DNA from: Roseibium album
GTDB taxonomy: Bacteria; Pseudomonadota; Alphaproteobacteria; Rhizobiales; Stappiaceae
Assembly (NCBI RefSeq): GCF_001404515.1
Contig: NZ_CXWE01000004.1
Span: 501,341-565,340 of the forward strand
Direction of reading: 5' to 3'
DNA: 64,000 bases
Part shown: positions 1-64,000 of the stretch, in pieces
Layout: each line of letters starts with the position of its first letter
How positions within the stretch are numbered: position 1 is the first letter of the stretch
The notes under the pieces: model-generated
The model's input: only the letters and a program-made list of their open reading frames with translations
Databases searched by the model: none
Told to the model about the DNA's origin: nothing
Made by a program: the position numbers and the translations under genes

Positions 1-1465
1 GAGGCAACCGACAGGCCGTCTCCGTCGGCATCCGTATCATTGGCAAGAAGGTTCTGGCCGGAAAGCAGGCCATCCTCACCGACAGTGTAGCTGTCGTCGA
101 CCGAGACCGGTGCCGTGTTGTCATGCGATCCTTCAATGGTGATCGTCACCGTTGCCGGTTCGGAGTTCCCCTCGCCGTCGCTGGCAACATAAGAGAATGT
201 CTCCGTTGCGGTCTCTTCATCGCCCAGGTGATCGAATGCACCGTTCTGGTCATAGGAGAACGTGCCGTCGGCATTCACCGTCAGCAGTGCACCGGAATCC
301 AGCACGATCTGCGAGCCGACCGACGCAGGAGAGCCATTGACCGAGGCAACCGACAGGCCGTCTCCGTCGGCATCCGTATCATTGGCAAGAAGGTTCTGGC
401 CGGAAAGCAGGCCATCCTCACCGACAGTGTAGCTGTCGTCGACCGAGACCGGTGCCGTGTTGTCATGCGATCCTTCAATGGTGATCGTCACCGTTGCCGG
501 TTCGGAGTTCCCCTCGCCGTCGCTGGCAACATAAGAGAATGTCTCCGTTGCGGTCTCTTCATCGCCCAGGTGATCGAATGCACCGTTCTGGTCATAGGAG
601 AACGTGCCGTCGGCATTCACCGTCAGCAGTGCACCGGAATCCAGCACGATCTGCGAGCCGACCGACGCAGGAGAGCCATTGACCGAGGCAACCGACAGGC
701 CGTCTCCGTCGGCATCCGTATCATTGGCAAGAAGGTTCTGGCCGGAAAGCAGGCCATCCTCACCGACAGTGTAGCTGTCGTCGACCGAGACCGGTGCCGT
801 GTTGTCATGCGATCCTTCAATGGTGATCGTCACCGTTGCCGGTTCGGAGTTCCCCTCTCCGTCACTGGCAACATAAGAGAAGGTCTCCGTTGCCGTCTCT
901 TCATCGTCCAGGTGATCAAAGGCACCGTTCTGGTCATAAGAGAATGTTCCGTCGGCATTCACCGTCAGCAGCGCACCGGAATCCAGCACGATCTGCGAGC
1001 CGACCGAAGCGGAAGAGCCATTGACCGAGGCAACCGACAGGCCGTCGCCATCGGCATCCGTATCATTGGCAAGAAGGTTCTGGCCGGAAAGCAGGCCATC
1101 CTCACCGACAGTGTAGCTGTCGTCGACCGAGACCGGTGCCGTGTTGTCATGCGATCCTTCAATGGTGATCGTCACCGTTGCCGGTTCGGAGTTCCCCTCT
1201 CCGTCACTGGCAACATAAGAGAAGGTCTCCGTTGCCGTCTCTTCATCGTCCAGGTGATCAAAGGCACCGTTCTGGTCATAAGAGAATGTTCCGTCGGCAT
1301 TCACCGTCAGCAGCGCACCGGAATCCAGCACGATCTGCGAGCCGACCGAAGCGGAAGAGCCATTGACCGAGGCAACCGACAGGCCGTCGCCATCGGCATC
1401 CGTATCATTGGCAAGAAGGTTCTGGCCGGAAAGCAGGCCATCCTCACCGACAGTGTAGCTGTCGT
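1..1465 (-). repeat. 342-bp tandem repeat array (114-residue cadherin-like domains)
   Basis: A 342-bp unit recurs at exact spacing; for example GATCCTTCAATGGTGATC starts at 127, 469, 811 and 1153, and GAGGCAACCGACAGG at 1, 343, 685, 1027 and 1369. Units 1-342 and 343-684 appear identical. From about 855 the array switches to a second variant (TCTCCGTCACTGG instead of TCGCCGTCGCTGG), and its copies are again near identical to one another. The period is a multiple of three, so copy changes keep the reading frame. The array continues beyond the left edge. Confidence 0.95.
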
Positions 1466-3401
1466 TTTCTGCATCGGGCGCGGAATTCGTGTCCGCCTCG
1501 AGCGAATCCAGGATGGACTGGTGGCTGACTGTCTGATCTGCAAACCCAAGCCACTCGACCGTAAACTCCACAAGGTCCACGGCAACATTGATGACCTGAA
1601 GGAACGAGCCGCTCACGGCAAAACTGTAGTCCGAAAAATTGCCGGAGAAGATAGCCGTATCCGTTCCCGATCCACCGAGATAAGTGTCATTGCCCGCGCT
1701 GTCGTGGAATGTATCGTTGCCACCATTCCCGGTCAGGGTATTGTCGGCACTATTGCCATGGAAAGTCTCCGCTCCCGAACCGCCGATCGCGTTTTCAATG
1801 ATCGTGCCTTCCGCAATTGTCAGGTTTCCAGTTCTGCCGCCGATGCTTGATACCGAAGGTCCCGTTGACTGACTGTCGCTTGGCGCAAGGTTGATTACGG
1901 AATTGTTGCCATAGCCCGACAGGTCGAGCGTATCGATGCCACCGCTGTCGACAATTGTTGACGCGGTCTTGTGCGCATAGCTCGACCATTGCGCCCAGAT
2001 ATCACTCACATCGGACGTTACCGTCGTGTTGAAGCCCCAGGTCGTGTTTTCGGTAAATGCATTCGAAACGCCGTAACCTTGTGACCCGTAGATCGCATCC
2101 AGCGCCATCCAGTCGACGGACATCGGTGTTTGCAAAAGCGCACCCGACGCATCTACATTCGTATTCTCTGTCTGGCTGAAATAGGACATCATCGATGCCT
2201 GCCAGCTGTCATTTGCAAAATTGTTGCTGACACCGAAGGTCGCAGAGCCGTTGTAGTTGCCCTGGTGACCGAGGCCGAGCGCATGACCGATCTCGTGGAA
2301 GATCGTTTGCAGCGTGTAGTCGTTGTAGGTCGACGTTCCCCCCGACCAGGAGCTTGCAACATTCACATAGCTCGCCGCAATTGTACCGCTGCTGTAGTAG
2401 CTGTAGTTGGCCCAGGCACCGGAGGAATTGTCGCTGAAGAAGAAATCGACTTCAGACGTGTTTGTCGAAGTCGTTTCTTCGAAATCAATGCCAAGCGTCG
2501 CTTCGAACAACTTGAAGGCCTCACGCACCAGAACCTTGCGTTCTTCGGTAATGCCATTGCTGTCGGAGGAAAAACCGGAGAGGTTGTAATGGAGAACGCC
2601 ATTGTTGGCGTCGGTTCCGGATGTTCCAAGATTGTGGGACAATGTCCCTTCCGAATTGGAAACATTCAGTCCCTTGTCCGCCCAGTAACCGCTGGTCAGA
2701 TAGTCTGCCATATCTCCCAGCGTAGACGGCGCGGAAGTCGTTCCAGTCGAGCTCAGACCCGCTTCAGAATCCGCATTGAGCGTCACGCTGCTTTCTTCCC
2801 GGGCACCACATCCCGGGCATGGGCAGGTTTGATCGTGCAGGATAATGCCGTCGTCACCAACCGCTGGGGCAAAGGCTTCGAAAACCGATGCCGTGCTGTC
2901 GCCTTCCCCCGGCTGCGCAGCCTGCTCAGTGGAACGGGCATCATGACCGGTGTTTTCGGTAGCGCCCCCCGGTTCAGCTACCGGGGTATTTGTGTCCGGT
3001 CTCGCAGGTTGGTTGCCTTCACCGTTCGCGTCAGGTTCGCCATCAAAGAGTGAATCGAAAAGCGCCTTGAGCGGGCTGTCGTTTCCGGCATCGCTCATGT
3101 CAGGCTCAACAGAAGAACCAGAAGCGTCGTCTTCCACTTCAGCGACATCAGTGTCGGTAGGATCTTCCTTGCGGGATCGCGCTGATTTCCACGCCGGCCC
3201 TGATCCGAGAAACTGTATCCAACGTGCGCCGAACGAAGTTGCGCCGGAAATGTCCGTGTCTTCCGGGTCGATCGCCGGTGTCCCTTGAGAAATCTCTGAA
3301 GACCACCGCCCCGACTTGAAACTCGCGGCAACGGAAGACCCGAAGACAGCCTGTGGAATGACTGGACCGTTTTTGAACCCAAAATTAAATGCCGGATGCA
3401 T
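1..3401 (-). CDS. Serralysin-like M10 metalloprotease with cadherin-like tandem repeats (C-terminus beyond window)
   Basis: Read on the minus strand from an ATG at 3401, the frame stays open to the left edge, so at least 1133 residues are present and the C-terminus is missing. The N-terminal ~200 residues are low-complexity and acidic with a Cys motif (TCPCPGCG) and no signal peptide. The zinc site HEIGHALGLGH lies at about residues 369-379, followed by a serralysin-type Met-turn (MSYF). A short NDTLTGNGGNDTF-type RTX stretch follows. From about residue 645 on, the protein consists of ~114-residue cadherin/VCBS-like repeats (NGSPASVGSQIVLDSG..., TFSYVASDGEG..., DDSYTVGEDG...). Family knowledge: M10 proteases of this type are secreted by type I systems through C-terminal signals and are calcium dependent. 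Secretion and adhesion roles are inferred. It is related to the M10 protein at 53836-55875, with closely similar flanks of the zinc site. The start is supported by the open frame only; no strong RBS is seen. Confidence 0.88.
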   Translation of the reverse strand, partial: MHPAFNFGFKNGPVIPQAVFGSSVAASFKSGRWSSEISQGTPAIDPEDTDISGATSFGARWIQFLGSGPAWKSARSRKEDPTDTDVAEVEDDASGSSVEPDMSDAGNDSPLKALFDSLFDGEPDANGEGNQPARPDTNTPVAEPGGATENTGHDARSTEQAAQPGEGDSTASVFEAFAPAVGDDGIILHDQTCPCPGCGAREESSVTLNADSEAGLSSTGTTSAPSTLGDMADYLTSGYWADKGLNVSNSEGTLSHNLGTSGTDANNGVLHYNLSGFSSDSNGITEERKVLVREAFKLFEATLGIDFEETTSTNTSEVDFFFSDNSSGAWANYSYYSSGTIAASYVNVASSWSGGTSTYNDYTLQTIFHEIGHALGLGHQGNYNGSATFGVSNNFANDSWQASMMSYFSQTENTNVDASGALLQTPMSVDWMALDAIYGSQGYGVSNAFTENTTWGFNTTVTSDVSDIWAQWSSYAHKTASTIVDSGGIDTLDLSGYGNNSVINLAPSDSQSTGPSVSSIGGRTGNLTIAEGTIIENAIGGSGAETFHGNSADNTLTGNGGNDTFHDSAGNDTYLGGSGTDTAIFSGNFSDYSFAVSGSFLQVINVAVDLVEFTVEWLGFADQTVSHQSILDSLEADTNSAPDAENDSYTVGEDGLLSGQNLLANDTDADGDGLSVASVNGSSASVGSQIVLDSGALLTVNADGTFSYDQNGAFDHLDDEETATETFSYVASDGEGNSEPATVTITIEGSHDNTAPVSVDDSYTVGEDGLLSGQNLLANDTDADGDGLSVASVNGSSASVGSQIVLDSGALLTVNADGTFSYDQNGAFDHLDDEETATETFSYVASDGEGNSEPATVTITIEGSHDNTAPVSVDDSYTVGEDGLLSGQNLLANDTDADGDGLSVASVNGSPASVGSQIVLDSGALLTVNADGTFSYDQNGAFDHLGDEETATETFSYVASDGEGNSEPATVTITIEGSHDNTAPVSVDDSYTVGEDGLLSGQNLLANDTDADGDGLSVASVNGSPASVGSQIVLDSGALLTVNADGTFSYDQNGAFDHLGDEETATETFSYVASDGEGNSEPATVTITIEGSHDNTAPVSVDDSYTVGEDGLLSGQNLLANDTDADGDGLSVA

Positions 3402-3972
3402 GAAGCCTCTCAAAACAGGTTTCCCTAGATCCGCAAAATCAAAAATCCTGCAGCAGACGGCCCATACTCTGGGTTACGGAAAGCAAGCTATCCACCAACT
3501 TGGGGTATATAAAAAATAGTATTGCAAAGTATAATTTTTTAAAATTTGAATTTTATTTGTGTATATTCTCAAATTCTATAAGTTAACAAAATGTAAATAG
3601 TCAAAATACATTCATTTGAACAAGAGTAAACACTTTGAAGCAAAATCTCTTTCGGGCTGGAACACCCGCAAATTTACCACTGATAAAGGTTATGAAAGCG
3701 CTTCACCCATTGTTCATTCGATATCTTTCAAAGCATGTCAGAGGCAAAAAAAATCAGATTATCTTTCATTTTGTTCTGTAGACGCGCTGTTTCGAAGCGT
3801 CATATGCCCTAACCGGCAAAAAAAACGCAATCTCAGTCGAGCGGGAATGGAGCGTGTTGCATTGCAAACTTCGATTGTATACAAGCGCGCACAATTGTTT
3901 TCCGGTACAACTCTGTATCGCAAGACTTCGTTCGCCGATCCCGGCACCTAATCCCGCGAGGCACATCCGTCC
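3402..3972. other. AT-rich divergent intergenic region between M10 protease and icd
   Basis: This 571-bp gap holds the upstream regions of two divergent genes. The part from about 3500 to 3620 is markedly AT-rich compared with the coding DNA around it, which fits a promoter or silencer-protein target upstream of the protease. An open frame at 3616-3951 has no RBS and no recognisable protein features, so it is not called. I see no hairpin terminator or RNA gene. Confidence 0.5.
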
Positions 3973-5190
3973 ATGGCAAAGATCAAAGTCGAAAATCCGG
4001 TCGTCGAACTCGATGGCGACGAGATGACACGTATCATCTGGACCTTCATCAAGGACAAGCTGATCCATCCCTATCTCGACATCGATCTGCAGTATTACGA
4101 CCTCTCCATTCAAAAGCGCGACGAAACCGACGACCAGATCACCGTCGACGCAGCCAATGCCATCAAGGAGCACGGGGTTGGGATCAAATGCGCAACCATC
4201 ACGCCCGATGAAGCCCGTGTCGAGGAATTCGACCTCAAGCGCATGTACCGGTCTCCCAACGGCACGATCCGCAATATTCTGGGAGGCGTCATTTTCCGCG
4301 AACCGATCATCATGCAGAACGTCCCTCGGCTGGTTCCCGGTTGGACACAGCCGATCATCGTCGGCCGCCATGCCTTTGGCGATCAATATCGAGCGACAGA
4401 TTTCACGTTCCCGGGCAAGGGCAAGCTGACAATCAAGTTTGTCGGCGAGGACGGAACCGAAATCGAGCGCGACGTCTATGACGCCCCCTCCTCCGGTGTC
4501 GCAATGGCCATGTACAATCTTGATGACTCGATCCGTGATTTCGCCCGCGCGTCACTGAACTACGCGCTGCAACGCAAGGTGCCCTGCTATCTTTCCACCA
4601 AGAACACGATTCTCAAGGCTTATGACGGGCGTTTCAAGGATCTTTTCCAGGAGATCTACGATGCCGAATTCAAGGACGGATATGCTGATGCGGGTATCTG
4701 GTATGAGCATCGCCTGATCGATGACATGGTCGCCTCTGCACTCAAGTGGTCAGGCGGTTATGTCTGGGCCTGCAAGAACTATGACGGTGATGTCCAATCC
4801 GACACAGTTGCGCAAGGGTTCGGTTCTCTCGGTCTGATGACTTCGGTTCTGATGACACCAGACGGCAAGACCGTGGAAGCGGAAGCTGCCCATGGCACGG
4901 TTACGCGTCACTATCGCCAGCATCAGAAGGGCGAAAGCACGTCGACCAATTCGATCGCCTCGATCTTCGCCTGGACCCGTGGCCTTGCCCACCGGGCGAA
5001 ACTAGACGGCAATGACAAGCTGGCCGGTTTTGCCAGGACGCTTGAAAGCGTTTGTATCAAAACCGTTGAATCCGGTTACATGACCAAGGATCTTGCCTTG
5101 CTCGTGGGTCCGGATCAGGGCTGGCTGACGACAACGGGTTTTCTCGACAAGATCGATGAAAACCTGGCGAAGGAAATGGCGGATCTCTAG
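3973..5190 (+). CDS. icd: NADP-dependent isocitrate dehydrogenase
   Basis: The 405-residue protein catalyses oxidative decarboxylation of isocitrate to 2-oxoglutarate with NADP in the TCA cycle, in the cytoplasm. The N-terminus ([19 protein letters not shown]) and the length are those of the eukaryote-like homodimeric IDH subfamily that alphaproteobacteria use, not the E. coli type. Further family blocks are [23 protein letters not shown] and the C-terminal [17 protein letters not shown]. The ATG at 3973 begins the conserved N-terminus and has a GCGAGG sequence 13 bp upstream. The gene is transcribed alone, convergent with the small minus-strand gene at 5213-5566; only 22 bp separate them. 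Confidence 0.97.
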
Positions 5191-5212
5191 TGCGTGGATC
5201 CGCGTCGCAATG

Positions 5213-5566
5213 TCAAAAGAATGAAGGCGATGGTGGTACGATCACGTCCGCGACATAGTCGCTGACATTGGCCGGGATCCGGGTGGCGTGGGCTGCAACA
5301 CCCACCGCCTCCGCACCGGCCTCAATTCCGAATGTCTCGACAAATTTCGTTCTGGACCCCTCGATTGAAATCGTCGTCCCGTCATCTCCGGTGACCCGAA
5401 AGCCAAATCCTTCCAGCGCCTTGCGCGCGGTGTCGCGGACTTCCGGGGGGACCCTGTATTTGTCTATCACGCTGGCGGTCAGCGCCTCTTGTGCATCCAG
5501 GATGGACGTTCCGTCGGCTCGTTTGAGCACCACCTGCGCGCCGTAGACTGTGTCGTCGTCCGTCAT
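5213..5566 (-). CDS. Stand-alone subtilase-prodomain-like protein
   Basis: This 117-residue protein has no signal peptide. It aligns with the N-terminal ~90 residues of the subtilase encoded just upstream on the same strand: both carry LDAQEAL/FDAEEAI, VRDTxxAL, GFxV, TTISI and F...FG in the same order and spacing. Subtilase prodomains (I9-like) act as folding chaperones and tight inhibitors of their protease, and separately encoded copies are known as protease inhibitors in fungi and bacteria. A role as inhibitor or chaperone for the neighbour is therefore a reasonable inference from sequence similarity and position (82 bp downstream). It lacks any catalytic residues. No enzymatic function is proposed. 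Confidence 0.75.
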   Translation of the reverse strand: MTDDDTVYGAQVVLKRADGTSILDAQEALTASVIDKYRVPPEVRDTARKALEGFGFRVTGDDGTTISIEGSRTKFVETFGIEAGAEAVGVAAHATRIPANVSDYVADVIVPPSPSFF

Positions 5567-5648
5567 TGGTCTCCACTTTCAGGACAAATTGCCGACAAAG
5601 GCATGCGCACCGTGCGCATGCCGATCTTTCCTCAGCCTGCTACAGGCC

Positions 5649-7196
5649 TTACCTTGAGCGCAAGGTATCTATCATGTCGTCGATAAACTCCTTGGAAAAT
5701 TCCGGCATGGAGCCCGACGTCACCATTGCCAGCTGTTTCTCGCGTGTGGCGTTGAAGAACGTAGCTGCAACGTCACCCATCGTATTGATATATGCCCATT
5801 TGGCATCTGCAAGCCCCGCTCCGGTCGCAAGATCGGGACCGCTCGTGGCGGTGTGACCCATTTGGGTTGTGCCCTTTTTGACGTCACGGGCACTCTTGAT
5901 CAGGCTGTCCTTTACCTGTGCAGGCGTAAGCGACGCATCCTTTTCAAGGATCAGGGCGCAAATTCCTGCGATCTGCGGACACGCGGCGGAAGTTCCGGAA
6001 AACAGTCCCCACCCGTCCGTGTTCGAGCCGGTTGACGGTGCGATGCCATCCAGAGACGCTCCCGACTGGACCGGCAACATCAGGCTTGGCGCTTTGGTTC
6101 CGCCGATATTGACGCCTTTGCCGGTCAGCCCGCAAAGGTCGGGCACCTGGCGCCCCGGATACCAGGTTGAATTGAAACTTGAGGCATAACTGGAAGCTTC
6201 AAAGTCGTTCTCATCAGGAAGGTTCACGTGGACACCACCGACGGATATCACGTCCGGATGGCTTCCCGGGAACCCGAAGTGACCGTTACCGGCCGAAAAA
6301 CACACGACAACACCCTGGGCTACCGCATTGGCAACCGCTGCTTCCAGGGGCTTCAGCCAGTTCGGGATCGTGGTCCCGGGTGTATCGACGCTGTAACCCC
6401 AGCTGTTTGTCAGAATTTGTGGTTTGGGGTTGGCATTCAACGCCGCATTTATCGCCCCGACTGTATCGTTACCCATCTTGGTCATGCGCAATTTACAGTC
6501 CGGCGCGCAGGCGAACACGTTGGCACTTTCTCCTGTGCCATGGCCGTTGGGGTCATCGGCCGGGTCCGTCGCACCTGGGGCCAGGATCGTGGACAGAAGC
6601 CTGTAGCCGCGGGAACTGAAAAACGGATGCCGGTAGTGGCCGGTATCAAGCATCCCGACCACAATATTCTTGCCTGTCACTCCGAGCCGGTGAACCCGGG
6701 CCGCTCTCAACACGACGGCAACACCATCGGGGACCATCAGATAGGGGTAAGCATCCTTGTGAACCGATGCGAGCGGCGGGATCGGATGAGTCGCGAAATA
6801 GGTGGGAGGACGTGCAACAACTGCGCCTTCGATCAGCTTGCTGAATTCATCGGGCGCATTCATGAGGGCTGCCTCCGGCTCCTCGCTTGTCGCCATGAAC
6901 TCAACAGTCGTCTCCGGACGGATTTCCGCTTTTTGCTTAGTCAGTTTTGCTCCGAAAAAATCCTTGAAGAGCTTCGCGGTACCGCCGATTGAAATTGTTG
7001 TTTCGTTCGACGCCTCTTCAAAGACATGGAACCCCGCCCGGCTCAAGGCGCGCTTTGTATCGCGGACGTCCGAAGGATCGGAGTTGAACTGTTTTACATT
7101 GTCACTGGTGATCGCTTCCTCTGCGTCAAATAATGTCGTCGGGCCAAGCGAACGAGGTGAGACCGTGGCAATAACTTCATATTCTCCATTGCTCAT
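5649..7196 (-). CDS. Subtilisin-like serine protease (S8 family) with N-terminal prodomain
   Basis: The 515-residue protein is a subtilase with the complete catalytic triad: Asp184 (VVGMLDTGH), His219 (DPNGHGTG), Ser403 (FSGTSAACPQIAG), plus the oxyanion Asn304 (SAGNG). Residues 1 to ~90 form a prodomain-like region, which is repeated as a separate gene downstream. I chose the ATG at 7196 because GGGAG lies just upstream (ATAGGGAGATTTATC); an upstream in-frame start at 7295 would add a hydrophobic stretch but has no RBS. With the 7196 start no signal peptide is visible, so the protein is either cytoplasmic or leaves by a non-Sec route. It forms a two-gene operon with 5213-5566. The C-terminal ~45 residues after the catalytic core match nothing I know. 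Confidence 0.9.
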   Translation of the reverse strand: MSNGEYEVIATVSPRSLGPTTLFDAEEAITSDNVKQFNSDPSDVRDTKRALSRAGFHVFEEASNETTISIGGTAKLFKDFFGAKLTKQKAEIRPETTVEFMATSEEPEAALMNAPDEFSKLIEGAVVARPPTYFATHPIPPLASVHKDAYPYLMVPDGVAVVLRAARVHRLGVTGKNIVVGMLDTGHYRHPFFSSRGYRLLSTILAPGATDPADDPNGHGTGESANVFACAPDCKLRMTKMGNDTVGAINAALNANPKPQILTNSWGYSVDTPGTTIPNWLKPLEAAVANAVAQGVVVCFSAGNGHFGFPGSHPDVISVGGVHVNLPDENDFEASSYASSFNSTWYPGRQVPDLCGLTGKGVNIGGTKAPSLMLPVQSGASLDGIAPSTGSNTDGWGLFSGTSAACPQIAGICALILEKDASLTPAQVKDSLIKSARDVKKGTTQMGHTATSGPDLATGAGLADAKWAYINTMGDVAATFFNATREKQLAMVTSGSMPEFSKEFIDDMIDTLRSR

Positions 7197-7702
7197 GATA
7201 AATCTCCCTATAAAAGTCGTTTTTCCATGAAATATAAGACCTGCAGAAATGATGCAGGAGGGTACAATTATTAACAGTACCAGAGAGCTCAACACGAACT
7301 AGAGAATAAAAGTATTATTCGAGAACAAAATTCCTCGAAACTATTATAATTTTGTCTTGTTAATAAAAAAGAACGCAACGCAATTACACGTAAGGATAGT
7401 CCTGAGTTTTGTTCATCTCGGGAACGTCTAAAAAAAGAAACGTGATTGCTTGGCGATAACAAACAAGTGCGCCACAACCTGGAAAAAGATCGCGAGCAAA
7501 GGCTTTGAACAGCATTTTTCGGCTTGTTCAAGACACGGAAAACAATCGCGTCGTGCCCCTCCGGAAAATTAACAGGGCTGAGGCCCGTTGTTCAGTCATT
7601 TGACGCAAGCTAATGTCTCTATTGACCGGTCCCTGCTCCGGGGACATGCAACATCGACGGAACCACCAGGCTGATGCCGGCCAACAAGATGAGCGGACAC
7701 AG
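7197..7702. other. Divergent intergenic region, subtilase / GST
   Basis: About 500 bp separate the subtilase start from the GST start. The first 200 bp are AT-rich and probably hold the subtilase promoter. An 80-codon minus-strand frame (7289-7531) has no RBS or family resemblance. The 5' extension of the GST frame (7613-7702) is not similar to GSTs and is treated as leader. Nothing else is recognised. Confidence 0.4.
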
Positions 7703-8341
7703 ATGATCGAATTATTCGGCTCGGACTATTCAGTTTATGTGCGCTCAGCCAGGTTGACGCTTGAGGAAAAGGGCATCGACTACACCCTGTGTCCGATTGA
7801 TGTCTTCGCACCCGGTGGCCCACCGGACAGCTATCTGGCGCTGAATCCCTTTGCGAAAATCCCCACTCTAAGGCACGGCACATTCGTCATTTACGAGACC
7901 GGCGCCATTCTGCGCTATGTCGATGAGCAGCTTGAAGGCCCCGCGCTTCAGCCTGACGACATTCAGGTGCGAGCACGGATGAACCAGATCCTGTCCATCC
8001 TGGACGCCTATGCCTATTCGACGCTTGTCTGGGAGATCTATGTCGAGCGTGTGGTGAAGCCGCGCGACGGCAGCGCTCCGGACGAGGTCAGGATCTCATC
8101 GGCAATCGGTCAGGCCCGACGAATTGTCACGGCGCTTGAAGAATTGACGCGGTCCGGGCCGTTTCTTCTCGGCAACCAGTTGACCCTCGCTGACTGTCAC
8201 GCGGCCTCGATGATGCATCTGTTTCAGCAGGCGGAAGAAGGTGCCCTGCTCCTGAAGAGCGCTCCGGTGTTGTCCCGCTGGCTTGAGATGTTCAGATCGA
8301 GAGCGAGTTTTGTAAAAACCGCGCCGACTGCCGGCGACTAG
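7703..8341 (+). CDS. Glutathione S-transferase family protein
   Basis: A 212-residue cytosolic GST. The N-terminal thioredoxin-like domain has the expected pattern: IELFGSDYSVYVRSARLTLEEKG, then NPFAKIPTLRHG with the cis-proline motif, then the glutathione-contacting YETGAILRYVDE. The C-terminal all-helical domain includes LTLADCHAASMM, close to the conserved N-capping box. I placed the start at 7703 because the fold begins there; 30 codons upstream are in frame but do not fit the family. The substrate cannot be told. The gene is monocistronic, followed by 246 bp without a supported gene. Confidence 0.85.
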   Translation: MIELFGSDYSVYVRSARLTLEEKGIDYTLCPIDVFAPGGPPDSYLALNPFAKIPTLRHGTFVIYETGAILRYVDEQLEGPALQPDDIQVRARMNQILSILDAYAYSTLVWEIYVERVVKPRDGSAPDEVRISSAIGQARRIVTALEELTRSGPFLLGNQLTLADCHAASMMHLFQQAEEGALLLKSAPVLSRWLEMFRSRASFVKTAPTAGD

Positions 8342-8587
8342 ATCGCAGTATGATGATTTGAATGTCGCTGATCACCTGGATGAGAAGCAGGAAATTCGAT
8401 CGATTATAAAAGCCGCAATGTGCTCTTGCAGGCCCATGGAATTTCCGGTCCGAACCTGACCACATCCAGGCTGCAGGATCCGATCTGGTCAGCTCCAGAG
8501 GAACCCAGATGACGATAGCGGTACTGGCTCGGCGCATTCAGCCTGAGGTCAATCTGAACGGAATCCGACTGAGGCCTGCATTGCATT

Positions 8588-8890
8588 TCATCGGTTTTTT
8601 CCAAGCACGCAAACACTGCTGGAGTAGTTGTCAATGACGATCGCTACCTGTTTCGCCAGTTTTCGGACGATCACCGCCTCGCTCGGATTTGTTTTTGACA
8701 ATTCGAGCATTTCAATAATGTTGCGCGACAGTGCAACCACTTCGCCGGACTTGTCGAAATAGCTGTCGACACCATCGGCTTCCCAACAATCCACCAATCT
8801 CTGAAAACCGGCGATCAACATTTCATTTTTGGAACTGTCGATATCATCAGAAGGCAGAAATCCCAGGATTGAAACCACTTCACCCATCAT
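8588..8890 (-). CDS. Small acidic protein co-transcribed with chemoreceptor, function unknown
   Basis: 100 residues, predicted largely helical and acidic, with no signal peptide or membrane segment. I do not recognise a family. A strong Shine-Dalgarno (AGGAGGGA) precedes two consecutive ATG codons (8890 and 8887); spacing favours the second. The gene lies 90 bp downstream of the chemoreceptor on the same strand, so co-transcription is likely. A role linked to that receptor is inferred from position only. Confidence 0.65.
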   Translation of the reverse strand: MMGEVVSILGFLPSDDIDSSKNEMLIAGFQRLVDCWEADGVDSYFDKSGEVVALSRNIIEMLELSKTNPSEAVIVRKLAKQVAIVIDNYSSSVCVLGKNR

Positions 8891-8980
8891 TCCCTCCTAT
8901 TGTTCGCCAGATTTTTCGCCCGATCGATTGTCAGGAAGAGTTTTGAAAGGGAGTTGAGATCCACAACTCCCTCCATTGGA

Positions 8981-10987
8981 TCAGGCAGCTCTGACTTCGG
9001 CCAGGAACTTCTCGACCTGTGCCTTGAGCTGTTCGGACTTGCTGCTAAGTTCAGATGCCGTCGCTGTCACCTGTGTCGCGGCCGATCCGGTTTCGCTGGC
9101 GGCTCGGGTCACCTCCAGAATGTTGGAGGTCACTTCACCGGTTCCAGCTGCTGCCTGTTCGACACTGAGAGCAATTTCCTGAGTTGCAGCGGTCTGCTCT
9201 TCGACAGCCGAGGCAATTCCCGAAGCAATCTCGTTGATGTCCGCAATCGTCTTGCCGATACTCTGAATTTCGGCCACCGCGCCTTCTGTCTCTGTCTGAA
9301 TGCTCGCGATTTGCTGACCGATTTCCTCCGTCGCCTTGCCTGTCTGACTGGCAAGATCCTTGACTTCAGCCGCAACAACGGCAAATCCCTTGCCTGCCTC
9401 TCCGGCCCGGGCTGCCTCGATAGTTGCATTGAGCGCAAGCAGGTTGGTTTGCTCCGCAATATCGGAAATCAGTTTGACGACATCGCCAATCTTCTGCGCT
9501 GCTATCGCCAGTCCCTGTACCTGCTGGTCGGTACTTGTGGCCTGCTCGACAGCCCGTCCTGCAATTTCAGCGGATTGAGACACCTGGCGGGAGATTTCCT
9601 GAATTGAACTGCTCAGTTCTTCGGTCGCACTCGCCACCGTCTGAACGTTTGCGGAGGCATTTTCTGCAGCATTTGCGACTGTCGATGCCCGGTCGTTTGT
9701 GTCACTTGCAATGTTCGACATGGAATGAGCGGTTGATTCCATTTCGGTGGAGGCCCCAGCAACTCCTCCCAGCAAGTCGGAAACACTTGTGTCGAATTCC
9801 TGTGTCAGGTTCTCGATTGCTCGGGAACGGGCTTCCCGCGTTTCAGCCTCCTTGGCCTCTTGATCGGAAAGCTCGTCCGCCTTGATCATGTTTTCCTTGA
9901 AGACCTGAACGGCTGCCGCCATCAGGCCGACTTCATCCTTGCGGTTCTGATCCGGAATTTCTGCGGTCTTGTCGCCTTCCGCCAGGGATTTCATCGAGAC
10001 TGTAATCGAATTGATCGGCTTGGAAATTCCCATCCCGATAAACCAGGCAGCCAGGGAACCAAGAAGGATACTGACGGTGACGATCGCAATCGTTACGGTA
10101 ACGGCAGTTTCAAGGGCGGCCGTTGTTTTTGGGCCGAGCGAATCCTGCTCTTTTTTCACGCCCAGCTTTAACTGCTCCATTTCCGAAGCAACCTTTGGCC
10201 CAACCGTATCAAGCGTCCCGGCGATGATGGCATTTCTCTGAAGTATTGTCTCGCGAACGTCGTTGAAGGCAGAAACGTACTGTACGAAGAGTTGTTCCGC
10301 TTCCTGCGCCAGCTCTCTGCGTTCCGGATTTTGCAACGAAGCGATCAGGGTTTCGTAATTGGCGGTAAATTCTTCGGATTCCTTGATTGCCCGTTCGAAG
10401 TCCGCCTGCTTGTTGGAAATCAGAAACTTGCCGGAATACAAACGCATCAACAGCAAATTGCGTTGCACATTTCCTGCATAATAGGCAGCCGTCGCATCAT
10501 CGTCATCATGCGCGCTTTTCATCACAGCCGTAAGGTCGCGCTCGATTTGCGGTCCAAATACATCGAGTGAGCCAAGAACCAGCTTGTTTCGCTCGTCCTG
10601 AAGCGACGTGACTTCACCAAATGCCTGGATGTATGCCTGCATTTCTTCGGACGCTACGGTGACCGTCTGTTTCTTGGCATCTGAATCGACCATTTCACCA
10701 AGTCTTCCGGCGAGATCCAGCGTGCTGGCCGCACGTTTTTCCACTGTCGCAATTGCGTCTTCGGAACCGTTGATAATGAAATTCTTGACCGCCAGCCGTG
10801 TTTCCAGAAGGTTCGCCTGAACCCGGCCCGCCTGGTTGGCCTGCAACGCAATTGAACGGTATCGCGTGAACTGGTCATTGCCGCTGCTCAGGTTCAGTGC
10901 GCCCGTTGCTCCCGTCACGACAAGAAGTAATAGTATTATTCCGAAGCCGCCGAAAATTTTCAGCGTGACGGGTATATTCTTGAGCAT
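8981..10987 (-). CDS. Methyl-accepting chemotaxis protein
   Basis: A transmembrane chemoreceptor of ~668 residues. TM1 lies at about residues 12-30 ([19 protein letters not shown]). A long helical periplasmic domain of about 270 residues follows; its length and content suggest a helical-bimodular-type sensor. TM2 at about 305-328 leads directly into HAMP ([20 protein letters not shown]). The cytoplasmic hairpin ends in the highly conserved tip ([26 protein letters not shown] is seen as consecutive short motifs). No CheR-binding pentapeptide ends the protein. The ATG at 10987 follows GAGGTGG at good spacing, while the GTG at 10996 sits inside that RBS, so 10987 is preferred. No other chemotaxis genes are in the window. 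The ligand is unknown. Confidence 0.93.
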
Positions 10988-11593
10988 TTTTTCCACCTCG
11001 GAATACGAAAGAATGACTAGCGAACTGAGCGAATCGATAGCGATCGTGTAAGCGCTTACGTAGATGGAGCATTAATTCGCACTTAAGAAATTAACGCATC
11101 CTTACGGATTAACTTTTTCAACTTTAGCTAATTGAATATTCAAACACACCTGCAAAAATTGACAGGTAACTTTCTACCAGGTGATGAATTCCGGCGACCT
11201 GCTAAACCTTGAATATACATGGCCTAAAGTAGGAGACGCTTCGGCATCCGATCGACTTTTTTCGACAGGCCAACCCCTCCCCTGACGCAGTCCGAAGATG
11301 TCCGCATGGCCCGATGGCCAACCGATCTCGGCCCACCGTACAATTGGCTCCCCATGAAATGGCCGCAGAAATCTCAAGAATTGGCGTTGCTGAATTAAAT
11401 AAAGTCCAAATTATTTTACCATATATGAAAGATATAAATGCAATATCTTACATAACAATTTCATAATTTATTTCTTAATTACTTTCAAAACACTCATTAT
11501 GCGAGGCAGATCAATGCGGTCGTCAGAAGCAGTGATGCAGCTTGGCGTATCCCTATTCGTGAAGCAGGCCTGTCACACTTGAAATTCACACGA
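10988..11593. other. Intergenic region upstream of chemoreceptor, no gene seen
   Basis: This ~600-bp region lies upstream of the chemoreceptor and downstream of the racemase gene. It is AT-rich around 11060-11160 and 11390-11500. A 67-codon minus frame (11174-11377) has no RBS or similarity that I can recognise. It presumably holds the chemoreceptor promoter. I cannot assign a precise -35/-10 pair. Confidence 0.4.
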
Positions 11594-12292
11594 TCAACCG
11601 GTTTCCAGCGCGAATTTCAACGCTGCCCGAGCATGCAGAGTTGTTGTGTCAAATGAGGGAATGCTGAAGTCATCGGCTGATACCAGAAGCCCGATTTCCG
11701 TGCAGCCGAAAATGACACCGTCCGCCCCGGCTTCGTGTTCCTTTGCGACGATTTCAAGGAGCGTCTGCTTTGAGTCGGCCCAGATCTCTCCCTTGCACAA
11801 CTCTTCATAAATGATGCGATGAATTTCCGTTCGGTCGTCCGCATCCGGCACACGCACGTCGATGCCGTGTATGTCTTTCAAGTTTCCCTTGTAGAAGTCC
11901 TGCTCCATCGTGTAACCGGTTGCCAGGAGCAGAGGTGTCTTGCAGCCGTTTTCCGTGATCGAAGGCGCCGTCGCATCGGCAATGTGAAGAAGCGGAATGT
12001 TGACAGACGCCTCCACGTCTCCGGCCATCTTGTGCATCGTGTTTGTGCAGATGACCAGGCAATCCGCCCCGCCCCGCTCCAACTGACGGGCAGCGTTCAC
12101 CATCATGTCAGTCGCCCTGTCCCAGTCTCCCGATGCCTGTGCAGCCTCGATCTCGGCAAAATCAAAGGACCAGATGAGACATTGCGCCGAATGCAGTCCG
12201 CCCAGCTTTTCGCGGGCCATTCTGTTCAGGAACTGATAGTAGGTGACCGTGCTTTCCCAGCTCATTCCGCCAAGCAAACCGATGGTTTTCAT
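11594..12292 (-). CDS. Aspartate/glutamate racemase family protein
   Basis: A 232-residue PLP-independent amino-acid racemase of the Asp/Glu/hydantoin racemase superfamily. The N-terminus (KTIGLLGGMSWESTVTYY) and length are typical of the YgeA/aspartate racemase branch. The two catalytic cysteines are both present: Cys82 in VICTNTMHK and Cys197 in FGCTEIGLL. This pair abstracts and returns the alpha proton from opposite faces. The ATG is preceded by GGAAAGG. It is a single gene, divergent from the small secreted protein at 12351. The exact amino-acid substrate is not evident. Confidence 0.9.
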   Translation of the reverse strand: MKTIGLLGGMSWESTVTYYQFLNRMAREKLGGLHSAQCLIWSFDFAEIEAAQASGDWDRATDMMVNAARQLERGGADCLVICTNTMHKMAGDVEASVNIPLLHIADATAPSITENGCKTPLLLATGYTMEQDFYKGNLKDIHGIDVRVPDADDRTEIHRIIYEELCKGEIWADSKQTLLEIVAKEHEAGADGVIFGCTEIGLLVSADDFSIPSFDTTTLHARAALKFALETG

Positions 12293-12350
12293 GTTAGCCT
12301 TTCCGGGTTTTCAGTAAGCTGACTTTTTGATTCTGCAGACGGGGGAAAGC

Positions 12351-12824
12351 ATGCTTGATTCAATTTCTGAAGTTCGATTTTTTGATCATTTTTTTCAGAA
12401 GCTTACGAGAATTCTCTTGGGTGCCTTCCTCCTGATTTCGATCAGTCTAGGGGCTTCGGCACAATCCGTCTACGAGCCAGGACGCGGGACAGCGGACCGA
12501 AGCGGCATTTTGAACGCGATCCGTCCGATGCTGGAAGCGCGCGTCGGACCACCTGTTGAATTTGTCGTTGACTGGATGCGGGCCGGATCAGGCTGGGCCT
12601 TTGTCCAGGTCAGTCCACAGCGCCCGGGAGGCGGCGTCATCGACTTGAACAGAACGACATATGCAATGCAGGCGGAATACATGGATGGCCTCATGACATT
12701 CGCCCTGCTGCGTTACCAGTACAATCGATGGAACCTGATCGACTTTGCCGTGGGTCCGACCGATGTTTTCTGGCATGGCGATCCGCTCTACGCTCAGGTG
12801 CCGCCAGGCCTGCTGCCATATTGA
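12351..12824 (+). CDS. Secreted hypothetical protein
   Basis: A 157-residue protein with an N-terminal basic/hydrophobic signal peptide (LTRILLGAFLLISISLGASAQ) and likely cleavage after ASA. The mature part is rich in aromatic residues (VVDWMRAGSGWAFVQVSPQRPGGG, WNLIDFAVGPTDVFWHG) and resembles small alphaproteobacterial periplasmic proteins of unknown function. The ATG at 12351 is preceded by GGGGGAAAG; an upstream in-frame codon at 12327 is less likely. It is divergent from the racemase. No domain name can be given. Confidence 0.75.
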   Translation: MLDSISEVRFFDHFFQKLTRILLGAFLLISISLGASAQSVYEPGRGTADRSGILNAIRPMLEARVGPPVEFVVDWMRAGSGWAFVQVSPQRPGGGVIDLNRTTYAMQAEYMDGLMTFALLRYQYNRWNLIDFAVGPTDVFWHGDPLYAQVPPGLLPY

Positions 12825-12921
12825 GTGTCACGTTCCTGGAAAACAGCATCCTGATCCCGGGCGAGCGCTCCCCTCGCGGCAAGTCTCCTGGTGCGCCATG
12901 CACGAGCGCAACAACGGAACC

Positions 12922-13386
12922 ATGCTCATGAATTCGACAAGCGATACAAAAGACCCTGCTGCTCACTACTGGCATCTTTGGACCGATATTGACGGCGTCA
13001 CACACCAGTCCCATTGCCGGTTCTCCAATTTTGAACTGCAGAGTTTCGCCCCACCGGCCAGCGACCTCTGGGTAAAACGCCTTGCAGCCGATCCTCAGGA
13101 CATCACGATACTGGTCCTTCAGCCCGGGACGTTGAGGTGGCACCGCAATCCGAAGCCGCAGTGGATCGTTCCGCTCTCGGGAACCTGGTTCGTTGAGAGC
13201 ATGGATGGGACCCGTGTGGAAATGGGCCCCGGCATGGCTTCATTTGGTGAAGACCAGCTCTCCAGGCCCGGTGCCAACGGACGGGAGGGACACCTGTCGG
13301 GTGTTGTAGGCGATGAACCTTGTGTCCTGCTGTTGATCCAGGTGACCGATACTCCGAGGACAGACGCTGCTTGCAGGCTGGACTGA
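12922..13386 (+). CDS. Cupin-like protein
   Basis: About 154 residues with a probable double-stranded beta-helix: alternating beta segments DITILVLQPGTLRWHRNPKPQW, IVPLSGTWFVESMDG and EMGPGMASFGEDQ resemble cupin motif 1 and motif 2 spacing. The metal-binding His/Glu set is only partly present (one His in LRWHRN, Glu in SFGEDQ), so metal dependence is uncertain. The start is unclear: ATG at 12922 or 12898. Neither has a strong RBS. It is followed, convergently, by the channel gene. Function unknown. Confidence 0.6.
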   Translation: MLMNSTSDTKDPAAHYWHLWTDIDGVTHQSHCRFSNFELQSFAPPASDLWVKRLAADPQDITILVLQPGTLRWHRNPKPQWIVPLSGTWFVESMDGTRVEMGPGMASFGEDQLSRPGANGREGHLSGVVGDEPCVLLLIQVTDTPRTDAACRLD

Positions 13387-13412
13387 AATCTGACCGGCCC
13401 TCTGAATAAAGA

Positions 13413-14699
13413 CTACCGGGCGGGATCCTTGTCCGTTTCATCGTCCTTGTCGAATGAAAGCTCCGGTTCTTCGCTCATCTCGTCTGCAGAAGCATAGACC
13501 CCGGCCTGCTGAAGCTCTTCTTCTGCAAGTTCGCCAAGCACCTTCTTGCCGGCAGCGACACGCTCGCGCGCTTCGTCCATGATCTTTTTGGCAAGCGTTT
13601 CGTCCCTGTTCATGAGTTCCTGGAGCGTGTCGGACTCAAGCACAAGCAACTGACAGTCCCGGTAGGCCGTTACGGTTGCCGTTCGGCGGCTTTGATTGAT
13701 GAGAGCCAGCTCTCCAAAGAAACTTCCTTCTCCTAGATAAACCGTTTCATGTTGCAGCTTGATCGCCACTTCACCTTCCGAAATGAAATACATCCGGTCA
13801 GCCACGTCGCCTTTTTCTGCTATCACCCCGCCTTTGCGAATTGCCTGTGCCTGCAGGAGTTTTGAAACTTCCGCGATTTCGGTTGCCTTCAGGTCTTCGA
13901 ACAGCGGGACACGGGCGACCATCGACCAGGTGACAACAAAATCCCTGCTGTGAATTTCGCGCGCGAATGCGGAAGCGATAATTCCCACGGGCAGCGCAAT
14001 CAGGCCATACCCCATCAGCATGACCACGCTGCCAACGATTTTCCCGAGGTTGCTGACCGGTACGACGTCCCCATAGCCCACAGTCGTGATCGTCGTGATT
14101 GCCCAGTAGATGCCGTGAAGAATGCTACGGAATTTCTCGGGCTGAACGTCATGTTCTACGAGATACATCAGGGTCGCCGACAACAGGATCACACCGCTGA
14201 TGATCATGCTTGAACCCAGAAGCGCCTTCCTCTCACCGACGACAGCCGAAATCAGCGACCGGAGCGCCGGTGAATAGCGTGCGAGTTTCAGGAACCTGAG
14301 CAATCGAAGGATGACGACGATTGTGAAGGCCTGATTGGGCAGGAAGAGAACGAACAGAAGCGGAAGGGCTCCGATCAGATCGATGATCGCATCGGGATGA
14401 GCCGCATAACGCAGTCGAGACCACAACGGACCATAACGACGAAGCGGCGGGTGCAGATCGGCAACATAAAGCCGCAATATGTACTCTATGAGGAAAATGA
14501 ACCCGCTGCCGAGCTGAAGAAACCGCAAATGGTGGCCAAAAGTTGTGCGCACCTGAGGCACCGTTTCCAACACCGCCAGACCTATGTTCAGCAGAATCAG
14601 GAAAATCAGGAAATGACTCAAAGTACGGGCTGCGACCTTTCGTTTGCCCGTGTCCTCAAGCACTTCATAAAGAGCCCGTTTGAAACTTTCGTCCTGCAC
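13413..14699 (-). CDS. Cyclic nucleotide-gated potassium channel (MlotiK1-like)
   Basis: A 428-residue six-helix ion channel. S1-S4 span about residues 20-165, with an S4-like arginine row (VILRLLRFLKLARYSPALRSL). The pore loop holds the potassium selectivity filter TTVGYGD, followed by S6 (LMGYGLIALPVGIIASAFA). A C-terminal cyclic-nucleotide-binding domain follows, with the phosphate-binding cassette GEGSFFGELALINQSRRTATVTA read as FFGEL...RRTATV. The architecture matches the Mesorhizobium MlotiK1 channel; the C-terminal ~45 acidic residues (EEPELSFDKDDETDKD) are an addition. It starts with GTG at 14699 preceded by GGAGCG. Monocistronic; convergent with the cupin gene, 26 bp apart. Confidence 0.93.
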   Translation of the reverse strand: MQDESFKRALYEVLEDTGKRKVAARTLSHFLIFLILLNIGLAVLETVPQVRTTFGHHLRFLQLGSGFIFLIEYILRLYVADLHPPLRRYGPLWSRLRYAAHPDAIIDLIGALPLLFVLFLPNQAFTIVVILRLLRFLKLARYSPALRSLISAVVGERKALLGSSMIISGVILLSATLMYLVEHDVQPEKFRSILHGIYWAITTITTVGYGDVVPVSNLGKIVGSVVMLMGYGLIALPVGIIASAFAREIHSRDFVVTWSMVARVPLFEDLKATEIAEVSKLLQAQAIRKGGVIAEKGDVADRMYFISEGEVAIKLQHETVYLGEGSFFGELALINQSRRTATVTAYRDCQLLVLESDTLQELMNRDETLAKKIMDEARERVAAGKKVLGELAEEELQQAGVYASADEMSEEPELSFDKDDETDKDPAR

Positions 14700-14890
14700 T
14701 GCGCGCTCCGTATTGAAAAATCAGCGATTTCATGAATAGCCGAATATCGTTTCAGGACAAAATCATCCGTTCGGGTCTTCACGCATACCGCGCGATTCCG
14801 TGAGAGCCGGTTCCGCGAACGTGATTGGGCAAATTTGTCGCAGGCCCCATTTCTATGGATGTGGGCGACACAACTCGTCAGGAGGGAATT

Positions 14891-15016
14891 ATGACAATTG
14901 AAACCAACAAGGTCCGCGCAGCGGAGACGTCACCTCACCACATCGTGCTGAAAATGCTGATCGTGTCGACATTCCTGGCCGCAATCGCGATGGCCGTCAC
15001 CGCAGCTCTGAACTGA
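14891..15016 (+). CDS. 41-residue single-pass membrane protein
   Basis: A very small ORF with a strong RBS (GGAGGGAATT before ATG). It encodes a charged N-terminus followed by one hydrophobic helix (MLIVSTFLAAIAMAVTAALN) that ends the protein. It is followed 20 bp later by a good terminator, which supports a real independent transcript. Function unknown. An upstream in-frame start at 14825 lacks an RBS. Confidence 0.65.
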   Translation: MTIETNKVRAAETSPHHIVLKMLIVSTFLAAIAMAVTAALN

Positions 15017-15036
15017 CCGGCACCACGGTCCTGATG

Positions 15037-15067
15037 AAAAAAGCGTGCCCAGTTGGCACGCTTTTTC
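15037..15067. terminator. Bidirectional rho-independent terminator
   Basis: Stem GCGTGCC / GGCACGC with a five-base loop (15043-15061). It is flanked by AAAAAA on the left and TTTTTC on the right, so it has a U-tract in both directions. It lies between the convergent small membrane protein gene (ends 15016) and alaS (ends 15093), and should stop both. Confidence 0.9.
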
Positions 15068-15092
15068 ATTTCTCAAAGTCATCGATACCAAA

Positions 15093-17750
15093 TCACATTG
15101 CGCTCAGGTGAGTCTCGATCGCCGCAATCGCGCTGTCCGCCTTTGCGCCATCCGGTCCCCCGGCCTGTGCCATGTCCGGACGGCCTCCGCCGCCCCGTCC
15201 TCCAAGCGCTTCCGATCCGATGCGCACCAGATCCACCGCGTTCACCTTTTCCGTCAGATCCTTGGTGACTGCGGTCACGATCGCCGCCTTGCCATCTTCG
15301 GCGACGTTGATCAGTACGATCACCCCTGACCCGAGCTGGGCCTTGGCCTCGTCAGCCATGCCCTTCAAGTCCTTCGGATTGATGCCTTCAACCGTGCGTG
15401 CCATCAATTTGAAGGCACCAGCATCCTTGATCGGCGCAGTTCCGTTGCCGCCTCCGCCCATCGCGAGCTTTTTCTTGGCATCAGCAAGTTCCTTTTCCAA
15501 CTTGCGGCGTTCATCCACAAGCTGGGAGACCCTGGCCGGCACATCATCGGCGCCGATCTTCAAAAGTGCCGCGATTGCGCGCATGCGCTTGTCCTGCGCA
15601 TCAAGATAGGAACGCGCTTCAGCGCCCGTAAGTGCCTCGATCCGGCGCACACCGGCGGCAACTGCACCTTCGGAAACAAGCGTCACCAGTCCGATGTCGC
15701 CGGTCCGCTTGACATGGGTACCGCCGCAAAGTTCCAGGGAATAGGGCTTGCCTTCCCGTGACCCGTGCAATGCCGTTCCCATCGAGACAACGCGCACTTC
15801 ATCACCGTATTTTTCACCGAAAAGCGCCATCGCACCGGCCTCGATGGCATCATCGACCGCCATCAGGCGTGTCTCGACCGGAGCATTCTGCAGGATGATC
15901 TCGTTTGCATAGGTCTCGACTGTCGCCAGTTCGCTGTCATCCATCGGCTTTGGGTGAGAGAAGTCGAACCGCAAACGGTCCGGCGAGACCAGAGACCCTT
16001 TTTGTGCCACATGCGTGCCGAGCACTTCACGAAGAGCCTCGTGAACAAGGTGTGTCGCGGAATGGTTTGCCCGCACAGCGCTGCGCCGGGCGTGGTCAAC
16101 CTTCAGCTCCAGAGCAAGGCCGGGGACGAGCTCTCCGTCCTCAACCGTGACACTGTGGACAAAAAGACCATCGGCTTTTTTCTGCGTGTTGGTCACCGTA
16201 GCTTTCAGACCGGCTGCAAGCATCTCTCCGGTATCACCGACCTGACCACCGCTTTCACCATAGAACGGTGTCTGGTTCAGAACGACGAAGCCGCTTTCAC
16301 CGGCGGACAGTTTTTCGATTTCCATATCTTCAGAGGCAAGCGCAACAACAACACCTTCCGCGCGCTCGGTCTCGTAGCCGAGAAAATCCGTCGCGCCGTG
16401 TTTTTCCTTCAAGGCAAACCAGACGGCCTCGGTAGCGGCCCCTCCGGCCCCGGACCAGGCAGCGCGAGCTTCGGCTTTCTGGCGCTCCATCGCGGCATCA
16501 AAACCGTCGGTATCGACGGATATGTCGCGCGCGCGCAGCGCGTCCTGTGTCAGGTCGAGCGGGAAGCCATATGTGTCGTAAAGCTTGAAGGCCGTTTCAC
16601 CGTCAAGCTGGCCACCGGCCGTCAGATCGTCCGTTGCGGTGTCGAGCAACCCAAGGCCGCGTTCCAGCGTCTTGCGGAACCGGGTCTCTTCCAGCTTCAG
16701 CGTTTCGGTGATCAGGTCCTCTGCGCGAGACAGTTCCGGATAGGCACGTCCCATTTCACGCACGAGTGTCGGCACCAGCTTGTGCATGAGGGGTTCAGCC
16801 GCACCAAGGAGATGCGCGTGGCGCATCCCCCTTCGCATGATACGGCGCAGCACGTAGCCCCGGCCCTCATTGGAGGGCAATACACCATCAGCGATCAGAA
16901 AACTTGTCGAGCGCAGATGATCAGCAATCACCCGATGACTGCCGAGCGCAGCACCGGCAGCTTCGACATTCGTTTCATGTTCCGACGCAGCGATCAGCGC
17001 CTTGAACAGGTCGATATCGTAGTTGTTGTGGACGCCCTGCAATATGGTCGCCAGTCTCTCGATACCCATGCCCGTATCAATCGAGGGACGCGGCAGGTCG
17101 AGACGTTCATCGCTCGTCTGCTCGTATTGCATGAAGACGAGGTTCCATATCTCGATGAAACGGTCGCCATCCTCTTCGGCGGAACCTGGAGGACCACCCC
17201 AGATATGATCGCCGTGGTCGTAAAAGATTTCCGAACACGGACCGCAGGGTCCTGTATCACCCATGGACCAGAAATTGTCCGACGTTGGAATACGGATAAT
17301 CCTGTCATCGCTGAGGCCGGCAATTTTCTTCCAGAATCCGGCAGCTGCCTCGTCCTGAGAATAAACGGTTACGAGAAGCCGGTCCTCGGGCAACCCGTAT
17401 TCCTTCGTGATCAGGTTCCAGGCAAGCTCGATTGCTCTTTCCTTGAAGTAGTCTCCAAAGGAGAAATTGCCGAGCATCTCGAAGAACGTGTGGTGACGGG
17501 CGGTGTAACCGACATTGTCCAGATCGTTATGCTTCCCGCCGGCACGGACAACCTTCTGGGCGGTCACAGCGCGCGAATAGGGGCGTGTTTCCAGCCCCGT
17601 AAAAACGTTCTTGAACTGGTTCATGCCCGCATTCGCGAACATCAGGGTCGGGTCATTGCGCGGAACCAGCGGTCCGGACTCAACCACTTCGTGATCGTTT
17701 TTCTTGAAAAAGTCCAGAAAGGTAGAACGGATTTCATTTACGCCGGTCAT
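15093..17750 (-). CDS. alaS: Alanyl-tRNA synthetase
   Basis: An 885-residue class II synthetase that charges tRNA-Ala, with full editing capacity. The N-terminal catalytic core contains [23 protein letters not shown] and [13 protein letters not shown]. The editing domain contains the zinc-binding HSATHLVHE (HxxxH) and [13 protein letters not shown] motifs. The C-terminal C-Ala/DHHA1-like part ends with the Gly-rich [16 protein letters not shown]. The length equals the bacterial norm. It follows recA on the same strand, an order conserved in many alphaproteobacteria, but a terminator lies between them. The RBS is weak (GAGACC). Confidence 0.98.
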
Positions 17751-17940
17751 TCGGGTCTCACATCAGTGCCTGCCCTTGGTAATTCGGGCCAATTGAAAAT
17801 CTAAAGGTGCGAAGGCCCCATTTCAGGGTCCACACCGGAACTGCCTTTTAACTTTGACCTCAAACCCTGTCCAGCAATTGAGCACGTCCTGACAAAGTCA
17901 GAGCACTCCATGAGTGCTGGTCCTTTTCCGAGAGACAATG

Positions 17941-17972
17941 AAAAAGGCTTTCTCCGAAACGGGAGAAAGCCT
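17941..17972 (-). terminator. recA rho-independent terminator
   Basis: Ten-base-pair stem GGCTTTCTCC / GGAGAAAGCC with a six-base loop (17946-17971). On the minus strand it is followed by TTTTTC. It lies 49 bp downstream of the recA stop, so it should end the recA transcript before alaS. Confidence 0.9.
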
Positions 17973-18020
17973 CTATCAAATCGCGCAAGTCACCGATACT
18001 AAGTATGCAAAAACAATATC

Positions 18021-19106
18021 TTAGCTTTGATCGTCAACCAGATCTTCAGCGCTTTCAGCCGCTTCAGGGTCAATGATCGCTTCCGCAATCAGGCCCGCAT
18101 TCTGACGGATGGCCAGTTCAATTTCCTCCGCAATTTCCGAATTGTCCTTCAGAAACTGCTTGGCATTCTCCCTGCCCTGACCGAGGCGCTGGCTGTTGTA
18201 GGAGAACCACGAACCGGACTTTTCGACAACATTGCCTTTGACGCCGAGGTCGATGAGTTCACCCATCTTGGAAACGCCTTCGCCATAGACGATATCAAAT
18301 TCAACCTGCCGGAAGGGAGGGGCAAGCTTGTTCTTGACCACTTTCACACGTGTCTGGTTTCCGACGACCTCGTCACGATCCTTGATCGCGCCTATCCGGC
18401 GAATGTCGAGACGGACGGAGGCATAGAACTTCAGCGCATTACCACCTGTTGTGGTTTCGGGAGACCCGAACATCACACCGATCTTCATACGGATCTGGTT
18501 GATGAAGACGACCATGCACTTTGACTTGGAAATCGAAGCCGTGAGTTTGCGCAGGGCCTGGCTCATCAGGCGGGCCTGCATGCCGGGCAAACTGTCACCC
18601 ATCTCGCCTTCCAGCTCGGCCTTCGGCGTCAGAGCGGCAACGGAGTCAACGACCAGTACATCGACCGCGCCCGACCGGACCAGCGTGTCGGCGATCTCCA
18701 GAGCCTGTTCACCGGCATCCGGCTGCGATATCAGCAAGTTGTCGATATCGACACCAAGCTTGCGGGCATAGAGAGGATCAAGAGCATGCTCTGCATCTAT
18801 GAAAGCGCAGATACCGCCCTCTTTCTGGGCTTCGGCGACGGTATGCAGGGCAAGCGTTGTCTTGCCGGAAGACTCAGGGCCGTAAATCTCGACAACACGG
18901 CCGCGCGGCAATCCACCGATCCCGAGTGCAATATCAAGACCCAGGGACCCGGTCGAAACAGATTGAACCTCAACAACCTGCCCCTGCCCCATCCGCATGA
19001 TGGATCCTTTGCCAAAGGAGCGTTCAATCTGGCTGAGCGCTGCATCCAGCGCTTTTGTCTTATCCATCTGGCTGCTTTCTACGAGACGAAGTGTATTTTG
19101 CGACAT
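18021..19106 (-). CDS. recA: Recombinase A
   Basis: A 361-residue strand-exchange ATPase of homologous recombination and co-protease for LexA. The Walker A motif [10 protein letters not shown], Walker B region [13 protein letters not shown], loop L1/L2 elements and the C-terminal acidic tail are all present. The ATG at 19106 follows AAGGAGCG. The gene is transcribed alone: a terminator follows at 17941-17972, and candidate LexA-type sites lie upstream. Divergent from psuK. Confidence 0.98.
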
Positions 19107-19167
19107 AGCTTACGCTCCTTATTCCACGACGGACGCGTTGTTTCAATGGATGGGTTTGTACACTATT

Positions 19168-19188
19168 TGTTCTCAATAAACAAGAACA
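19168..19188. promoter_or_regulatory. Candidate SOS/regulatory dyad upstream of recA
   Basis: A perfect inverted repeat TGTTCT-N9-AGAACA lies 62-82 bp upstream of the recA start. It contains the GTTC/GAAC half-sites used by alphaproteobacterial LexA, but the known box is a direct repeat GTTC-N7-GTTC, so this dyad is not a canonical match. A LexA or other operator is possible. Confidence 0.35.
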
Positions 19189-19224
19189 GCAAACTGCTTG
19201 GTTTTAATACGGAAATTATACTTT

Positions 19225-19239
19225 GTTTCCAATATGTTC
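19225..19239 (+). promoter_or_regulatory. Candidate LexA box (GTTT-N7-GTTC)
   Basis: GTTTCCAATATGTTC matches the alphaproteobacterial LexA direct repeat GTTC-N7-GTTC with one mismatch. It sits 119-133 bp upstream of recA, in the divergent recA/psuK gap. The distance is somewhat long for recA autoregulation, so the call is tentative. Confidence 0.35.
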
Positions 19240-19422
19240 TCATTTTTGTCAAATAAGATACCGTTGCGTTAGAAAAGAATGGAAACATATCGTGATTCTG
19301 TCTTCCGGCAGAATCGCGTCACCCGCCGAACAGGTTGCCGCAGTCTTGATGATCTGCTAGCCCGCAGGTTTTCCCGGTCCCGGTCAAAAGACCGGCCTGC
19401 TCTAGACGGAAGTGCCATACCT

Positions 19423-20364
19423 GTGTTCTCCACACCCGAATATCGATTGGTTTCCATCGGTGCGGTTCACTACGATACGATTGCGCATGCGGTCACCAAA
19501 ATTCATCGTGAGACATCGACCCCTGCCCGCTTCAGCGCCAGACCGGGCGGCGTTGCCACCAACATCGCCCGCGCCGTTTCACAGCTTGGTGTTGAAACGA
19601 CTTTGATCGGAGCAGTCGGTGGAGACGGTGCTGCTCATTTGCTTGAAGATCAACTGACACGGGAAGGACTTCGCCTGAACCTGGTGCAGCGCCTGGATCA
19701 TTCGACAGGACAATATCTCGCATTCCATGACCCTGGCGGAGAACTTGCCGCGGCCTGCGTCGACGATCGTGTCTTGTCCGAAGCACCGGACAATCTGTTC
19801 GACACTCTCCTGGACAAGGAAACAAAGGTTTCAAACGAAAAGACCCTTTGGTTTCTTGACGCGAACTTGCCCGAAGCGATGCTGCAGCACACCATCGAAC
19901 GTATCGGCGGCCAGTTTGTCATCGCCAATGCCGTCTCGGACGCCAAGGCACCGCGTCTCAGACCTGTTCTGAAGGGTCTCGATTGCCTCACGCTCAACAA
20001 AAGCGAAGCAGCATCTCTCCTTAACAGGCCTACCGAGACACCCGCCGAAGCGTTGGCGCAGGCATTGATCGACAGCGGCCTGAAGTCGTTCATCCTGACC
20101 GACGGTGGCGGCGAACTGCGGGTATTTTCCGGCGAAACGCTGCGCAGCTTCGCTCCTCATACAGCCGAAATCGTGGATGTAACCGGCGCAGGCGATGCCT
20201 TGACCGCCGGAATGATCGCAGCACTGGCAAGAGGGTATGACCTCCTCGATGCGACGCGCTTCGGATTGTCGGCAGCAGCGCTGACCCTGAGGTCTACCGG
20301 TGCGCTTGCCGGCGATTTGTCCTGGCAAAATCTCGAGATTTTTGACCAGTCGGACAAATTGTAG
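19423..20364 (+). CDS. psuK: Pseudouridine kinase (PfkB family)
   Basis: A ribokinase-fold sugar kinase, probably phosphorylating pseudouridine to pseudouridine 5'-phosphate. The PfkB features are a Gly-rich substrate motif (RPGGVATNIARAVSQLG), ATP-site residues (LNKSEAASLL, FILTDGGG) and the catalytic DVTGAGDALTAGM. The assignment to PsuK rests on the immediate downstream psuG. I prefer the GTG at 19423, giving 313 residues, the length of E. coli PsuK. The frame is open to 19279 upstream (48 more codons), but that extension is Arg-rich and unlike the family. 60 bp separate it from psuG, so they form an operon. Confidence 0.85.
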   Translation: MFSTPEYRLVSIGAVHYDTIAHAVTKIHRETSTPARFSARPGGVATNIARAVSQLGVETTLIGAVGGDGAAHLLEDQLTREGLRLNLVQRLDHSTGQYLAFHDPGGELAAACVDDRVLSEAPDNLFDTLLDKETKVSNEKTLWFLDANLPEAMLQHTIERIGGQFVIANAVSDAKAPRLRPVLKGLDCLTLNKSEAASLLNRPTETPAEALAQALIDSGLKSFILTDGGGELRVFSGETLRSFAPHTAEIVDVTGAGDALTAGMIAALARGYDLLDATRFGLSAAALTLRSTGALAGDLSWQNLEIFDQSDKL

Positions 20365-20424
20365 CCTTGGCGCAACGCCACGATCTACCTATAAGGCGCT
20401 CAACTCACGTCCCAACAATTTTGG

Positions 20425-21390
20425 ATGGGACAGCCTCAACAACAAAGGCCTCACAACGTGACCCAACCTTCCAACGCCGCCGCCGTCCAAACGTTGATTG
20501 TCTATAGCGAAGAAGCCAGCGAGGCCCTTGCATCGGCCAAACCCGTTGTTGCGCTGGAATCGACAATCATCACCCACGGCATGCCGTTTCCCCGCAACGT
20601 CGAAACCGCGCGGCAGGTTGAGGCCGATATTCGCGCGGAAGGCGCCGTACCCGCGACAATCGCCATCATGGACGGCAAGCTTCACGTTGGCCTGAGTGAT
20701 GCGGATCTCGACCGTCTCGCACAGGCGGAAGACGTCATGAAGTGTTCACGGGCAGACATGACTTTTGCTTTGGCGACAGGCCGTTTTGGCGCTACGACCG
20801 TTGCAGCCACGATGATGGCCGCGCACCTCGCCGGCGTAAAGGTTTTTGCAACCGGCGGCATCGGCGGCGTTCACAAGGGCGCCGAAGAGACCTTTGATGT
20901 TTCTGCCGATCTCGACGAACTTGCACGGACGCCTGTTTGCGTTGTCAGTGCAGGAGCAAAAGCGCTGCTCGACATTCCGAAAACACTCGAGGTACTGGAG
21001 ACCAAGGGCGTTCCTGTGATCGCCTATGGAACAGAAGAGCTTCCGGCTTTCTGGTCACGCGACAGTGGACTTGTCGCTCCCTATTCACTGAACTCGGCAA
21101 GTGAAATCGGCCGGCTTTTGAATACGCGCGCCAAATTCACTGATCACGGCGGCGTGCTCATAGCCAATCCGGTCCCAGAAGCTGACGAGATCCCGCGCGA
21201 TGAAATGTCCGGGTACATTGATGCAGCAATCAAAAAGGCCGAAAGAGAAAAAATCAGGGGCAAGGACGTCACTCCCTTTGTCCTCGGTGCAATTCTTGAG
21301 CTGACCGATGGCAGGAGCCTCGACACCAACATCGCCCTGGTGCGCAACAACGCGCGGCTGGCGGCAAAGATCGCTGCCAAACTTGGTTGA
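20425..21390 (+). CDS. psuG: Pseudouridine-5'-phosphate glycosidase
   Basis: A 321-residue member of the PsuG/IndA family, which reversibly splits the C-glycosidic bond of pseudouridine 5'-phosphate to uracil and ribose 5-phosphate. Diagnostic segments are VALESTIITHGMPFPRN (catalytic Glu and metal-site region), KCSRADMTFALATG with the catalytic Lys/Asp area, GATTVAATMMAA and VFATGGIGGVHKGAE. The family core starts at about residue 22, so the true start may be GTG at 20458 or similar. It completes the psuK-psuG pathway for recycling RNA-derived pseudouridine. Confidence 0.95.
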   Translation: MGQPQQQRPHNVTQPSNAAAVQTLIVYSEEASEALASAKPVVALESTIITHGMPFPRNVETARQVEADIRAEGAVPATIAIMDGKLHVGLSDADLDRLAQAEDVMKCSRADMTFALATGRFGATTVAATMMAAHLAGVKVFATGGIGGVHKGAEETFDVSADLDELARTPVCVVSAGAKALLDIPKTLEVLETKGVPVIAYGTEELPAFWSRDSGLVAPYSLNSASEIGRLLNTRAKFTDHGGVLIANPVPEADEIPRDEMSGYIDAAIKKAEREKIRGKDVTPFVLGAILELTDGRSLDTNIALVRNNARLAAKIAAKLG

Positions 21391-21669
21391 AATCCAACCC
21401 GGTTTCACAATCGGAGCAGCAGAGACACCTGATCCCTTTTGACAATCCCGGTCGTTCGATATGACGCCGTCGCAATTGTCGCCTGTGGGTTGTGTGCGCG
21501 CAGATTGTGACCGGCGGCAAAATTCCTGGCAACCGACGCTAAGCCGTTGACAGAGCGGCGTTAGCCTGCCCTTACTTGCAGCATATGATTGTCAACGGGA
21601 CGGCAGGGCGAACCTCAGGGAATGTGCCCTCACCATTTGTAAAAGCCGTTTCGCACAGGAGGCTCGAAA

Positions 21670-22875
21670 ATGACTGACGCGTCAACACCGGAAACCACCG
21701 GAACGGCAGCAACGCCGGCGGGAAGCTTCTCGCCGCTTCAGTATCTCGATCGCGCATTGTCGACACTGCGCGATATTGGAATTACGCCGGAATCTGAAGC
21801 GGACGCACCTATCAACGCGCTTCTTGAACAGATTTCGGAGCTGTCTCCCGACAAGGTGCTGGTCATCTCGCGCACGCTCAGCCAGGCTTCCAATTTCAAC
21901 GAGGTTGTCCGCACGCAGGTCCAGCAGATGGATATCGGTGAGCGATACGAGGAAATCACCAACGCCTTCAATTCCATCAGGGACGACGCCAAGTCGCTGG
22001 TGGATCAGCTGGCAGACGGCAAGATCTCCTTCACGGAAAACCTGTCGAACAAATGGCGCGACATGCGCCGGGGCACCATCTCTGACCGGTTTCAGGATAT
22101 TCGCGGGACGTACAAGGAAGTCGCCCTTGCGACCAAGGACCAGATCGAGCGCGAGCAGACAATCCTGGACTCTTATCGCGACTTTCGCGGCGCCCTGAAA
22201 CAGGCCGAGGTGACAGCACTGGAGTTGCTGAACATGGCAACCGAAAAGCTGAATGGCAAAAAACTCGCGCTGGAAGCCGCCTCCAAGGAAGTGGAAGGCT
22301 ATGCCGGTGACGATCCGGCGCAAAAGGCACGGCTGGAGCTCACCCGCGACGAACGCATGCGCGAGATGCAAGACGAGGAGAAACGCTATCAGATTGCCAA
22401 GGACCTATCCGACAACCTGACCATAGGCTACAACACCTCGGAAGTGATCATGGCGCGTCTTGTGCAGACCACCAACGCCAAGGAACGTGTTTACGCGCAG
22501 TCCGTCAGTTTCTTTTCGACAAACGAATCCGTCCTGACAGCTCTCAACGCGTCCTTTACGGGATTGCAGGGCCTGCACGAGTCCACCGAAACCTTGAATG
22601 CCATGAAGGAAGGTATCAACAAGAGCCTCGAAACTCTGGCTGAAATCGGCGACGCCGTGCAAAAAGAAGCCCTTAAGGCAGGCTATGGCCCGACCGTCGC
22701 CGCAGCATCAGTGAAAAAACTGGTCGATTCCGTGGTGAATTTCCAGGTCCAGTCCCGCGAGATCATTTCCGAAATGCGGGACATGTCGACCAAGAATTCC
22801 GAGGAAATTCGCAACGCGGTCGAAGAAGGCAAGCGCCGGCTGGCAAAACTGACTGCACAGGGTCAGGGTCTCTGA
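21670..22875 (+). CDS. Coiled-coil cytosolic protein, first gene of an uncharacterised three-gene set
   Basis: 401 residues, acidic, no signal peptide or membrane span. Residues ~100-400 are heptad-rich helices (RYEEITNAFNSIRDDAKSLVDQL, TRDERMREMQDEEKRY), suggesting a long coiled coil. The overall pattern recalls TelA-like helical proteins only loosely. A good RBS (AGGAGG) precedes the ATG. The next gene begins 63 bp after the stop, with a GC-rich hairpin (22892-22914) in the gap. It probably works with the membrane-anchored and Gly-rich coiled-coil proteins encoded next. Function unknown. Confidence 0.8.
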   Translation: MTDASTPETTGTAATPAGSFSPLQYLDRALSTLRDIGITPESEADAPINALLEQISELSPDKVLVISRTLSQASNFNEVVRTQVQQMDIGERYEEITNAFNSIRDDAKSLVDQLADGKISFTENLSNKWRDMRRGTISDRFQDIRGTYKEVALATKDQIEREQTILDSYRDFRGALKQAEVTALELLNMATEKLNGKKLALEAASKEVEGYAGDDPAQKARLELTRDERMREMQDEEKRYQIAKDLSDNLTIGYNTSEVIMARLVQTTNAKERVYAQSVSFFSTNESVLTALNASFTGLQGLHESTETLNAMKEGINKSLETLAEIGDAVQKEALKAGYGPTVAAASVKKLVDSVVNFQVQSREIISEMRDMSTKNSEEIRNAVEEGKRRLAKLTAQGQGL

Positions 22876-22938
22876 TCACGAAAGACTTTATCGGGCCGGC
22901 AAGAGGTCGGCCCGACCGATGCAAGAAGACAGGTATTG

Positions 22939-23874
22939 ATGGCAAGCAGGACTGACAAATCCGACGCGCCTCTCGACGATCTGATGATGGTGATGGACGT
23001 GGTGGATACGCTGCGTCACGAAGAAGGCCAGGTTGCGCGGGAGCTGAAGACGGATGAGCGTGACGCCGCGATGGTTGAACGGCTGCGTCATGTGTATGCC
23101 TCGCAAGGTATCGAGGTCCCCGAGCACATCCTGAAAGCCGGTGTCGAGGACCTCAAGCGCGATCGCTTTGTCTATTCGCCGCCCAAGACCGGATTTCAGC
23201 GCACGCTGGCGATGATCTACATTTCCAGAGGGACCTGGTCCAAGTGGCTTGCGGCGGCCGCCGCCGTGCTTTTTGTGGTTATCGCCGCCTGGTATTTCCT
23301 CGTCATAATGCCACAGCAACGCGCCGAAGCGGAGCTGACCGCGCGGCTTGAAGCTCTTCCTGCGACGTTCACCGAACTCGTGGAGCGCGTCGAGACGCTG
23401 ACCGAAAATACCGAGGTTGAAGCCGAGGCAAACTCGCTTGCTGCAGATGGCCGCCTTGCGCTGGAGGACGGCAAAAACGAAGCGGCCTTCAAGGCGGAAG
23501 CGGATCTGCGCCAACTCGCCGGGCGGCTTCAACAGGTGTTTGAGGTCCAGATCGTCTCGCGCGAGGGTGAACCGACCGGCCTCACACGTATACCGGAAGC
23601 CAATCCGAACAGCGAGAATTTCTACATTGTCGTGGAAGCCATCGATCCGGACGGAAATGTTCTCAAGCAGACGATCCAGTCTGAAGAAACGGGCAAGTCC
23701 GAATCCGTTGACAAATGGGGGCAACGGGTATCGGAGGCGATCTATGACGCTGTACGGCGCGACAAGATCGAAGACGGCATCGTTCAAAAGGGAGTTCTCG
23801 GTCAAAAACGGCGTGGCGAACTCGATGTCAAATGGCGCAGCGGTGTTCAGGGCGGAGCGATTACGACATGGTAG
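22939..23874 (+). CDS. Single-pass membrane protein, DUF6384-like
   Basis: 311 residues. The N-terminal ~95 cytosolic residues are helical and charged (LDDLMMVMDVVDTLRHEEGQ, RLRHVYASQGIEVPEHILKAGVEDLKRDRFVY). One transmembrane helix lies at ~98-117 (WLAAAAAVLFVVIAAWYFLV), followed by a ~195-residue extracytoplasmic domain. I recall this N-terminus as the DUF6384 family, from memory. The second ATG (22939) is used rather than TTG 22936. It is the middle gene of a co-directional trio. Function unknown; an envelope-anchored scaffold is a guess. Confidence 0.8.
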   Translation: MASRTDKSDAPLDDLMMVMDVVDTLRHEEGQVARELKTDERDAAMVERLRHVYASQGIEVPEHILKAGVEDLKRDRFVYSPPKTGFQRTLAMIYISRGTWSKWLAAAAAVLFVVIAAWYFLVIMPQQRAEAELTARLEALPATFTELVERVETLTENTEVEAEANSLAADGRLALEDGKNEAAFKAEADLRQLAGRLQQVFEVQIVSREGEPTGLTRIPEANPNSENFYIVVEAIDPDGNVLKQTIQSEETGKSESVDKWGQRVSEAIYDAVRRDKIEDGIVQKGVLGQKRRGELDVKWRSGVQGGAITTW

Positions 23875-23911
23875 CGCAGGTTAAGCCGTCATTCTCGCCG
23901 GAGGACATCTC

Positions 23912-25366
23912 ATGTTGACGGGACGGCAAACACTCGGAACGATTGAGCAGTCCATGGCAGATCTCCGCCGGGAAGAAGCAGAGCTGAGCAAGCGCATCGA
24001 ACGTTCGACGCGTTCGGTGACGGACCTGCAGGAACGGCAAAGCGAGGCTTATCGCGACCTCGCCCGATTTCGTCTGGACACTGATGCGGCCGGAACACTT
24101 AACACGCGCCTCGACAGTGCTGCTCGTGAGGCAAGACGCCTGCTCGACAAGCGCAGCGACGATTACAAGGTTCTGAGCGAACAGCTTCGCCAGTCTGAAT
24201 CCGAACGGAACCAGAAGCACAAGCAGCGCCAGGAGCTGGACACGTCGCGCGACACGGCAGAAAACCAGATGGATGACCTGATGGAAACGGTCGACGGTCG
24301 CCTGGAAAACGACAGCGCTTACCTGGCTCAGCGCGAAACCGCAGAACAGGCAAATGCGACCGCCGAGGCTGCGGCTGAAAAAGCGCGTACCGCCCAGCAG
24401 GACCAGGAACAGAAGGGCAAAGCCTATGATGCCGATCCGCTATTTGTCTATCTGTGGCAGCGTGGTTACGGGACGCCTGACTACAATTACAGGGGACTGA
24501 CCAGGTCACTTGACCGTTGGGTTGCCGGACTGATCCGCTATGATGATGCACGGGCAAACTACGCCATGCTGACAGGCATTCCCGACCGCATGGCAAGACA
24601 TGCCGAACGTTGCGCCGAGATTGCCGCGCAGGAAGAAGAAAAGCTTGCCGAATTCAGTCGCAATGCCATGAATGATGCTGCGGGCACGGATCTCGTCGGA
24701 TCGATCGAAGGCTATAGTGACGAGATCGAGCAGATCGACACGGACCTTGAAAAACTTGACAGTCAGATTGAAACACTCGCTGGCGCACTCGCGGAATTCT
24801 CCAGCGGCGAGGATTCCGATTTTCAGAAGGCCGAGGGGTTTTTGTCGGAATCCCTGAAAGCCGACGATCTCAATGACCTGTGGCGAGCCGCAATGGACAC
24901 CCCCTCTCCGGAGGACGAAAAGATCGTCCAGCGCATAGAGGACTTCAGGGAGCGCGTCGAGCAGGTTGCCCGGGAAATCCGGCAGGACCGCGAACTGCAG
25001 CGTGACATCAGTCGCCGGAGAGCAGAACTCGCCGATGTCATCAAGCGCTTTCGATCGAAAGACTACGGTAGTTGGGAATCGACATTTTCCGATGACAAGC
25101 TCACGACGGTTCTGCTCGGCGAACTTGTCAAGGGCGCCATCACGGGCGCCGACTACTGGGCGCGAGCGGAACGATCTCATCGTCGCCGGAAACCGCGCGG
25201 CCGCAAGGTTGCCTTTCCCAATGGTTCCGGATTGCCGAAGTCCATGGGTGGTTTCGGACGCTCGGGTCGCCGGTCTTCGGGATCTGGTGGACAATTCGGC
25301 GGTGGAGGCTTCAAGGGAGGTGGCAGTTTTGGCGGCGGCGGCTTCAAAACGGGCGACCAGTTTTAG
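23912..25366 (+). CDS. Long coiled-coil protein with Gly-rich C-terminal tail
   Basis: 484 residues. Residues 1-170 and 215-385 are predicted coiled coils (RREEAELSKRIERSTRSVTDLQERQ, EIEQIDTDLEKLDSQIETLAGALAEF). Between them is a compact aromatic segment (DPLFVYLWQRGYGTPDYNYRG). The last ~60 residues switch to a basic, then Gly/Phe-rich tail (GGGGFKGGGSFGGGGF), typical of low-complexity flexible or phase-separating tails. No membrane span. RBS GGAGG precedes the ATG; 37 bp follow the DUF6384-like gene. Function unknown. Together with its two neighbours it looks like a structural assembly rather than an enzyme set. Confidence 0.8.
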   Translation: MLTGRQTLGTIEQSMADLRREEAELSKRIERSTRSVTDLQERQSEAYRDLARFRLDTDAAGTLNTRLDSAAREARRLLDKRSDDYKVLSEQLRQSESERNQKHKQRQELDTSRDTAENQMDDLMETVDGRLENDSAYLAQRETAEQANATAEAAAEKARTAQQDQEQKGKAYDADPLFVYLWQRGYGTPDYNYRGLTRSLDRWVAGLIRYDDARANYAMLTGIPDRMARHAERCAEIAAQEEEKLAEFSRNAMNDAAGTDLVGSIEGYSDEIEQIDTDLEKLDSQIETLAGALAEFSSGEDSDFQKAEGFLSESLKADDLNDLWRAAMDTPSPEDEKIVQRIEDFRERVEQVAREIRQDRELQRDISRRRAELADVIKRFRSKDYGSWESTFSDDKLTTVLLGELVKGAITGADYWARAERSHRRRKPRGRKVAFPNGSGLPKSMGGFGRSGRRSSGSGGQFGGGGFKGGGSFGGGGFKTGDQF

Positions 25367-25532
25367 TTGGAAATCTGCCCGGTCTTTGCCACAAGGTTTC
25401 GTTAGCACTCTTGTAGAAGACTTGAGACATGGGACAGGAAGAGATTCTGACTTGTTGTGTCTGAGGTTGGACCTGGACTAAAACACGGTAAATACCGGAC
25501 CTTTGAAACCCCTTTGGACTGTGGACCACCCG

Positions 25533-26027
25533 ATGCGACATACAGTAATCTTCAGCATTTGCGCCCTAACCCTTGCTGCATGCCAGTCCGGTTCGAACCG
25601 GTCGGCCTCTCTCGGTGATCAGCCGAGACTGGATGTTCCCGCAGGGGCCCAGAGCGTGAACATTGCGGCGGACCCGGTTACCGTTCGCAGTGCCCTGGTC
25701 TCCAGCGCAAAGGAAAGAGGAACGGTGGTGCTGCAGGATCAGCCCAACATGATTGTTCTGGAACGTCCGATGGCCGGCGAGAACCCCGCTCTGGATTCAG
25801 AATTCGGACCTTCCGACAACGGCGACAGGGTGATCCGTATCCGTGTGCGTTTCACCGGAAACCAGTGCCAGACCCTCGCGGTACAGGATCTTGCCGTAAT
25901 CAACAACGTGCGCACCGCGCTGGAACAGAGTTTCGTCCTGCCGGGCAATCCAAACACGATGCAAAGCCTTCAGGGCCTCAAGTCGAGAGCCGAACAGAGT
26001 AGTTCGTGCCCGCCTGTCGCTTCCTGA
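25533..26027 (+). CDS. Small outer-envelope lipoprotein
   Basis: 164 residues with a lipoprotein signal peptide: MRHTVIFSICALTLAAC, lipobox LAAC with Cys at position 17. The mature domain (~145 residues) is beta-rich with two further cysteines near its middle and end (NQCQTLAV, SSSCPPVA) that may form a disulfide. The ATG at 25533 is chosen because the signal peptide begins there. It lies 166 bp after the Gly-rich coiled-coil gene and 160 bp before the ThiF operon, so its operon membership is unclear. Function unknown. Confidence 0.75.
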   Translation: MRHTVIFSICALTLAACQSGSNRSASLGDQPRLDVPAGAQSVNIAADPVTVRSALVSSAKERGTVVLQDQPNMIVLERPMAGENPALDSEFGPSDNGDRVIRIRVRFTGNQCQTLAVQDLAVINNVRTALEQSFVLPGNPNTMQSLQGLKSRAEQSSSCPPVAS

Positions 26028-26187
26028 CAGTCCGGCTGAACACACGGCAGTTCTTGGCATCTTCATTGAATTTTCAGATCTTGCGGTCCATCTGACTGAA
26101 GGTGCAACTGGTCCGGTACGATGGTAACGGGATAACAGGCTTGCCTGAGCGTTTCGCGACGTACAGGGCAGCCATGAGAGATTGCTG

Positions 26188-27126
26188 ATGAGGCTGATCG
26201 CCAAAGCTGTCAGTAAGGACTATCTCGATGTGTCGTTCCAGAGCGGCACCAATACCGTTGAAATCGTCGAACGTCCGGGCCGCTGGATGACCGCTGACCG
26301 TCTGGAGAAACTCCGGTCTGACCTGACCGGGATCGCAACGGCAACACTTGAAACCGGGGCACTCCACTACGGAGTGTTGTCAGGCAACCGGGAGCGCCTG
26401 GAAAATGCGATCGTAACGCTGGTAAGGCGAACCAGCGACGGCAAACCCGTTGCATTCAATGCACTTTCATTGATGGACTGCAATCTGTCAGCCTCAAGGT
26501 GCCGGATAATTCACCTTGGTCTGGTCATGATAGATCCGCAGGAACGTCAGAAGGGGCTTTCCTGGATCCTCTACGGACTGACGTGTCTCCTGCTCTTCAT
26601 ACGTGGTGGCTTGCGGCCGCTTTATGTCTCCAATGTCACGCAGGTCCCGGCAGTGGTCGGCATGGTTTGCGAGACGTTTTCCGAAGTGTGCCCAAGCCCA
26701 GAAGAACCGGAACCGAGTGACTTCCGAAAAATCCTGATTGCGCGCGAAATCATGCAGAACCATCGTCATGTGTTTGGCGTGGGCGCTGACGCGGATTTCG
26801 ACGAAAAGCGATTTGTCATTCGCAATGCCTATACCGGTGGATCTGACGACCTGAAAAAAACAATCGAACAAACCACCAGGCATCGTGACGAAAAATACAA
26901 CACCTGGTGTCGAAACGAACTCAACTACGATCGTGGAGACGATGTCTTGCAGATTGGTCTGATCGATCTGGCAGCAGCTCAGCGGTACGTAGCGCGCGCG
27001 GTTCCCAGAGGATCTTTGATGCAGCTGGCGGCGCTGGGCACTTTGGTATTTGCGCGGCGTGTATTTCTTCCCGCGGCGCACTGGTTCAATTCAGAAAAAG
27101 ACTACGGTCTACTGCGGGCACGATGA
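26188..27126 (+). CDS. GNAT-fold-like protein, first gene of ThiF/nitroreductase operon
   Basis: 312 residues. The central segment HLGLVMIDPQERQKGLSWILYG resembles the beta4-P-loop-alpha3 region (motif A) of GNAT acyltransferases, although the acyl-CoA loop RQKGLS is atypical. No other conserved motif is recognised. The ATG at 26188 has a weak GAGAG upstream. Its stop overlaps the ThiF start (ATGA, 27123-27126), so translation of the two is coupled. This suggests that it modifies or binds the same substrate as the ThiF protein. Family assignment is tentative. Confidence 0.6.
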   Translation: MRLIAKAVSKDYLDVSFQSGTNTVEIVERPGRWMTADRLEKLRSDLTGIATATLETGALHYGVLSGNRERLENAIVTLVRRTSDGKPVAFNALSLMDCNLSASRCRIIHLGLVMIDPQERQKGLSWILYGLTCLLLFIRGGLRPLYVSNVTQVPAVVGMVCETFSEVCPSPEEPEPSDFRKILIAREIMQNHRHVFGVGADADFDEKRFVIRNAYTGGSDDLKKTIEQTTRHRDEKYNTWCRNELNYDRGDDVLQIGLIDLAAAQRYVARAVPRGSLMQLAALGTLVFARRVFLPAAHWFNSEKDYGLLRAR

Positions 27127-28004
27127 CATTCACCTACTCGGAATTCACCACACGGAACATCGGATTTGTCACCGAAGCCGAACAGCAGATGTTGAAACAG
27201 GCCTGCGTATTCGTGTGCGGGACAGGCGGAATGGGTGGAGCTGCGATCCAGTCGATCATTCGGGCAGGTGTCGGTAACCTAATCCTCGCGGACCTTGACT
27301 CCTTCGAGACGTCAAACCTCAACCGCCAGGTCTTCGCCAATCTCGATCACCTGGACCGGGACAAGGCCGAAGCAACAAGGGCCCAGTGCCTCAACATCAA
27401 TCCCGATGCCAATATCGACGTCTACGACCAGACCTGGACTCAAAGCGCCACCGAGCTTGTCTCGAAGGCTGACGTGGTCATCAACGGTACCGATGATCTT
27501 GCAGCCACGCTCCTGCTCTATCGCACGTCACGAGAACTTGGCCGTGCCGTCATAGATGCTTACGCTTCCCCGCTTCCATCGATCTATGTAACCCGTCCCG
27601 GAAGACCGATGCCGGAGGAGCGTCTTGGTTATCCGACAATCGGAACCGACTGGAATGCGCTTACGAAAGACCAGTGCGATGCGTCATTCTTCGCTGAAGC
27701 CGTCTATGTCATGCTGAACTCTTCATCCAGGCACCATATCGATCTGGATCTTGCAGCCGATGTCGCTGCCGGCAGGCGAAGCCGGATGTCATTTGCACCC
27801 ATGGTGATCAGCACGGGGACACTGATGGCATATGAAACGCTGGGCCTGGTGCTTGGCAGGACGAGCAATACCGACGAGAACGGCTGGTTCCTCAACCCCT
27901 ATACGGCCAGAATCGAACGTCCGCTCCCTCGCCTCCTGTCCGGAATGTTGAGGCCGTTCGTGCGGCGAAAGCTGACGGGCATGGTTGAGGCAGCCGATGG
28001 GTGA
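27123..28004 (+). CDS. ThiF/E1-like adenylyltransferase
   Basis: 293 residues with the MoeB/ThiF/E1 nucleotide-binding core: GTGGMGG (33-39), acidic LADLDSFETSNLNRQ (Asp57, Asp59, Asn65, Arg68, Gln69), Lys81, and VVINGTDD (118-125). These residues bind ATP and Mg and adenylate a C-terminal glycine carboxylate in the known families. A cysteine at 185 (KDQCDAS) lies where ThiF/MoeB have their reactive Cys, but the structural zinc CxxC pairs are absent. No ThiS/MoaD/ubiquitin-like partner is encoded nearby. It overlaps the genes before (4 bp) and after (8 bp). I recall that mycobacterial Rv1355c-type proteins fuse a ThiF domain to an Acg nitroreductase; the same two domains are separate genes here. 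Confidence 0.85.
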   Translation: MTFTYSEFTTRNIGFVTEAEQQMLKQACVFVCGTGGMGGAAIQSIIRAGVGNLILADLDSFETSNLNRQVFANLDHLDRDKAEATRAQCLNINPDANIDVYDQTWTQSATELVSKADVVINGTDDLAATLLLYRTSRELGRAVIDAYASPLPSIYVTRPGRPMPEERLGYPTIGTDWNALTKDQCDASFFAEAVYVMLNSSSRHHIDLDLAADVAAGRRSRMSFAPMVISTGTLMAYETLGLVLGRTSNTDENGWFLNPYTARIERPLPRLLSGMLRPFVRRKLTGMVEAADG

Positions 28005-29202
28005 ATCGCAACTGGTCACAGACCTCACGGTCACCCTGTCGGCCGTCGTCGGTCTGTTGGTTGTTCGCTGGCAGATCGATCCGGCCAGTGGTGGTGTTGC
28101 CGGCAGGTTCCGTTTTGCGCTGCTTGTGGTCGCTGTCTTTTATTTCGTGCGCGCTGCCGACTGGCTGACAGACTTCGGTCTTTTCAGAACGGCAACCTTC
28201 GTTGCGGCGGCCGTCATACCGTTCGCCGCGTTATTGCTGACGGAGGGTTTCCTGCGCCGTCACGCACCACGTTTCGTGAAACTGGTCGTTGCCGCCGGAA
28301 TGATAGCCACGGGGTGCGCCGCGGTGCTTTTACCCGGCTCAGTCGCGTCCTCTCCAGGTTTTCTGCTTCTCCTGGCCGCGTACCAGTTGATGTCTTTCAC
28401 CTTGATATTCGTGATGCTTCTGACGCGAGACAGATCCAGCCTGACTGCAACTGAAAATACGGCGATCAACAGATTTGCCATTGCGATCCCGATCGTGATG
28501 ATCCTGCTGTTGTCGGACTACGATCTGCTGCCACCGGAAAACCTGCCCTATCTGTCCGGACTTGGGGCGCTGACGATCGCCTGGGTCACCGTGACGCTGG
28601 AAGCCAGGATAGCCAGTGCCGCACGCGTGTTTTCTGCTGTCGCCTCGATTGCCTTCATAGGCTGCCTTGCCTCCTGGCTTGTCAAACTGCAGACGGGTCT
28701 GTCTCCCGAAGAGACACTTGAGACTTCGGCGATTGTCGTTTCGCTTATGCTTGTCCTGGTCCTCGGCCTTTCGTCCGCAGCCATTCGTCGCGACCGCCGT
28801 CAAACATCCCTCCTTGCCGCCATGCGACATGCAAAACGTCTCGACGACTACCTGGCCGCTCTCGACAACAACGGCTTGACGGCCGGTTATACAATTCTGC
28901 GAACAAACGAACTTCAGGACTATGACGGCGATCTAATGGTGCAGGTGCTTAAACCGACGGGATCCCAGAACATGTCCGATCTTCCGAAAAACCGCTCTCT
29001 GGACACGGCAGCACAAAGCCAGATCAGGGAATTGATCGCGCGCACCGGTGGAAACGAGGTTTTGCTCGTGGCTGAAGAACCGCTGATGGTCGCAGTCGGG
29101 TCCCCTGCCGGTTTTTCAGCAACTTCAAGCAGCAGCCTGCGCTCCGCTTTCGGCTTTGCACGGGTGATCGCGGAACGCGACATGGTCCGGAGGGGAACCT
29201 GA
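27997..29202 (+). CDS. Multi-pass membrane protein with cytosolic C-terminal domain
   Basis: 401 residues. About eight hydrophobic helices lie between residues ~10 and 265 (TVTLSAVVGLLVV, FALLVVAVFYFVRAADWL, FVAAAVIPFAALLLTEGF, ... VVSLMLVLVLGLSSAAI). A soluble ~130-residue C-terminal domain follows (RRDRRQTSLLAAMRHAKRL to the end) and resembles no signalling domain I can name. It overlaps the ThiF gene by 8 bp and the next gene by 1 bp, so it belongs to the five-gene operon. It may anchor the modification enzymes or sense a signal; both are guesses. Confidence 0.75.
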   Translation: MGESQLVTDLTVTLSAVVGLLVVRWQIDPASGGVAGRFRFALLVVAVFYFVRAADWLTDFGLFRTATFVAAAVIPFAALLLTEGFLRRHAPRFVKLVVAAGMIATGCAAVLLPGSVASSPGFLLLLAAYQLMSFTLIFVMLLTRDRSSLTATENTAINRFAIAIPIVMILLLSDYDLLPPENLPYLSGLGALTIAWVTVTLEARIASAARVFSAVASIAFIGCLASWLVKLQTGLSPEETLETSAIVVSLMLVLVLGLSSAAIRRDRRQTSLLAAMRHAKRLDDYLAALDNNGLTAGYTILRTNELQDYDGDLMVQVLKPTGSQNMSDLPKNRSLDTAAQSQIRELIARTGGNEVLLVAEEPLMVAVGSPAGFSATSSSSLRSAFGFARVIAERDMVRRGT

Positions 29203-30311
29203 TGACAATCCGTATCGAGACCGGCAATTTCGACGCCTTCTTCCAAGCACCCTTCAATGCTTATGGACCCGACAGTCTTTATGTGTCTCCTCTGCGCGCG
29301 GATCTCCTTCGCTTCGTCTCACACGACAAGAACCCGTTGTTTTCCGGTCCTGACGACATTTCGATCTTCACAGCCTTTCAAGGCGAGAAACCCGTCGGCC
29401 GTCTCACTGCACATGTCCACAACGCGTCCAACAAGAAGTTCGACTGGCGGCGCGCCTATTTCGGCTTTTTCGATTGCACAGATGACGGGGTCGCTGCCAG
29501 CGCCCTGCTGGCCGCTGCCGAAACCTGGGCACACACCCGCGGGTTGGACGAGATTGTCGGAAACATCAACCTGACAGCGATGCAGCAGATTGGTGTCGTT
29601 ACGGACGGGTTCGAAAACGCACCTTACACGGACCAGGTCTGGAACCCTCCCCACATACCGCGGCTATTGGAAGAAAACGGATATGCGCGTGACTTTCCAA
29701 TGGCAACTTTCGAAGTTGATCTGACGTCGTGCGCACCTCCGGCAATCGGACCGAAACAACAGCAGGTACTTGACGATCCGGACTTTGCTTTTGCCCGGAT
29801 TTCACGCTGGAATGTCCGCGAACGGATGGAACAGGCGCGGCTCCTGCTGAACTCGGCCTTTGCGCAAAATCCGATGTTCGTCCCGGTCAGTGCCGACGAA
29901 TACAGTTTTCAGGCCAAGGATATGGTCTGGATAATAGACCCGCGAATTTCCGCACTCCTGACTTACAAAGGCGACCCGGTGGCGACCATCTTGTGCATCC
30001 CGGATCTCAACCCCGTTCTGAAAAAGATCCGGTCACGCCCAGGGCTCACGATGCCGTGGCATTTTCTCCGGCACAGGTTTGCCAACAAGCGCGCCGTGCT
30101 GATCTATTCAGCGGTCCGCGCGGACATGCAGGGCAAGGGCATCAATCCCGTTGTTCTGCGGCATGTGATCCTGGCGATGAAGAAGGCCGGTTACAAGACA
30201 CTCGGCAACACCTGGATCGCTGACGTCAACGCCGCGAGCCTGGCCCAGAAGACGAAGGCCGGTGCCCACATGCTTCACCGCGCGCACCTCTACCGGAAGG
30301 CGCTGACGTGA
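29202..30311 (+). CDS. GNAT-like protein of the YghO type
   Basis: 369 residues, cytosolic. The length and pattern fit the two-domain GNAT-like proteins related to E. coli YghO: an N-terminal half with PVGRLTAHVHNASNKKF and GFFDCTDDGVAASALLAAAETWA, and a C-terminal half with VLIYSAVRADMQGKGINPVVL, where MQGKGI occupies the acyl-CoA pyrophosphate loop position. Acyl transfer to an unknown substrate is the likely chemistry. The start overlaps the previous stop (TGATG). It is the second GNAT-like gene of the operon, which suggests two acylation steps or one heteromeric enzyme. Confidence 0.7.
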   Translation: MTIRIETGNFDAFFQAPFNAYGPDSLYVSPLRADLLRFVSHDKNPLFSGPDDISIFTAFQGEKPVGRLTAHVHNASNKKFDWRRAYFGFFDCTDDGVAASALLAAAETWAHTRGLDEIVGNINLTAMQQIGVVTDGFENAPYTDQVWNPPHIPRLLEENGYARDFPMATFEVDLTSCAPPAIGPKQQQVLDDPDFAFARISRWNVRERMEQARLLLNSAFAQNPMFVPVSADEYSFQAKDMVWIIDPRISALLTYKGDPVATILCIPDLNPVLKKIRSRPGLTMPWHFLRHRFANKRAVLIYSAVRADMQGKGINPVVLRHVILAMKKAGYKTLGNTWIADVNAASLAQKTKAGAHMLHRAHLYRKALT

Positions 30312-31282
30312 CCCCCGAAATTCTCGAAAAGATAGCAGCGGAAGCCAATCTCGCTCCCTCGGCGCACAACACCCAGCCGACCCGCTGGGCGATGGACGGT
30401 CAAAATGCCATTGTTTTGTCCCTCGACCCCGCCCGTCTGCTCCCTGTGGGTGACTCGGAAAACAAGGATGCACGATTGAGTGGCGGTGCCGCACTTTACG
30501 GAACGATGCTTGCCCTTGCCCGCCATGGCCACGGCGTGTCGGGCTGGGAAATTTCTGACGACATCGCCCGCCTCGCCATCGCCGGTCCACCCGGACCTGT
30601 CCAACCGATCGAAACACTGAAAAGACGGACCACGTTCCGCGCAGGGTTCGCACAGGCCAGCCTGGAGCTGCGCAAGTCACTCAGTGATATGTGTGCCGGC
30701 CGTTCCGACACGGCGCTCACGCAGGACGCCCACCGGATTGCGATGCTCTCGGAATTGAACGACCAGGCAAGCCTCAATGTCATGCGCTCTCCGTCATTTC
30801 GTAAGGAGTTGGTAGACTGGATGCGGCTTCGCGCTTCGGACCCGCGCTGGGCCCTTGATGGTCTTTCCGCTGAATCTCTGGCGTTGTCAGGCCTCGAAGC
30901 GCGTATGGCAGGAATTGCGCTTGGACGTCCGGTGTTTGAAATTCTCGACCGGCTTGGGTTCGGCAAGGCGATCGTTTCAGAACACGGCAAAACCGTCACG
31001 GCTACCGGGCTCGTCGCCTTTCACCGTCCGGCAGAAGAAGATCGCTGGACAAGCGGCGGCAAATTCTATGAATTCTGGCTCGCGTTGACCGCCGCCGGAT
31101 TCGCGGCCTGGCCCATGGCCGTCCTCGCCGACGATCCCACGGCACGGCGGGAGGTGATGAAACTGTTTGAGCTCGCCGAGGAGCGCGAACTGATTACGGT
31201 CTTGCGTGTCGGACCCCACCCTGGAAACAGGCAGCCGGAAAAAGCCAGACTGCCAGCCGACCAACTCGTCACAAAAGCTTGA
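30308..31282 (+). CDS. Acg-type nitroreductase family protein
   Basis: 324 residues, starting with GTG inside the previous gene's stop overlap (GTGA). The N-terminus has the FMN-binding motif APSAHNTQPTRW. The protein lacks the usual dimer swap length of NfsB and is closest in layout to the Acg/Rv3131 branch of flavin nitroreductase-fold proteins. Some members of that branch sequester FMN rather than catalyse reduction. It is the last gene of the operon; its 3' end overlaps the convergent cytochrome gene by 14 bp. A flavin-dependent oxidation step, as in azoline dehydrogenases paired with E1-like proteins, is one possible role (inference). Confidence 0.78.
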   Translation: MTPEILEKIAAEANLAPSAHNTQPTRWAMDGQNAIVLSLDPARLLPVGDSENKDARLSGGAALYGTMLALARHGHGVSGWEISDDIARLAIAGPPGPVQPIETLKRRTTFRAGFAQASLELRKSLSDMCAGRSDTALTQDAHRIAMLSELNDQASLNVMRSPSFRKELVDWMRLRASDPRWALDGLSAESLALSGLEARMAGIALGRPVFEILDRLGFGKAIVSEHGKTVTATGLVAFHRPAEEDRWTSGGKFYEFWLALTAAGFAAWPMAVLADDPTARREVMKLFELAEERELITVLRVGPHPGNRQPEKARLPADQLVTKA

Positions 31283-32933
31283 GATATTCCAGAAGTGCCG
31301 CCTTGTCGTCCTCGGACAGGGAAGAGAACGGACGCTCGTGACCCTCGTTCCCCAGGCCATACTGACTGACGTCGATTTCTGCCGAAAGCGCCCAGGGTTC
31401 ATAATCAGGCGGCGGCATCCAGCCTCCTTGCGCATCGTCCGATCCGCGGAGCCCCACCCGTGTCATGTCAAGCGCATGGCCGCCGACGACAAAACGTTCA
31501 GGCCGCTTGTCCGGACGCATGAGGTGCCACAGTGTCGGAACACTGCCGTTGTGAAGATAGGGAGCGCTGGCCCAGATACCGGTCAGCGGCGGCGCCGCGT
31601 AGGCGCCGGTGCTTCTTGCACTGATATAGCGCCCGAAATGACCGGAATTGACGGCGGCAGCGACGTTTTCACCGGTCAATTCCAGACGGCGCCGATCGGT
31701 TCCGATATCTCCCTGCCAGTTTGGAAATGCGACCAACTCCGGTTTGGTGAGATTCTGGTTGTATACGCCGTGGCATTGACTGCAGTTGTCGGCATAAACA
31801 GACCGTCCATCGGTTAGAAGATGTCGGTTGATCTTTCCAGGAAATCTCTGAGGCTCATAGTCTTGAAGCCAACGCAGTACCGCTTCAGCATCCGCAATAT
31901 GGGCCTCGGCTACTTCAGCGCTTACCCCCATACTCGGAACCGTGAAATAGGCGACGATGGATGCCATTTCCTTCAGATGGTTTTCATCGAGATCCTTCGG
32001 AACGGTTTCCGAGAGGGGATCAACGCCCGGTGGCACGTAGGAGCCGGTGTTGAGGAAGCTGCGCCGCCAGAGCCTCCCACCAAGCTCGGGAACCGAATTG
32101 AAGACGCTCTTGTCGACAACGGTACCCTCGGGAATAAGCCCCAGCCGGTTGCGCAATGCATCGAGACCGTTTGTTGCACCGGGTAACCCGGCCACGAACG
32201 GAACAAGTCGACCAATAGTCCTGTTCCTTTCGTCCATTTCCTGTTGAAGCATTGGCAATATCGCGAAACGAAGCGTTTGCCGTTCACTCCAGCCTGTCTC
32301 CGGAAACAGGATCTCGACAGTCTCAAACAGCTTTGCATCGTCATGTCCGTAAGTCCGGAACGCTGAATGGAGCGCAGCGGTATAGGCTTCCAGATTGATC
32401 GAACTGTTTGGCATGCCCAACCAGATTCTTGTCGTATCCGGTGTGCCGTCCTCCCGGTAGGTCACGGCCGAATGGCAGGCTGCGCAACCGGTGTTTCCAA
32501 TGGTCACGGCAATCGGCAGGAGTGCATGCTTCGCAAGACCGGTATTGATCCCGACCGGTTTCGAGAGATCCGGCCTGGCAAGTGTCGGCGGCCAGTTGGC
32601 GATCTGCGTCGGACTGTGAAATCCGAACCCGCGATAGATCGCGGCAATATCAATTTGCTTCAATGCTGCAACGTCGCCGGCGGTTTCCTGGAGCGCCAAC
32701 GCTGAAACTGCAAGTTTCCAGGGTGCCGCCGACGTTCGCAGCGTGTCCGAACTCAGACCGCCGAAGTCGCCGAAACCGAACAGAGCAATACCCTCTTCTG
32801 TCCCGGACATCGCGCCGGTTTCAAACCGTGTCAGCGACGCCGATGATGTTTTGAGTTTCGTGGGATCACTGATCCAGACAAAAACTGCCAAGGCAATGAG
32901 CATCAGCAGCAAAGCTGTCCCAATTCGCTTCAT
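31269..32933 (-). CDS. Di-haem cytochrome c, peroxidase/MauG-related
   Basis: 554 residues. An N-terminal membrane anchor or signal helix (RIGTALLLMLIALAVFVWIS) is followed by two c-type haem sites: CAACH at 150-154 and CSQCH at 384-388. The C-terminal domain (PPLTGIWASAPYLHNGSVPTLWHLM) is typical of the di-haem cytochrome c peroxidase/thiol oxidase (DUF3365-free, RoxA-like) group. It is longer than classic CcpA. It would sit in the periplasm facing the membrane. The ATG at 32933 follows GAGGGG; an upstream start at 32987 is less likely. It is a single gene, convergent with the nitroreductase. The substrate is not evident. Confidence 0.85.
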   Translation of the reverse strand: MKRIGTALLLMLIALAVFVWISDPTKLKTSSASLTRFETGAMSGTEEGIALFGFGDFGGLSSDTLRTSAAPWKLAVSALALQETAGDVAALKQIDIAAIYRGFGFHSPTQIANWPPTLARPDLSKPVGINTGLAKHALLPIAVTIGNTGCAACHSAVTYREDGTPDTTRIWLGMPNSSINLEAYTAALHSAFRTYGHDDAKLFETVEILFPETGWSERQTLRFAILPMLQQEMDERNRTIGRLVPFVAGLPGATNGLDALRNRLGLIPEGTVVDKSVFNSVPELGGRLWRRSFLNTGSYVPPGVDPLSETVPKDLDENHLKEMASIVAYFTVPSMGVSAEVAEAHIADAEAVLRWLQDYEPQRFPGKINRHLLTDGRSVYADNCSQCHGVYNQNLTKPELVAFPNWQGDIGTDRRRLELTGENVAAAVNSGHFGRYISARSTGAYAAPPLTGIWASAPYLHNGSVPTLWHLMRPDKRPERFVVGGHALDMTRVGLRGSDDAQGGWMPPPDYEPWALSAEIDVSQYGLGNEGHERPFSSLSEDDKAALLEYLKLL

Positions 32934-33467
32934 GTGCCCCTCATCATCCAATCCAAAGCGTGTCCTGCCTCTGCCGGTTGGCCGCACTTCATGTGGCCAT
33001 TTGGTTCAGGATTGCAATTTCCGGCAGCGCTGTCCTGAACTTGAAACCGACCGCATCGCCACAAGCGAAGGATGATCAGACAGCAAGATAAGTAAACATT
33101 TTCAGAAGCTTGAGACGTTTTACTTCTGCGCAGGAACATCCATCTTTATATACGAAGGCCGATTTTCTGCCTCGAACATTGGGTTTCTTTCTTCCCCGGG
33201 CAAATGCCGCGTCGAGTTGGTTTCGTCTGAATTGCCTGAAACGCCAGGATGAAGCAATCGCGGTATCAGGTACCCGACATGTAACGGATCGCCGACAGCT
33301 TCACAGGGCTGCGCATTGCACCTGCGGCCGGCGGCTGTTCCTGCAGTCGCGCGCATGTTCCGATCCACAGATGTTCCAAAACTGGGAACCGGATTGCCGA
33401 AAGCGGCAATCCGAGAGAAGACTTGAGTGTCTCGCTGCCGAAAAAAACGTTCTTCTGCTTCAGTCGG
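32934..33467. other. Intergenic region upstream of cytochrome c gene and downstream of VOC gene
   Basis: About 530 bp without a supported gene. A 135-codon plus frame (33110-33517) is rejected: no RBS, odd composition, and it runs into the VOC gene antisense. The region holds the cytochrome promoter and a strong hairpin near 33390. Confidence 0.5.
33390..33413 (-). terminator. Strong hairpin downstream of VOC gene
   Basis: Perfect ten-base stem CGGATTGCCG / CGGCAATCCG with a four-base loop, 54 bp after the VOC stop on the minus strand. No clear U-tract follows, so it may be a factor-dependent end or an mRNA-stabilising hairpin. Confidence 0.5.
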
Positions 33468-33896
33468 TCACGCCGGGACCGCGTCCGGCGAATACTGCGC
33501 GAGAAACTCAGCGCTAGGCGGAATGGGCGTGATCACGTCGATCAGGACACCATTTGGATCTTGCGTGATGAAATGGCGCTGGCCGAAAGGTTCGTCCTTC
33601 AAGGCCAGAAGAATGGGTAACCCCTTTTCCTTGAGCCGGTCGTATATCGGGTCCACGTTTTCGACTTCGAAATTCAGCAGCAAGCCTCCTGTGCAATTGC
33701 CGCGACCCGGCTCGGGAATGGTCGGGTGATCCTTGTCGAGAATGGCCAGGTTGATTTTTTCGTCCTCTTCCGACTGCAGGTGAATGTACCAGTCCGCCTC
33801 AAAGGCTGCCTTGAATTTGAAATGATCGCGGTAAAACCGGGCCGTCCCGGCAACATCGTCTGTCATCAGAACCGGGTAGTACTGGGTGGCTTTCAT
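33468..33896 (-). CDS. VOC/glyoxalase-fold protein
   Basis: 142 residues with a vicinal-oxygen-chelate fold: [60 protein letters not shown] and the terminal [19 protein letters not shown]. This pattern fits the glyoxalase/bleomycin-resistance/extradiol superfamily. The start at 33896 has GGGAG upstream. It is divergent from the tetR gene; two palindromic operators fill the 123-bp gap, so it is probably the regulator's target. The ligand or substrate is unknown. Confidence 0.85.
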
Positions 33897-33974
33897 GGCA
33901 TTTCTCCCTTTGTTCGTGAGTCGCATTCAAATCCCGGCATTGGAACGCCGGGGCTTTTCAGGCGCTCTAAAAAA

Positions 33975-33991
33975 ACATACAGTTTGTATGT
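33975..33991. promoter_or_regulatory. TetR operator 1
   Basis: Perfect palindrome ACATACA-GTT-TGTATGT in the VOC/tetR divergent gap. The arms are the same as those of a second site 28 bp away. The distance and identity of the two sites suggest cooperative or dual repression of both promoters. Confidence 0.75.
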
Positions 33992-34002
33992 AACTCGAAT
34001 TA

Positions 34003-34019
34003 ACATACAGGCTGCATGT
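34003..34019. promoter_or_regulatory. TetR operator 2
   Basis: Palindrome ACATACA-GGC-TGCATGT, same left arm as operator 1 with one mismatch in the right arm. It directly abuts the tetR start codon at 34020, so bound repressor would block the regulator's own expression. Confidence 0.7.
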
Positions 34020-34613
34020 ATGCAAGATGCAAAACCACGCCGAAAACAGGCCGAGCGCAGGGCGGAGACCAGACGTGCCCTTCTGGGCGCCGCCAGGAAA
34101 CTGATCGTTGCCAAGGGCTACGCCGAGACAGGAACGCCGGAAATCGTGAAAGATGCGGACGTGACGAGAGGTGCGCTCTATCACCACTTTTCCGACAAGG
34201 CAGACCTGATGCGCGCGCTTGTGCACCAGGAGGCAGCCGCTGTTGCATCGGAAATCAACGCGGATACGAGTACGGATCAATCCCCGCTTGATGCATTCAT
34301 GGCAGGAGCAAAGGCCTATTTTTCGGCAATGTCGGCGCCGGGCCGGGCAAGGATCCTGCTGTTGGAAGGGCCCGCAGTGCTTGGCCTGGGCGAAATGGCT
34401 GAAATAGACCGGGAAACCGGCGGCGCGACCCTGCTCGAGGGGCTTCGCCACGCAGCTGCCCAGGGTGCCATAGGAGACATTCCCCTGGAGCCGCTAGCAG
34501 ACCTGCTCTCGTCAGCGTTTGACCGGGCGGCTTTGGCGATTGCAAACGGAGGAGACAGCGAGGCTTACGAACAGGCAACCAAGAAACTGCTGGCAGGAAT
34601 TTTGAAAGCATGA
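34020..34613 (+). CDS. TetR-family transcriptional regulator
   Basis: 197 residues. The N-terminal helix-turn-helix is clear (RRALLGAARKLIVAKGYAETGTPEIV, VTRGALYHHFSDKADLMRAL). The C-terminal ligand domain is of the usual TetR length. The ATG at 34020 is chosen because the DNA-binding domain starts there; the frame is open further upstream only by chance. There is no Shine-Dalgarno directly upstream because operator 2 occupies that position, so leaderless or weak translation is likely. It probably represses itself and the VOC gene. Confidence 0.9.
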   Translation: MQDAKPRRKQAERRAETRRALLGAARKLIVAKGYAETGTPEIVKDADVTRGALYHHFSDKADLMRALVHQEAAAVASEINADTSTDQSPLDAFMAGAKAYFSAMSAPGRARILLLEGPAVLGLGEMAEIDRETGGATLLEGLRHAAAQGAIGDIPLEPLADLLSSAFDRAALAIANGGDSEAYEQATKKLLAGILKA

Positions 34614-34911
34614 GGAAACCTGGCCCTCGCTTCGCTCACATCGAGCCTAGATGCCATGTCAGCAAGACTTGCAATGCCGTTTCTGCTGTTTCAAGTAACG
34701 TTTCTCCTTTGACGTCTCCATCGGCGACTTTATTGCTTGGGTGGCAATGCAAAAACTGAACGGGTCATACGCCTGAATGGTCCGGATCGAAGGAGCCGGA
34801 ACAACTTATATCGTCAGAAAGCTTCGCCTGAGAAACAAAACCGGCCCCTGCCCCATTCCTGACTCAGAATCCGCATATTCAGGTCAGCGGGCGAGAAACT
34901 ATGGATGGCGG

Positions 34912-35622
34912 ATGAAGCGGCGTGAATTTCTGATCGGGGCAGGTATTGCCGCAGGCAGCGGCCTGACTGCAGCTGCGATGATACCCGGCAAACTCGAAGC
35001 CGGATTGCAACTTGCGCAAAACGCGATTGAAAGTCACGACGAGCCACTGGTCAGGATTACTTTTCAACGGGATCTTGAGCAGGCCGAGCCCTGGGCGGAA
35101 AAACTGATAACAGCCGCCGAAGACCAGATCGGGGTAACGCTGATCTACGACCCGGCTTATGTTGGACTGGGTTTTCCCAATGGTGACCTGCCGCGCGAAC
35201 GTGGCGTTTGCACCGACGTCATCGTCCGGGCCTATCGCGATGCCTTCGGTTTCGACCTTCAAAAAGAGGTCAATCGCGATATGAAATCGCACTTCAGGGC
35301 CTATCCGAAGATATGGGGCCTCAGGCGACCGGATCGGAACATCGATCACAGACGGGTCCCGAACCTGCAGACCTTTTTCAAAAGACAGGACGCTGCGCTC
35401 CCGGTCAGCAACCGCGCGTCAGACTATCTGCCCGGAGACGTTGTCTCGCAGATGCTGCCTGGCAATCTGCCGCATATTGCCATCGTCTCGCACTACCGCT
35501 CACAGGATGGCAATCGTCCGCTTGTCATACACAACATCGGTGCCGGTACCCGCCTGGAAGACAGGTTGCTCGAATTCCCGATCACCGGCCGTTACCGTTT
35601 CAAGCCGGGTGTCAGCAGCTGA
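34912..35622 (+). CDS. DUF1287 family exported protein
   Basis: 236 residues with an N-terminal twin-arginine-like start (MKRREFLIGAGIAAGSGLTAAA). The mature part matches DUF1287 (YijF-like): AAEDQIGVTLIYDPAYVGLGFPNGD, RGVCTDVIVRAYRDAFG with the Cys, DMKSHFRAYPKIWG, YLPGDVVSQMLPGNLPHIAIVS (His) and VIHNIGAGTR. The conserved Cys-Asp and His suggest an NlpC/P60-like hydrolase fold (inference). The start at 34912 is chosen for the signal sequence. Single gene, periplasmic. Confidence 0.88.
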   Translation: MKRREFLIGAGIAAGSGLTAAAMIPGKLEAGLQLAQNAIESHDEPLVRITFQRDLEQAEPWAEKLITAAEDQIGVTLIYDPAYVGLGFPNGDLPRERGVCTDVIVRAYRDAFGFDLQKEVNRDMKSHFRAYPKIWGLRRPDRNIDHRRVPNLQTFFKRQDAALPVSNRASDYLPGDVVSQMLPGNLPHIAIVSHYRSQDGNRPLVIHNIGAGTRLEDRLLEFPITGRYRFKPGVSS

Positions 35623-36016
35623 GTCTCACTCTGATTTCCATATGAGGTGTGCCATCTGGTCGTCCGGCAGCTAAAATCCGCGGTCAACGAAGGCGCTGCC
35701 AGATAGTACGCGCGAATTGGCTGACAACGAACCCCGCGCGTCCATTGGTCTTGATGACAGCTTCTCGTCCTCAAGTTGATCATTTGGCTGCTGAGGTTCG
35801 AACACAGATCCGGACATTCATTGCTTGACGAACGAACGATCGGGTTTTGGACAACTCAGCCGTTCTTGTTGTTCAACGCAATTGCCACTCTTAGAGCATT
35901 CGGCGTTTTGCCCTGATGAAACCACTGAATTGAAAACTTGAGACAAAGCGACAAGACTGCGCGCAAATCAGTGATTGCGCTGCATGTCCAGTCAGTCTGG
36001 ATCTTGCCGGAAGGCA
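35623..36016. other. Intergenic region, nothing recognised
   Basis: 394 bp between the convergent DUF1287 gene and the AraC regulator gene. I see no RNA gene, clear hairpin or credible ORF. Confidence 0.4.
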
Positions 36017-36865
36017 TTACCTCAAGACGCGTCCGATTTCGATATGCCCCATTCGAAAGCTGTTCGGCGACACGCCCGTTTTGGATTTGAAGAACCTTGT
36101 GAAATGCCCTTGAGCAGAAAACCCCAACAGTTCGGATATTTCCGCAATCGTAATGGCAGGGTCACTAAGAAGGTGCGATGCGCGTTCGCAGCACAGGGTA
36201 TCCAGATAAGTTCGTGGCGACAGGCCAGTGCATTGGCGAAAGCGTGCATAAAACTGTGACCGCGACAATCCCACATCCCGTGCTACATCGTTCAGGTCCA
36301 GTTCCTTGGAAGGTTCCTGGCGAAATGCCTTTACCGCTCTTCGAATTCGGTGGTCGCTTACAAACAGGCAGTTTGTGCTCTGCTCCGACACAGCGTCGGT
36401 TTTCGAACATTGGAGCACTGACCAGACCAGGTCACGAAGCAATGTGTCGAACTGCTCTTCATCGCTATGCATGTCCATCATCTGATCCGCAAGTTTCACG
36501 GCCTGCTCCTGCAAGCGGGAACTCACTGTCGCCGTTGATTTCGCGAAAGGAAGGTTCTTGAAGCCGGCAAGTATCTGATTGCCGTTCTCTCCGAACCACA
36601 GCGTGTCGATGTAGAGCGCCAAGAGAACCGTCGGCTCTACACCCGTAGACCGCTGATTGGAATGAACGACCCAGGGATTGACCAGCACCATTTGGGTATC
36701 GGTTAGCCGCGCGCCTTTACCGTCGACGCTGTAGACCGTGTCGGGCCCTGTAAGTTTGATGAGCGCATGAACCTGGGAATGGGCGTGATCCAGAACCGGC
36801 TCCGTTGCGGACAGCAAGGCGACGCGCCCAAACGCTCCTACAGCGATCCCAAGTGCGTCAGCCAC
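36017..36865 (-). CDS. AraC-family transcriptional regulator
   Basis: 282 residues. The C-terminal double helix-turn-helix is typical (LDLNDVARDVGLSRSQFYARFRQCTG, ITIAEISELLGFSAQGHFTRFFKSKTG). The N-terminal half is a cupin-like sensor domain (HAHSQVHALIKLTG, MVLVNPWVVHSNQR). The GTG start at 36865 follows AAGGGA at good spacing. It is divergent from the aldehyde dehydrogenase operon, which it most likely controls. Confidence 0.92.
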   Translation of the reverse strand: MADALGIAVGAFGRVALLSATEPVLDHAHSQVHALIKLTGPDTVYSVDGKGARLTDTQMVLVNPWVVHSNQRSTGVEPTVLLALYIDTLWFGENGNQILAGFKNLPFAKSTATVSSRLQEQAVKLADQMMDMHSDEEQFDTLLRDLVWSVLQCSKTDAVSEQSTNCLFVSDHRIRRAVKAFRQEPSKELDLNDVARDVGLSRSQFYARFRQCTGLSPRTYLDTLCCERASHLLSDPAITIAEISELLGFSAQGHFTRFFKSKTGVSPNSFRMGHIEIGRVLR

Positions 36866-37008
36866 GGCATCCCTTCGGCATTTGCCTCAATTAATCGGAC
36901 AAAAAGGTAAATAGCACGAAACCGTGGCAAAGACCACTGAGCAGGAGCGTGCCATCCTGAGGTCAATGAAATCGTGCTTCGCCACCAGCAAAGACAGGGA
37001 AAGTTATC

Positions 37009-38478
37009 TTGGCCCAATTGCCTGATTTTTTGAAAACCGAGAGTTATGTAGGTGGACAGTGGGTCAAGGCTGAATCAGGTGAACGCCTTGAAGTCAATGA
37101 CCCTGCAACCGGCGAGACATTGGCAACGGTGCCGCGGATGGGCGCGGTGGAAACAACTCATGCGATTGCCGAGGCACAAAAGGCGTTTGAAGGTTGGAGC
37201 AACAGGACGGCGGCGGACAGGGCAACTGTACTTCTTGCCTGGGCTGCTGCGATGCGATCCAATGCAGCAGCGCTTGCAAGTCTGCTGACGCTCGAACAGG
37301 GCAAGCCATTCAGTGAATCTCTGGTTGAAATCGAGTATGCGGCCAGCTTCTTTAGCTGGTTTGCCGAAGAAGGCCGCAGACTTTACGGAGATATCATCCC
37401 CCCGCACCGTGCCGACGCACGCATACTGGTCACCCGGAATGCACTCGGCGTTGTTGGTGGAATAACACCCTGGAATTTTCCATCGGCAATGGTGACGCGT
37501 AAAGCAGCACCCGCATTGGCCGCCGGCAACTGCATGGTGCTGAAACCGGCCGAAGCGACACCGCTATCGGCGCTTGCAATCGCCGCGTTGGCCGAACAGT
37601 CAGGTGTCCCTGCCGGCGTATTCAATGTTGTCACCGGTGGCCGGGAGGAAGCGCCGCATATCGGCAGGGCGTTGATCGACAGCCCGCACGTGCGCAAGAT
37701 CGGGTTCACCGGGTCGACGGCCGTCGGCAAACAGTTGATGCGCGACTGCGCAGGCGATTTGACAAAGGTGAGCCTCGAACTGGGTGGCAACGCTGCATTC
37801 ATTGTATTCGATGATGCCGATATTGATGCGGCTCTCGACGGCGCACAAATCTGCAAGTTCCGCAATTCCGGTCAGACCTGCATCGCGGCAAACCGCATCT
37901 ACGTTCAAGAAAGTATTCACGACAGATTTGTAGAGGCTCTGTGTGAAAGGGCTCAACAGATCCAGGTGGGTCATGGCCTCGAAAGAGGCGTGAGCCAGGG
38001 CCCCTTGATCGACCACCGTGGATTGGAAAAGGTGGAACGCCTGGTCGCGGATGCGACGGGCAAAGGGGCAAAAATTCGCATTGGTGGTCAGCGACATGCG
38101 GTTGGCGGAACATTTTACCAGCCGACGGTCATGACAGGCGTCACACCCGCAATGGATATCGCTCACGAAGAGGTTTTTGGTCCGGTTGCAACGATCACAA
38201 GCTTTCGCAAGGAACAGGACGCGGTCGAGATGGCGAACAACACGCCATACGGCCTGGCCGGATACTTTTACAGCCGTGATGTAGGACGAATTTTCCGCGT
38301 AGCAGATGCCCTCAAAACGGGCATTGTCGGTGTCAACACCGGGCTGATTTCCACCGAGGTGGCGCCTTTCGGCGGTGTGAAGGAAAGCGGCATCGGACGA
38401 GAAGGGTCTAAATACGGCATCGAAGACTGGACCGAGCTGAAATACATCTGCCTGGCCGGGCTGGGAGCTGCGTCATGA
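37009..38478 (+). CDS. NAD(P)-dependent aldehyde dehydrogenase, succinate-semialdehyde type
   Basis: 489 residues. The catalytic residues are Asn156 (PWNFP), Glu257 (LELGG) and Cys291 (NSGQTCIAANR), and the Rossmann GFTGSTAVGK is intact. The pattern GQTCIAANRIYVQ with length ~490 is closest to GabD-like succinate-semialdehyde dehydrogenases, but related aldehydes are possible. It starts with TTG at 37009 after AGGGAAAG. First gene of the operon 37009-44796; its stop overlaps the next start (ATGA, 38475-38478). It is divergent from AraC. Confidence 0.93.
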   Translation: MAQLPDFLKTESYVGGQWVKAESGERLEVNDPATGETLATVPRMGAVETTHAIAEAQKAFEGWSNRTAADRATVLLAWAAAMRSNAAALASLLTLEQGKPFSESLVEIEYAASFFSWFAEEGRRLYGDIIPPHRADARILVTRNALGVVGGITPWNFPSAMVTRKAAPALAAGNCMVLKPAEATPLSALAIAALAEQSGVPAGVFNVVTGGREEAPHIGRALIDSPHVRKIGFTGSTAVGKQLMRDCAGDLTKVSLELGGNAAFIVFDDADIDAALDGAQICKFRNSGQTCIAANRIYVQESIHDRFVEALCERAQQIQVGHGLERGVSQGPLIDHRGLEKVERLVADATGKGAKIRIGGQRHAVGGTFYQPTVMTGVTPAMDIAHEEVFGPVATITSFRKEQDAVEMANNTPYGLAGYFYSRDVGRIFRVADALKTGIVGVNTGLISTEVAPFGGVKESGIGREGSKYGIEDWTELKYICLAGLGAAS

Positions 38479-38792
38479 TCGTCGAAGAGCGCATCTACAC
38501 CCTGCACGTTGGAAAGGTTCCTGAATATCTGAAGCTTTACGAAGCCGAGGGTCTGGCCGTTCAGACCCGGATACTGGGAAATCTTCTTGGATACTACCAG
38601 GTCGAATTCGGCCCCCAGAACCAGATCGTGCACATGTGGTCCTATGCCGATTTTGCTGATCGTCAGACCCGTCGCAAGGAACTGGTCCGCGATCCCGAAT
38701 GGACAAGTTACGTCAAGAAAATCCGGCCGTTGGTCAGGCATCAGGAAAACAAGCTGCTGCTGCCTGCACCGTTCATGCAGACACGAGACTAG
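38475..38792 (+). CDS. NIPSNAP family protein
   Basis: 105 residues of the NIPSNAP/ferredoxin-like dimeric alpha-beta barrel family: VEERIYTLHVGKVPEYLKLYEAEG, LGYYQVEFGPQNQIVHMWSY and FADRQTRRKEL are characteristic. Such proteins are often encoded in aromatic or aldehyde catabolic operons, where they may act as small binding proteins or enzymes. The start is translationally coupled to the aldehyde dehydrogenase gene. Confidence 0.92.
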   Translation: MIVEERIYTLHVGKVPEYLKLYEAEGLAVQTRILGNLLGYYQVEFGPQNQIVHMWSYADFADRQTRRKELVRDPEWTSYVKKIRPLVRHQENKLLLPAPFMQTRD

Positions 38793-38811
38793 CGTTCGAG
38801 GGAAAGCCACG

Positions 38812-39441
38812 ATGGAATTGCACTTGTTTGAAGACAATCTCTCGAACGGTCAAACCGTTGCGTTCGGCAACACATGCTCAAGGGCGATCTATGTGACCGC
38901 CGGTGAAGTCACGGTCGAAGGCAACAGCTATGGCCTTGATGAGGGGTTCGTTGCCAGCGGGCCGGTTACACTGGTCGCGGGAACGGAAGGCGCATCGCTT
39001 TGGCGTTGGGACCTTTCCGATGCGCCACCTACCGCCCGTCCCCAGCACACGACGAAGAAACTTTCCGGCGAAGTCCCGGCGCAATTGGCAAGGGCAGGAA
39101 ATTTTCTGCGGCTTGACAGCGTAACATTTCCACCTTCGGGCACGGCGCTGCTGCACACTCATCAAGGTCCGGGTATCCGCTGTCTGCGCGAGGGAGGCAT
39201 CAGGATTGACACCGGTGGTAAGTCGACCTCCTTCGGACCTGGCGGCGCCTGGTTTGAAAGTGGCCCTCTTCCCGTATTTGCTCAGGCTGATCACGCAATC
39301 CAGAGCCGGTTCATCCGGGCGATGATTCTGCCTGACGAGTTGCGCGGAAAATCCTCCATTCACTACGAAAATGAAGAAGATCGGACAAAACCCAAGTCCC
39401 AAAGCTATCGCAATTTCGGTGAAACAGGACTGTTGCTGTGA
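38812..39441 (+). CDS. Cupin-domain protein in catabolic operon
   Basis: 209 residues. Two beta-barrel halves are suggested: the first is SRAIYVTAGEVTVEGNSYGLDEG, the second FPPSGTALLHTHQGPGIRCLREGGIRID with the His pair of cupin motif 1 (HTH). The ATG at 38812 follows GAGGGAAAG. Its stop overlaps the GTG start of the ThDP enzyme gene. It may be a small isomerase or a dioxygenase-like enzyme of the pathway; the exact role is not visible. Confidence 0.78.
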   Translation: MELHLFEDNLSNGQTVAFGNTCSRAIYVTAGEVTVEGNSYGLDEGFVASGPVTLVAGTEGASLWRWDLSDAPPTARPQHTTKKLSGEVPAQLARAGNFLRLDSVTFPPSGTALLHTHQGPGIRCLREGGIRIDTGGKSTSFGPGGAWFESGPLPVFAQADHAIQSRFIRAMILPDELRGKSSIHYENEEDRTKPKSQSYRNFGETGLLL

Positions 39442-41132
39442 ACAAGATGCTCCAGACAAGGTTGCTTACCGGAGCACAATGTCTTGTGGACTGTCTGCTT
39501 CAACAAGAAGTTGACCAGTGTTTTCTGGTTCCCGGCGAAAGCTACCTGGCCGTGCTCGATGCACTGACCGATGCCCCTCAAATCGACATCACCGTTTGCC
39601 GTCAGGAAGGCGGCGCGGCAATGATGGCCGAAGCCTTCGGGAAACTGACAGGCCGGCCCGGCATCTGCATGGTCACACGGGGACCGGGCGCAACCAACGC
39701 AAGTGCCGGGCTGCACATTGCCCGTCAGGATGCGACGCCTATGATCCTGTTGGTAGGACAAGTTGCGCGCGACATGCGCGAACGCGAAGCATTTCAGGAA
39801 ATCGACTATCGCCGGATGTTCGGCCAGGTTGCCAAATGGGTCGCGGAAGTGGACAGCCCCCACAGAATTGCCGAGATGGTGTCGCGCGCCTTTCACGTTG
39901 CCATGTCCGGACGCCCCGGACCGGTGGTTCTGGCGCTTCCCGAAGACATGTTGGTCGAGACAACGGATGTGATCCCGCCGAAATTGGCCGTTGCCCGGCC
40001 AGCCAAAGCTGCTCCGACCGATACAGACGTCCAGAACACTCTCAACGCACTGGTGACAGCCTCAAACCCGATGATCATTGTCGGAGGGGGAGCATGGTCG
40101 GAGAGCGCGCGGCAGAACCTTCAGAACTTCGCAGCCAAATGGGATGTTCCGGTTGCCGCTTCGTTTCGATGTCAGGATTTTTTCGACAATACACACTCCT
40201 GCTACGCAGGCGATGCCGGCATCGGGATCAACCCGGGTCTTGCCGCACGGATAAGCGCGGCCGACGTTCTGGTCCTGCTGGGCACTCGGTTCAGCGAGAT
40301 GGAATCCGGCGGCTACCGACTTGTCAATATTCCCAAACCTGCTCAAAAACTCATCCACGTTTACCCGGATCCGGAAGAGATCGGGCGGGTTTACGCGCCC
40401 GACATAGGCATTGCCGCACCTGCAGCAGAAACTATCGCGGTACTGAACAACCAGGCCCCTCCGGTGGAGGGATCACCTGAAAGGCGAGCCCATGTCGCAC
40501 ATTGCAATGCAGACTATCGCGCATGGTCGACGCTGCCCGTGGGTCGTGGGAAACTGGCCATGGCCGATGTCATGCGTCACCTGAAAAACGTTCTGCCGGA
40601 TGATGCCATCGTGACCAATGGTGCCGGAAACTACACCGTATGGCTGCATCGATACCTGAAGTATCGCCAATACCGAACCCAACTCGCACCGATCTCCGGG
40701 TCGATGGGATACGGACTGCCCGCCGCCGTGGCTGCTGCCAGAGCCCATCCTGGACGGCAGGTCGTGTGCTTCGCAGGTGACGGATGTTTCTTGATGCACG
40801 GACAGGAATTGGCAACCGCCGTGAAGTATCGCGCCAATCTGAAAGTGATCGTCGTCAACAATGGAATGTACGGTACGATCCGCATGCACCAGGAACGGAG
40901 CTATCCGGGCCGGGTCAGTGCGACGGATCTGGTGAACCCCGATTTTGCAATGTTGGCAAAGTCCTACGGGTGTCACGGCGAAACAGTGACGCGCACTGAA
41001 CAGTTTGCGGCAGCTTGGGAGCGTGCTTGTGACTATCCCGGGCCAAGCCTGATTGAGCTTCAGGTAGATCCTGAACTGATCACTCCGACACAAACCATCG
41101 AAGACTTGCGGCGCGCCTCGCCAGGCCAGTAA
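39438..41132 (+). CDS. Thiamine diphosphate-dependent enzyme (acetolactate synthase-like family)
   Basis: 564 residues with the three-domain layout of the ThDP decarboxylase/synthase superfamily. The activating Glu is at 57 (RQEGGAAMM). The ThDP/Mg motif is GDGCFLMHG...VIVVNNGMYG. The middle domain is PMIIVGGGAWSES. A residual FAD-type segment is not obvious, so it is more likely a 2-oxoacid decarboxylase or related lyase than a true acetolactate synthase. GTG start overlaps the cupin stop. Paired with an aldehyde dehydrogenase and an SDR, it could produce an aldehyde that the dehydrogenase oxidises (inference). Confidence 0.88.
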   Translation: MNKMLQTRLLTGAQCLVDCLLQQEVDQCFLVPGESYLAVLDALTDAPQIDITVCRQEGGAAMMAEAFGKLTGRPGICMVTRGPGATNASAGLHIARQDATPMILLVGQVARDMREREAFQEIDYRRMFGQVAKWVAEVDSPHRIAEMVSRAFHVAMSGRPGPVVLALPEDMLVETTDVIPPKLAVARPAKAAPTDTDVQNTLNALVTASNPMIIVGGGAWSESARQNLQNFAAKWDVPVAASFRCQDFFDNTHSCYAGDAGIGINPGLAARISAADVLVLLGTRFSEMESGGYRLVNIPKPAQKLIHVYPDPEEIGRVYAPDIGIAAPAAETIAVLNNQAPPVEGSPERRAHVAHCNADYRAWSTLPVGRGKLAMADVMRHLKNVLPDDAIVTNGAGNYTVWLHRYLKYRQYRTQLAPISGSMGYGLPAAVAAARAHPGRQVVCFAGDGCFLMHGQELATAVKYRANLKVIVVNNGMYGTIRMHQERSYPGRVSATDLVNPDFAMLAKSYGCHGETVTRTEQFAAAWERACDYPGPSLIELQVDPELITPTQTIEDLRRASPGQ

Positions 41133-41160
41133 ACGCCTCAAGTCTTACGGGAGAAGAGCA

Positions 41161-41913
41161 ATGGATGAAAAGAATGTTGTCATCGTGACCGGTGGAGCCA
41201 TGGGTATTGGACGCGCCATCGCCGACCGGTTTGCCAGGGATGGTTCTGCCGTCGTGATTGCCGATGTTTCGGGAGCGAGTGAAGCGGCTGCGGAAATCTC
41301 AGCAACAGGCGCAGCCGCGATAGGTGTCTTTTGTGACATATCCGATCCGGCTTCATGCAACGAGATGGTCGCTGAAGCCCTGAAAGCCTTCGGACAGATC
41401 GACACGCTGGTGAACAATGCCGGTCTCTATTCCACGCTGAAGCTTACGGAATTCACCGACATATCGCCTGAAGAATGGCAACGGGTGTTGAACGTCAATG
41501 TCATGGGTCAGGCGTTTGTTACTGCCGCGGTGTTGCCGGCGATGAAGGCACAGGGCGCTGGAGTGATTGTCAACATGTCTTCGGGCACCCCCTTCAAGGG
41601 TGTGCCCTACCTGCTGCACTACGTCGCCAGCAAAGGCGCGATCAACGCCATGACCAAGGCCTTGGCCAAGGAACTTGGTGCAGACGGTATTCGCGTCAAT
41701 GGTGTCGCTCCTGGCTTTACAATGTCCGACGGTGTCAAGGCGAACCCGGATCAGATCACAAAACTTCAGGAAATCTCGCAAAAGGCACGGGTAATTGCGC
41801 GCGACCAACTGCCTGAAGACGTCGTTGGTGCTGTGGCGTTTCTCGCTTCGCAGGACTCCGCCTTCATGACCGGCCAGACGCTGGTCGTCGATGGCGGAGC
41901 ATATTTTCACTGA
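41161..41913 (+). CDS. Short-chain dehydrogenase/reductase
   Basis: 250 residues, classical SDR. The cofactor motif TGGAMGIG is at 10-17. NNAG is present (LVNNAGLYS). The catalytic residues are Ser140/141 (NMSSGTP), Tyr154 and Lys158 (YVASK). The C-terminal block VVDGGAYFH is standard. The absence of Arg after the first beta strand suggests NAD rather than NADP use (inference). RBS GGGAGAAG precedes ATG. It precedes the TRAP genes of the same operon. Confidence 0.95.
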   Translation: MDEKNVVIVTGGAMGIGRAIADRFARDGSAVVIADVSGASEAAAEISATGAAAIGVFCDISDPASCNEMVAEALKAFGQIDTLVNNAGLYSTLKLTEFTDISPEEWQRVLNVNVMGQAFVTAAVLPAMKAQGAGVIVNMSSGTPFKGVPYLLHYVASKGAINAMTKALAKELGADGIRVNGVAPGFTMSDGVKANPDQITKLQEISQKARVIARDQLPEDVVGAVAFLASQDSAFMTGQTLVVDGGAYFH

Positions 41914-41943
41914 CAAGAACCAAACCAAAAGGGGAGAAATCAA

Positions 41944-42933
41944 ATGGACCGTCGTACCTTTCTGAAGACCACTTCACTTACAGCCGCAATGCTTGCCGCA
42001 CCGGGCATCGCCAGCGCTGCCGCGGAAAAAACACTCCGCATCGGCACGATCACGCCTGGCAGCCACTTCTGGACACAGACCATGGACCGGGTCGGGGCGT
42101 CGATGGCGGAAAAGAGCGGCGGCAAGTTCGACACTCAGGTATTCCCGTCGGGCCAGCTGGGCAACGAGGCAACCATGATCCAGCAGCTCCAGTCCGGTGG
42201 TTTGGACATGGGCTTCCTGACGGTGGCGGAGTTCTCAAACCGTCTTGATGACATGGCAGCCCTATTCACACCTTATCTGGTGCAAAATGTCAGCCAGGCG
42301 TCCAAGCTGCTGACCGGTCCCACGGCAACGGGAATGCTTGAACAGTATTCAACATTGGGCATGAAGGGTCTTGGTTTCGGACTGGGTGGCATGCGTCACC
42401 TGATATCGCGCGAGCCGGGATTGTCGTCGGCTGACCTGGCCGGACGCAAGTATCGCATCACGCCATTTGCACCGCTGCGGGACTTCTATGAGCTGATGGA
42501 TGTAGCCCCCACACCGGTGCCCCTACCCGGTCTGTTTGATGCGCTCGCAAATGGCCAGGTCGATGGCGCTGATATCGATCTGGAGTTGGCCTGGAAGCTC
42601 AAGCTTTATGACCAGGCGCCCAACCTGACGATCACAAGCCAGATGATGTTCCCGGTGGTTGCCGTGGTTTCCGGCCGGTATTGGGCTGCTCTGAGCGACG
42701 ACGAAAAGCAGATGCTGTCGCAATCTGTCTCCGAGCAGATCGATTGGCTCTTCGCCCAATATGTCGAGTTCGAGCCGAAATGGCTGAATGATCTCAAAGG
42801 TACCGGGATCAATGTTGTCGATGCAGAGCCAGGTTTCTTCGGGGACACGATTTCCGAATGGAAGAGCATCTGGGAACCAAAGGCACCGTCCATCGCAGCA
42901 TTGCAAAAGGAAGCAAAGATGCTTGCGGGTTAA
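41944..42933 (+). CDS. TRAP transporter substrate-binding protein (DctP type)
   Basis: 329 residues with a twin-arginine signal peptide (MDRRTFLKTTSLTAAMLAAPGIASAAA). The mature protein follows the DctP/TAXI fold: LRIGTITPGSHFWTQTMDRV, GQLGNEATMIQQLQSGGLDMGF and LAGRKYRITPFAPLRDFYELM, where the conserved Arg binds carboxylates. It delivers an organic acid to the DctQ-DctM permease. RBS GGGAG. It is followed by a hairpin before dctQ. Confidence 0.93.
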   Translation: MDRRTFLKTTSLTAAMLAAPGIASAAAEKTLRIGTITPGSHFWTQTMDRVGASMAEKSGGKFDTQVFPSGQLGNEATMIQQLQSGGLDMGFLTVAEFSNRLDDMAALFTPYLVQNVSQASKLLTGPTATGMLEQYSTLGMKGLGFGLGGMRHLISREPGLSSADLAGRKYRITPFAPLRDFYELMDVAPTPVPLPGLFDALANGQVDGADIDLELAWKLKLYDQAPNLTITSQMMFPVVAVVSGRYWAALSDDEKQMLSQSVSEQIDWLFAQYVEFEPKWLNDLKGTGINVVDAEPGFFGDTISEWKSIWEPKAPSIAALQKEAKMLAG

Positions 42934-42939
42934 GTCAGA

Positions 42940-42961
42940 CGCCCACGTTCAGGCGTGGGCG
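42940..42961 (+). other. Intercistronic hairpin between dctP and dctQ
   Basis: Stem CGCCCACG / CGTGGGCG with a six-base loop, directly after the dctP stop, and no U-tract. Such hairpins often stabilise the 3' end of the binding-protein mRNA or partly terminate, so that more binding protein than permease is made (known for periplasmic binding-protein operons; inference here). Confidence 0.6.
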
Positions 42962-42991
42962 GTCAACCTGGGGGCCAAAGAGGATCACGCT

Positions 42992-43543
42992 ATGAAGATG
43001 GTGCTGAAAACATCTGACTGGATCGCCGGAATCGAGGCGTTTCTATTGAAGATTCTGGTGGCGGCCGTACTGATGTTGATGATCCTGAATGTCGCCAGCC
43101 GTGCTGTGAACTGGTCACTCTACTGGGTGGATGAACTGGCCATCAACCTTATGGTTGTCTTTGCATTTGTCGGATCCAGCCTGATGTTTGCCCAAAGGCG
43201 AAACTTTTCGGTCACCCTTCTGTCGGACGCGGTTTCAGAATCTCTCCGCCGCCAGATGTCAATCGCTGTGCAGTGCGTCAACCTGGGTTTCGCGCTGTTC
43301 TTGGCCTATGCCACCTGGGTCTGGTTCGATCCCGTCACGATGGCCCGGAGTGGGTTCAACCTGCAGATATTTTTCGAGAGCACATACAACAGCGTGTATC
43401 AGGAAGTAACCAACACCATCGGCGTACGGCGCTTGTGGTTCTTTTTGGTGATGCCGCTATTTGCGTTCACACTAACGATCCATAGCACGGCTTGCCTGCT
43501 GCGAGACCTCCATGGCACCCCGGCAACGGGTACGCCGCGATGA
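42992..43543 (+). CDS. TRAP transporter small permease (DctQ)
   Basis: 183 residues, four transmembrane helices (LLKILVAAVLMLMILNVASRAV, LAINLMVVFAFVGSSLMF, ...). The family motif WVDELA lies after helix 1, and AQRRNFSV after helix 2. The start at 42992 follows AGAGGA; the open frame upstream overlaps dctP out of phase and is not coding. Its stop overlaps the dctM start by ATGA. Confidence 0.93.
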   Translation: MKMVLKTSDWIAGIEAFLLKILVAAVLMLMILNVASRAVNWSLYWVDELAINLMVVFAFVGSSLMFAQRRNFSVTLLSDAVSESLRRQMSIAVQCVNLGFALFLAYATWVWFDPVTMARSGFNLQIFFESTYNSVYQEVTNTIGVRRLWFFLVMPLFAFTLTIHSTACLLRDLHGTPATGTPR

Positions 43544-44796
43544 TTACGGCCCTGGTCTTTGTCGTGTTGCTGTTTGTCGGCGCGCCGATCGGCATCGTTC
43601 TTGCGGTCTCCGCGGCAATCTATGTGTTGGATACCGGCAACACCGCCCTGATCGGCTCCTATGCGCTTCAATTGCAATCGGGCATCGGCAAATACGGATT
43701 GTTGGCGATCCCGCTTTTCATGATGGTTGGCGAGATGATGAACGGCGGCGGCATCACGGCCAGGCTGATAGGCATGGCGCGGGCAGTCGTCGGCACGATG
43801 AAGGGCGGATTGGTCTATGTGAACATTCTTGCCAACATGATGATGGCCTCAATTCTGGGATCGGCCACGGCACAGATTTCGATCATGTCCAAAGTGATGG
43901 TTCCCGAAATGGAGCGGGCCGGATATCAAAAGACATTTGCAGTTGCCACAACGACTTCGGCCGGGCTGCTATCTCCAATCATACCTCCGTCCATGATGTT
44001 CGTGGTTTATGGTGTGCTGGCTCAGATCTCGATCGGGGACCTTTTCATCGCCGGAATTGTGCCGGGTCTGTTGATGGCCGCCGGCTTCATGATCGTGATC
44101 TTCCTGATCGGTCTGTTCAGTCCGTTTCCTGTGGCTCCACCGCTGACGCGGCAGGAACGGGTCGGGTTGCTGCGCGACGGTCTTCTGACGCTCATCATTC
44201 CTGTTTCGATCATCGGAAGCATCTTGCTCGGTATCGCCACCCCGACTGAATCGGCTGCCATAGCTGCACTCATGGCTTATCTGATCGGCAAATTCATAAC
44301 ACGCGAGCTTTCGGACCGGGATATCCCGAAAATGCTGCTGACTGCCGGTTCAAACGCAGCTCTCGTCCTGTTCATGGTTGCCACCGCAAACGTCTTCAGC
44401 TGGATATTGATTTACGGACAGATCCCTCAAAGCCTGGCGGAGTGGGTCGTAACGGTGGCCGAGCATCCGATACTGTTTCTGCTTCTGGTCAATTTGATCA
44501 TGCTGGCTGTCGGCATGATCATTGATGGCATACCGGCCCTCATCATGGTTGTGCCGATCATTCTGCCGGTTGCGACATCCGTCTATGGCATCGACCCTTA
44601 TCACCTGGGTGTTGTTCTGTGCCTGAACCTGACACTTGGACTGGTTACTCCGCCGGTTGGCGTCGCCCTCTACGTGGCTGCGACCGTGTCCGATGTGAAA
44701 GCCGGCGCGATCTTCAGATCCGCGCTGCCCTTTGTCGCGGTGGCCGGAATAGTCGTTATATTGCTTAGCGTTTTCCCTCAAATGGTGTTTCGCTGA
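43540..44796 (+). CDS. TRAP transporter large permease (DctM)
   Basis: 418 residues, about twelve hydrophobic helices. Typical DctM motifs: IPLFMMVGEMMNGGGI, LGSATAQISIMSKVMVPEM, IIPPSMMFVVYGVLAQISIGDLFIAGIVPG and GIATPTESAAIAAL. This is the sodium-driven transport subunit. The ATG at 43540 is coupled to dctQ. Last gene of the operon; no clear terminator follows in the 500-bp gap. Confidence 0.95.
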   Translation: MITALVFVVLLFVGAPIGIVLAVSAAIYVLDTGNTALIGSYALQLQSGIGKYGLLAIPLFMMVGEMMNGGGITARLIGMARAVVGTMKGGLVYVNILANMMMASILGSATAQISIMSKVMVPEMERAGYQKTFAVATTTSAGLLSPIIPPSMMFVVYGVLAQISIGDLFIAGIVPGLLMAAGFMIVIFLIGLFSPFPVAPPLTRQERVGLLRDGLLTLIIPVSIIGSILLGIATPTESAAIAALMAYLIGKFITRELSDRDIPKMLLTAGSNAALVLFMVATANVFSWILIYGQIPQSLAEWVVTVAEHPILFLLLVNLIMLAVGMIIDGIPALIMVVPIILPVATSVYGIDPYHLGVVLCLNLTLGLVTPPVGVALYVAATVSDVKAGAIFRSALPFVAVAGIVVILLSVFPQMVFR

Positions 44797-45298
44797 GAGT
44801 AGCAGGGACCGCCTTGCGACGATTGAACCGATGCATGCCAATTGCGGGATGCGATAAAATTCGCTCAATCGATTTCCGCAACACTGTGATTGAAATTCCC
44901 CTCGCCTTCATTTGATTTTGGACAAGTATCACCGAAAACACGCTGTCCCCTCTCGAAACTCTGAAGCCACAGGTGCCCTTCTTCCCTCAAAACCAATACC
45001 GGATTGACATTCGGCATTCGTCGGTTCGGCCACGAGTAGCCAACAAGTCACTTCTCGGCTGCCAGGGGCAAGGCTTGAGACGGTCTGCGTCAAACGCGAA
45101 AACAAATGCGCTCACGTAAAGTTGCATTTGACCTTGTTCGCACCCGCCATTTCCAAAACGTGAGGCGTTTGCTTGATCTCTCGGCAAAAAAGCGAAGGCA
45201 CAATCTTGCCCTTTTGGTAAAAATCACACGTTTCCCCTTCGTAATTTCAACCAGTCATGGCAAGGTGGGTGTATTTATACCAGAAGAGGTCTTTCATT
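44797..45298. other. Intergenic region after TRAP operon, no gene seen
   Basis: About 500 bp. I see no clear hairpin, RNA gene or ORF with an RBS. It probably contains the end of the TRAP operon and the promoter of the SnoaL-like gene. Confidence 0.4.
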
Positions 45299-45751
45299 AT
45301 GACAAATCTTGAAATTCTTGAAACCTGGTTTCAGCGTGTTTGGAACGAGGAAGATGAAACAGCCATCGATGAAATGTTCGTCAGGGACGGTCGGGCTGTT
45401 GGACTGGGAGCACAGACCCGCGTTGGCGGAAGCGAATTTCGCGAACATGAAATGCTGGGACCGGACGAATTCAAGGTTTTTCAAAAGGCTCTGCTCGGCC
45501 TTGTGCAGGACGTGAAAATAAGCGTCACGCACCACATGACCTCCGGTGAATGGCTTTGCGCGCTCTGCGTCTTCGAGGGAAGGTCGCGTAAAACGGGCGA
45601 ACCCATCAAGATGACCGGTACCGTTTATGGCCGTTTCTCGGACGACCAGATTATCGAAGCCTTTAACCATTTTGACTTTCTCAGCCTGTTTCAACAGCTT
45701 GGCTCACTGGACGGAGATACTTTCGATCGCTGCCTTTGCGGCAAGCAATAG
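45299..45751 (+). CDS. SnoaL-like (NTF2-fold) protein, polyketide-cyclase type
   Basis: 150 residues: MTNLEILETWFQRVWNEEDETAIDEMF at the start and GTVYGRFSDDQIIEAFNHFDFLSLFQQLG near the end are the hallmark of the SnoaL-like/ester-cyclase NTF2 fold. RBS AGAGG precedes ATG. It is 101 bp upstream of a second small NTF2-like gene. Such proteins bind or isomerise small hydrophobic substrates; the substrate is unknown. Confidence 0.85.
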   Translation: MTNLEILETWFQRVWNEEDETAIDEMFVRDGRAVGLGAQTRVGGSEFREHEMLGPDEFKVFQKALLGLVQDVKISVTHHMTSGEWLCALCVFEGRSRKTGEPIKMTGTVYGRFSDDQIIEAFNHFDFLSLFQQLGSLDGDTFDRCLCGKQ

Positions 45752-45852
45752 GGGCGTCAAATCGCCGGGCCATGAAAGGTTCAGCAATAGCTCGGCTCAA
45801 CACGTCAACGCTCTGGCTGAATTCCCATTTTCTGGATTTGGAGGGAAAACTC

Positions 45853-46245
45853 ATGACAACCGAAGAGGTCGTTCGCAAAGCCATTCAGTCTTACAAAAGC
45901 GGGGATGCAGAAACAGTTTCCTCGCTGCTTCATGATGAAATTCGTTATTGCATCCACGCCAATGCGGAAACAGGTCCCTATTGCGCCGATTGTTGTGGCA
46001 CCAATGCATTCTGGGAAACGATAGGCCGGATACAGGCTGACTGGAGCATTGATGACTATCGACTGACAGACATTATCGTTTCCGGCGAGCGCGCCGCGAC
46101 CCAGATTGGCGTCACAATCACCAGCCGGCACACAGGTGCTACGCGAGAAACCGAGTTGGCCCTGTTCTGGACGGTGAAAGACGGCTGCGTCGTGGAGCTT
46201 CACGAGTATCATGACACCGCCGCGGCGGCCCGTGCAAAAGGGTAG
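45853..46245 (+). CDS. NTF2-like (SnoaL-type) protein
   Basis: 130 residues: TEEVVRKAIQSYKSGDAETVSSLLHDEIRYCIH, WETIGRIQADWSIDDYRLTDIIVSGERAATQ and WTVKDGCVVELHEYHD follow the NTF2 fold order. It has a strong RBS (GGAGGG). It is a separate paralogue-like neighbour of 45299-45751, and an unusual CADCC motif occurs at about residue 44. Function unknown. Confidence 0.83.
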   Translation: MTTEEVVRKAIQSYKSGDAETVSSLLHDEIRYCIHANAETGPYCADCCGTNAFWETIGRIQADWSIDDYRLTDIIVSGERAATQIGVTITSRHTGATRETELALFWTVKDGCVVELHEYHDTAAAARAKG

Positions 46246-46330
46246 ATGCGCTGAGTGCCAGTTCGCAGGAATAGGCCTCGGCGACATCAGGCGCGTTTGA
46301 TTTGAACGAAATCTGGCGATCTGCCGTTCG

Positions 46331-46789
46331 TCAGATCACCTTTTCGAAATAGACACGTTCGAAGCCGTCTTCGGTTACGCGGCCGGTCTCCTTGTATCCA
46401 AGGTGGGGATAGATCGACAGGTTTTCGGTCATTTTCTCATTCGTATAGAGTTTGATGGATCGAGCACCCAGTTTCCTGGCTGACGCCTCGCAAAACGCGA
46501 TCAACGCCTTTCCTATTCCTTGCCCTGATGCACTCGCCTTGACAGCGACATTTTCCAGCAGGACGTGCTGATCAGTTGGATAAAACACGATAAACCCGAG
46601 AACCTCGTTGTCCGGATTGACCGCGACATGCACGTGCTCCGCTGCAATCAGGGCTTCAAAATCTGCAACCATTGGGGCAGGTGCTTTGCCAATTGCGTCA
46701 ACATACTGCTCGTAAGCTCCCTCGGCGCATATACGTACGCTTTGGACATCACGCCCGACAGCGGGCCGAATTCTGAGTTTGTTATCCAA
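46331..46789 (-). CDS. GNAT-family N-acetyltransferase
   Basis: About 152 residues: LRIRPAVGRDVQSVRICAEGAYEQYV, NEVLGFIVFYPTDQHVLLENVAVKASASGQGIGKALIAFCE with the acetyl-CoA loop (QGIGKA), and IKLYTNEKMTENLSIYPHLGYKETGR. This is a typical small-molecule or protein N-acetyltransferase. I prefer the TTG at 46789, preceded by GAGG; in-frame ATGs lie at 46831 and 46846. Convergent with the NTF2-like gene, 85 bp apart. Confidence 0.88.
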   Translation of the reverse strand: MDNKLRIRPAVGRDVQSVRICAEGAYEQYVDAIGKAPAPMVADFEALIAAEHVHVAVNPDNEVLGFIVFYPTDQHVLLENVAVKASASGQGIGKALIAFCEASARKLGARSIKLYTNEKMTENLSIYPHLGYKETGRVTEDGFERVYFEKVI

Positions 46790-47038
46790 GGATACCTCGA
46801 ACTGATAAATCCGCGTGCATAGCCCTTGCATGCCGCGATTTCCCACTAGGCCAAAATCTGACCTTCGCTCCAGGGACCTCTATCAACGGCCAGGAGAAGG
46901 AAGGTATCTTTAGGTTGCTTCTTGTGAATGTCCACGTCAAAAACGTTATGCGCAAAAACCGACATTGAACAAAGCCAGTGCAAGACCTGCCGGGAACGCT
47001 ATCCGGCGGCCTCATTGCTCGCGACCAATGTCAGCCAT

Positions 47039-47950
47039 TCACAAACTGCCGCCCTGCCCGGCTCGCCCCTGTGCACTTCGGTCCACGTCTCCAAACTCCA
47101 GCGCCACCTTCTGCGCCACCCGCGCGGCGCGGGAGATCAGTTCGTTTCTCGGTTCGCCAATATAGGTTGCGGTGAAGTTGAGAGGCGTGGCCTGCCAGCC
47201 TGGGTCGAAGGTCGTTATCCGTTTTTCCTCCACCAGGCGATGGCCCAGAACGTGGGGCAGGATGCCGACGCCAATCCCCGAGGCGACCATCTCGAACCCG
47301 GTCGAAAGCGAATTCGTAGGGAAGATCTGGGCGGTGCTGCCATACCTGTCGCGAAGTTGCTGTGTCAGTTCGCGGTGCGGGCGGGAATTCCGGTTGTAGG
47401 TGATGACCGGTGTCGTGCTGAGGTCCGGATCGGCAAGATCGATCGGCCGGTACCATGAGAGTTCAAATGGCGGCAGGTCCAGATTGTCAACACTGTAATC
47501 AGATATCGGGCCCATCAGGATGGTCAGGTCGAGCGACCGATCCAGCAGCAACTCCCTCAGATTGACGGATATGTCGACTGAAACCTCGATCTTGAGCCTG
47601 GGGAAACTGCGATGAAGAGCGCGCAGAAAATCGGGAAGCCAGGTTTGCGCCACCGTCTCCGCGACACCGAGGCGCAACAGGCTGCTCACACTGTCCTCTG
47701 CCATGACGTCCCCCTTGATCCGTTCCATGATCTCCATGATCTGCTCGGCGTGATTTCTGAGCAGAACGCCTTTTCGGGTGAGGACGACGCCTGTCGATAC
47801 ACGGCTGAACAGTTCAGTTCCCAGATAGGTTTCCAGACTTGAAATCCGTGTCGAAACAGCCGGTTGGGAGACATTCATCTGCTCGGCAGCCTTGCGCACA
47901 CCTCCCATGCGCGCAACGGTCAGGAAGGTCTTGAGTTGCTCGAAGGTCAT
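47039..47950 (-). CDS. LysR-family transcriptional regulator
   Basis: 303 residues: N-terminal winged helix (FEQLKTFLTVARMGGVRKAAEQMNVSQPAVSTRISSLE) and the periplasmic-binding-like effector domain. The ATG at 47950 follows GGAG. The longer frame upstream is not coding. It is divergent from the DUF1445/TRAP/amidase operon, and a dyad fitting LysR half-sites lies between, so regulation of that operon is likely. Confidence 0.94.
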   Translation of the reverse strand: MTFEQLKTFLTVARMGGVRKAAEQMNVSQPAVSTRISSLETYLGTELFSRVSTGVVLTRKGVLLRNHAEQIMEIMERIKGDVMAEDSVSSLLRLGVAETVAQTWLPDFLRALHRSFPRLKIEVSVDISVNLRELLLDRSLDLTILMGPISDYSVDNLDLPPFELSWYRPIDLADPDLSTTPVITYNRNSRPHRELTQQLRDRYGSTAQIFPTNSLSTGFEMVASGIGVGILPHVLGHRLVEEKRITTFDPGWQATPLNFTATYIGEPRNELISRAARVAQKVALEFGDVDRSAQGRAGQGGSL

Positions 47951-47972
47951 ATTGGTCACTCCGGAAAAGCGA

Positions 47973-47995
47973 TCCAAAAATTTGATCACTTTGGA
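47973..47995. promoter_or_regulatory. Candidate LysR binding site
   Basis: Inverted repeat TCCAAA-N11-TTTGGA in the 113-bp gap between the divergent lysR and DUF1445 genes. LysR regulators bind T-N11-A dyads in such positions; the spacing and location fit, but the consensus is too weak for certainty. Confidence 0.5.
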
Positions 47996-48063
47996 CAAAA
48001 AATCACGATTTGACTTGATAATAGATCCACCGCAGCATTTTGCCACCAACTTTCGAGGTGGAA

Positions 48064-48891
48064 ATGACCAGCGGACTTGCCCAACTTCCAGATCTGTTTG
48101 ACATGGAGACCACTGCCCAGCGCAGGATGATCCGAGACGGGCTGTATTCGGGTCATACGGCCGGACTTGCAAAGGGCAATCTTCAATGCAATCTGGCAAT
48201 ATTGCCCGGTGAACTTGCTGATGACTTTCATGCCTATTGCCGACTGAACCCGAAGGCCTGTCCACTGGCTGGCGTTTCGCGCGCAGGCGAAGCTTCCATC
48301 GATCGACTTGGCAATGACGTCGACATTCGGACTGACGCAGCGCTTTACAACATTTACCGCTATGGTGTTCTGGAAAAGCAGGTCAATGACCTCAAGGCGC
48401 ACTGGCGCGACGATCTGGTCGCATTTGCGATCGGATGTTCCTTCACCTTCGAGGACGCCTTGCGCAAGGCGGGAATTGAAATGCGCCACATTGATCGCAA
48501 CGTCACAGTCCCGATGTTTCGCTCGTCAATCGAGACCGTGGCAAGCGGACCGTTCGAAGGCGGGATGGTGGTTTCGATGCGCCCGATCCCGGAAACAAGG
48601 ATCGCGGAGGTCTTTAAGATCTGCAGAAAGTATCCACTGGCCCATGGTGCGCCCGTTCACGTGGGCGATCCCGCAACGATCGGCATTTCCGATATCGATA
48701 AACCGGACTGGGGCGAAGCCGTCGATTTCAGTTCCGGTGAAGTCCCTGTCTTCTGGGCCTGCGGAGTAACGCCTCAAGCTGCGATCATGAGATCCAGACC
48801 ACCCCTTTCCATTACCCATGCACCTGGCGCCATGCTCATTGCCGATGTCGGCGAGCACACGGACCCGATTTACCCCTATAACGATAACTAA
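48064..48891 (+). CDS. DUF1445 family, D-glutamate cyclase-like
   Basis: 275 residues matching the DUF1445/YcsI family: GLYSGHTAGLAKGNLQCNLAILP, DIRTDAALYNIYRYGVLEKQVNDLKAHW, GCSFTFEDALRKAGI, VVSMRPIP, HGAPVHVGDPATIGISD and FWACGVTPQAAI, GAMLIADV. The human homologue converts D-glutamate to 5-oxo-D-proline, and bacterial members are called putative hydro-lyases. RBS GAGGTGGAA precedes ATG. It heads the operon with TRAP genes and an amidase, so it may act on a D-amino acid or a cyclic amide taken up by the TRAP system (inference). Confidence 0.92.
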   Translation: MTSGLAQLPDLFDMETTAQRRMIRDGLYSGHTAGLAKGNLQCNLAILPGELADDFHAYCRLNPKACPLAGVSRAGEASIDRLGNDVDIRTDAALYNIYRYGVLEKQVNDLKAHWRDDLVAFAIGCSFTFEDALRKAGIEMRHIDRNVTVPMFRSSIETVASGPFEGGMVVSMRPIPETRIAEVFKICRKYPLAHGAPVHVGDPATIGISDIDKPDWGEAVDFSSGEVPVFWACGVTPQAAIMRSRPPLSITHAPGAMLIADVGEHTDPIYPYNDN

Positions 48892-48924
48892 CTGAAAAAA
48901 TACGAAAAACAGAGGATGAACGCT

Positions 48925-49971
48925 ATGAACAGACTGGTATTGTTATCCGCGATCTCACTGATTGCGTTCTCGGCAGGAACGAGTGCAAAAGCCGAAGAAC
49001 TTGCTGTTGTCGGCAGCTGGAGCGGGTTGCCATTGCACAAGCAATACGAAGCCCCCTTCTGGAATGAAAAACTCCCGGAATTGTCAGGAGGAGATCTGAC
49101 GGCTGCATTGACCACCCATGACCAGATGGGTATCTCCGGCGGTGACGTCTTCCGTCTTCTGTCCCAGGGTGTCTTCGATGTCGGCATGACGGTTGCGGAT
49201 TATGCCGTATCGGACAGCGTCGCTCTTGAAGGTCTCGATGTACCGCTGATCGCGACCGACGCACCGACGGCTCAAAAAGCGGTCGAAGCGGCACGACCGA
49301 TGGTCGATGACATCTACCGTGATGTGTTCAATGCCAAGGTGCTCGGAATTGCGCCCTATCCGCCCCAGGTCGTTTTCTGCAATGCCGACATTGGCTCACT
49401 GGACGATCTGAAAGGCAAGAAGGTGCGCGCTTCGGGCCGTATGACGGCCAAGTTTCTGGAAGCGCTCGGCGCCGAAGGCGTCAATGTCGGCTTCGGCGAA
49501 GTGCCGGGTGCACTGCAGCGGGGCGTCGTGGATTGCGCCATCACCGGCGCCGGCTCGGGCTACAATGCCGGCTGGTGGGAAGTCTCCACACACTTGATGC
49601 CGCTGCCGCTTGGTGGTTGGGACCCGGTCGTTACCGCGATAAACCTTGATAAGTGGAACGTGTTGTCGGACGAGCAAAAGGCGACACTGGAAAGAGGCGT
49701 CAAGGAGGGCCTGGAGGCTCCGGCTTGGGAAACAGCCCAAAATGCTCTTGAAAATGACGTCGCCTGCCTGACCGGCAATGGTGAATGCCCCTATGGCGAT
49801 GCACGTGGACTGATCCTGGTCGAGGCAAGTGAAGCTGATCAGGAAAAGGCCAGGAACGTGCTGATCACCGAGGTTCTTCCCGATTGGGCTGAACGCGCCG
49901 GAGGCGACTGGGCCAAACGCTGGAGCGACAGTGTCGGCAAGGTCACCGGTGTGAAACTGGAAACCAACTAA
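48925..49971 (+). CDS. TRAP transporter substrate-binding protein (DctP type)
   Basis: 348 residues. Sec-type signal peptide MNRLVLLSAISLIAFSAGTSAKA. The mature domain VGSWSGLPLHKQYEAPFWNEKLPELSGG, LEGLDVPLIATDAPTAQKAVEAARPMVDDIY, KKVRASGRMTAKFLEALGAEGVNVGFGEVPGALQRGVVDCAITG follows the family, including the Arg that contacts the carboxylate. The ATG at 48925 has AGAGG at proper spacing; 48916 is the alternative. Second gene of its operon. Confidence 0.93.
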   Translation: MNRLVLLSAISLIAFSAGTSAKAEELAVVGSWSGLPLHKQYEAPFWNEKLPELSGGDLTAALTTHDQMGISGGDVFRLLSQGVFDVGMTVADYAVSDSVALEGLDVPLIATDAPTAQKAVEAARPMVDDIYRDVFNAKVLGIAPYPPQVVFCNADIGSLDDLKGKKVRASGRMTAKFLEALGAEGVNVGFGEVPGALQRGVVDCAITGAGSGYNAGWWEVSTHLMPLPLGGWDPVVTAINLDKWNVLSDEQKATLERGVKEGLEAPAWETAQNALENDVACLTGNGECPYGDARGLILVEASEADQEKARNVLITEVLPDWAERAGGDWAKRWSDSVGKVTGVKLETN

Positions 49972-49983
49972 GGCAGGATTTCA

Positions 49984-50517
49984 ATGACATCCCTGGCAAC
50001 CCTCCTCAGGCGGATAAACGACCGAGTCGCAATCGTGGTCGGATTGGTGCTGCTCGCATGTGTGGCGTTCACGCTTATCGAGATTGCAGCCCGCCGGCTG
50101 GGTGGTTCGCTCGGGGGTGTCGATGAGATTTCCGGCTATGTCATGGCCGTCACGACCAGCTGGGGCATAAGCTACGCGCTGACGGAACAGGCACATGTGC
50201 GCATCGACCTGCTCCGCCAGCGTCTGGTCCCTTTTGGCCGGGCGATCTTTGACATCCTGTCAATGCTCTGCCTCTCCGGAACGGCCATCGTTGTCGCCTG
50301 GAGAGGCTGGGGTGTCCTGGAAAAAACACTCTCGACGGGTGCAAGTGCAAACACACCACTGGAGACCCCTTTGTGGATCCCGCAGTCGCTCTGGTGGGCC
50401 GGCTGGGTCTGGTTCGCGCTGTCGGCAAGCATATTGCTGATATCCGCTCTCACGAATTTCCTCGCTTCCGATTACAAGTCCGTTGATGCAATCGCCGGTG
50501 CGCGGGGGGAAGCATGA
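49984..50517 (+). CDS. TRAP transporter small permease (DctQ)
   Basis: 177 residues, four membrane helices, with the motif GGVDEISGY after helix 1 and EQAHVRIDLL after helix 2, both typical of DctQ. 12 bp after the binding-protein gene; its stop overlaps the dctM start (ATGA). Confidence 0.92.
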   Translation: MTSLATLLRRINDRVAIVVGLVLLACVAFTLIEIAARRLGGSLGGVDEISGYVMAVTTSWGISYALTEQAHVRIDLLRQRLVPFGRAIFDILSMLCLSGTAIVVAWRGWGVLEKTLSTGASANTPLETPLWIPQSLWWAGWVWFALSASILLISALTNFLASDYKSVDAIAGARGEA

Positions 50518-51794
50518 TCGCGTTCACCTCCGTAGGCCTTCTCGGGCTTCTGGCACTGTCCATTCCGGTCGGCATCGTCCTGTTTCTCCTGGCCTTCGGG
50601 ATAGACGAGTTCTTCAGCCCGTTCCCGCTGATGCGCGGCCTCGGGCAAGTCGTCTGGTCCTCGTCAAATTCGGCCACGCTCATTGCCATCCCCTTGTTTG
50701 TTCTTCTGGGAGAAATCCTGGTTCGCAGCGGTGTTGCGCGGCGCACCTACGCGGCGCTGGAAAAGTGGGTGGCGTGGATGCCCGGCGGGCTGATCCACGC
50801 GAATATCGCGACATCAACGATGTTCTCGGCAACCTCCGGCTCATCGGTTGCAACAGCCGCGACGGTTGCAACGGTCGCCATGCCGCAGGCGCAGACACTG
50901 GGCTACAATCCGAAACTCTTTTCCGGCGCAATCGCGGCCGGCGGAACGCTCGGGATCATGATCCCACCCTCGATCAACCTGATCGTCTATGGGTTCCTGA
51001 CAGAGAGTTCCATCCCGCAGCTCTTTCTGGCCGGGCTGGTGCCGGGGCTGTTTCTGGCTGGTCTTTTCATGTTGATCACCGTCATCATGTGCATCTTCAG
51101 ACCTGCCCTGGGCGGACCGCGCCAATCCAGCTCCACAAGGGAAAAACTGGAAGGGCTGACCGATCTGTTGCCTATTTTCGGACTGTTTGGCGCGATCGTG
51201 GGGTCCATCTATGCAGGCTGGGCAACCCCGACCGAGGCGGCGACAGTCGGAGTTGCCATTGCCCTTCTGATTGCCGCCCACCAGAAAGCGCTGAACTGGG
51301 ACATGCTCCAGAACGCCTTGCGTGGCGCAGTCAAGACTTCATCCATGATCATGCTGGTCGTGATCGGCGCTTACGTGCTGAACTTTGCGCTTACGGCGGC
51401 CGGTGTCAGTCGCGCGCTACAGGATCTTCTCACCGGTCTCGGTCTGGGACCGCTCGAAACGCTTCTCGTGATCATTCTGATCTATATCGTGCTGGGTTTC
51501 TTCATCGAAACCCTTTCCCTGATGGTTGCGACCATTCCGATCGTCGTGCCGATCATCGTGCAACTCGGTTATGACAAGATCTGGTTTGGCATCCTGATGA
51601 TCATCCTGGTCGAAATGGCGCTGATCACTCCCCCTGTGGGCCTCAATCTCTACGTTGTCCAGGCCGCACGGAAGACCGGCAGTTTCAGCGATGTCATGCT
51701 GGGCTGCATTCCTTATGCGCTCGCCATGCTGGCCATGGTTGGTCTGCTCATCCTTGTTCCGCAACTGGCCCTGTTCCTGCCCTCAACCCTTTAA
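50514..51794 (+). CDS. TRAP transporter large permease (DctM)
   Basis: 426 residues with about twelve helices and the DctM blocks IPLFVLLGEILVRSGVARRTY, MFSATSGSSVATAATVATVAMPQ, GIMIPPSINLIVYGFLTESSIPQLFLAGLVPG and GWATPTEAATVGV. It is the sodium-coupled transport subunit for an acidic substrate. It is coupled to dctQ and followed 11 bp later by the DUF2848 gene. Confidence 0.95.
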   Translation: MIAFTSVGLLGLLALSIPVGIVLFLLAFGIDEFFSPFPLMRGLGQVVWSSSNSATLIAIPLFVLLGEILVRSGVARRTYAALEKWVAWMPGGLIHANIATSTMFSATSGSSVATAATVATVAMPQAQTLGYNPKLFSGAIAAGGTLGIMIPPSINLIVYGFLTESSIPQLFLAGLVPGLFLAGLFMLITVIMCIFRPALGGPRQSSSTREKLEGLTDLLPIFGLFGAIVGSIYAGWATPTEAATVGVAIALLIAAHQKALNWDMLQNALRGAVKTSSMIMLVVIGAYVLNFALTAAGVSRALQDLLTGLGLGPLETLLVIILIYIVLGFFIETLSLMVATIPIVVPIIVQLGYDKIWFGILMIILVEMALITPPVGLNLYVVQAARKTGSFSDVMLGCIPYALAMLAMVGLLILVPQLALFLPSTL

Positions 51795-51805
51795 GAGATC
51801 TGTCG

Positions 51806-52459
51806 ATGAAATTTCAGACTGTCACCGGAGTGCTCGACTGCACTCCCGACCGGCTCATCGTGGCCGGATGGACCGGACGAGACCGGGCTGCCGTTGATCA
51901 TCACATCGAGGAACTGGCGGCAATCGGAGTTCCTGCTCCGTCGACCGTTCCCCTTTATTACCAGTGCGCTCCTGCCCTGCTGACACAGGAACCTGAAATT
52001 CAGGTCCTTGGACATGAAACGTCAGGTGAAGCAGAACCCTTCCTGATGCGCATGGACGGCCGGCTCTGGATCGGTCTTGCCTCGGATCACACGGATCGTG
52101 CTCTCGAGACGCATTCGGTTGCCGCCTCCAAGCAGATTTGTGCCAAGCCGGTGGCTGACAGGCTCTGGTCCCTTGATGACATCGAGCCGCGTCTCGACAA
52201 ACTTGTACTGAAATCGTGGATATTGGAAAATGGCGACTGGACTGCCTACCAGGAAGGAACTTTGTCATCCATCCTGCCTTTGCGTCAGTTGATCACCGGG
52301 GCCGAACTTGTTGACGGTAGTGCCATGCTGTGCGGAACCCTTCCGGCGCTCGGCGGTGTGCGCCCAGCATCCGACTTCCGGATGTCGCTCATCGATCCGG
52401 AACGTGACCAGGCAATTGACTGGCGCTACCGAAGCTCTACTCTCCGGATCATCTCGTGA
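51806..52459 (+). CDS. DUF2848 family protein
   Basis: 217 residues fitting DUF2848: LIVAGWTGRDRAAVDHHIEELAAIGVPAPSTVPLYY, LWIGLASDHTDRALETHSVAASKQICAKPVADRLW and LVDGSAMLCGTLPALGG. These resemble fumarylacetoacetate hydrolase-like metal-dependent folds by region order only, so a hydrolase or lyase is a guess. The family often sits beside amidases and transporters. 11 bp after dctM, 39 bp before the amidase. Confidence 0.9.
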   Translation: MKFQTVTGVLDCTPDRLIVAGWTGRDRAAVDHHIEELAAIGVPAPSTVPLYYQCAPALLTQEPEIQVLGHETSGEAEPFLMRMDGRLWIGLASDHTDRALETHSVAASKQICAKPVADRLWSLDDIEPRLDKLVLKSWILENGDWTAYQEGTLSSILPLRQLITGAELVDGSAMLCGTLPALGGVRPASDFRMSLIDPERDQAIDWRYRSSTLRIIS

Positions 52460-52498
52460 ACCTCCCCGGCCTGCATTTCAAATCAAGGACACCACCAG

Positions 52499-53770
52499 AT
52501 GAGCGCATCCTTTGCCTGGGCACCCGAAACTGCCGGAAAAAGGCTTAAAACCGCACTTGAGCGTGCCGCCGGGGATGATGCGGCAAAATATGTTTTTCTG
52601 AAGCTTCTGCCGGACCGTGCAAGAAAGCAGGTCACCCAGGCAGGCAAAACGGATCACCCGCTGGCAGGAGCGCTCATCAGCGTGAAAGCGTTGTTCGATG
52701 TTGAAAACGAAACGACGACAAGCGCGACCAGGGTTCTGGTTGAAGATCCGCCGGCAACGTCGGACGCACCGGCCATCGCGCGTCTGGCTGCCGCGGGGGG
52801 TATCTTTGTCGGGCTCACCAACATGTCCGAATTCGCCTATTCGGGCATGGGGCTCAACCCGCATTACGGTACGCCCCGGAATCCGGCCTATCCCGGCTGC
52901 GCCCCTGGAGGATCGACAAGCGGCGGTGCCGTTTCCGTTGCCCTCGGCCTGTGCGACATCGCGATCGGCAGCGACACCGGCGGTTCGCTGCGGATACCTG
53001 CGGCATTTACGGGCATTACGGGCTTCAAGCCAACGCAGGGTTCGGTGTCCATGGAAGGTGGCAAACCACTGTCCGACAGCCTCGACAGTTTCGGGCCGAT
53101 GGCAAGAACCGTGGCAGAATGCGAACTGGCATGGCAGGTAATGTCGGGGACACCCGCTTCGCCTGCTCCCACCGCACCTCGAAGACTTGTCGTCCCGCTC
53201 AATTTCGGCCTATCGGAAGCAGATACAGAGGTGATTACAGGCTTCAATGCGATTGTACGGAACCTTCGGAGCGCCGGGCTGGAGATCGTGGAAAAGGAAC
53301 TTGCCTCGATTGCACAATACGAAAGTGTTCCACCCTGGCATATGACATCGGTGGAATCGCGCGCGCATTACGAACCCCACTTCCAGGCTTCACCTGATCA
53401 GTTTGACCGCCGCGTTCATGCCCGCATGGCACTCGCCGACAAGCTGTCTGCCATTGAGTACCGCAGGACCTTGAATCGGCGGGCCGAGTTCATCGCTTCA
53501 TTCCGCAAAGAGCTTGGCAACGACGTGCTTCTCATGCCGACAACGCCCAAGCTGCCTCCCAGGATCGAGGATCTCGCGGATGATGAGGAATTCAATCGCC
53601 TCAACCTTCTGGCACTTCGAAATCCCTCTCTCGCCAATGTCGCCGATGCCTGTTCCATTGCCCTGCCCTACCAGCACGACGGCAAGACGTTAAGTGCGAT
53701 GCTGGTCGCTGGCGGCGAGCGCGACGACGACCTGCTGGCTTGCGCGAAGGCAGTCGAGGCAGTCCTGTAA
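52499..53770 (+). CDS. Amidase (amidase-signature family)
   Basis: 423 residues with the Ser-cisSer-Lys triad: Lys63 (ISVKALFD), Ser139 in PGGSTSGGA and Ser163 in SDTGGSLRIPAA. Position and spacing agree with malonamidase/GatA-type enzymes. It has no GatB/C partners here, so it is a free amide hydrolase, not part of the tRNA amidotransferase. RBS AAGGA. Last gene of the LysR-linked operon; with the D-glutamate-cyclase-like and DUF2848 proteins it probably opens an amide or cyclic imide from the imported compound. Confidence 0.93.
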   Translation: MSASFAWAPETAGKRLKTALERAAGDDAAKYVFLKLLPDRARKQVTQAGKTDHPLAGALISVKALFDVENETTTSATRVLVEDPPATSDAPAIARLAAAGGIFVGLTNMSEFAYSGMGLNPHYGTPRNPAYPGCAPGGSTSGGAVSVALGLCDIAIGSDTGGSLRIPAAFTGITGFKPTQGSVSMEGGKPLSDSLDSFGPMARTVAECELAWQVMSGTPASPAPTAPRRLVVPLNFGLSEADTEVITGFNAIVRNLRSAGLEIVEKELASIAQYESVPPWHMTSVESRAHYEPHFQASPDQFDRRVHARMALADKLSAIEYRRTLNRRAEFIASFRKELGNDVLLMPTTPKLPPRIEDLADDEEFNRLNLLALRNPSLANVADACSIALPYQHDGKTLSAMLVAGGERDDDLLACAKAVEAVL

Positions 53771-53783
53771 GCCCCACCAAAAT

Positions 53784-53820
53784 CAGAAAAACGGCTCACG
53801 CATTTGGCAGCGCGTGAGCC
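53784..53820. terminator. Rho-independent terminator between amidase and M10 protease genes
   Basis: Stem GGCTCACGC / GCGTGAGCC (53793-53801 and 53812-53820). On the minus strand it is followed by GTTTTTC, giving a good terminator for the convergent protease gene; on the plus strand the U-tract is weak. Confidence 0.8.
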
Positions 53821-53835
53821 TTGATCCTCTGCGCC

Positions 53836-55875
53836 TCAGACAAATGCAAAATCATCTGCCTGCAGCACCGTACCGTCCGAGAATTCGAAATTGTCGACAT
53901 AGACACCAAGGTCGTTGATCTTCACCTGGCCAGCACCGCTCGCCCAGGACAGGAGCATGTTGCTGTCGCTGTCCGACGAAGCTTCAACGTCCGAGACCTG
54001 CAGGTCCTTGAAGAACAATGTGTCGATGCCATTGCTGATCAGTTCAACGATATTGATCCAGCCGCCATTCGACGAAACGACATAGCTGTCGTTGCCTGCG
54101 CCCCCCTCCAGGTTCTGCCAGCCACCGGAGGAAGAACCCGCATCCAGAGTGTCATTGCCTGCGGCGCCGATCAGCGTATCCGTACCATCGTTTCCTTTCA
54201 GGAAATCATTGCCGCCGCCGCCGTTCATCCAGTAGTCGACACTGGCATCGTTGCCGATCACCCGGTCACTTTTCTCCGCACCCTGGAACTCTTCAAACCC
54301 GTACCAGGACAGCCCCGAAGTGTTGAACTTCGATCCGGATTCGATGATCAGCTTGTCGATACCGGATCCGCCCACATCCTTTGGTGTGCCGCTCTCCCAG
54401 AACAGGTCGCCGCTGGCATAGTAGATCGTATCGTTCCCTCCCCCTCCCGATACACTGTCGTTGCCCCAACCGCCTCGGAGAAAGTCATTTCCGGCTCCGC
54501 CAATGAGTTCGTCGTCACCACCGCTGCCGATCAGCGTATCGTTGCCGCCGCCACCGTCGAGAACGTAGTCGACCGTGCCGTCATTGCCGACGACCCGGTC
54601 GTTTCGCCCCGCACCGATGAATTTTTCAAAACCGTACCAGGAAAGACCGCTGGTATTGAAAACGGACCCGCTTTCCATCACCAGTGTGTCCGTTCCGCTC
54701 CCACCGACATCCTTGGGGGCACCGTTCACCCAGAATGTGTCTCCATTGGTGTAGTAGATGGTGTCGTTGCCGGCGCCGCCCGACATGTTGTCATTGCCGT
54801 AGCCACCACGCAGGATGTCGTTGCCACCGCCACCGATCAGGTCATCATTCCCACTGTTACCCAATAGCGTGTTGTCGGCATCGTTGCCGATCAGTTCATC
54901 ATTGCCACCACCGCCATATGCATTTTCAATGATCGTGCCACGAGCGACAATGAGATTGCCGGTTAGCCCGCCGACATTCGAAATGGCTTCCTGGTTGAGG
55001 TCTATGCGCTGATTGGCTCCAACGTGGGAAAAATCGAACAGATCCGTTCCACCATTGTCGTAGATTGTCATCGCAGCTGTTTGATTTGAATCGAAAAACG
55101 TCTCCAGGTAGCCGCCCGCATTTGAATTGTTACCATATATGGTCGCACCGGTTCGAATGCTGGCAGGTGTGCCGTACAGGTCCTGTATCGCGACGATATC
55201 CGCGACCATCGGAGTAATCACGTATGCGTAGCTGGCGTTGACATAAGTGTTTTCTGTCTGGCTGAAATAGGACATGACTGTCGCTTGCCAGGAGTCGTTA
55301 AGGTAGTGATTGTCGACGCCATATGTCGCCGACCCGTTGTAGTTTCCGCCATGCCTCAATCCAAGCGCATGACCGATCTCGTGAATATAGGTCTGGAAGG
55401 AATAGCTGTTTATACCGGTGCCGTACGAACTCAGCCATCCCTTCGACACATTGACATCGGCCGAAATCATGTCGCCGTTGCTCCACCAGGAATAATTGGC
55501 ATAAGCACCGGAACTCTCATCATCGAACGTGATCTGCGCACCGCTTGAGACGAACGAGAAATTGATCCCGGTAACATTCTCCCACGCTTCCAGCGCATTC
55601 GTGGCCAGGAACTTTCCATCATTTGTCAGGCCGGTAATGTCGACGGTGATCGTATCGCCCGGACCGGCATTGAAGGCAATCGGCGAGCCGTTGGAGGTTT
55701 CCTGTGTCAGTTGATCTGCGATCTGGTCGTTGCTGAAGACCGGCAGAGGTGCAGATAAAACCGCTGACCCGTCGGCGCCGGTACTTGCTGCGGTTCCACT
55801 GCCATCAACGCAGCTGAACCCTGCGACATAGGGAATTTCTTCGGTACGGCCGGTGGCGAAACAGAGTTCACACAT
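53836..55875 (-). CDS. Serralysin-like M10 metalloprotease with RTX and novel repeat modules
   Basis: 679 residues, no Sec signal; a Cys pair at the extreme N-terminus (MCELCF). The zinc site HEIGHALGLRH is at 165-175 with Met-turn VMSYF (~200-204), as in serralysins. RTX nonapeptides (GGxGNDxL type) occur at ~320-372, 440-480 and 555-580. A ~76-residue module (GDxFWxxGxPKDVGG, FNTSGLSWYGFE, DRVxGND) occurs at 371-446 and 481-556. The C-terminal 592-679 module (GGWINIVELISNG, LLSWASGAGQVKIND, DDFAFV) is shared with the CAP protein and is a likely type I secretion signal. RBS GAGGC upstream of ATG. Extracellular calcium-dependent proteolysis is inferred. Confidence 0.93.
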   Translation of the reverse strand: MCELCFATGRTEEIPYVAGFSCVDGSGTAASTGADGSAVLSAPLPVFSNDQIADQLTQETSNGSPIAFNAGPGDTITVDITGLTNDGKFLATNALEAWENVTGINFSFVSSGAQITFDDESSGAYANYSWWSNGDMISADVNVSKGWLSSYGTGINSYSFQTYIHEIGHALGLRHGGNYNGSATYGVDNHYLNDSWQATVMSYFSQTENTYVNASYAYVITPMVADIVAIQDLYGTPASIRTGATIYGNNSNAGGYLETFFDSNQTAAMTIYDNGGTDLFDFSHVGANQRIDLNQEAISNVGGLTGNLIVARGTIIENAYGGGGNDELIGNDADNTLLGNSGNDDLIGGGGNDILRGGYGNDNMSGGAGNDTIYYTNGDTFWVNGAPKDVGGSGTDTLVMESGSVFNTSGLSWYGFEKFIGAGRNDRVVGNDGTVDYVLDGGGGNDTLIGSGGDDELIGGAGNDFLRGGWGNDSVSGGGGNDTIYYASGDLFWESGTPKDVGGSGIDKLIIESGSKFNTSGLSWYGFEEFQGAEKSDRVIGNDASVDYWMNGGGGNDFLKGNDGTDTLIGAAGNDTLDAGSSSGGWQNLEGGAGNDSYVVSSNGGWINIVELISNGIDTLFFKDLQVSDVEASSDSDSNMLLSWASGAGQVKINDLGVYVDNFEFSDGTVLQADDFAFV

Positions 55876-56263
55876 GTCGAATTTGCCTCATTTTTGTTTG
55901 TCAGACCCGATAAAAACAGTGCGACAAGAGCCCCGGCCACGAGGACATCCTGCCGCGCATGCGGACGACCGTCCTAGAGCTCCACCACAGCAAACAAGGG
56001 AAAAAGAAGTCCGAATCTCGATCTCCCAGAGTGTTTTATGATGGAAAGTCTAGGGAATACACGGCGCTCCCTCAAGTAAATTTCAAATACACTTGCAATG
56101 AAAAGAACAAATTTTGAACAAATAACACAAACAATTCGAAATTGTTTTGATTTTTAAAGTAAAAATCAGAATTTTGACATAATTTGACAACCACAAACAA
56201 GTTGCTCTGCTGAGCCAAGACGGAGAAGACCCGCTCCACGAAAGAGCGGGTCTTCCTGCCAGA
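55876..56263. other. AT-rich intergenic region upstream of M10 gene
   Basis: 388 bp; 56030-56200 is strongly AT-rich and probably holds the M10 promoter. No supported gene. A long hairpin near 56225 ends the upstream CAP gene. Confidence 0.45.
56225..56255 (-). terminator. Long hairpin after CAP/RTX gene
   Basis: Twelve-base perfect stem GAAGACCCGCTC / GAGCGGGTCTTC with a seven-base loop, starting 9 bp after the CAP gene stop on the minus strand. There is no U-tract, so it may be a terminator or a 3'-end stabiliser. Confidence 0.6.
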
Positions 56264-58009
56264 TCACAGCAAGGCAAAATCATCGGGTTGATAGACCGCT
56301 CCGAACTGGAACACAAATTGATCCAGATACTCGCCTGCATCATTGACCGTCACCTGGCCCGCACCGTCATCCCATGAAAGAACCATTCTGTTGTCCGCAT
56401 CCAGCGAGACATCGACATCAGACCTCTTGAGATCCTTGAAAATCAGCTTGTCATTGCCGTTGCCAGCCAGTTCGACGATGTCGATCCGGCCTCCTTTCGA
56501 GGTGACGACATACGTGTCGTTACCGGACTGACCGAAGAGTTTCTGCAGCCCGCCTGCGGACGCACCGGGCTCGAGCCTGTCGTTGCCCGTGCCACCGAGC
56601 AGCGTATCGTTTCCGGCGCCCCCCTTCAGCAAGTCATTGCCGCCGCCGCCATTCAGGACATAGGCAACCTTCGCATCGTCACCGGTGACCCGGTCGTCCT
56701 TTTCCGCTCCCTGGAACCTTTCAAACCCGTATTTTGACAGGGCCGAGGTGTTGAACCTGGATCCTGCCTCCACAACGAGTGTATCAATTCCGGCCCCACC
56801 GACATTGCGCGGAACTCCACTGTCCCAGTAAACGTCTCCACTGCCGTAATGGATCGTGTCATTTCCAGCTCCACCGAAAACTACGTCACGCCCGGCACCG
56901 CCCTTGATCGTGTCATTGCCGGCTTTGCCGTAAAGGCGGTCATTGCCGCTGCCTCCGATCAGCGTATCGTCGCCTGCGTTGCCCTGGAGCGTGTCGTTTC
57001 CTGACCCGCCATTGAGCCAATAGTCGACATTGCCATCATTGCCGATCACCCTGTCATTCTTCTCCGCTCCCTGAAATCGCTCAAAGCCGTACAAGGAAAG
57101 ACCGGATGTGTTGAACACCGAGCCCTTGTTGACGATCAGCGTGTCTGTTCCCGCACCGCCGATATCCTTCGGCACCCCGTTGGTCCAGAAATCATCCCCG
57201 TTGGTATAGTGGATCGTGTCGTCGCCATCGGTACCGACCGGCGGCGGAGGCGTTCCGCCGCCCTCAGATCCATCCTTGACGTCGAGTTTGACGTTCTTTC
57301 CGGAGATGGAAAAACTCTTCTCGATGGTTCCGTCGATACCCGCGCCGGTGAACTTTGCCGTATAGGAGCCGTTGGCGAGCGCAATGCTGTAACCACCACC
57401 TGGGTCGGTCGACTTTGTGGCGACGGTCGATCCGGACGAGTTGACGATGGTTACCTTCGCCGCCCCCAGCGCCTCACCCATATCGTAGAACTTGTCACCG
57501 TCCGCGTCGTCAAAGACAACACCGGTCACATAGTTTTTCGTCGTCCCGGCAAAATTCTGCGTGGCATAACTCGTCGAATGATCAGGAGAACTGGGATGCC
57601 CACCGATGGCATCACCGACACCCAGCATCGTATAACCTGCATTCAGTATATTGGCTCTGTGACCGGATGAATTCATCCAACCCGTATGCATGTCCTCGAT
57701 GATCTTTTGGGGGACATATTCACCTGACGCCGGCCGGCTCTGGTTGAAAGGATTGTAGGCAATATTCTCGCCCATTGGATACTCGGTCCAGCCTTCCGCC
57801 TTCATCCTGTCCCACGGGCTTGAGCCTCCCGATCCTGTGTGATCAAGCCGTCGACCGTCCGCCATCCATTCGGAATGTTTTTGAGCCGCTGCGTTGAGCT
57901 GAGATGCTGAAGCGACCGGTTCCAGTCCGGCTGCCTGCCTCTCCTTGTTGACGAGTTCCAGGATCAGCTGCTCGCTTGAACTCAGCGTGTTCACCGGATT
58001 GTCCACCAT
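56264..58009 (-). CDS. Secreted CAP-domain protein with SdrD-like and RTX modules
   Basis: 581 residues. Residues ~12-155 form a CAP/SCP-PR1 domain (LILELVNKERQAAGLEPV, HSEWMADGRRLDH, GENIAYN, GWMNSSGHRANILN, ATQNFAG), including the His and Glu of the CAP cavity. Residues ~160-245 look like an SdrD-type B domain (GVVFDDADGDKFYDMGE), followed by a Pro linker. RTX repeats and two copies of the ~76-residue module (264-339, 384-459) follow, and the C-terminal 494-581 module is shared with the neighbouring protease. No Sec signal; type I export is inferred. The ATG at 58009 follows AAGGAAA. Confidence 0.9.
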   Translation of the reverse strand: MVDNPVNTLSSSEQLILELVNKERQAAGLEPVASASQLNAAAQKHSEWMADGRRLDHTGSGGSSPWDRMKAEGWTEYPMGENIAYNPFNQSRPASGEYVPQKIIEDMHTGWMNSSGHRANILNAGYTMLGVGDAIGGHPSSPDHSTSYATQNFAGTTKNYVTGVVFDDADGDKFYDMGEALGAAKVTIVNSSGSTVATKSTDPGGGYSIALANGSYTAKFTGAGIDGTIEKSFSISGKNVKLDVKDGSEGGGTPPPPVGTDGDDTIHYTNGDDFWTNGVPKDIGGAGTDTLIVNKGSVFNTSGLSLYGFERFQGAEKNDRVIGNDGNVDYWLNGGSGNDTLQGNAGDDTLIGGSGNDRLYGKAGNDTIKGGAGRDVVFGGAGNDTIHYGSGDVYWDSGVPRNVGGAGIDTLVVEAGSRFNTSALSKYGFERFQGAEKDDRVTGDDAKVAYVLNGGGGNDLLKGGAGNDTLLGGTGNDRLEPGASAGGLQKLFGQSGNDTYVVTSKGGRIDIVELAGNGNDKLIFKDLKRSDVDVSLDADNRMVLSWDDGAGQVTVNDAGEYLDQFVFQFGAVYQPDDFALL

Positions 58010-58412
58010 TGCGTTTCCTTTCGTGCTTCGCATTGCGCACGGAAGGCTCGCGGCGAAATCCGGCGAAAGAATCGCCGCTTTGCGGATGGAATTTGCTAAA
58101 GATGTGTCAGAAAAAATGTATCGCACCGCGCGCATCCCGGGTTGTCGAACATTCGACCAATCGCAACAAGGTCAAGTGCCCCCGAACGCTGCGTTAAAGG
58201 CGTCACGCAAACAATTTCAACACCAGGGCTCATTCGAAAAACGAGATATGTTAAGTCAATCAAAAATATCCGGTTGCGAAAAATGAAAAAATACTTCCAA
58301 CAAAATCCAAAACTACAATAAATCTAAATTCAAATCAAAATATATGCACCGACAAATTAAATATTGCTTCTCTCGGATATTTGGAACCAGCAACGGAAAA
58401 CAATTCCAATCA
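58010..58412. other. Intergenic region, nothing recognised
   Basis: 403 bp upstream of the CAP/RTX gene and downstream of the AraC gene; 58230-58410 is AT-rich. I see no RNA gene, clear hairpin or credible ORF. It probably contains the CAP gene promoter. Confidence 0.4.
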
Positions 58413-59357
58413 TCAGGAGTACCGTTTCACGGTATCAGACGGTCTTTCACCGAACATCTTGCGATAGTCGAGCGCAAATTGTCCGACATGGGAAAATCCC
58501 GCCTCGTCCATAATGTCGGCAATGGACCACGCTGCTTCCGAAGCTGTCTGCAGCTTCCTGCGCGCTTGCGCCAGGCGGGCGGATTTCAGGAATGCCGACG
58601 GTCCGGTGCCGAACTTGTCACGGAACGCGATTTCGAGTGCGCGCCGCGAGATGTTGGCCTTCTGACAGAGGGTCGAGATCCGGATGTCTGCGGCGTCTCC
58701 GGATGCTATCGAAGCGAGGATCTCTTCGATCACGAAGCGCGAGGAACTGGGCGCCACTTGACGTGGCTGAAGACCTGTCTGCATCACCCAGCAACTGACG
58801 AGCTCTTCCACAAGTGCATCCAGCGAGCATGGATCCACAAAACGCGGATGCCGGCCAAGCCGACCGAGAACCGCCCTGGCATTTCGCAGGACGTGGTCAG
58901 GCGCTCGAAAGACACTCGGAAATCTTGCAAGCTCAATTTCCCTGAAGCCGCAGCGTTCCAGGTATTCCTCGATGACAGGCACATCAACTGCGATCAGATA
59001 CACCTCGAAGTCCTGAGCGGAAATCGATCTGAGTTCCGTTTCGGGCAGATAGACCAGAACATCGCTTGAGCTGGTGAATTGATCGCGCCACCAGAGTTCG
59101 TTCAGCTTCTCACCGGGAATCGTGAACGTCACCTTCCCTTGAGGCGGCGCGCCTCTTTGGTCGAAATTCATCCGGAACCGCGCGTATGTGCATTCAAAAC
59201 GGGACATATTGCCCTGAACAATGCGTGCGATTTTTTCGTCAGGCGGGATTGAGCCAAGTGGCTGGAACCGGAGGTCCCAGTATTGAACGTCATGACATAA
59301 CTGGTCGACGTCCAGAAACTCCGCAACGAGTGTTGTTTGAAATTCCGGACTCTCCAA
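58413..59357 (-). CDS. AraC-family transcriptional regulator
   Basis: 314 residues. C-terminal HTH pair: DAADIRISTLCQKANISRRALEIAFRDKFGTGPSAFL and SIADIMDEAGFSHVGQFALDYRKMFGERPS. The N-terminal ~200 residues are a ligand domain without a clear cupin motif. Best start is TTG at 59357 after GGAGG; a TTG at 59381 is possible. It is divergent from the sulfatase gene and likely controls the sulfatase set. Confidence 0.9.
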   Translation of the reverse strand: MESPEFQTTLVAEFLDVDQLCHDVQYWDLRFQPLGSIPPDEKIARIVQGNMSRFECTYARFRMNFDQRGAPPQGKVTFTIPGEKLNELWWRDQFTSSSDVLVYLPETELRSISAQDFEVYLIAVDVPVIEEYLERCGFREIELARFPSVFRAPDHVLRNARAVLGRLGRHPRFVDPCSLDALVEELVSCWVMQTGLQPRQVAPSSSRFVIEEILASIASGDAADIRISTLCQKANISRRALEIAFRDKFGTGPSAFLKSARLAQARRKLQTASEAAWSIADIMDEAGFSHVGQFALDYRKMFGERPSDTVKRYS

Positions 59358-59576
59358 TGAAACCTTGCCTCCGTTTCGCAATTTCGATCATGGGAACAGC
59401 TGATCCGCCCTAGAGTCAATTCAGCAAAAACAAAAATAAACCGGCTCTTGGAAGGCATCTCAGCATTTCTTACAATGAAATGCTGATTTTCGAGCAAGCA
59501 ATAGAATAGCTGTTGATCGATATTCGTCAAAATACTGCGTATATGAATTTATCAGCCAACTCAATGGAGCTGGGAA

Positions 59577-61217
59577 ATGAAGGTATTGTCCGCATTTTTA
59601 CTTACGCTCTGCATTGGAATTGCCAATTCGTTCGCGCAGGATGGCCCCATCATCCGTGACGGTGAGTTTACGTTTCTTCTGGCTCAGAAAGGCGATGAAT
59701 GGAAAGAGCAGGATCAGAGGATCGATGCGAGACTGGAGGAGATCCGTGCGGCGAATGACGGCAGACCTCCCAATATCCTTTACATTCTGATCGACGACGT
59801 AAGCTTTGGGCAAATGGGAAACCGGACCCTCAACTACGTCACTGGTATCGAGACACCCAACATCAACGAGCTGGCAGGCGAAGGTCTGTCACTGATGCGG
59901 ATGTACACGGAACCTTCGTGTACCCCCACACGCACGGCCATGCTGACCGGGCGCCATCCTGTTCGCGCCGGTGTGGAAGAGGTAAAGGTAGCGTTGGTCG
60001 GCGAAGGTCTTTCGGCGGAAGAAGTCACCATTGCCGAAATCCTCAAGGAAGTGGGCTACAACACCGCACATGTCGGCAAGTGGCATCAGGGCGACATCGA
60101 ACAGGCTTATCCGCACAACCAGGGTTTCGATTGGGCAGCATTCCCGTTGCATCAGCAGGTTCAACTCAGCCTGATGACCCGGGAAGCTATGACCGCCAAC
60201 AACATGCTCGGATTTCACGCCTCAGGCCAGAACAACCAGTTCGCCATCGACCAGCGTTTCAAGCCTTACGGACTGGTAACGGGTGTCGAGGCTGAAGCCG
60301 GCGCCAAGGCAAGGGAAGTCGGCATGGATCCCGGGGAAGAATGGACCCAGGCCAAATACGAGGAGATGAACGAACGCTACCAGCGTCAGATCCTCGAACA
60401 ACTGGAGCGTCTAGCCGGCGAGGATGCTCCTTTCTTCCTGCAATACTGGCCGCTCTATCCACTGAACTTCGTCTATCCTGATCAGGCGATTTCCCGAAAT
60501 GGCGGATTTCATGCCGACAAGCTCCAACTTCTGGACGGGTGGATCGGAGATCTTCTGGCAAGGGTCGACGACCTGGGACTGCGCGACAATACCATAGTCG
60601 TTCTGATGGCTGACAATGGACTGATGTATCACTACGAGGGCACATCCGGTCTCAACCAGCTCATTTACAGGGGCGGAAAGACCCAACATCTGGAAGGCGG
60701 CGTACGTACTGACGCCTTCATTCGCTGGCCCGGCGTCATCGAACCGGGCAATGCGGCTGGCGACATCATTCATGTGTCTGACCTCTTCACCACGTTTGCC
60801 CGTATAGCCGATGCCACGGACTATATACCGCGCGACCGGGTGATCGATGGCCTCGATCAGACAGCACTGCTCCTGGAAGGCGAAGGCAATTCGCGCCGGG
60901 ATTATGTTTATGTTTACGAAGGCACTGTCCTTCGGTCAGTGGTCAAGCAGGAATTCAAGATGCATCTTCCTGCCCCGGGTCAACCCGGCGCCGCGGCACC
61001 GGTCTTCAACATCTACCGCGATCCGCGCGAAGAACATCCACAGGTCGGCTATTCACTTTGGTCCGGTGCCTCTTTCCAGGACATGGTCAAGCGGCATCAG
61101 TTGACGATCGCAAATCATCCACACCTGCCGCTCGGCAAAGGCGTTCCTTACGAAGGGATTGAGAACCTGCGTCCCGAGAGCGAGCTCACAAGGGAAGTTT
61201 TCGCAAGCTGGCAGTGA
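59577..61217 (+). CDS. Arylsulfatase A-family sulfatase
   Basis: 546 residues. Signal peptide MKVLSAFLLTLCIGIANSFAQ. The formylglycine motif SCTPTR (CxPxR) lies in MYTEPSCTPTRTAMLTGRHP. Metal ligands include the N-terminal IDDVSFG and the DNGLMYHYEG region. A ~45-residue lead (DGPIIRDGEFTFLLAQKGDEW...) before the core is shared with the second sulfatase. It would hydrolyse a sulfate ester in the periplasm. RBS GGAGC. It is followed 166 bp later by a DUF3179 membrane protein gene. Confidence 0.93.
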   Translation: MKVLSAFLLTLCIGIANSFAQDGPIIRDGEFTFLLAQKGDEWKEQDQRIDARLEEIRAANDGRPPNILYILIDDVSFGQMGNRTLNYVTGIETPNINELAGEGLSLMRMYTEPSCTPTRTAMLTGRHPVRAGVEEVKVALVGEGLSAEEVTIAEILKEVGYNTAHVGKWHQGDIEQAYPHNQGFDWAAFPLHQQVQLSLMTREAMTANNMLGFHASGQNNQFAIDQRFKPYGLVTGVEAEAGAKAREVGMDPGEEWTQAKYEEMNERYQRQILEQLERLAGEDAPFFLQYWPLYPLNFVYPDQAISRNGGFHADKLQLLDGWIGDLLARVDDLGLRDNTIVVLMADNGLMYHYEGTSGLNQLIYRGGKTQHLEGGVRTDAFIRWPGVIEPGNAAGDIIHVSDLFTTFARIADATDYIPRDRVIDGLDQTALLLEGEGNSRRDYVYVYEGTVLRSVVKQEFKMHLPAPGQPGAAAPVFNIYRDPREEHPQVGYSLWSGASFQDMVKRHQLTIANHPHLPLGKGVPYEGIENLRPESELTREVFASWQ

Positions 61218-61383
61218 CAGACAAGTTATTCGGATGGTCGACCGAGTTCACACAAACAGACATCCGAGCGCAGTTCTTGGTGTTCCGTTGCCGAGTGACA
61301 TCTCAGGAACAGACCTTGTCGAGATATGCAACGCGACGGTGACAACGAAAACCCGTTAGCTCCCGGGAGATGAGGAATACGCC

Positions 61384-62655
61384 ATGGCTGTTATCGGAAA
61401 CCTCTTTTTCTATGGCGGCCTTGCTGTTTCACTTGTCATCGGCCTGCTCTATTTTCGCGATCTCGGCGACGTCACGCAGATGGTTCTGAAAGTGAAACGG
61501 GCGAACATGGCTCGGTTCATACGCAACGAAAACCGCCTGCTAGCCGCTGGTCTCGCAGGTGTCGCCATCATGACACTGGCTCACTTCAGTGTTGGCGGGG
61601 GCCCATTCTGGCTCTGGCTCGCAGCGTTTCTGCTGCTCGTTGTCCTCTATGGCTTTCCCTATGTCTGGGTCCATGTCGGTCTCCGAAACCAGAAGAACAC
61701 CGCGCAGTACCTCCCCATCAAAGAAGCAATGGAATGGGTCAGTCCCTCAAGTCCTGTCCTCGTCATTGAAAACAACGGTGTTGCCCGGGCACATCCGGAC
61801 GCGCAGATCATGCGTCCGCACCTGGCCGGCAATCGGGAAGGCCTGGATGGCGAGAATGTCATCATGACCTATTGCGCCATGGCCAATCTGGGGATCGGCT
61901 ATACGCCGTCAATCGAGGGGCAGGAGCTGGACCTTGAAGTGCTGGCGCAACATGGCAACAATCTGATCCTGCGCGACAACAGGACTGGCGAACCGGTTCA
62001 GCAGATCTACGGCTTCCGGGACCGGGACAGCAAAGAGAGCGAAAATGGTCCGGCCTGCCCTCTTCAGCCCCAGCTTGCCATGCGTCCGTGGCCGACATTC
62101 CGGATGACAATGCGTGGTTTCGCCAAGGCTTATCCTGATGGCAAGGTTTTCATCAACAAACCCTCGAAGAACCCGATACTGTTTTTGTTCGACCTGGCTA
62201 TCGAGACCATCTTTTCATCCGAAATTTCCCGCCAGCATCGCGTGAATGCACCCATCATCTCGAACATGAACCGCAACGGCGACGACCGCCTCCACAACAA
62301 GACCTATGTCTGGGGCATCGACATAGACGGCGATGTGGTGTGCTGGACGGACGACTTTGTGATCGAAAACGGCAATATCATCAACGCCAAGGTGGGCGGA
62401 AAGGATCTTGTTGTCGTATGGGACCCGAAGGTCGAGAGCCTGGGCATCTGGTACAACGATACCGCAGCGCCAGTTACCGACATTGATTTTTTCGGCAAAA
62501 CACCGGCCGGAAAACTCACACGGGTCGAAAATGTCCGCCCCGGGATGTTCTGGCACGTGTGGGCCGAGTTCTTTCCCAACACCGAAATCAACCGTACCGG
62601 CACAGCTTCAACGAAAAGCGCTCCAGGCGAGACCGCAACGGAGGCAGCTCAGTGA
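61384..62655 (+). CDS. DUF3179-like membrane protein
   Basis: 423 residues. Two or three N-terminal membrane helices (FYGGLAVSLVIGLLYFRDL, LLAAGLAGVAIMTLAHFSV, FWLWLAAFLLLVVLYGFPYV). The soluble part carries the DUF3179 pattern (VIMTYCAMANLGIGY, with the Cys, and LILRDNRTGEPVQQIYG). Position between two sulfatases suggests a role in the same process, for example holding or transferring the product, but that is a guess. RBS GAGG precedes the ATG. Confidence 0.75.
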   Translation: MAVIGNLFFYGGLAVSLVIGLLYFRDLGDVTQMVLKVKRANMARFIRNENRLLAAGLAGVAIMTLAHFSVGGGPFWLWLAAFLLLVVLYGFPYVWVHVGLRNQKNTAQYLPIKEAMEWVSPSSPVLVIENNGVARAHPDAQIMRPHLAGNREGLDGENVIMTYCAMANLGIGYTPSIEGQELDLEVLAQHGNNLILRDNRTGEPVQQIYGFRDRDSKESENGPACPLQPQLAMRPWPTFRMTMRGFAKAYPDGKVFINKPSKNPILFLFDLAIETIFSSEISRQHRVNAPIISNMNRNGDDRLHNKTYVWGIDIDGDVVCWTDDFVIENGNIINAKVGGKDLVVVWDPKVESLGIWYNDTAAPVTDIDFFGKTPAGKLTRVENVRPGMFWHVWAEFFPNTEINRTGTASTKSAPGETATEAAQ

Positions 62656-62773
62656 ACAATCTGTCCCAAAGCCGATCCGGGCGATGCAACGGTGCAATTT
62701 GCAACACCCCCAAATCAGCAAAAATCGATCAGTTTCAGAAACTTGCGTTTACAACACCTCGTGGGAGCCAGGC

Positions 62774-64000
62774 ATGAGAAAACTGCTGACGGCAATGACA
62801 TTCGCTCTGTTGGTCACCTCGGCACAGGCCCAAGACGCCCCGATCGCACATGATGCGGAGTTTTACATCCTGCAGGCCCAACACGCCGATCAATGGACCA
62901 AGGATGACGCGGCCGTAGACGCTGCATTGGCACAATTCCGAGCCGGCAACGATGGCAAACCACCCAACATCTTGAGCATACTTGTTGACGACATGGGCTT
63001 CGGTGACATGGGCATTCCGGAGCTGAACGCCGTTCGCGGCTACGAGACGCCCAACATAAACCAGTTGGCCGACGAAGGCATGCGCATGGTGCGCATGTAC
63101 ACCGAACCCTCGTGTACGCCGACGCGGGTTGCACAGATGACCGGCCGCCTGCCGGTACGCATGGGGATGGGCGACACCAGCGTGGACATCTCCGGGTTCG
63201 GTCTTCCAGGCAACGAAGTGACCTTGGCAGAAGTCCTGAGTGAGGGCGGTTACAGCACATCGCATGTCGGCAAATGGCACATGGGCGACATCCCGGAAAG
63301 CTGGGCCATGAACCAAGGTTTCGACTATGCACAGCACGCCGTTCACCAGCAGGGACAGCTGACGATTTTCCACGACGACGCCATCCGCGAACAGGTTTCC
63401 GTCGGAATTGCCGACTTCGATCCGGCCTACACTCTGGACGATCTCTTCAGGCCCGATGCCTCGGCGATGGCAACCGTTATCGAGGGCAAGCCGGGTGAGC
63501 CGGTTCGCGAAATTCGAATGGCAGCAGGCGAGCGCTGGACGGCCGCAAAATATGACGAGATGAATCAGGCATTCCAGGACAAGACACTGGATGAGCTGCG
63601 CCGACTGGCGGGTGAGAACGAGCCATTCTTCCTGCAATACTGGCCAATGATACCGCTCGACAATACGCGCACCGGACGGGACGGTCCAGACAGCCCGAAC
63701 GGTGGTCTTTATGCTGACAAGATGCAACTCCTGGATACCTGGGTTGGCGACATCATGAACGAGTTGGATACCCTGGGCATTGCGGACAATACGATTGTCG
63801 TGCTCATGGGTGACAACGGTCACTTCACGAAATATGCCCCGCAATCCGGATTTACGCCGATGATTTACAAAGGTGGCAAGGGCGATACCAGCGAGGGTGG
63901 CGTCCGGGTCGACGCCTTCATCAAGTGGCCCGGAATGATCGCGCCAGACTCCATGGTGAACAACATCATCCATGTATCCGACCTCTATACGACCCTGTCT
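62774..64000 (+). CDS. Arylsulfatase A-family sulfatase (C-terminus beyond window)
   Basis: 409 residues are visible and the frame is open to the right edge. Signal peptide MRKLLTAMTFALLVTSAQAQ. CTPTR formylglycine motif in MYTEPSCTPTRVAQMTGRLP, and metal-site motifs LVDDMGFGDMG and MGDNGHF. It is paralogous to 59577-61217, including the N-terminal lead. RBS GGGAGCC precedes the ATG. It is co-directional with the DUF3179 gene, 118 bp after it. Confidence 0.93.
   Translation, partial: MRKLLTAMTFALLVTSAQAQDAPIAHDAEFYILQAQHADQWTKDDAAVDAALAQFRAGNDGKPPNILSILVDDMGFGDMGIPELNAVRGYETPNINQLADEGMRMVRMYTEPSCTPTRVAQMTGRLPVRMGMGDTSVDISGFGLPGNEVTLAEVLSEGGYSTSHVGKWHMGDIPESWAMNQGFDYAQHAVHQQGQLTIFHDDAIREQVSVGIADFDPAYTLDDLFRPDASAMATVIEGKPGEPVREIRMAAGERWTAAKYDEMNQAFQDKTLDELRRLAGENEPFFLQYWPMIPLDNTRTGRDGPDSPNGGLYADKMQLLDTWVGDIMNELDTLGIADNTIVVLMGDNGHFTKYAPQSGFTPMIYKGGKGDTSEGGVRVDAFIKWPGMIAPDSMVNNIIHVSDLYTTLS

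What the first reader, a model, noticed from the sequence alone, without database searches (positions are those of the whole stretch)
26188..31282. Five-gene overlapping operon: GNAT-like, ThiF/E1-like, membrane protein, GNAT-like, Acg nitroreductase
All four junctions overlap (ATGA, 8 bp, TGATG, GTGA), so the proteins are made together. An E1-like adenylyltransferase needs a carboxylate substrate, yet no ThiS/MoaD/ubiquitin-like partner, YcaO or JAB protease is encoded nearby. Established: E1-like proteins plus flavin enzymes occur in azole/thiazole-forming natural-product clusters, and I recall mycobacterial Rv1355c fusing a ThiF and an Acg-type nitroreductase domain. Inference: this is an unfused version of that module with two acyltransferase-like proteins and a membrane protein, perhaps modifying a peptide or small molecule at the membrane.
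Basis: partly seen in the sequence, partly recalled or inferred. Interest (0 to 1): 0.78.

Follow-up and report, generated by a model that had tools for sequence, protein, structure and literature searches.

The report
Oxazolone-like lipid operon, nested modules
Five overlapping bacterial genes, kept together in many marine and soil bacteria, look like an assembly line that joins a fatty acid to an amino acid and then closes and oxidises the product; one enzyme and one membrane protein of the line match no described protein family in the libraries searched.

Summary
Five genes (here A to E) overlap at all four junctions at 26188-31282 and encode a GNAT-fold acyltransferase without a family (A), a ThiF-type adenylyltransferase (B), a membrane protein of about nine helices without a family (C), a full-length YghO/bacterial-ceramide-synthase-like N-acyltransferase (D) and an Acg-type flavin enzyme (E). 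Of the 80 best A loci kept from GTDB genomes, 35 show A-B-C-D-E (one decayed), 15 A-B-C-E and 25 A-C. All 36 loci with D have B; A sits with C in 79. B/D/E were lost repeatedly while A and C stayed. The missing-substrate puzzle has a published answer: ThiF plus flavin enzyme plus N-acyltransferase makes acyl-oxazolones (OxzAB, TyzABC, TrzAS), where the ThiF substrate is an N-acyl amino acid. Best reading: A (with C) makes an N-acyl amino acid-like lipid, B cyclises it, E desaturates it, D adds or transfers a second acyl chain. The chemistry is inferred, not shown; E scores nearer to Acg than to the Rv1355c model, and A shows no sequence relation to a known-type synthase. It works like an oxazolone pathway but is a new variant. 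Neighbours (RoxA-like cytochrome; or PspA/YiaAB/Aas) suggest an envelope role.

The parts
26188..27126 (+). A: 312-aa GNAT-fold protein of an unnamed family with a C-terminal hydrophobic helix (low confidence beyond about residue 290); proposed amino-acid N-acyltransferase
   Evidence: weak GNAT Pfam matches in 10 and 7 of 45 members
27123..28004 (+). B: 293-aa ThiF/E1-like adenylyltransferase, catalytic residues R11, N65, R68, K81, D124 kept, no CxxC; proposed cyclase
27997..29202 (+). C: 401-aa membrane protein, about 9 transmembrane segments, proposed N-outside, with a 145-aa cytoplasmic C-terminal part; no family
   Evidence: hydropathy only
29202..30311 (+). D: 369-aa GNAT protein, full-length homologue of E. 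coli YghO, which the literature groups with CC_1154 (bacterial ceramide synthase, aca)
   Evidence: literature link
30308..31282 (+). E: 324-aa Acg-type FMN nitroreductase-fold protein (APSxHNxQP motif exact in 40 of 49 relatives); proposed flavin-dependent desaturase
31269..32933 (-). F: RoxA-like di-heme c-type cytochrome, convergent with and overlapping E (start codon chosen by me); neighbour of the operon in 19 of 80 loci, direct role not shown

Best explanation
The operon encodes a membrane-associated pathway for a modified N-acyl amino acid lipid, working like the acyl-oxazolone pathways. Inferred steps: (1) A, with C as constant membrane partner (anchor, acyl supply or export), N-acylates an amino acid with a fatty acyl thioester. 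(2) B uses ATP to make the acyl-adenylate of the free carboxylate, and the amide oxygen closes an oxazolone ring. (3) E, an FMN oxidase, desaturates it to the 2,3-dehydro product. (4) D, an acyltransferase of the YghO/ceramide-synthase kind, adds or transfers a second acyl chain in those species that carry it. Shown here: gene order, conservation, catalytic residues, homology, the nested presence D within B+E within A+C, and repeated gain or loss of B/D/E. Not shown: every reaction, the amino acid, the acyl chain and the role of C.
For: ThiF + flavin-dependent oxidase + N-acyltransferase is the gene set of the proven pathways (PMC10404671; PMC12856293). B keeps the equivalents of MoeB R14, N70, R73, K86, D130 in 20 of 20 B rows, as do 19 of 19 oxazolone-type ThiF rows; that D124 of B corresponds to D217 of TrzS is inferred, TrzS was not aligned. 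B's best NCBIfam model is PRK08223 (100.4 bits, below its cut-off of 266), the model that the two gamma oxazolone-type ThiF proteins tested exceed (406 and 453 bits). In a 44-row tree the 20 B rows and 19 oxazolone-type rows lie together against five MoeB/ThiF/TcdA/own-paralogue rows at 94/73. D is homologous over 377 residues to YghO (24%; 99.9% profile probability), which PMC9386255 lists as an aca N-acyltransferase gene of dihydroceramide synthesis (passages). Nested presence: of 80 loci, 36 have D, all 36 have B and 35 have E (the other, L067, is a contig end); 25 have neither B, D nor E. The labels A-C, A-B-C-E and A-B-C-D-E need at least 7, 6 and 8 changes on the A tree, and L063, L047 and L085 keep stubs of lost genes (the last two weak, E 0.002), so B/E/D look like tailoring steps after A+C. 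Lipid and envelope neighbours.
Against: E and five relatives score 119-167 bits with the Acg-family model but 30-66 bits with the Rv1355c model, whereas the flavin domains of six gamma oxazolone-type comparators score about equally with both (77.7-132 and 89-131 bits); so E is nearer to Acg, whose reaction is unknown, and may not act on the same kind of substrate. A shows no sequence relation to a known-type NAS (exosortase-type acyltransferase in L113; profile probability 0.4%). B and the oxazolone-type ThiF are separate clades with long branches, and the tool warns that such joins may be false; the Asn67 shared by both is also in E. coli TcdA. A-C without B/E in 25 of 80 loci means that the core product needs no cyclisation. 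No product has been measured.
Confidence: 0.55

Rival explanations
1. A diacyl amino acid or amino-alcohol lipid pathway without a final oxazolone: B activates the carboxylate only so that D or water/alcohol can take it, giving an N-acyl dehydroamino acid, ester or amide, as in stieleriacines and thalassotalic acids.
For: PMC12479983 reports the same ThiF + nitroreductase + N-acyl amino acid synthase set in producers of N-acyl dehydrotyrosines in which no oxazolone was seen (passages). D is a second acyltransferase of the ceramide-synthase kind.
Against: The tailoring gene seen in the Stieleria clusters, a methyltransferase, is not among the five genes; no product is known either way.
Confidence: 0.25
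2. Synthase-receptor pair with add-ons: A makes an acyl-amino-acid signal like an acyl-homoserine lactone and C is its 9-helix receptor (compare LuxM-LuxN, recalled); B, E and D change the signal.
Against: Most of the best-conserved charged residues of C (R37, E83, R87, R88, H89, K95, R144, E153, R159) lie in predicted cytoplasmic loops; only R52 and D174 lie within or outside the membrane. C shows no kinase or other output domain in Pfam. The RpaI match is no better than to other GNATs.
Confidence: 0.12
3. Ordinary thiamine or molybdopterin ThiF/MoeB with its sulfur carrier encoded elsewhere.
For: ThiF fold with all catalytic residues.
Against: The genome has another ThiF/MoeB gene scoring 256 bits against 117 for B; no CxxC in 52 of 52 B rows (one row, L078, is a wrong frame); B at E<=1e-25 is absent from 203 of 204 same-order genomes.
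Confidence: 0.02
4. Peptide (azole/RiPP-like) or ubiquitin-like protein modification, or an anti-phage E1 system.
For: PADLOC E1-E2 models match the E1 core of B (52 bits at best).
Against: No E2, JAB, YcaO or ubiquitin-like match among the five proteins (neighbouring genes were not scanned for these); no ORF of 20-110 aa ending in GG within 2 kb.
Confidence: 0.04

Closest known systems
TyzA-TyzB-TyzC (Rv2336, Rv2338c, Rv2337c), acyl-tyrazolone pathway
   Same: Separate N-acyltransferase, ThiF cyclase and flavin-dependent oxidase genes in one locus
   Different: A is a GNAT-fold family with no sequence match to an NAS comparator (TyzA itself was not compared); E is nearer to Acg; two extra genes C and D
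OxzA-OxzB (Pseudoalteromonas) and TrzA-TrzS (Rv1356c-Rv1355c)
   Same: ThiF plus nitroreductase-fold oxidase with an N-acyltransferase next door
   Different: There ThiF and oxidase are one fused protein; here five separate genes, with nested loss of B/E/D
NasY clusters of stieleriacines, thalassotalic and kyonggic acids
   Same: N-acyl amino acid synthase with ThiF and nitroreductase genes, in close or overlapping order in two of the producers
   Different: NAS type; no C or D reported in the passages read
YghO / CC_1154 bacterial ceramide synthase (aca, bCerS)
   Same: D is homologous to YghO over its full length
   Different: 24% identity; D sits with ThiF and nitroreductase genes
Acg / Rv3131 flavin-dependent oxidases (FDO-B)
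   Same: E matches the Acg-family model over its full length (below cut-off) and MsAcg in the PDB (2ymv, E 3.8e-4)
   Different: Acg itself has no known reaction; E is tied to a ThiF gene

Membership tests
Acyl-oxazolone (Oxz/Tyz/Trz) pathway | ThiF-type cyclase encoded next to or fused with a flavin-dependent oxidase | tested here: met
   B and E both in one operon in 50 of 80 loci; here C, or C and D, lie between them
Acyl-oxazolone (Oxz/Tyz/Trz) pathway | Adenylation residues of the ThiF fold intact | tested here: met
   R11, N65, R68, K81, D124 in 20 of 20 rows
Acyl-oxazolone (Oxz/Tyz/Trz) pathway | ThiF of the same sequence family as the proven cyclases | tested here: inconclusive
   Best NCBIfam model PRK08223 but 100 bits against a cut-off of 266; tree join 94/73 with long branches; TyzB, OxzB and TrzS themselves were not in the tree
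Acyl-oxazolone (Oxz/Tyz/Trz) pathway | Oxidase of the FDO-A kind (TyzC, OxzB, Rv1355c) and not Acg-like FDO-B | tested here: inconclusive
   E and five relatives: Acg model 119-167 bits, Rv1355c model 30-66 bits; six comparators score about equally with both. This leans against FDO-A, but the network classes of the paper were not rebuilt
Acyl-oxazolone (Oxz/Tyz/Trz) pathway | N-acyl amino acid synthase of the LuxI/FeeM/exosortase-acyltransferase sequence kind | tested here: not met
   A: no NCBIfam match; 0.4% profile probability against the NAS of L113; only the GNAT fold is shared
Acyl-oxazolone (Oxz/Tyz/Trz) pathway | Makes an acyl-oxazolone | not testable with these tools
   needs enzymes and mass spectrometry
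FeeM-type N-acyl amino acid synthases | Structural match of A to FeeM | tested here: inconclusive
   FeeM is not among the 50 rows shown; that excludes nothing
YghO / bacterial ceramide synthase (aca) | Full-length homology to YghO | tested here: met
YghO / bacterial ceramide synthase (aca) | Serine palmitoyltransferase and reductase genes nearby | not tested
   flanks were clustered without a specific search for them
MoeB/ThiF sulfur-carrier activators | Zinc-binding CxxC pairs | tested here: not met
   0 of 52 B rows; MoeB C172, C175, C244, C247 have no Cys counterpart in the window's B; 9 of 19 oxazolone-type rows also lack CxxC, 10 have it
Rv1355c family (NF005901) | ThiF and oxidase in one chain, score over 476 bits | tested here: not met
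   separate genes; 41.8 and 53.9 bits
Anti-phage E1-E2 systems | E1 with E2 and/or JAB partner | tested here: not met
   only the E1 core of B matches; no E2 or JAB match in the other four proteins

The most novel reading that the evidence does not exclude
A new kind of bacterial membrane lipid pathway built as nested modules: a hardly separable two-protein core (an unnamed GNAT acyltransferase family and a 9-helix membrane partner) makes an N-acyl amino acid lipid, an independently recruited ThiF/Acg-type pair turns it into an oxazolone or dehydro lipid, a ceramide-synthase-like enzyme adds a second chain, and a periplasmic RoxA-like cytochrome works on the exported product, as part of envelope-stress physiology (PspA, YiaAB, Aas neighbours).
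Probability: 0.3. Interest if true: 0.8.

Novelty: new variant of a known kind. Interest (0 to 1): 0.6.

Why it matters
The authors of PMC12856293 call the physiological role of oxazolones a major unresolved question. A conserved operon in culturable marine and soil bacteria, with natural lineages that have lost B, D or E while keeping A and C, makes that question testable by deletion and lipidomics. It also gives a possible reaction context for Acg-type oxidases, whose function is unknown, and points to two protein families (A and C) that are called hypothetical in the three annotated plasmid records that I read.

Tried and rejected
Housekeeping ThiF/MoeB: rejected. RiPP/azole or ubiquitin-like peptide partner: no support. 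Defence system: PADLOC finds only the generic E1 core.

PDB sequence searches for A (single and profile) gave nothing of use; the profile of C gave helix noise (GPR4, PsaX2); the profile of D gave GNAT domains. Pfam scans of 78 C proteins gave scattered weak membrane models (at most 3 of 78 members each). FeeM was not seen in the VIA list, which excludes nothing.

The E tree holds only three groups, so it says nothing about which two are sisters; I used profile scores instead. A first version of that comparison set the whole fused protein L122 against the Rv1355c model, which covers its ThiF part too; one search repeated it with flavin domains alone, and the comparators then score about equally with both models. 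The motif NxNRQ looked like a mark of cyclases (51 of 52 B rows, 19 of 19 oxazolone-type) but E. coli TcdA has it too. Absence of CxxC does not set B and the oxazolone-type apart from MoeB cleanly: 10 of 19 oxazolone-type rows have it.

Errors of mine: my ORF picker chose wrong frames for A of L071 and L110 and took a C frame as B of L063 and, by its coordinates, of L078; the 'B|L063' and 'B|L078' hits are therefore hits of C and were ignored, and the odd row of the 52 is probably L078. Conservation lists include those rows. L033 (A 97% identical) has an N gap inside B and an apparently shifted A frame, so its lack of C is not informative. L085 and L098 end in or just after C, so D and E cannot be judged in these two of the 25 A-C loci. 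L029 holds a broken A (stops) and was left out of the alignments. Weak Aas hits in L037 and L081 (30% and 28% over 162 and 334 aa) are not counted as Aas.

Rows dropped: A tree 78 rows (77 of 80 loci, without L033, L071, L110, plus the window); C alignment 78 rows (window, 74 of the 79 C genes of the 80 loci, three from other loci); B tree 20 B rows (window, 16 of the 54 loci with B, three others). The 80 loci are the best of 283 relatives, so they lean towards close relatives of the window, and all sampling was by A.
Full report
WHAT IS THERE. I call the genes A (26188-27126), B (27123-28004), C (27997-29202), D (29202-30311) and E (30308-31282). The window lies at G000:C4:501341-565340 of a 6.9-Mb genome. 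The nearest named A is that of Labrenzia sp. DG1229 (97%), so the organism is probably a Roseibium/Labrenzia relative (inference).

CONSERVATION. A was found in 9 of 297 genomes of the same order, 3 of 385 of the class and 8 of 398 of the phylum (own genome counted each time; the sets overlap). The four same-genus genomes listed lack it. So the operon is rare and patchy, which fits horizontal transfer; it also occurs in records titled Lysobacter sp. MMG2 (L072) and, in a metagenome-assembled genome, Halomonas sp. (L111). A pattern scan of GTDB genomes found 283 relatives, of which the best 80 were kept. Architectures of these 80 by tblastn: A-B-C-D-E 35, A-C 25, A-B-C-E 15, A-B-C 2, A-B 1, A-B-C-D 1, A-C-E 1. 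C is present in 79, B in 54, E in 51, D in 36. The one locus without C, L033, has an N gap. D is always with B, and with E in 35 (L067 ends at its contig end). In five A-C genomes searched whole, B was absent (only ThiF-like genes at E 2e-15 or weaker) and D was absent at E<=1e-6; E was not searched there. C was found in 4 of 204 same-order genomes, all A-positive; B at E<=1e-25 was found only in the window's genome among the 204. The other five A-positive genomes were evidently not in that draw, since G207 and G257 carry B.

HISTORY. On a 78-row tree of A the labels A-C, A-B-C-E and A-B-C-D-E (with A-B-C-D) need at least 7, 6 and 8 changes. In Mesorhizobium sp. ES1-1 (L063, counted among the 35) a B stub of 38 residues, a D stub of 45 and the second half of E remain around an intact C; L047 keeps a possible D stub and L085 a possible B stub (both E 0.002). 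So B, D and E have been lost or gained several times while A and C stayed. The nesting D within B+E within A+C is what one expects of sequential tailoring steps on a core product (inference). Exceptions: L099 (A-C-E) and L050 (A-B-C, not at a contig end).

CHEMISTRY FROM KNOWN SYSTEMS. In Mycobacterium, Rhodococcus and Pseudoalteromonas, an N-acyltransferase, a ThiF-like cyclase and a flavin oxidase make acyl-oxazolones: TyzA/B/C (PMC10404671; I read parts 1 and 2 of 6 and passages) and TrzA/TrzS, where TrzS is Rv1355c (PMC12856293; parts 1-3 of 7, the Discussion and passages). OxzAB is cited through those papers; I did not see its own paper. PMC12479983 (passages) ties the same gene set to N-acyl dehydrotyrosines. 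Recalled, not tested: TcdA, another ThiF-fold enzyme, also closes an oxazolone-type ring on a small carboxylate.

TESTS OF KINSHIP. B keeps all five MoeB-equivalent adenylation residues in 20 of 20 rows (which MoeB residues matter is recalled). Its best NCBIfam model is PRK08223 (100.4 bits, cut-off 266); two gamma ThiF proteins of the oxazolone type score 406 and 453 bits with it. Those comparators come from 19 loci (18 of 185 genomes, and L113); in the short stretches held, 10 of the 19 show a nitroreductase match and a similar number an exosortase-type acyltransferase match beside the ThiF gene. In a 44-row tree B (20 rows, 100/98) and those proteins (19 rows, 99/97) are two clades that sit together against MoeB, ThiF, TcdA and two paralogues of the window's genome at 94/73, with long branches. 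Against the reading: E and five relatives score 119-167 bits with the Acg model and 30-66 with the Rv1355c model, while the flavin domains of six comparators score about equally with both, and A has no detectable sequence relation to the NAS beside a comparator. I therefore say that the operon works like an oxazolone pathway but do not file it as a member.

D. YghO and D align over 377 columns at 24% identity (profile 99.9%). PMC9386255 (passages) lists yghO and CC_1154 as the acyl-CoA N-acyltransferase (aca) gene of dihydroceramide synthesis; PMC11087976 (passages) describes bCerS as a cytoplasmic peripheral membrane acyltransferase. That CC_1154 and bCerS are the same gene is recalled. D is thus most likely a second long-chain acyltransferase; its acceptor is unknown.

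NEIGHBOURS. A RoxA-like di-heme cytochrome c (31269-32933, minus strand; Pfam RoxA-like 4.7e-22; NF040606 129.9 bits, below its cut-off of 150) lies convergent just after E. A homologue lies near the operon in 19 of 80 loci, 18 of them A-B-C-D-E, and in 18 of the 19 within 65 nt of it, over nine families by the record titles and the labels. In other loci the neighbours are Aas (15 good matches of 17 hits), PspA (18), YiaA/B (20) and a TetR regulator (18), in both orientations; family names. From genome sizes I would expect well under one PspA neighbour in 80 by chance (rough estimate, no control run, and related loci are not independent). These links point to the envelope and fatty-acid handling.

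PRINT. Searches for 'Rv1355c', 'oxazolone + nitroreductase + ThiF', 'oxazolone + OxzA', 'ThiF + nitroreductase + GNAT + operon + lipid', 'N-acyl amino acid / Rhodobacteraceae / biosynthesis gene / oxazolone' (three of four) and 'tyrazolone' listed no paper whose title or abstract start describes this five-gene operon; the word Alphaproteobacteria does not occur in the main text of PMC12856293 or PMC10404671. Most subscription papers and all supplements were out of reach.

VERDICT. A real, conserved and nested operon; the best reading is an oxazolone-like N-acyl amino acid lipid pathway with a new acyltransferase family and a new membrane partner; chemistry unproven.

Noticed in passing
window 31269-32933 (-): RoxA-like di-heme cytochrome c convergent with E; a homologue lies next to the operon in 19 of 80 loci, 18 of them with D; none of these 19 has a good Aas neighbour.
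   Followed up: partly
L044, L046, L047, L050, L051, L054, L056, L060, L062-L064, L079, L102, L105, L110: Acyl-ACP synthetase/lysophospholipid acyltransferase (LplT-Aas) gene directly beside the operon, often with YiaA/B, PspA/IM30 and a TetR regulator beyond it.
   Followed up: partly
L075, L078, L084 and Bradyrhizobium loci L082, L094, L098, L101, L107, L108: PspA/YiaAB(/TetR) block next to the operon without Aas, downstream in Ruegeria/Mesobacterium and upstream in Bradyrhizobium.
   Followed up: partly
L063:8903-10831: Mesorhizobium locus with stubs of B, D and half of E around intact A and C, a snapshot of module loss.
   Followed up: yes
G000:C21:2109-2816 and G000:C11:11275-11625: Two further ThiF-family matches of the window's genome (489- and 504-aa open frames) that are neither B nor the MoeB-like gene; not examined beyond one row in a tree.
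   Followed up: no
L099 and L050: A-C-E without B, and A-B-C without D and E: the two exceptions to the B+E pairing that are not contig ends.
   Followed up: partly
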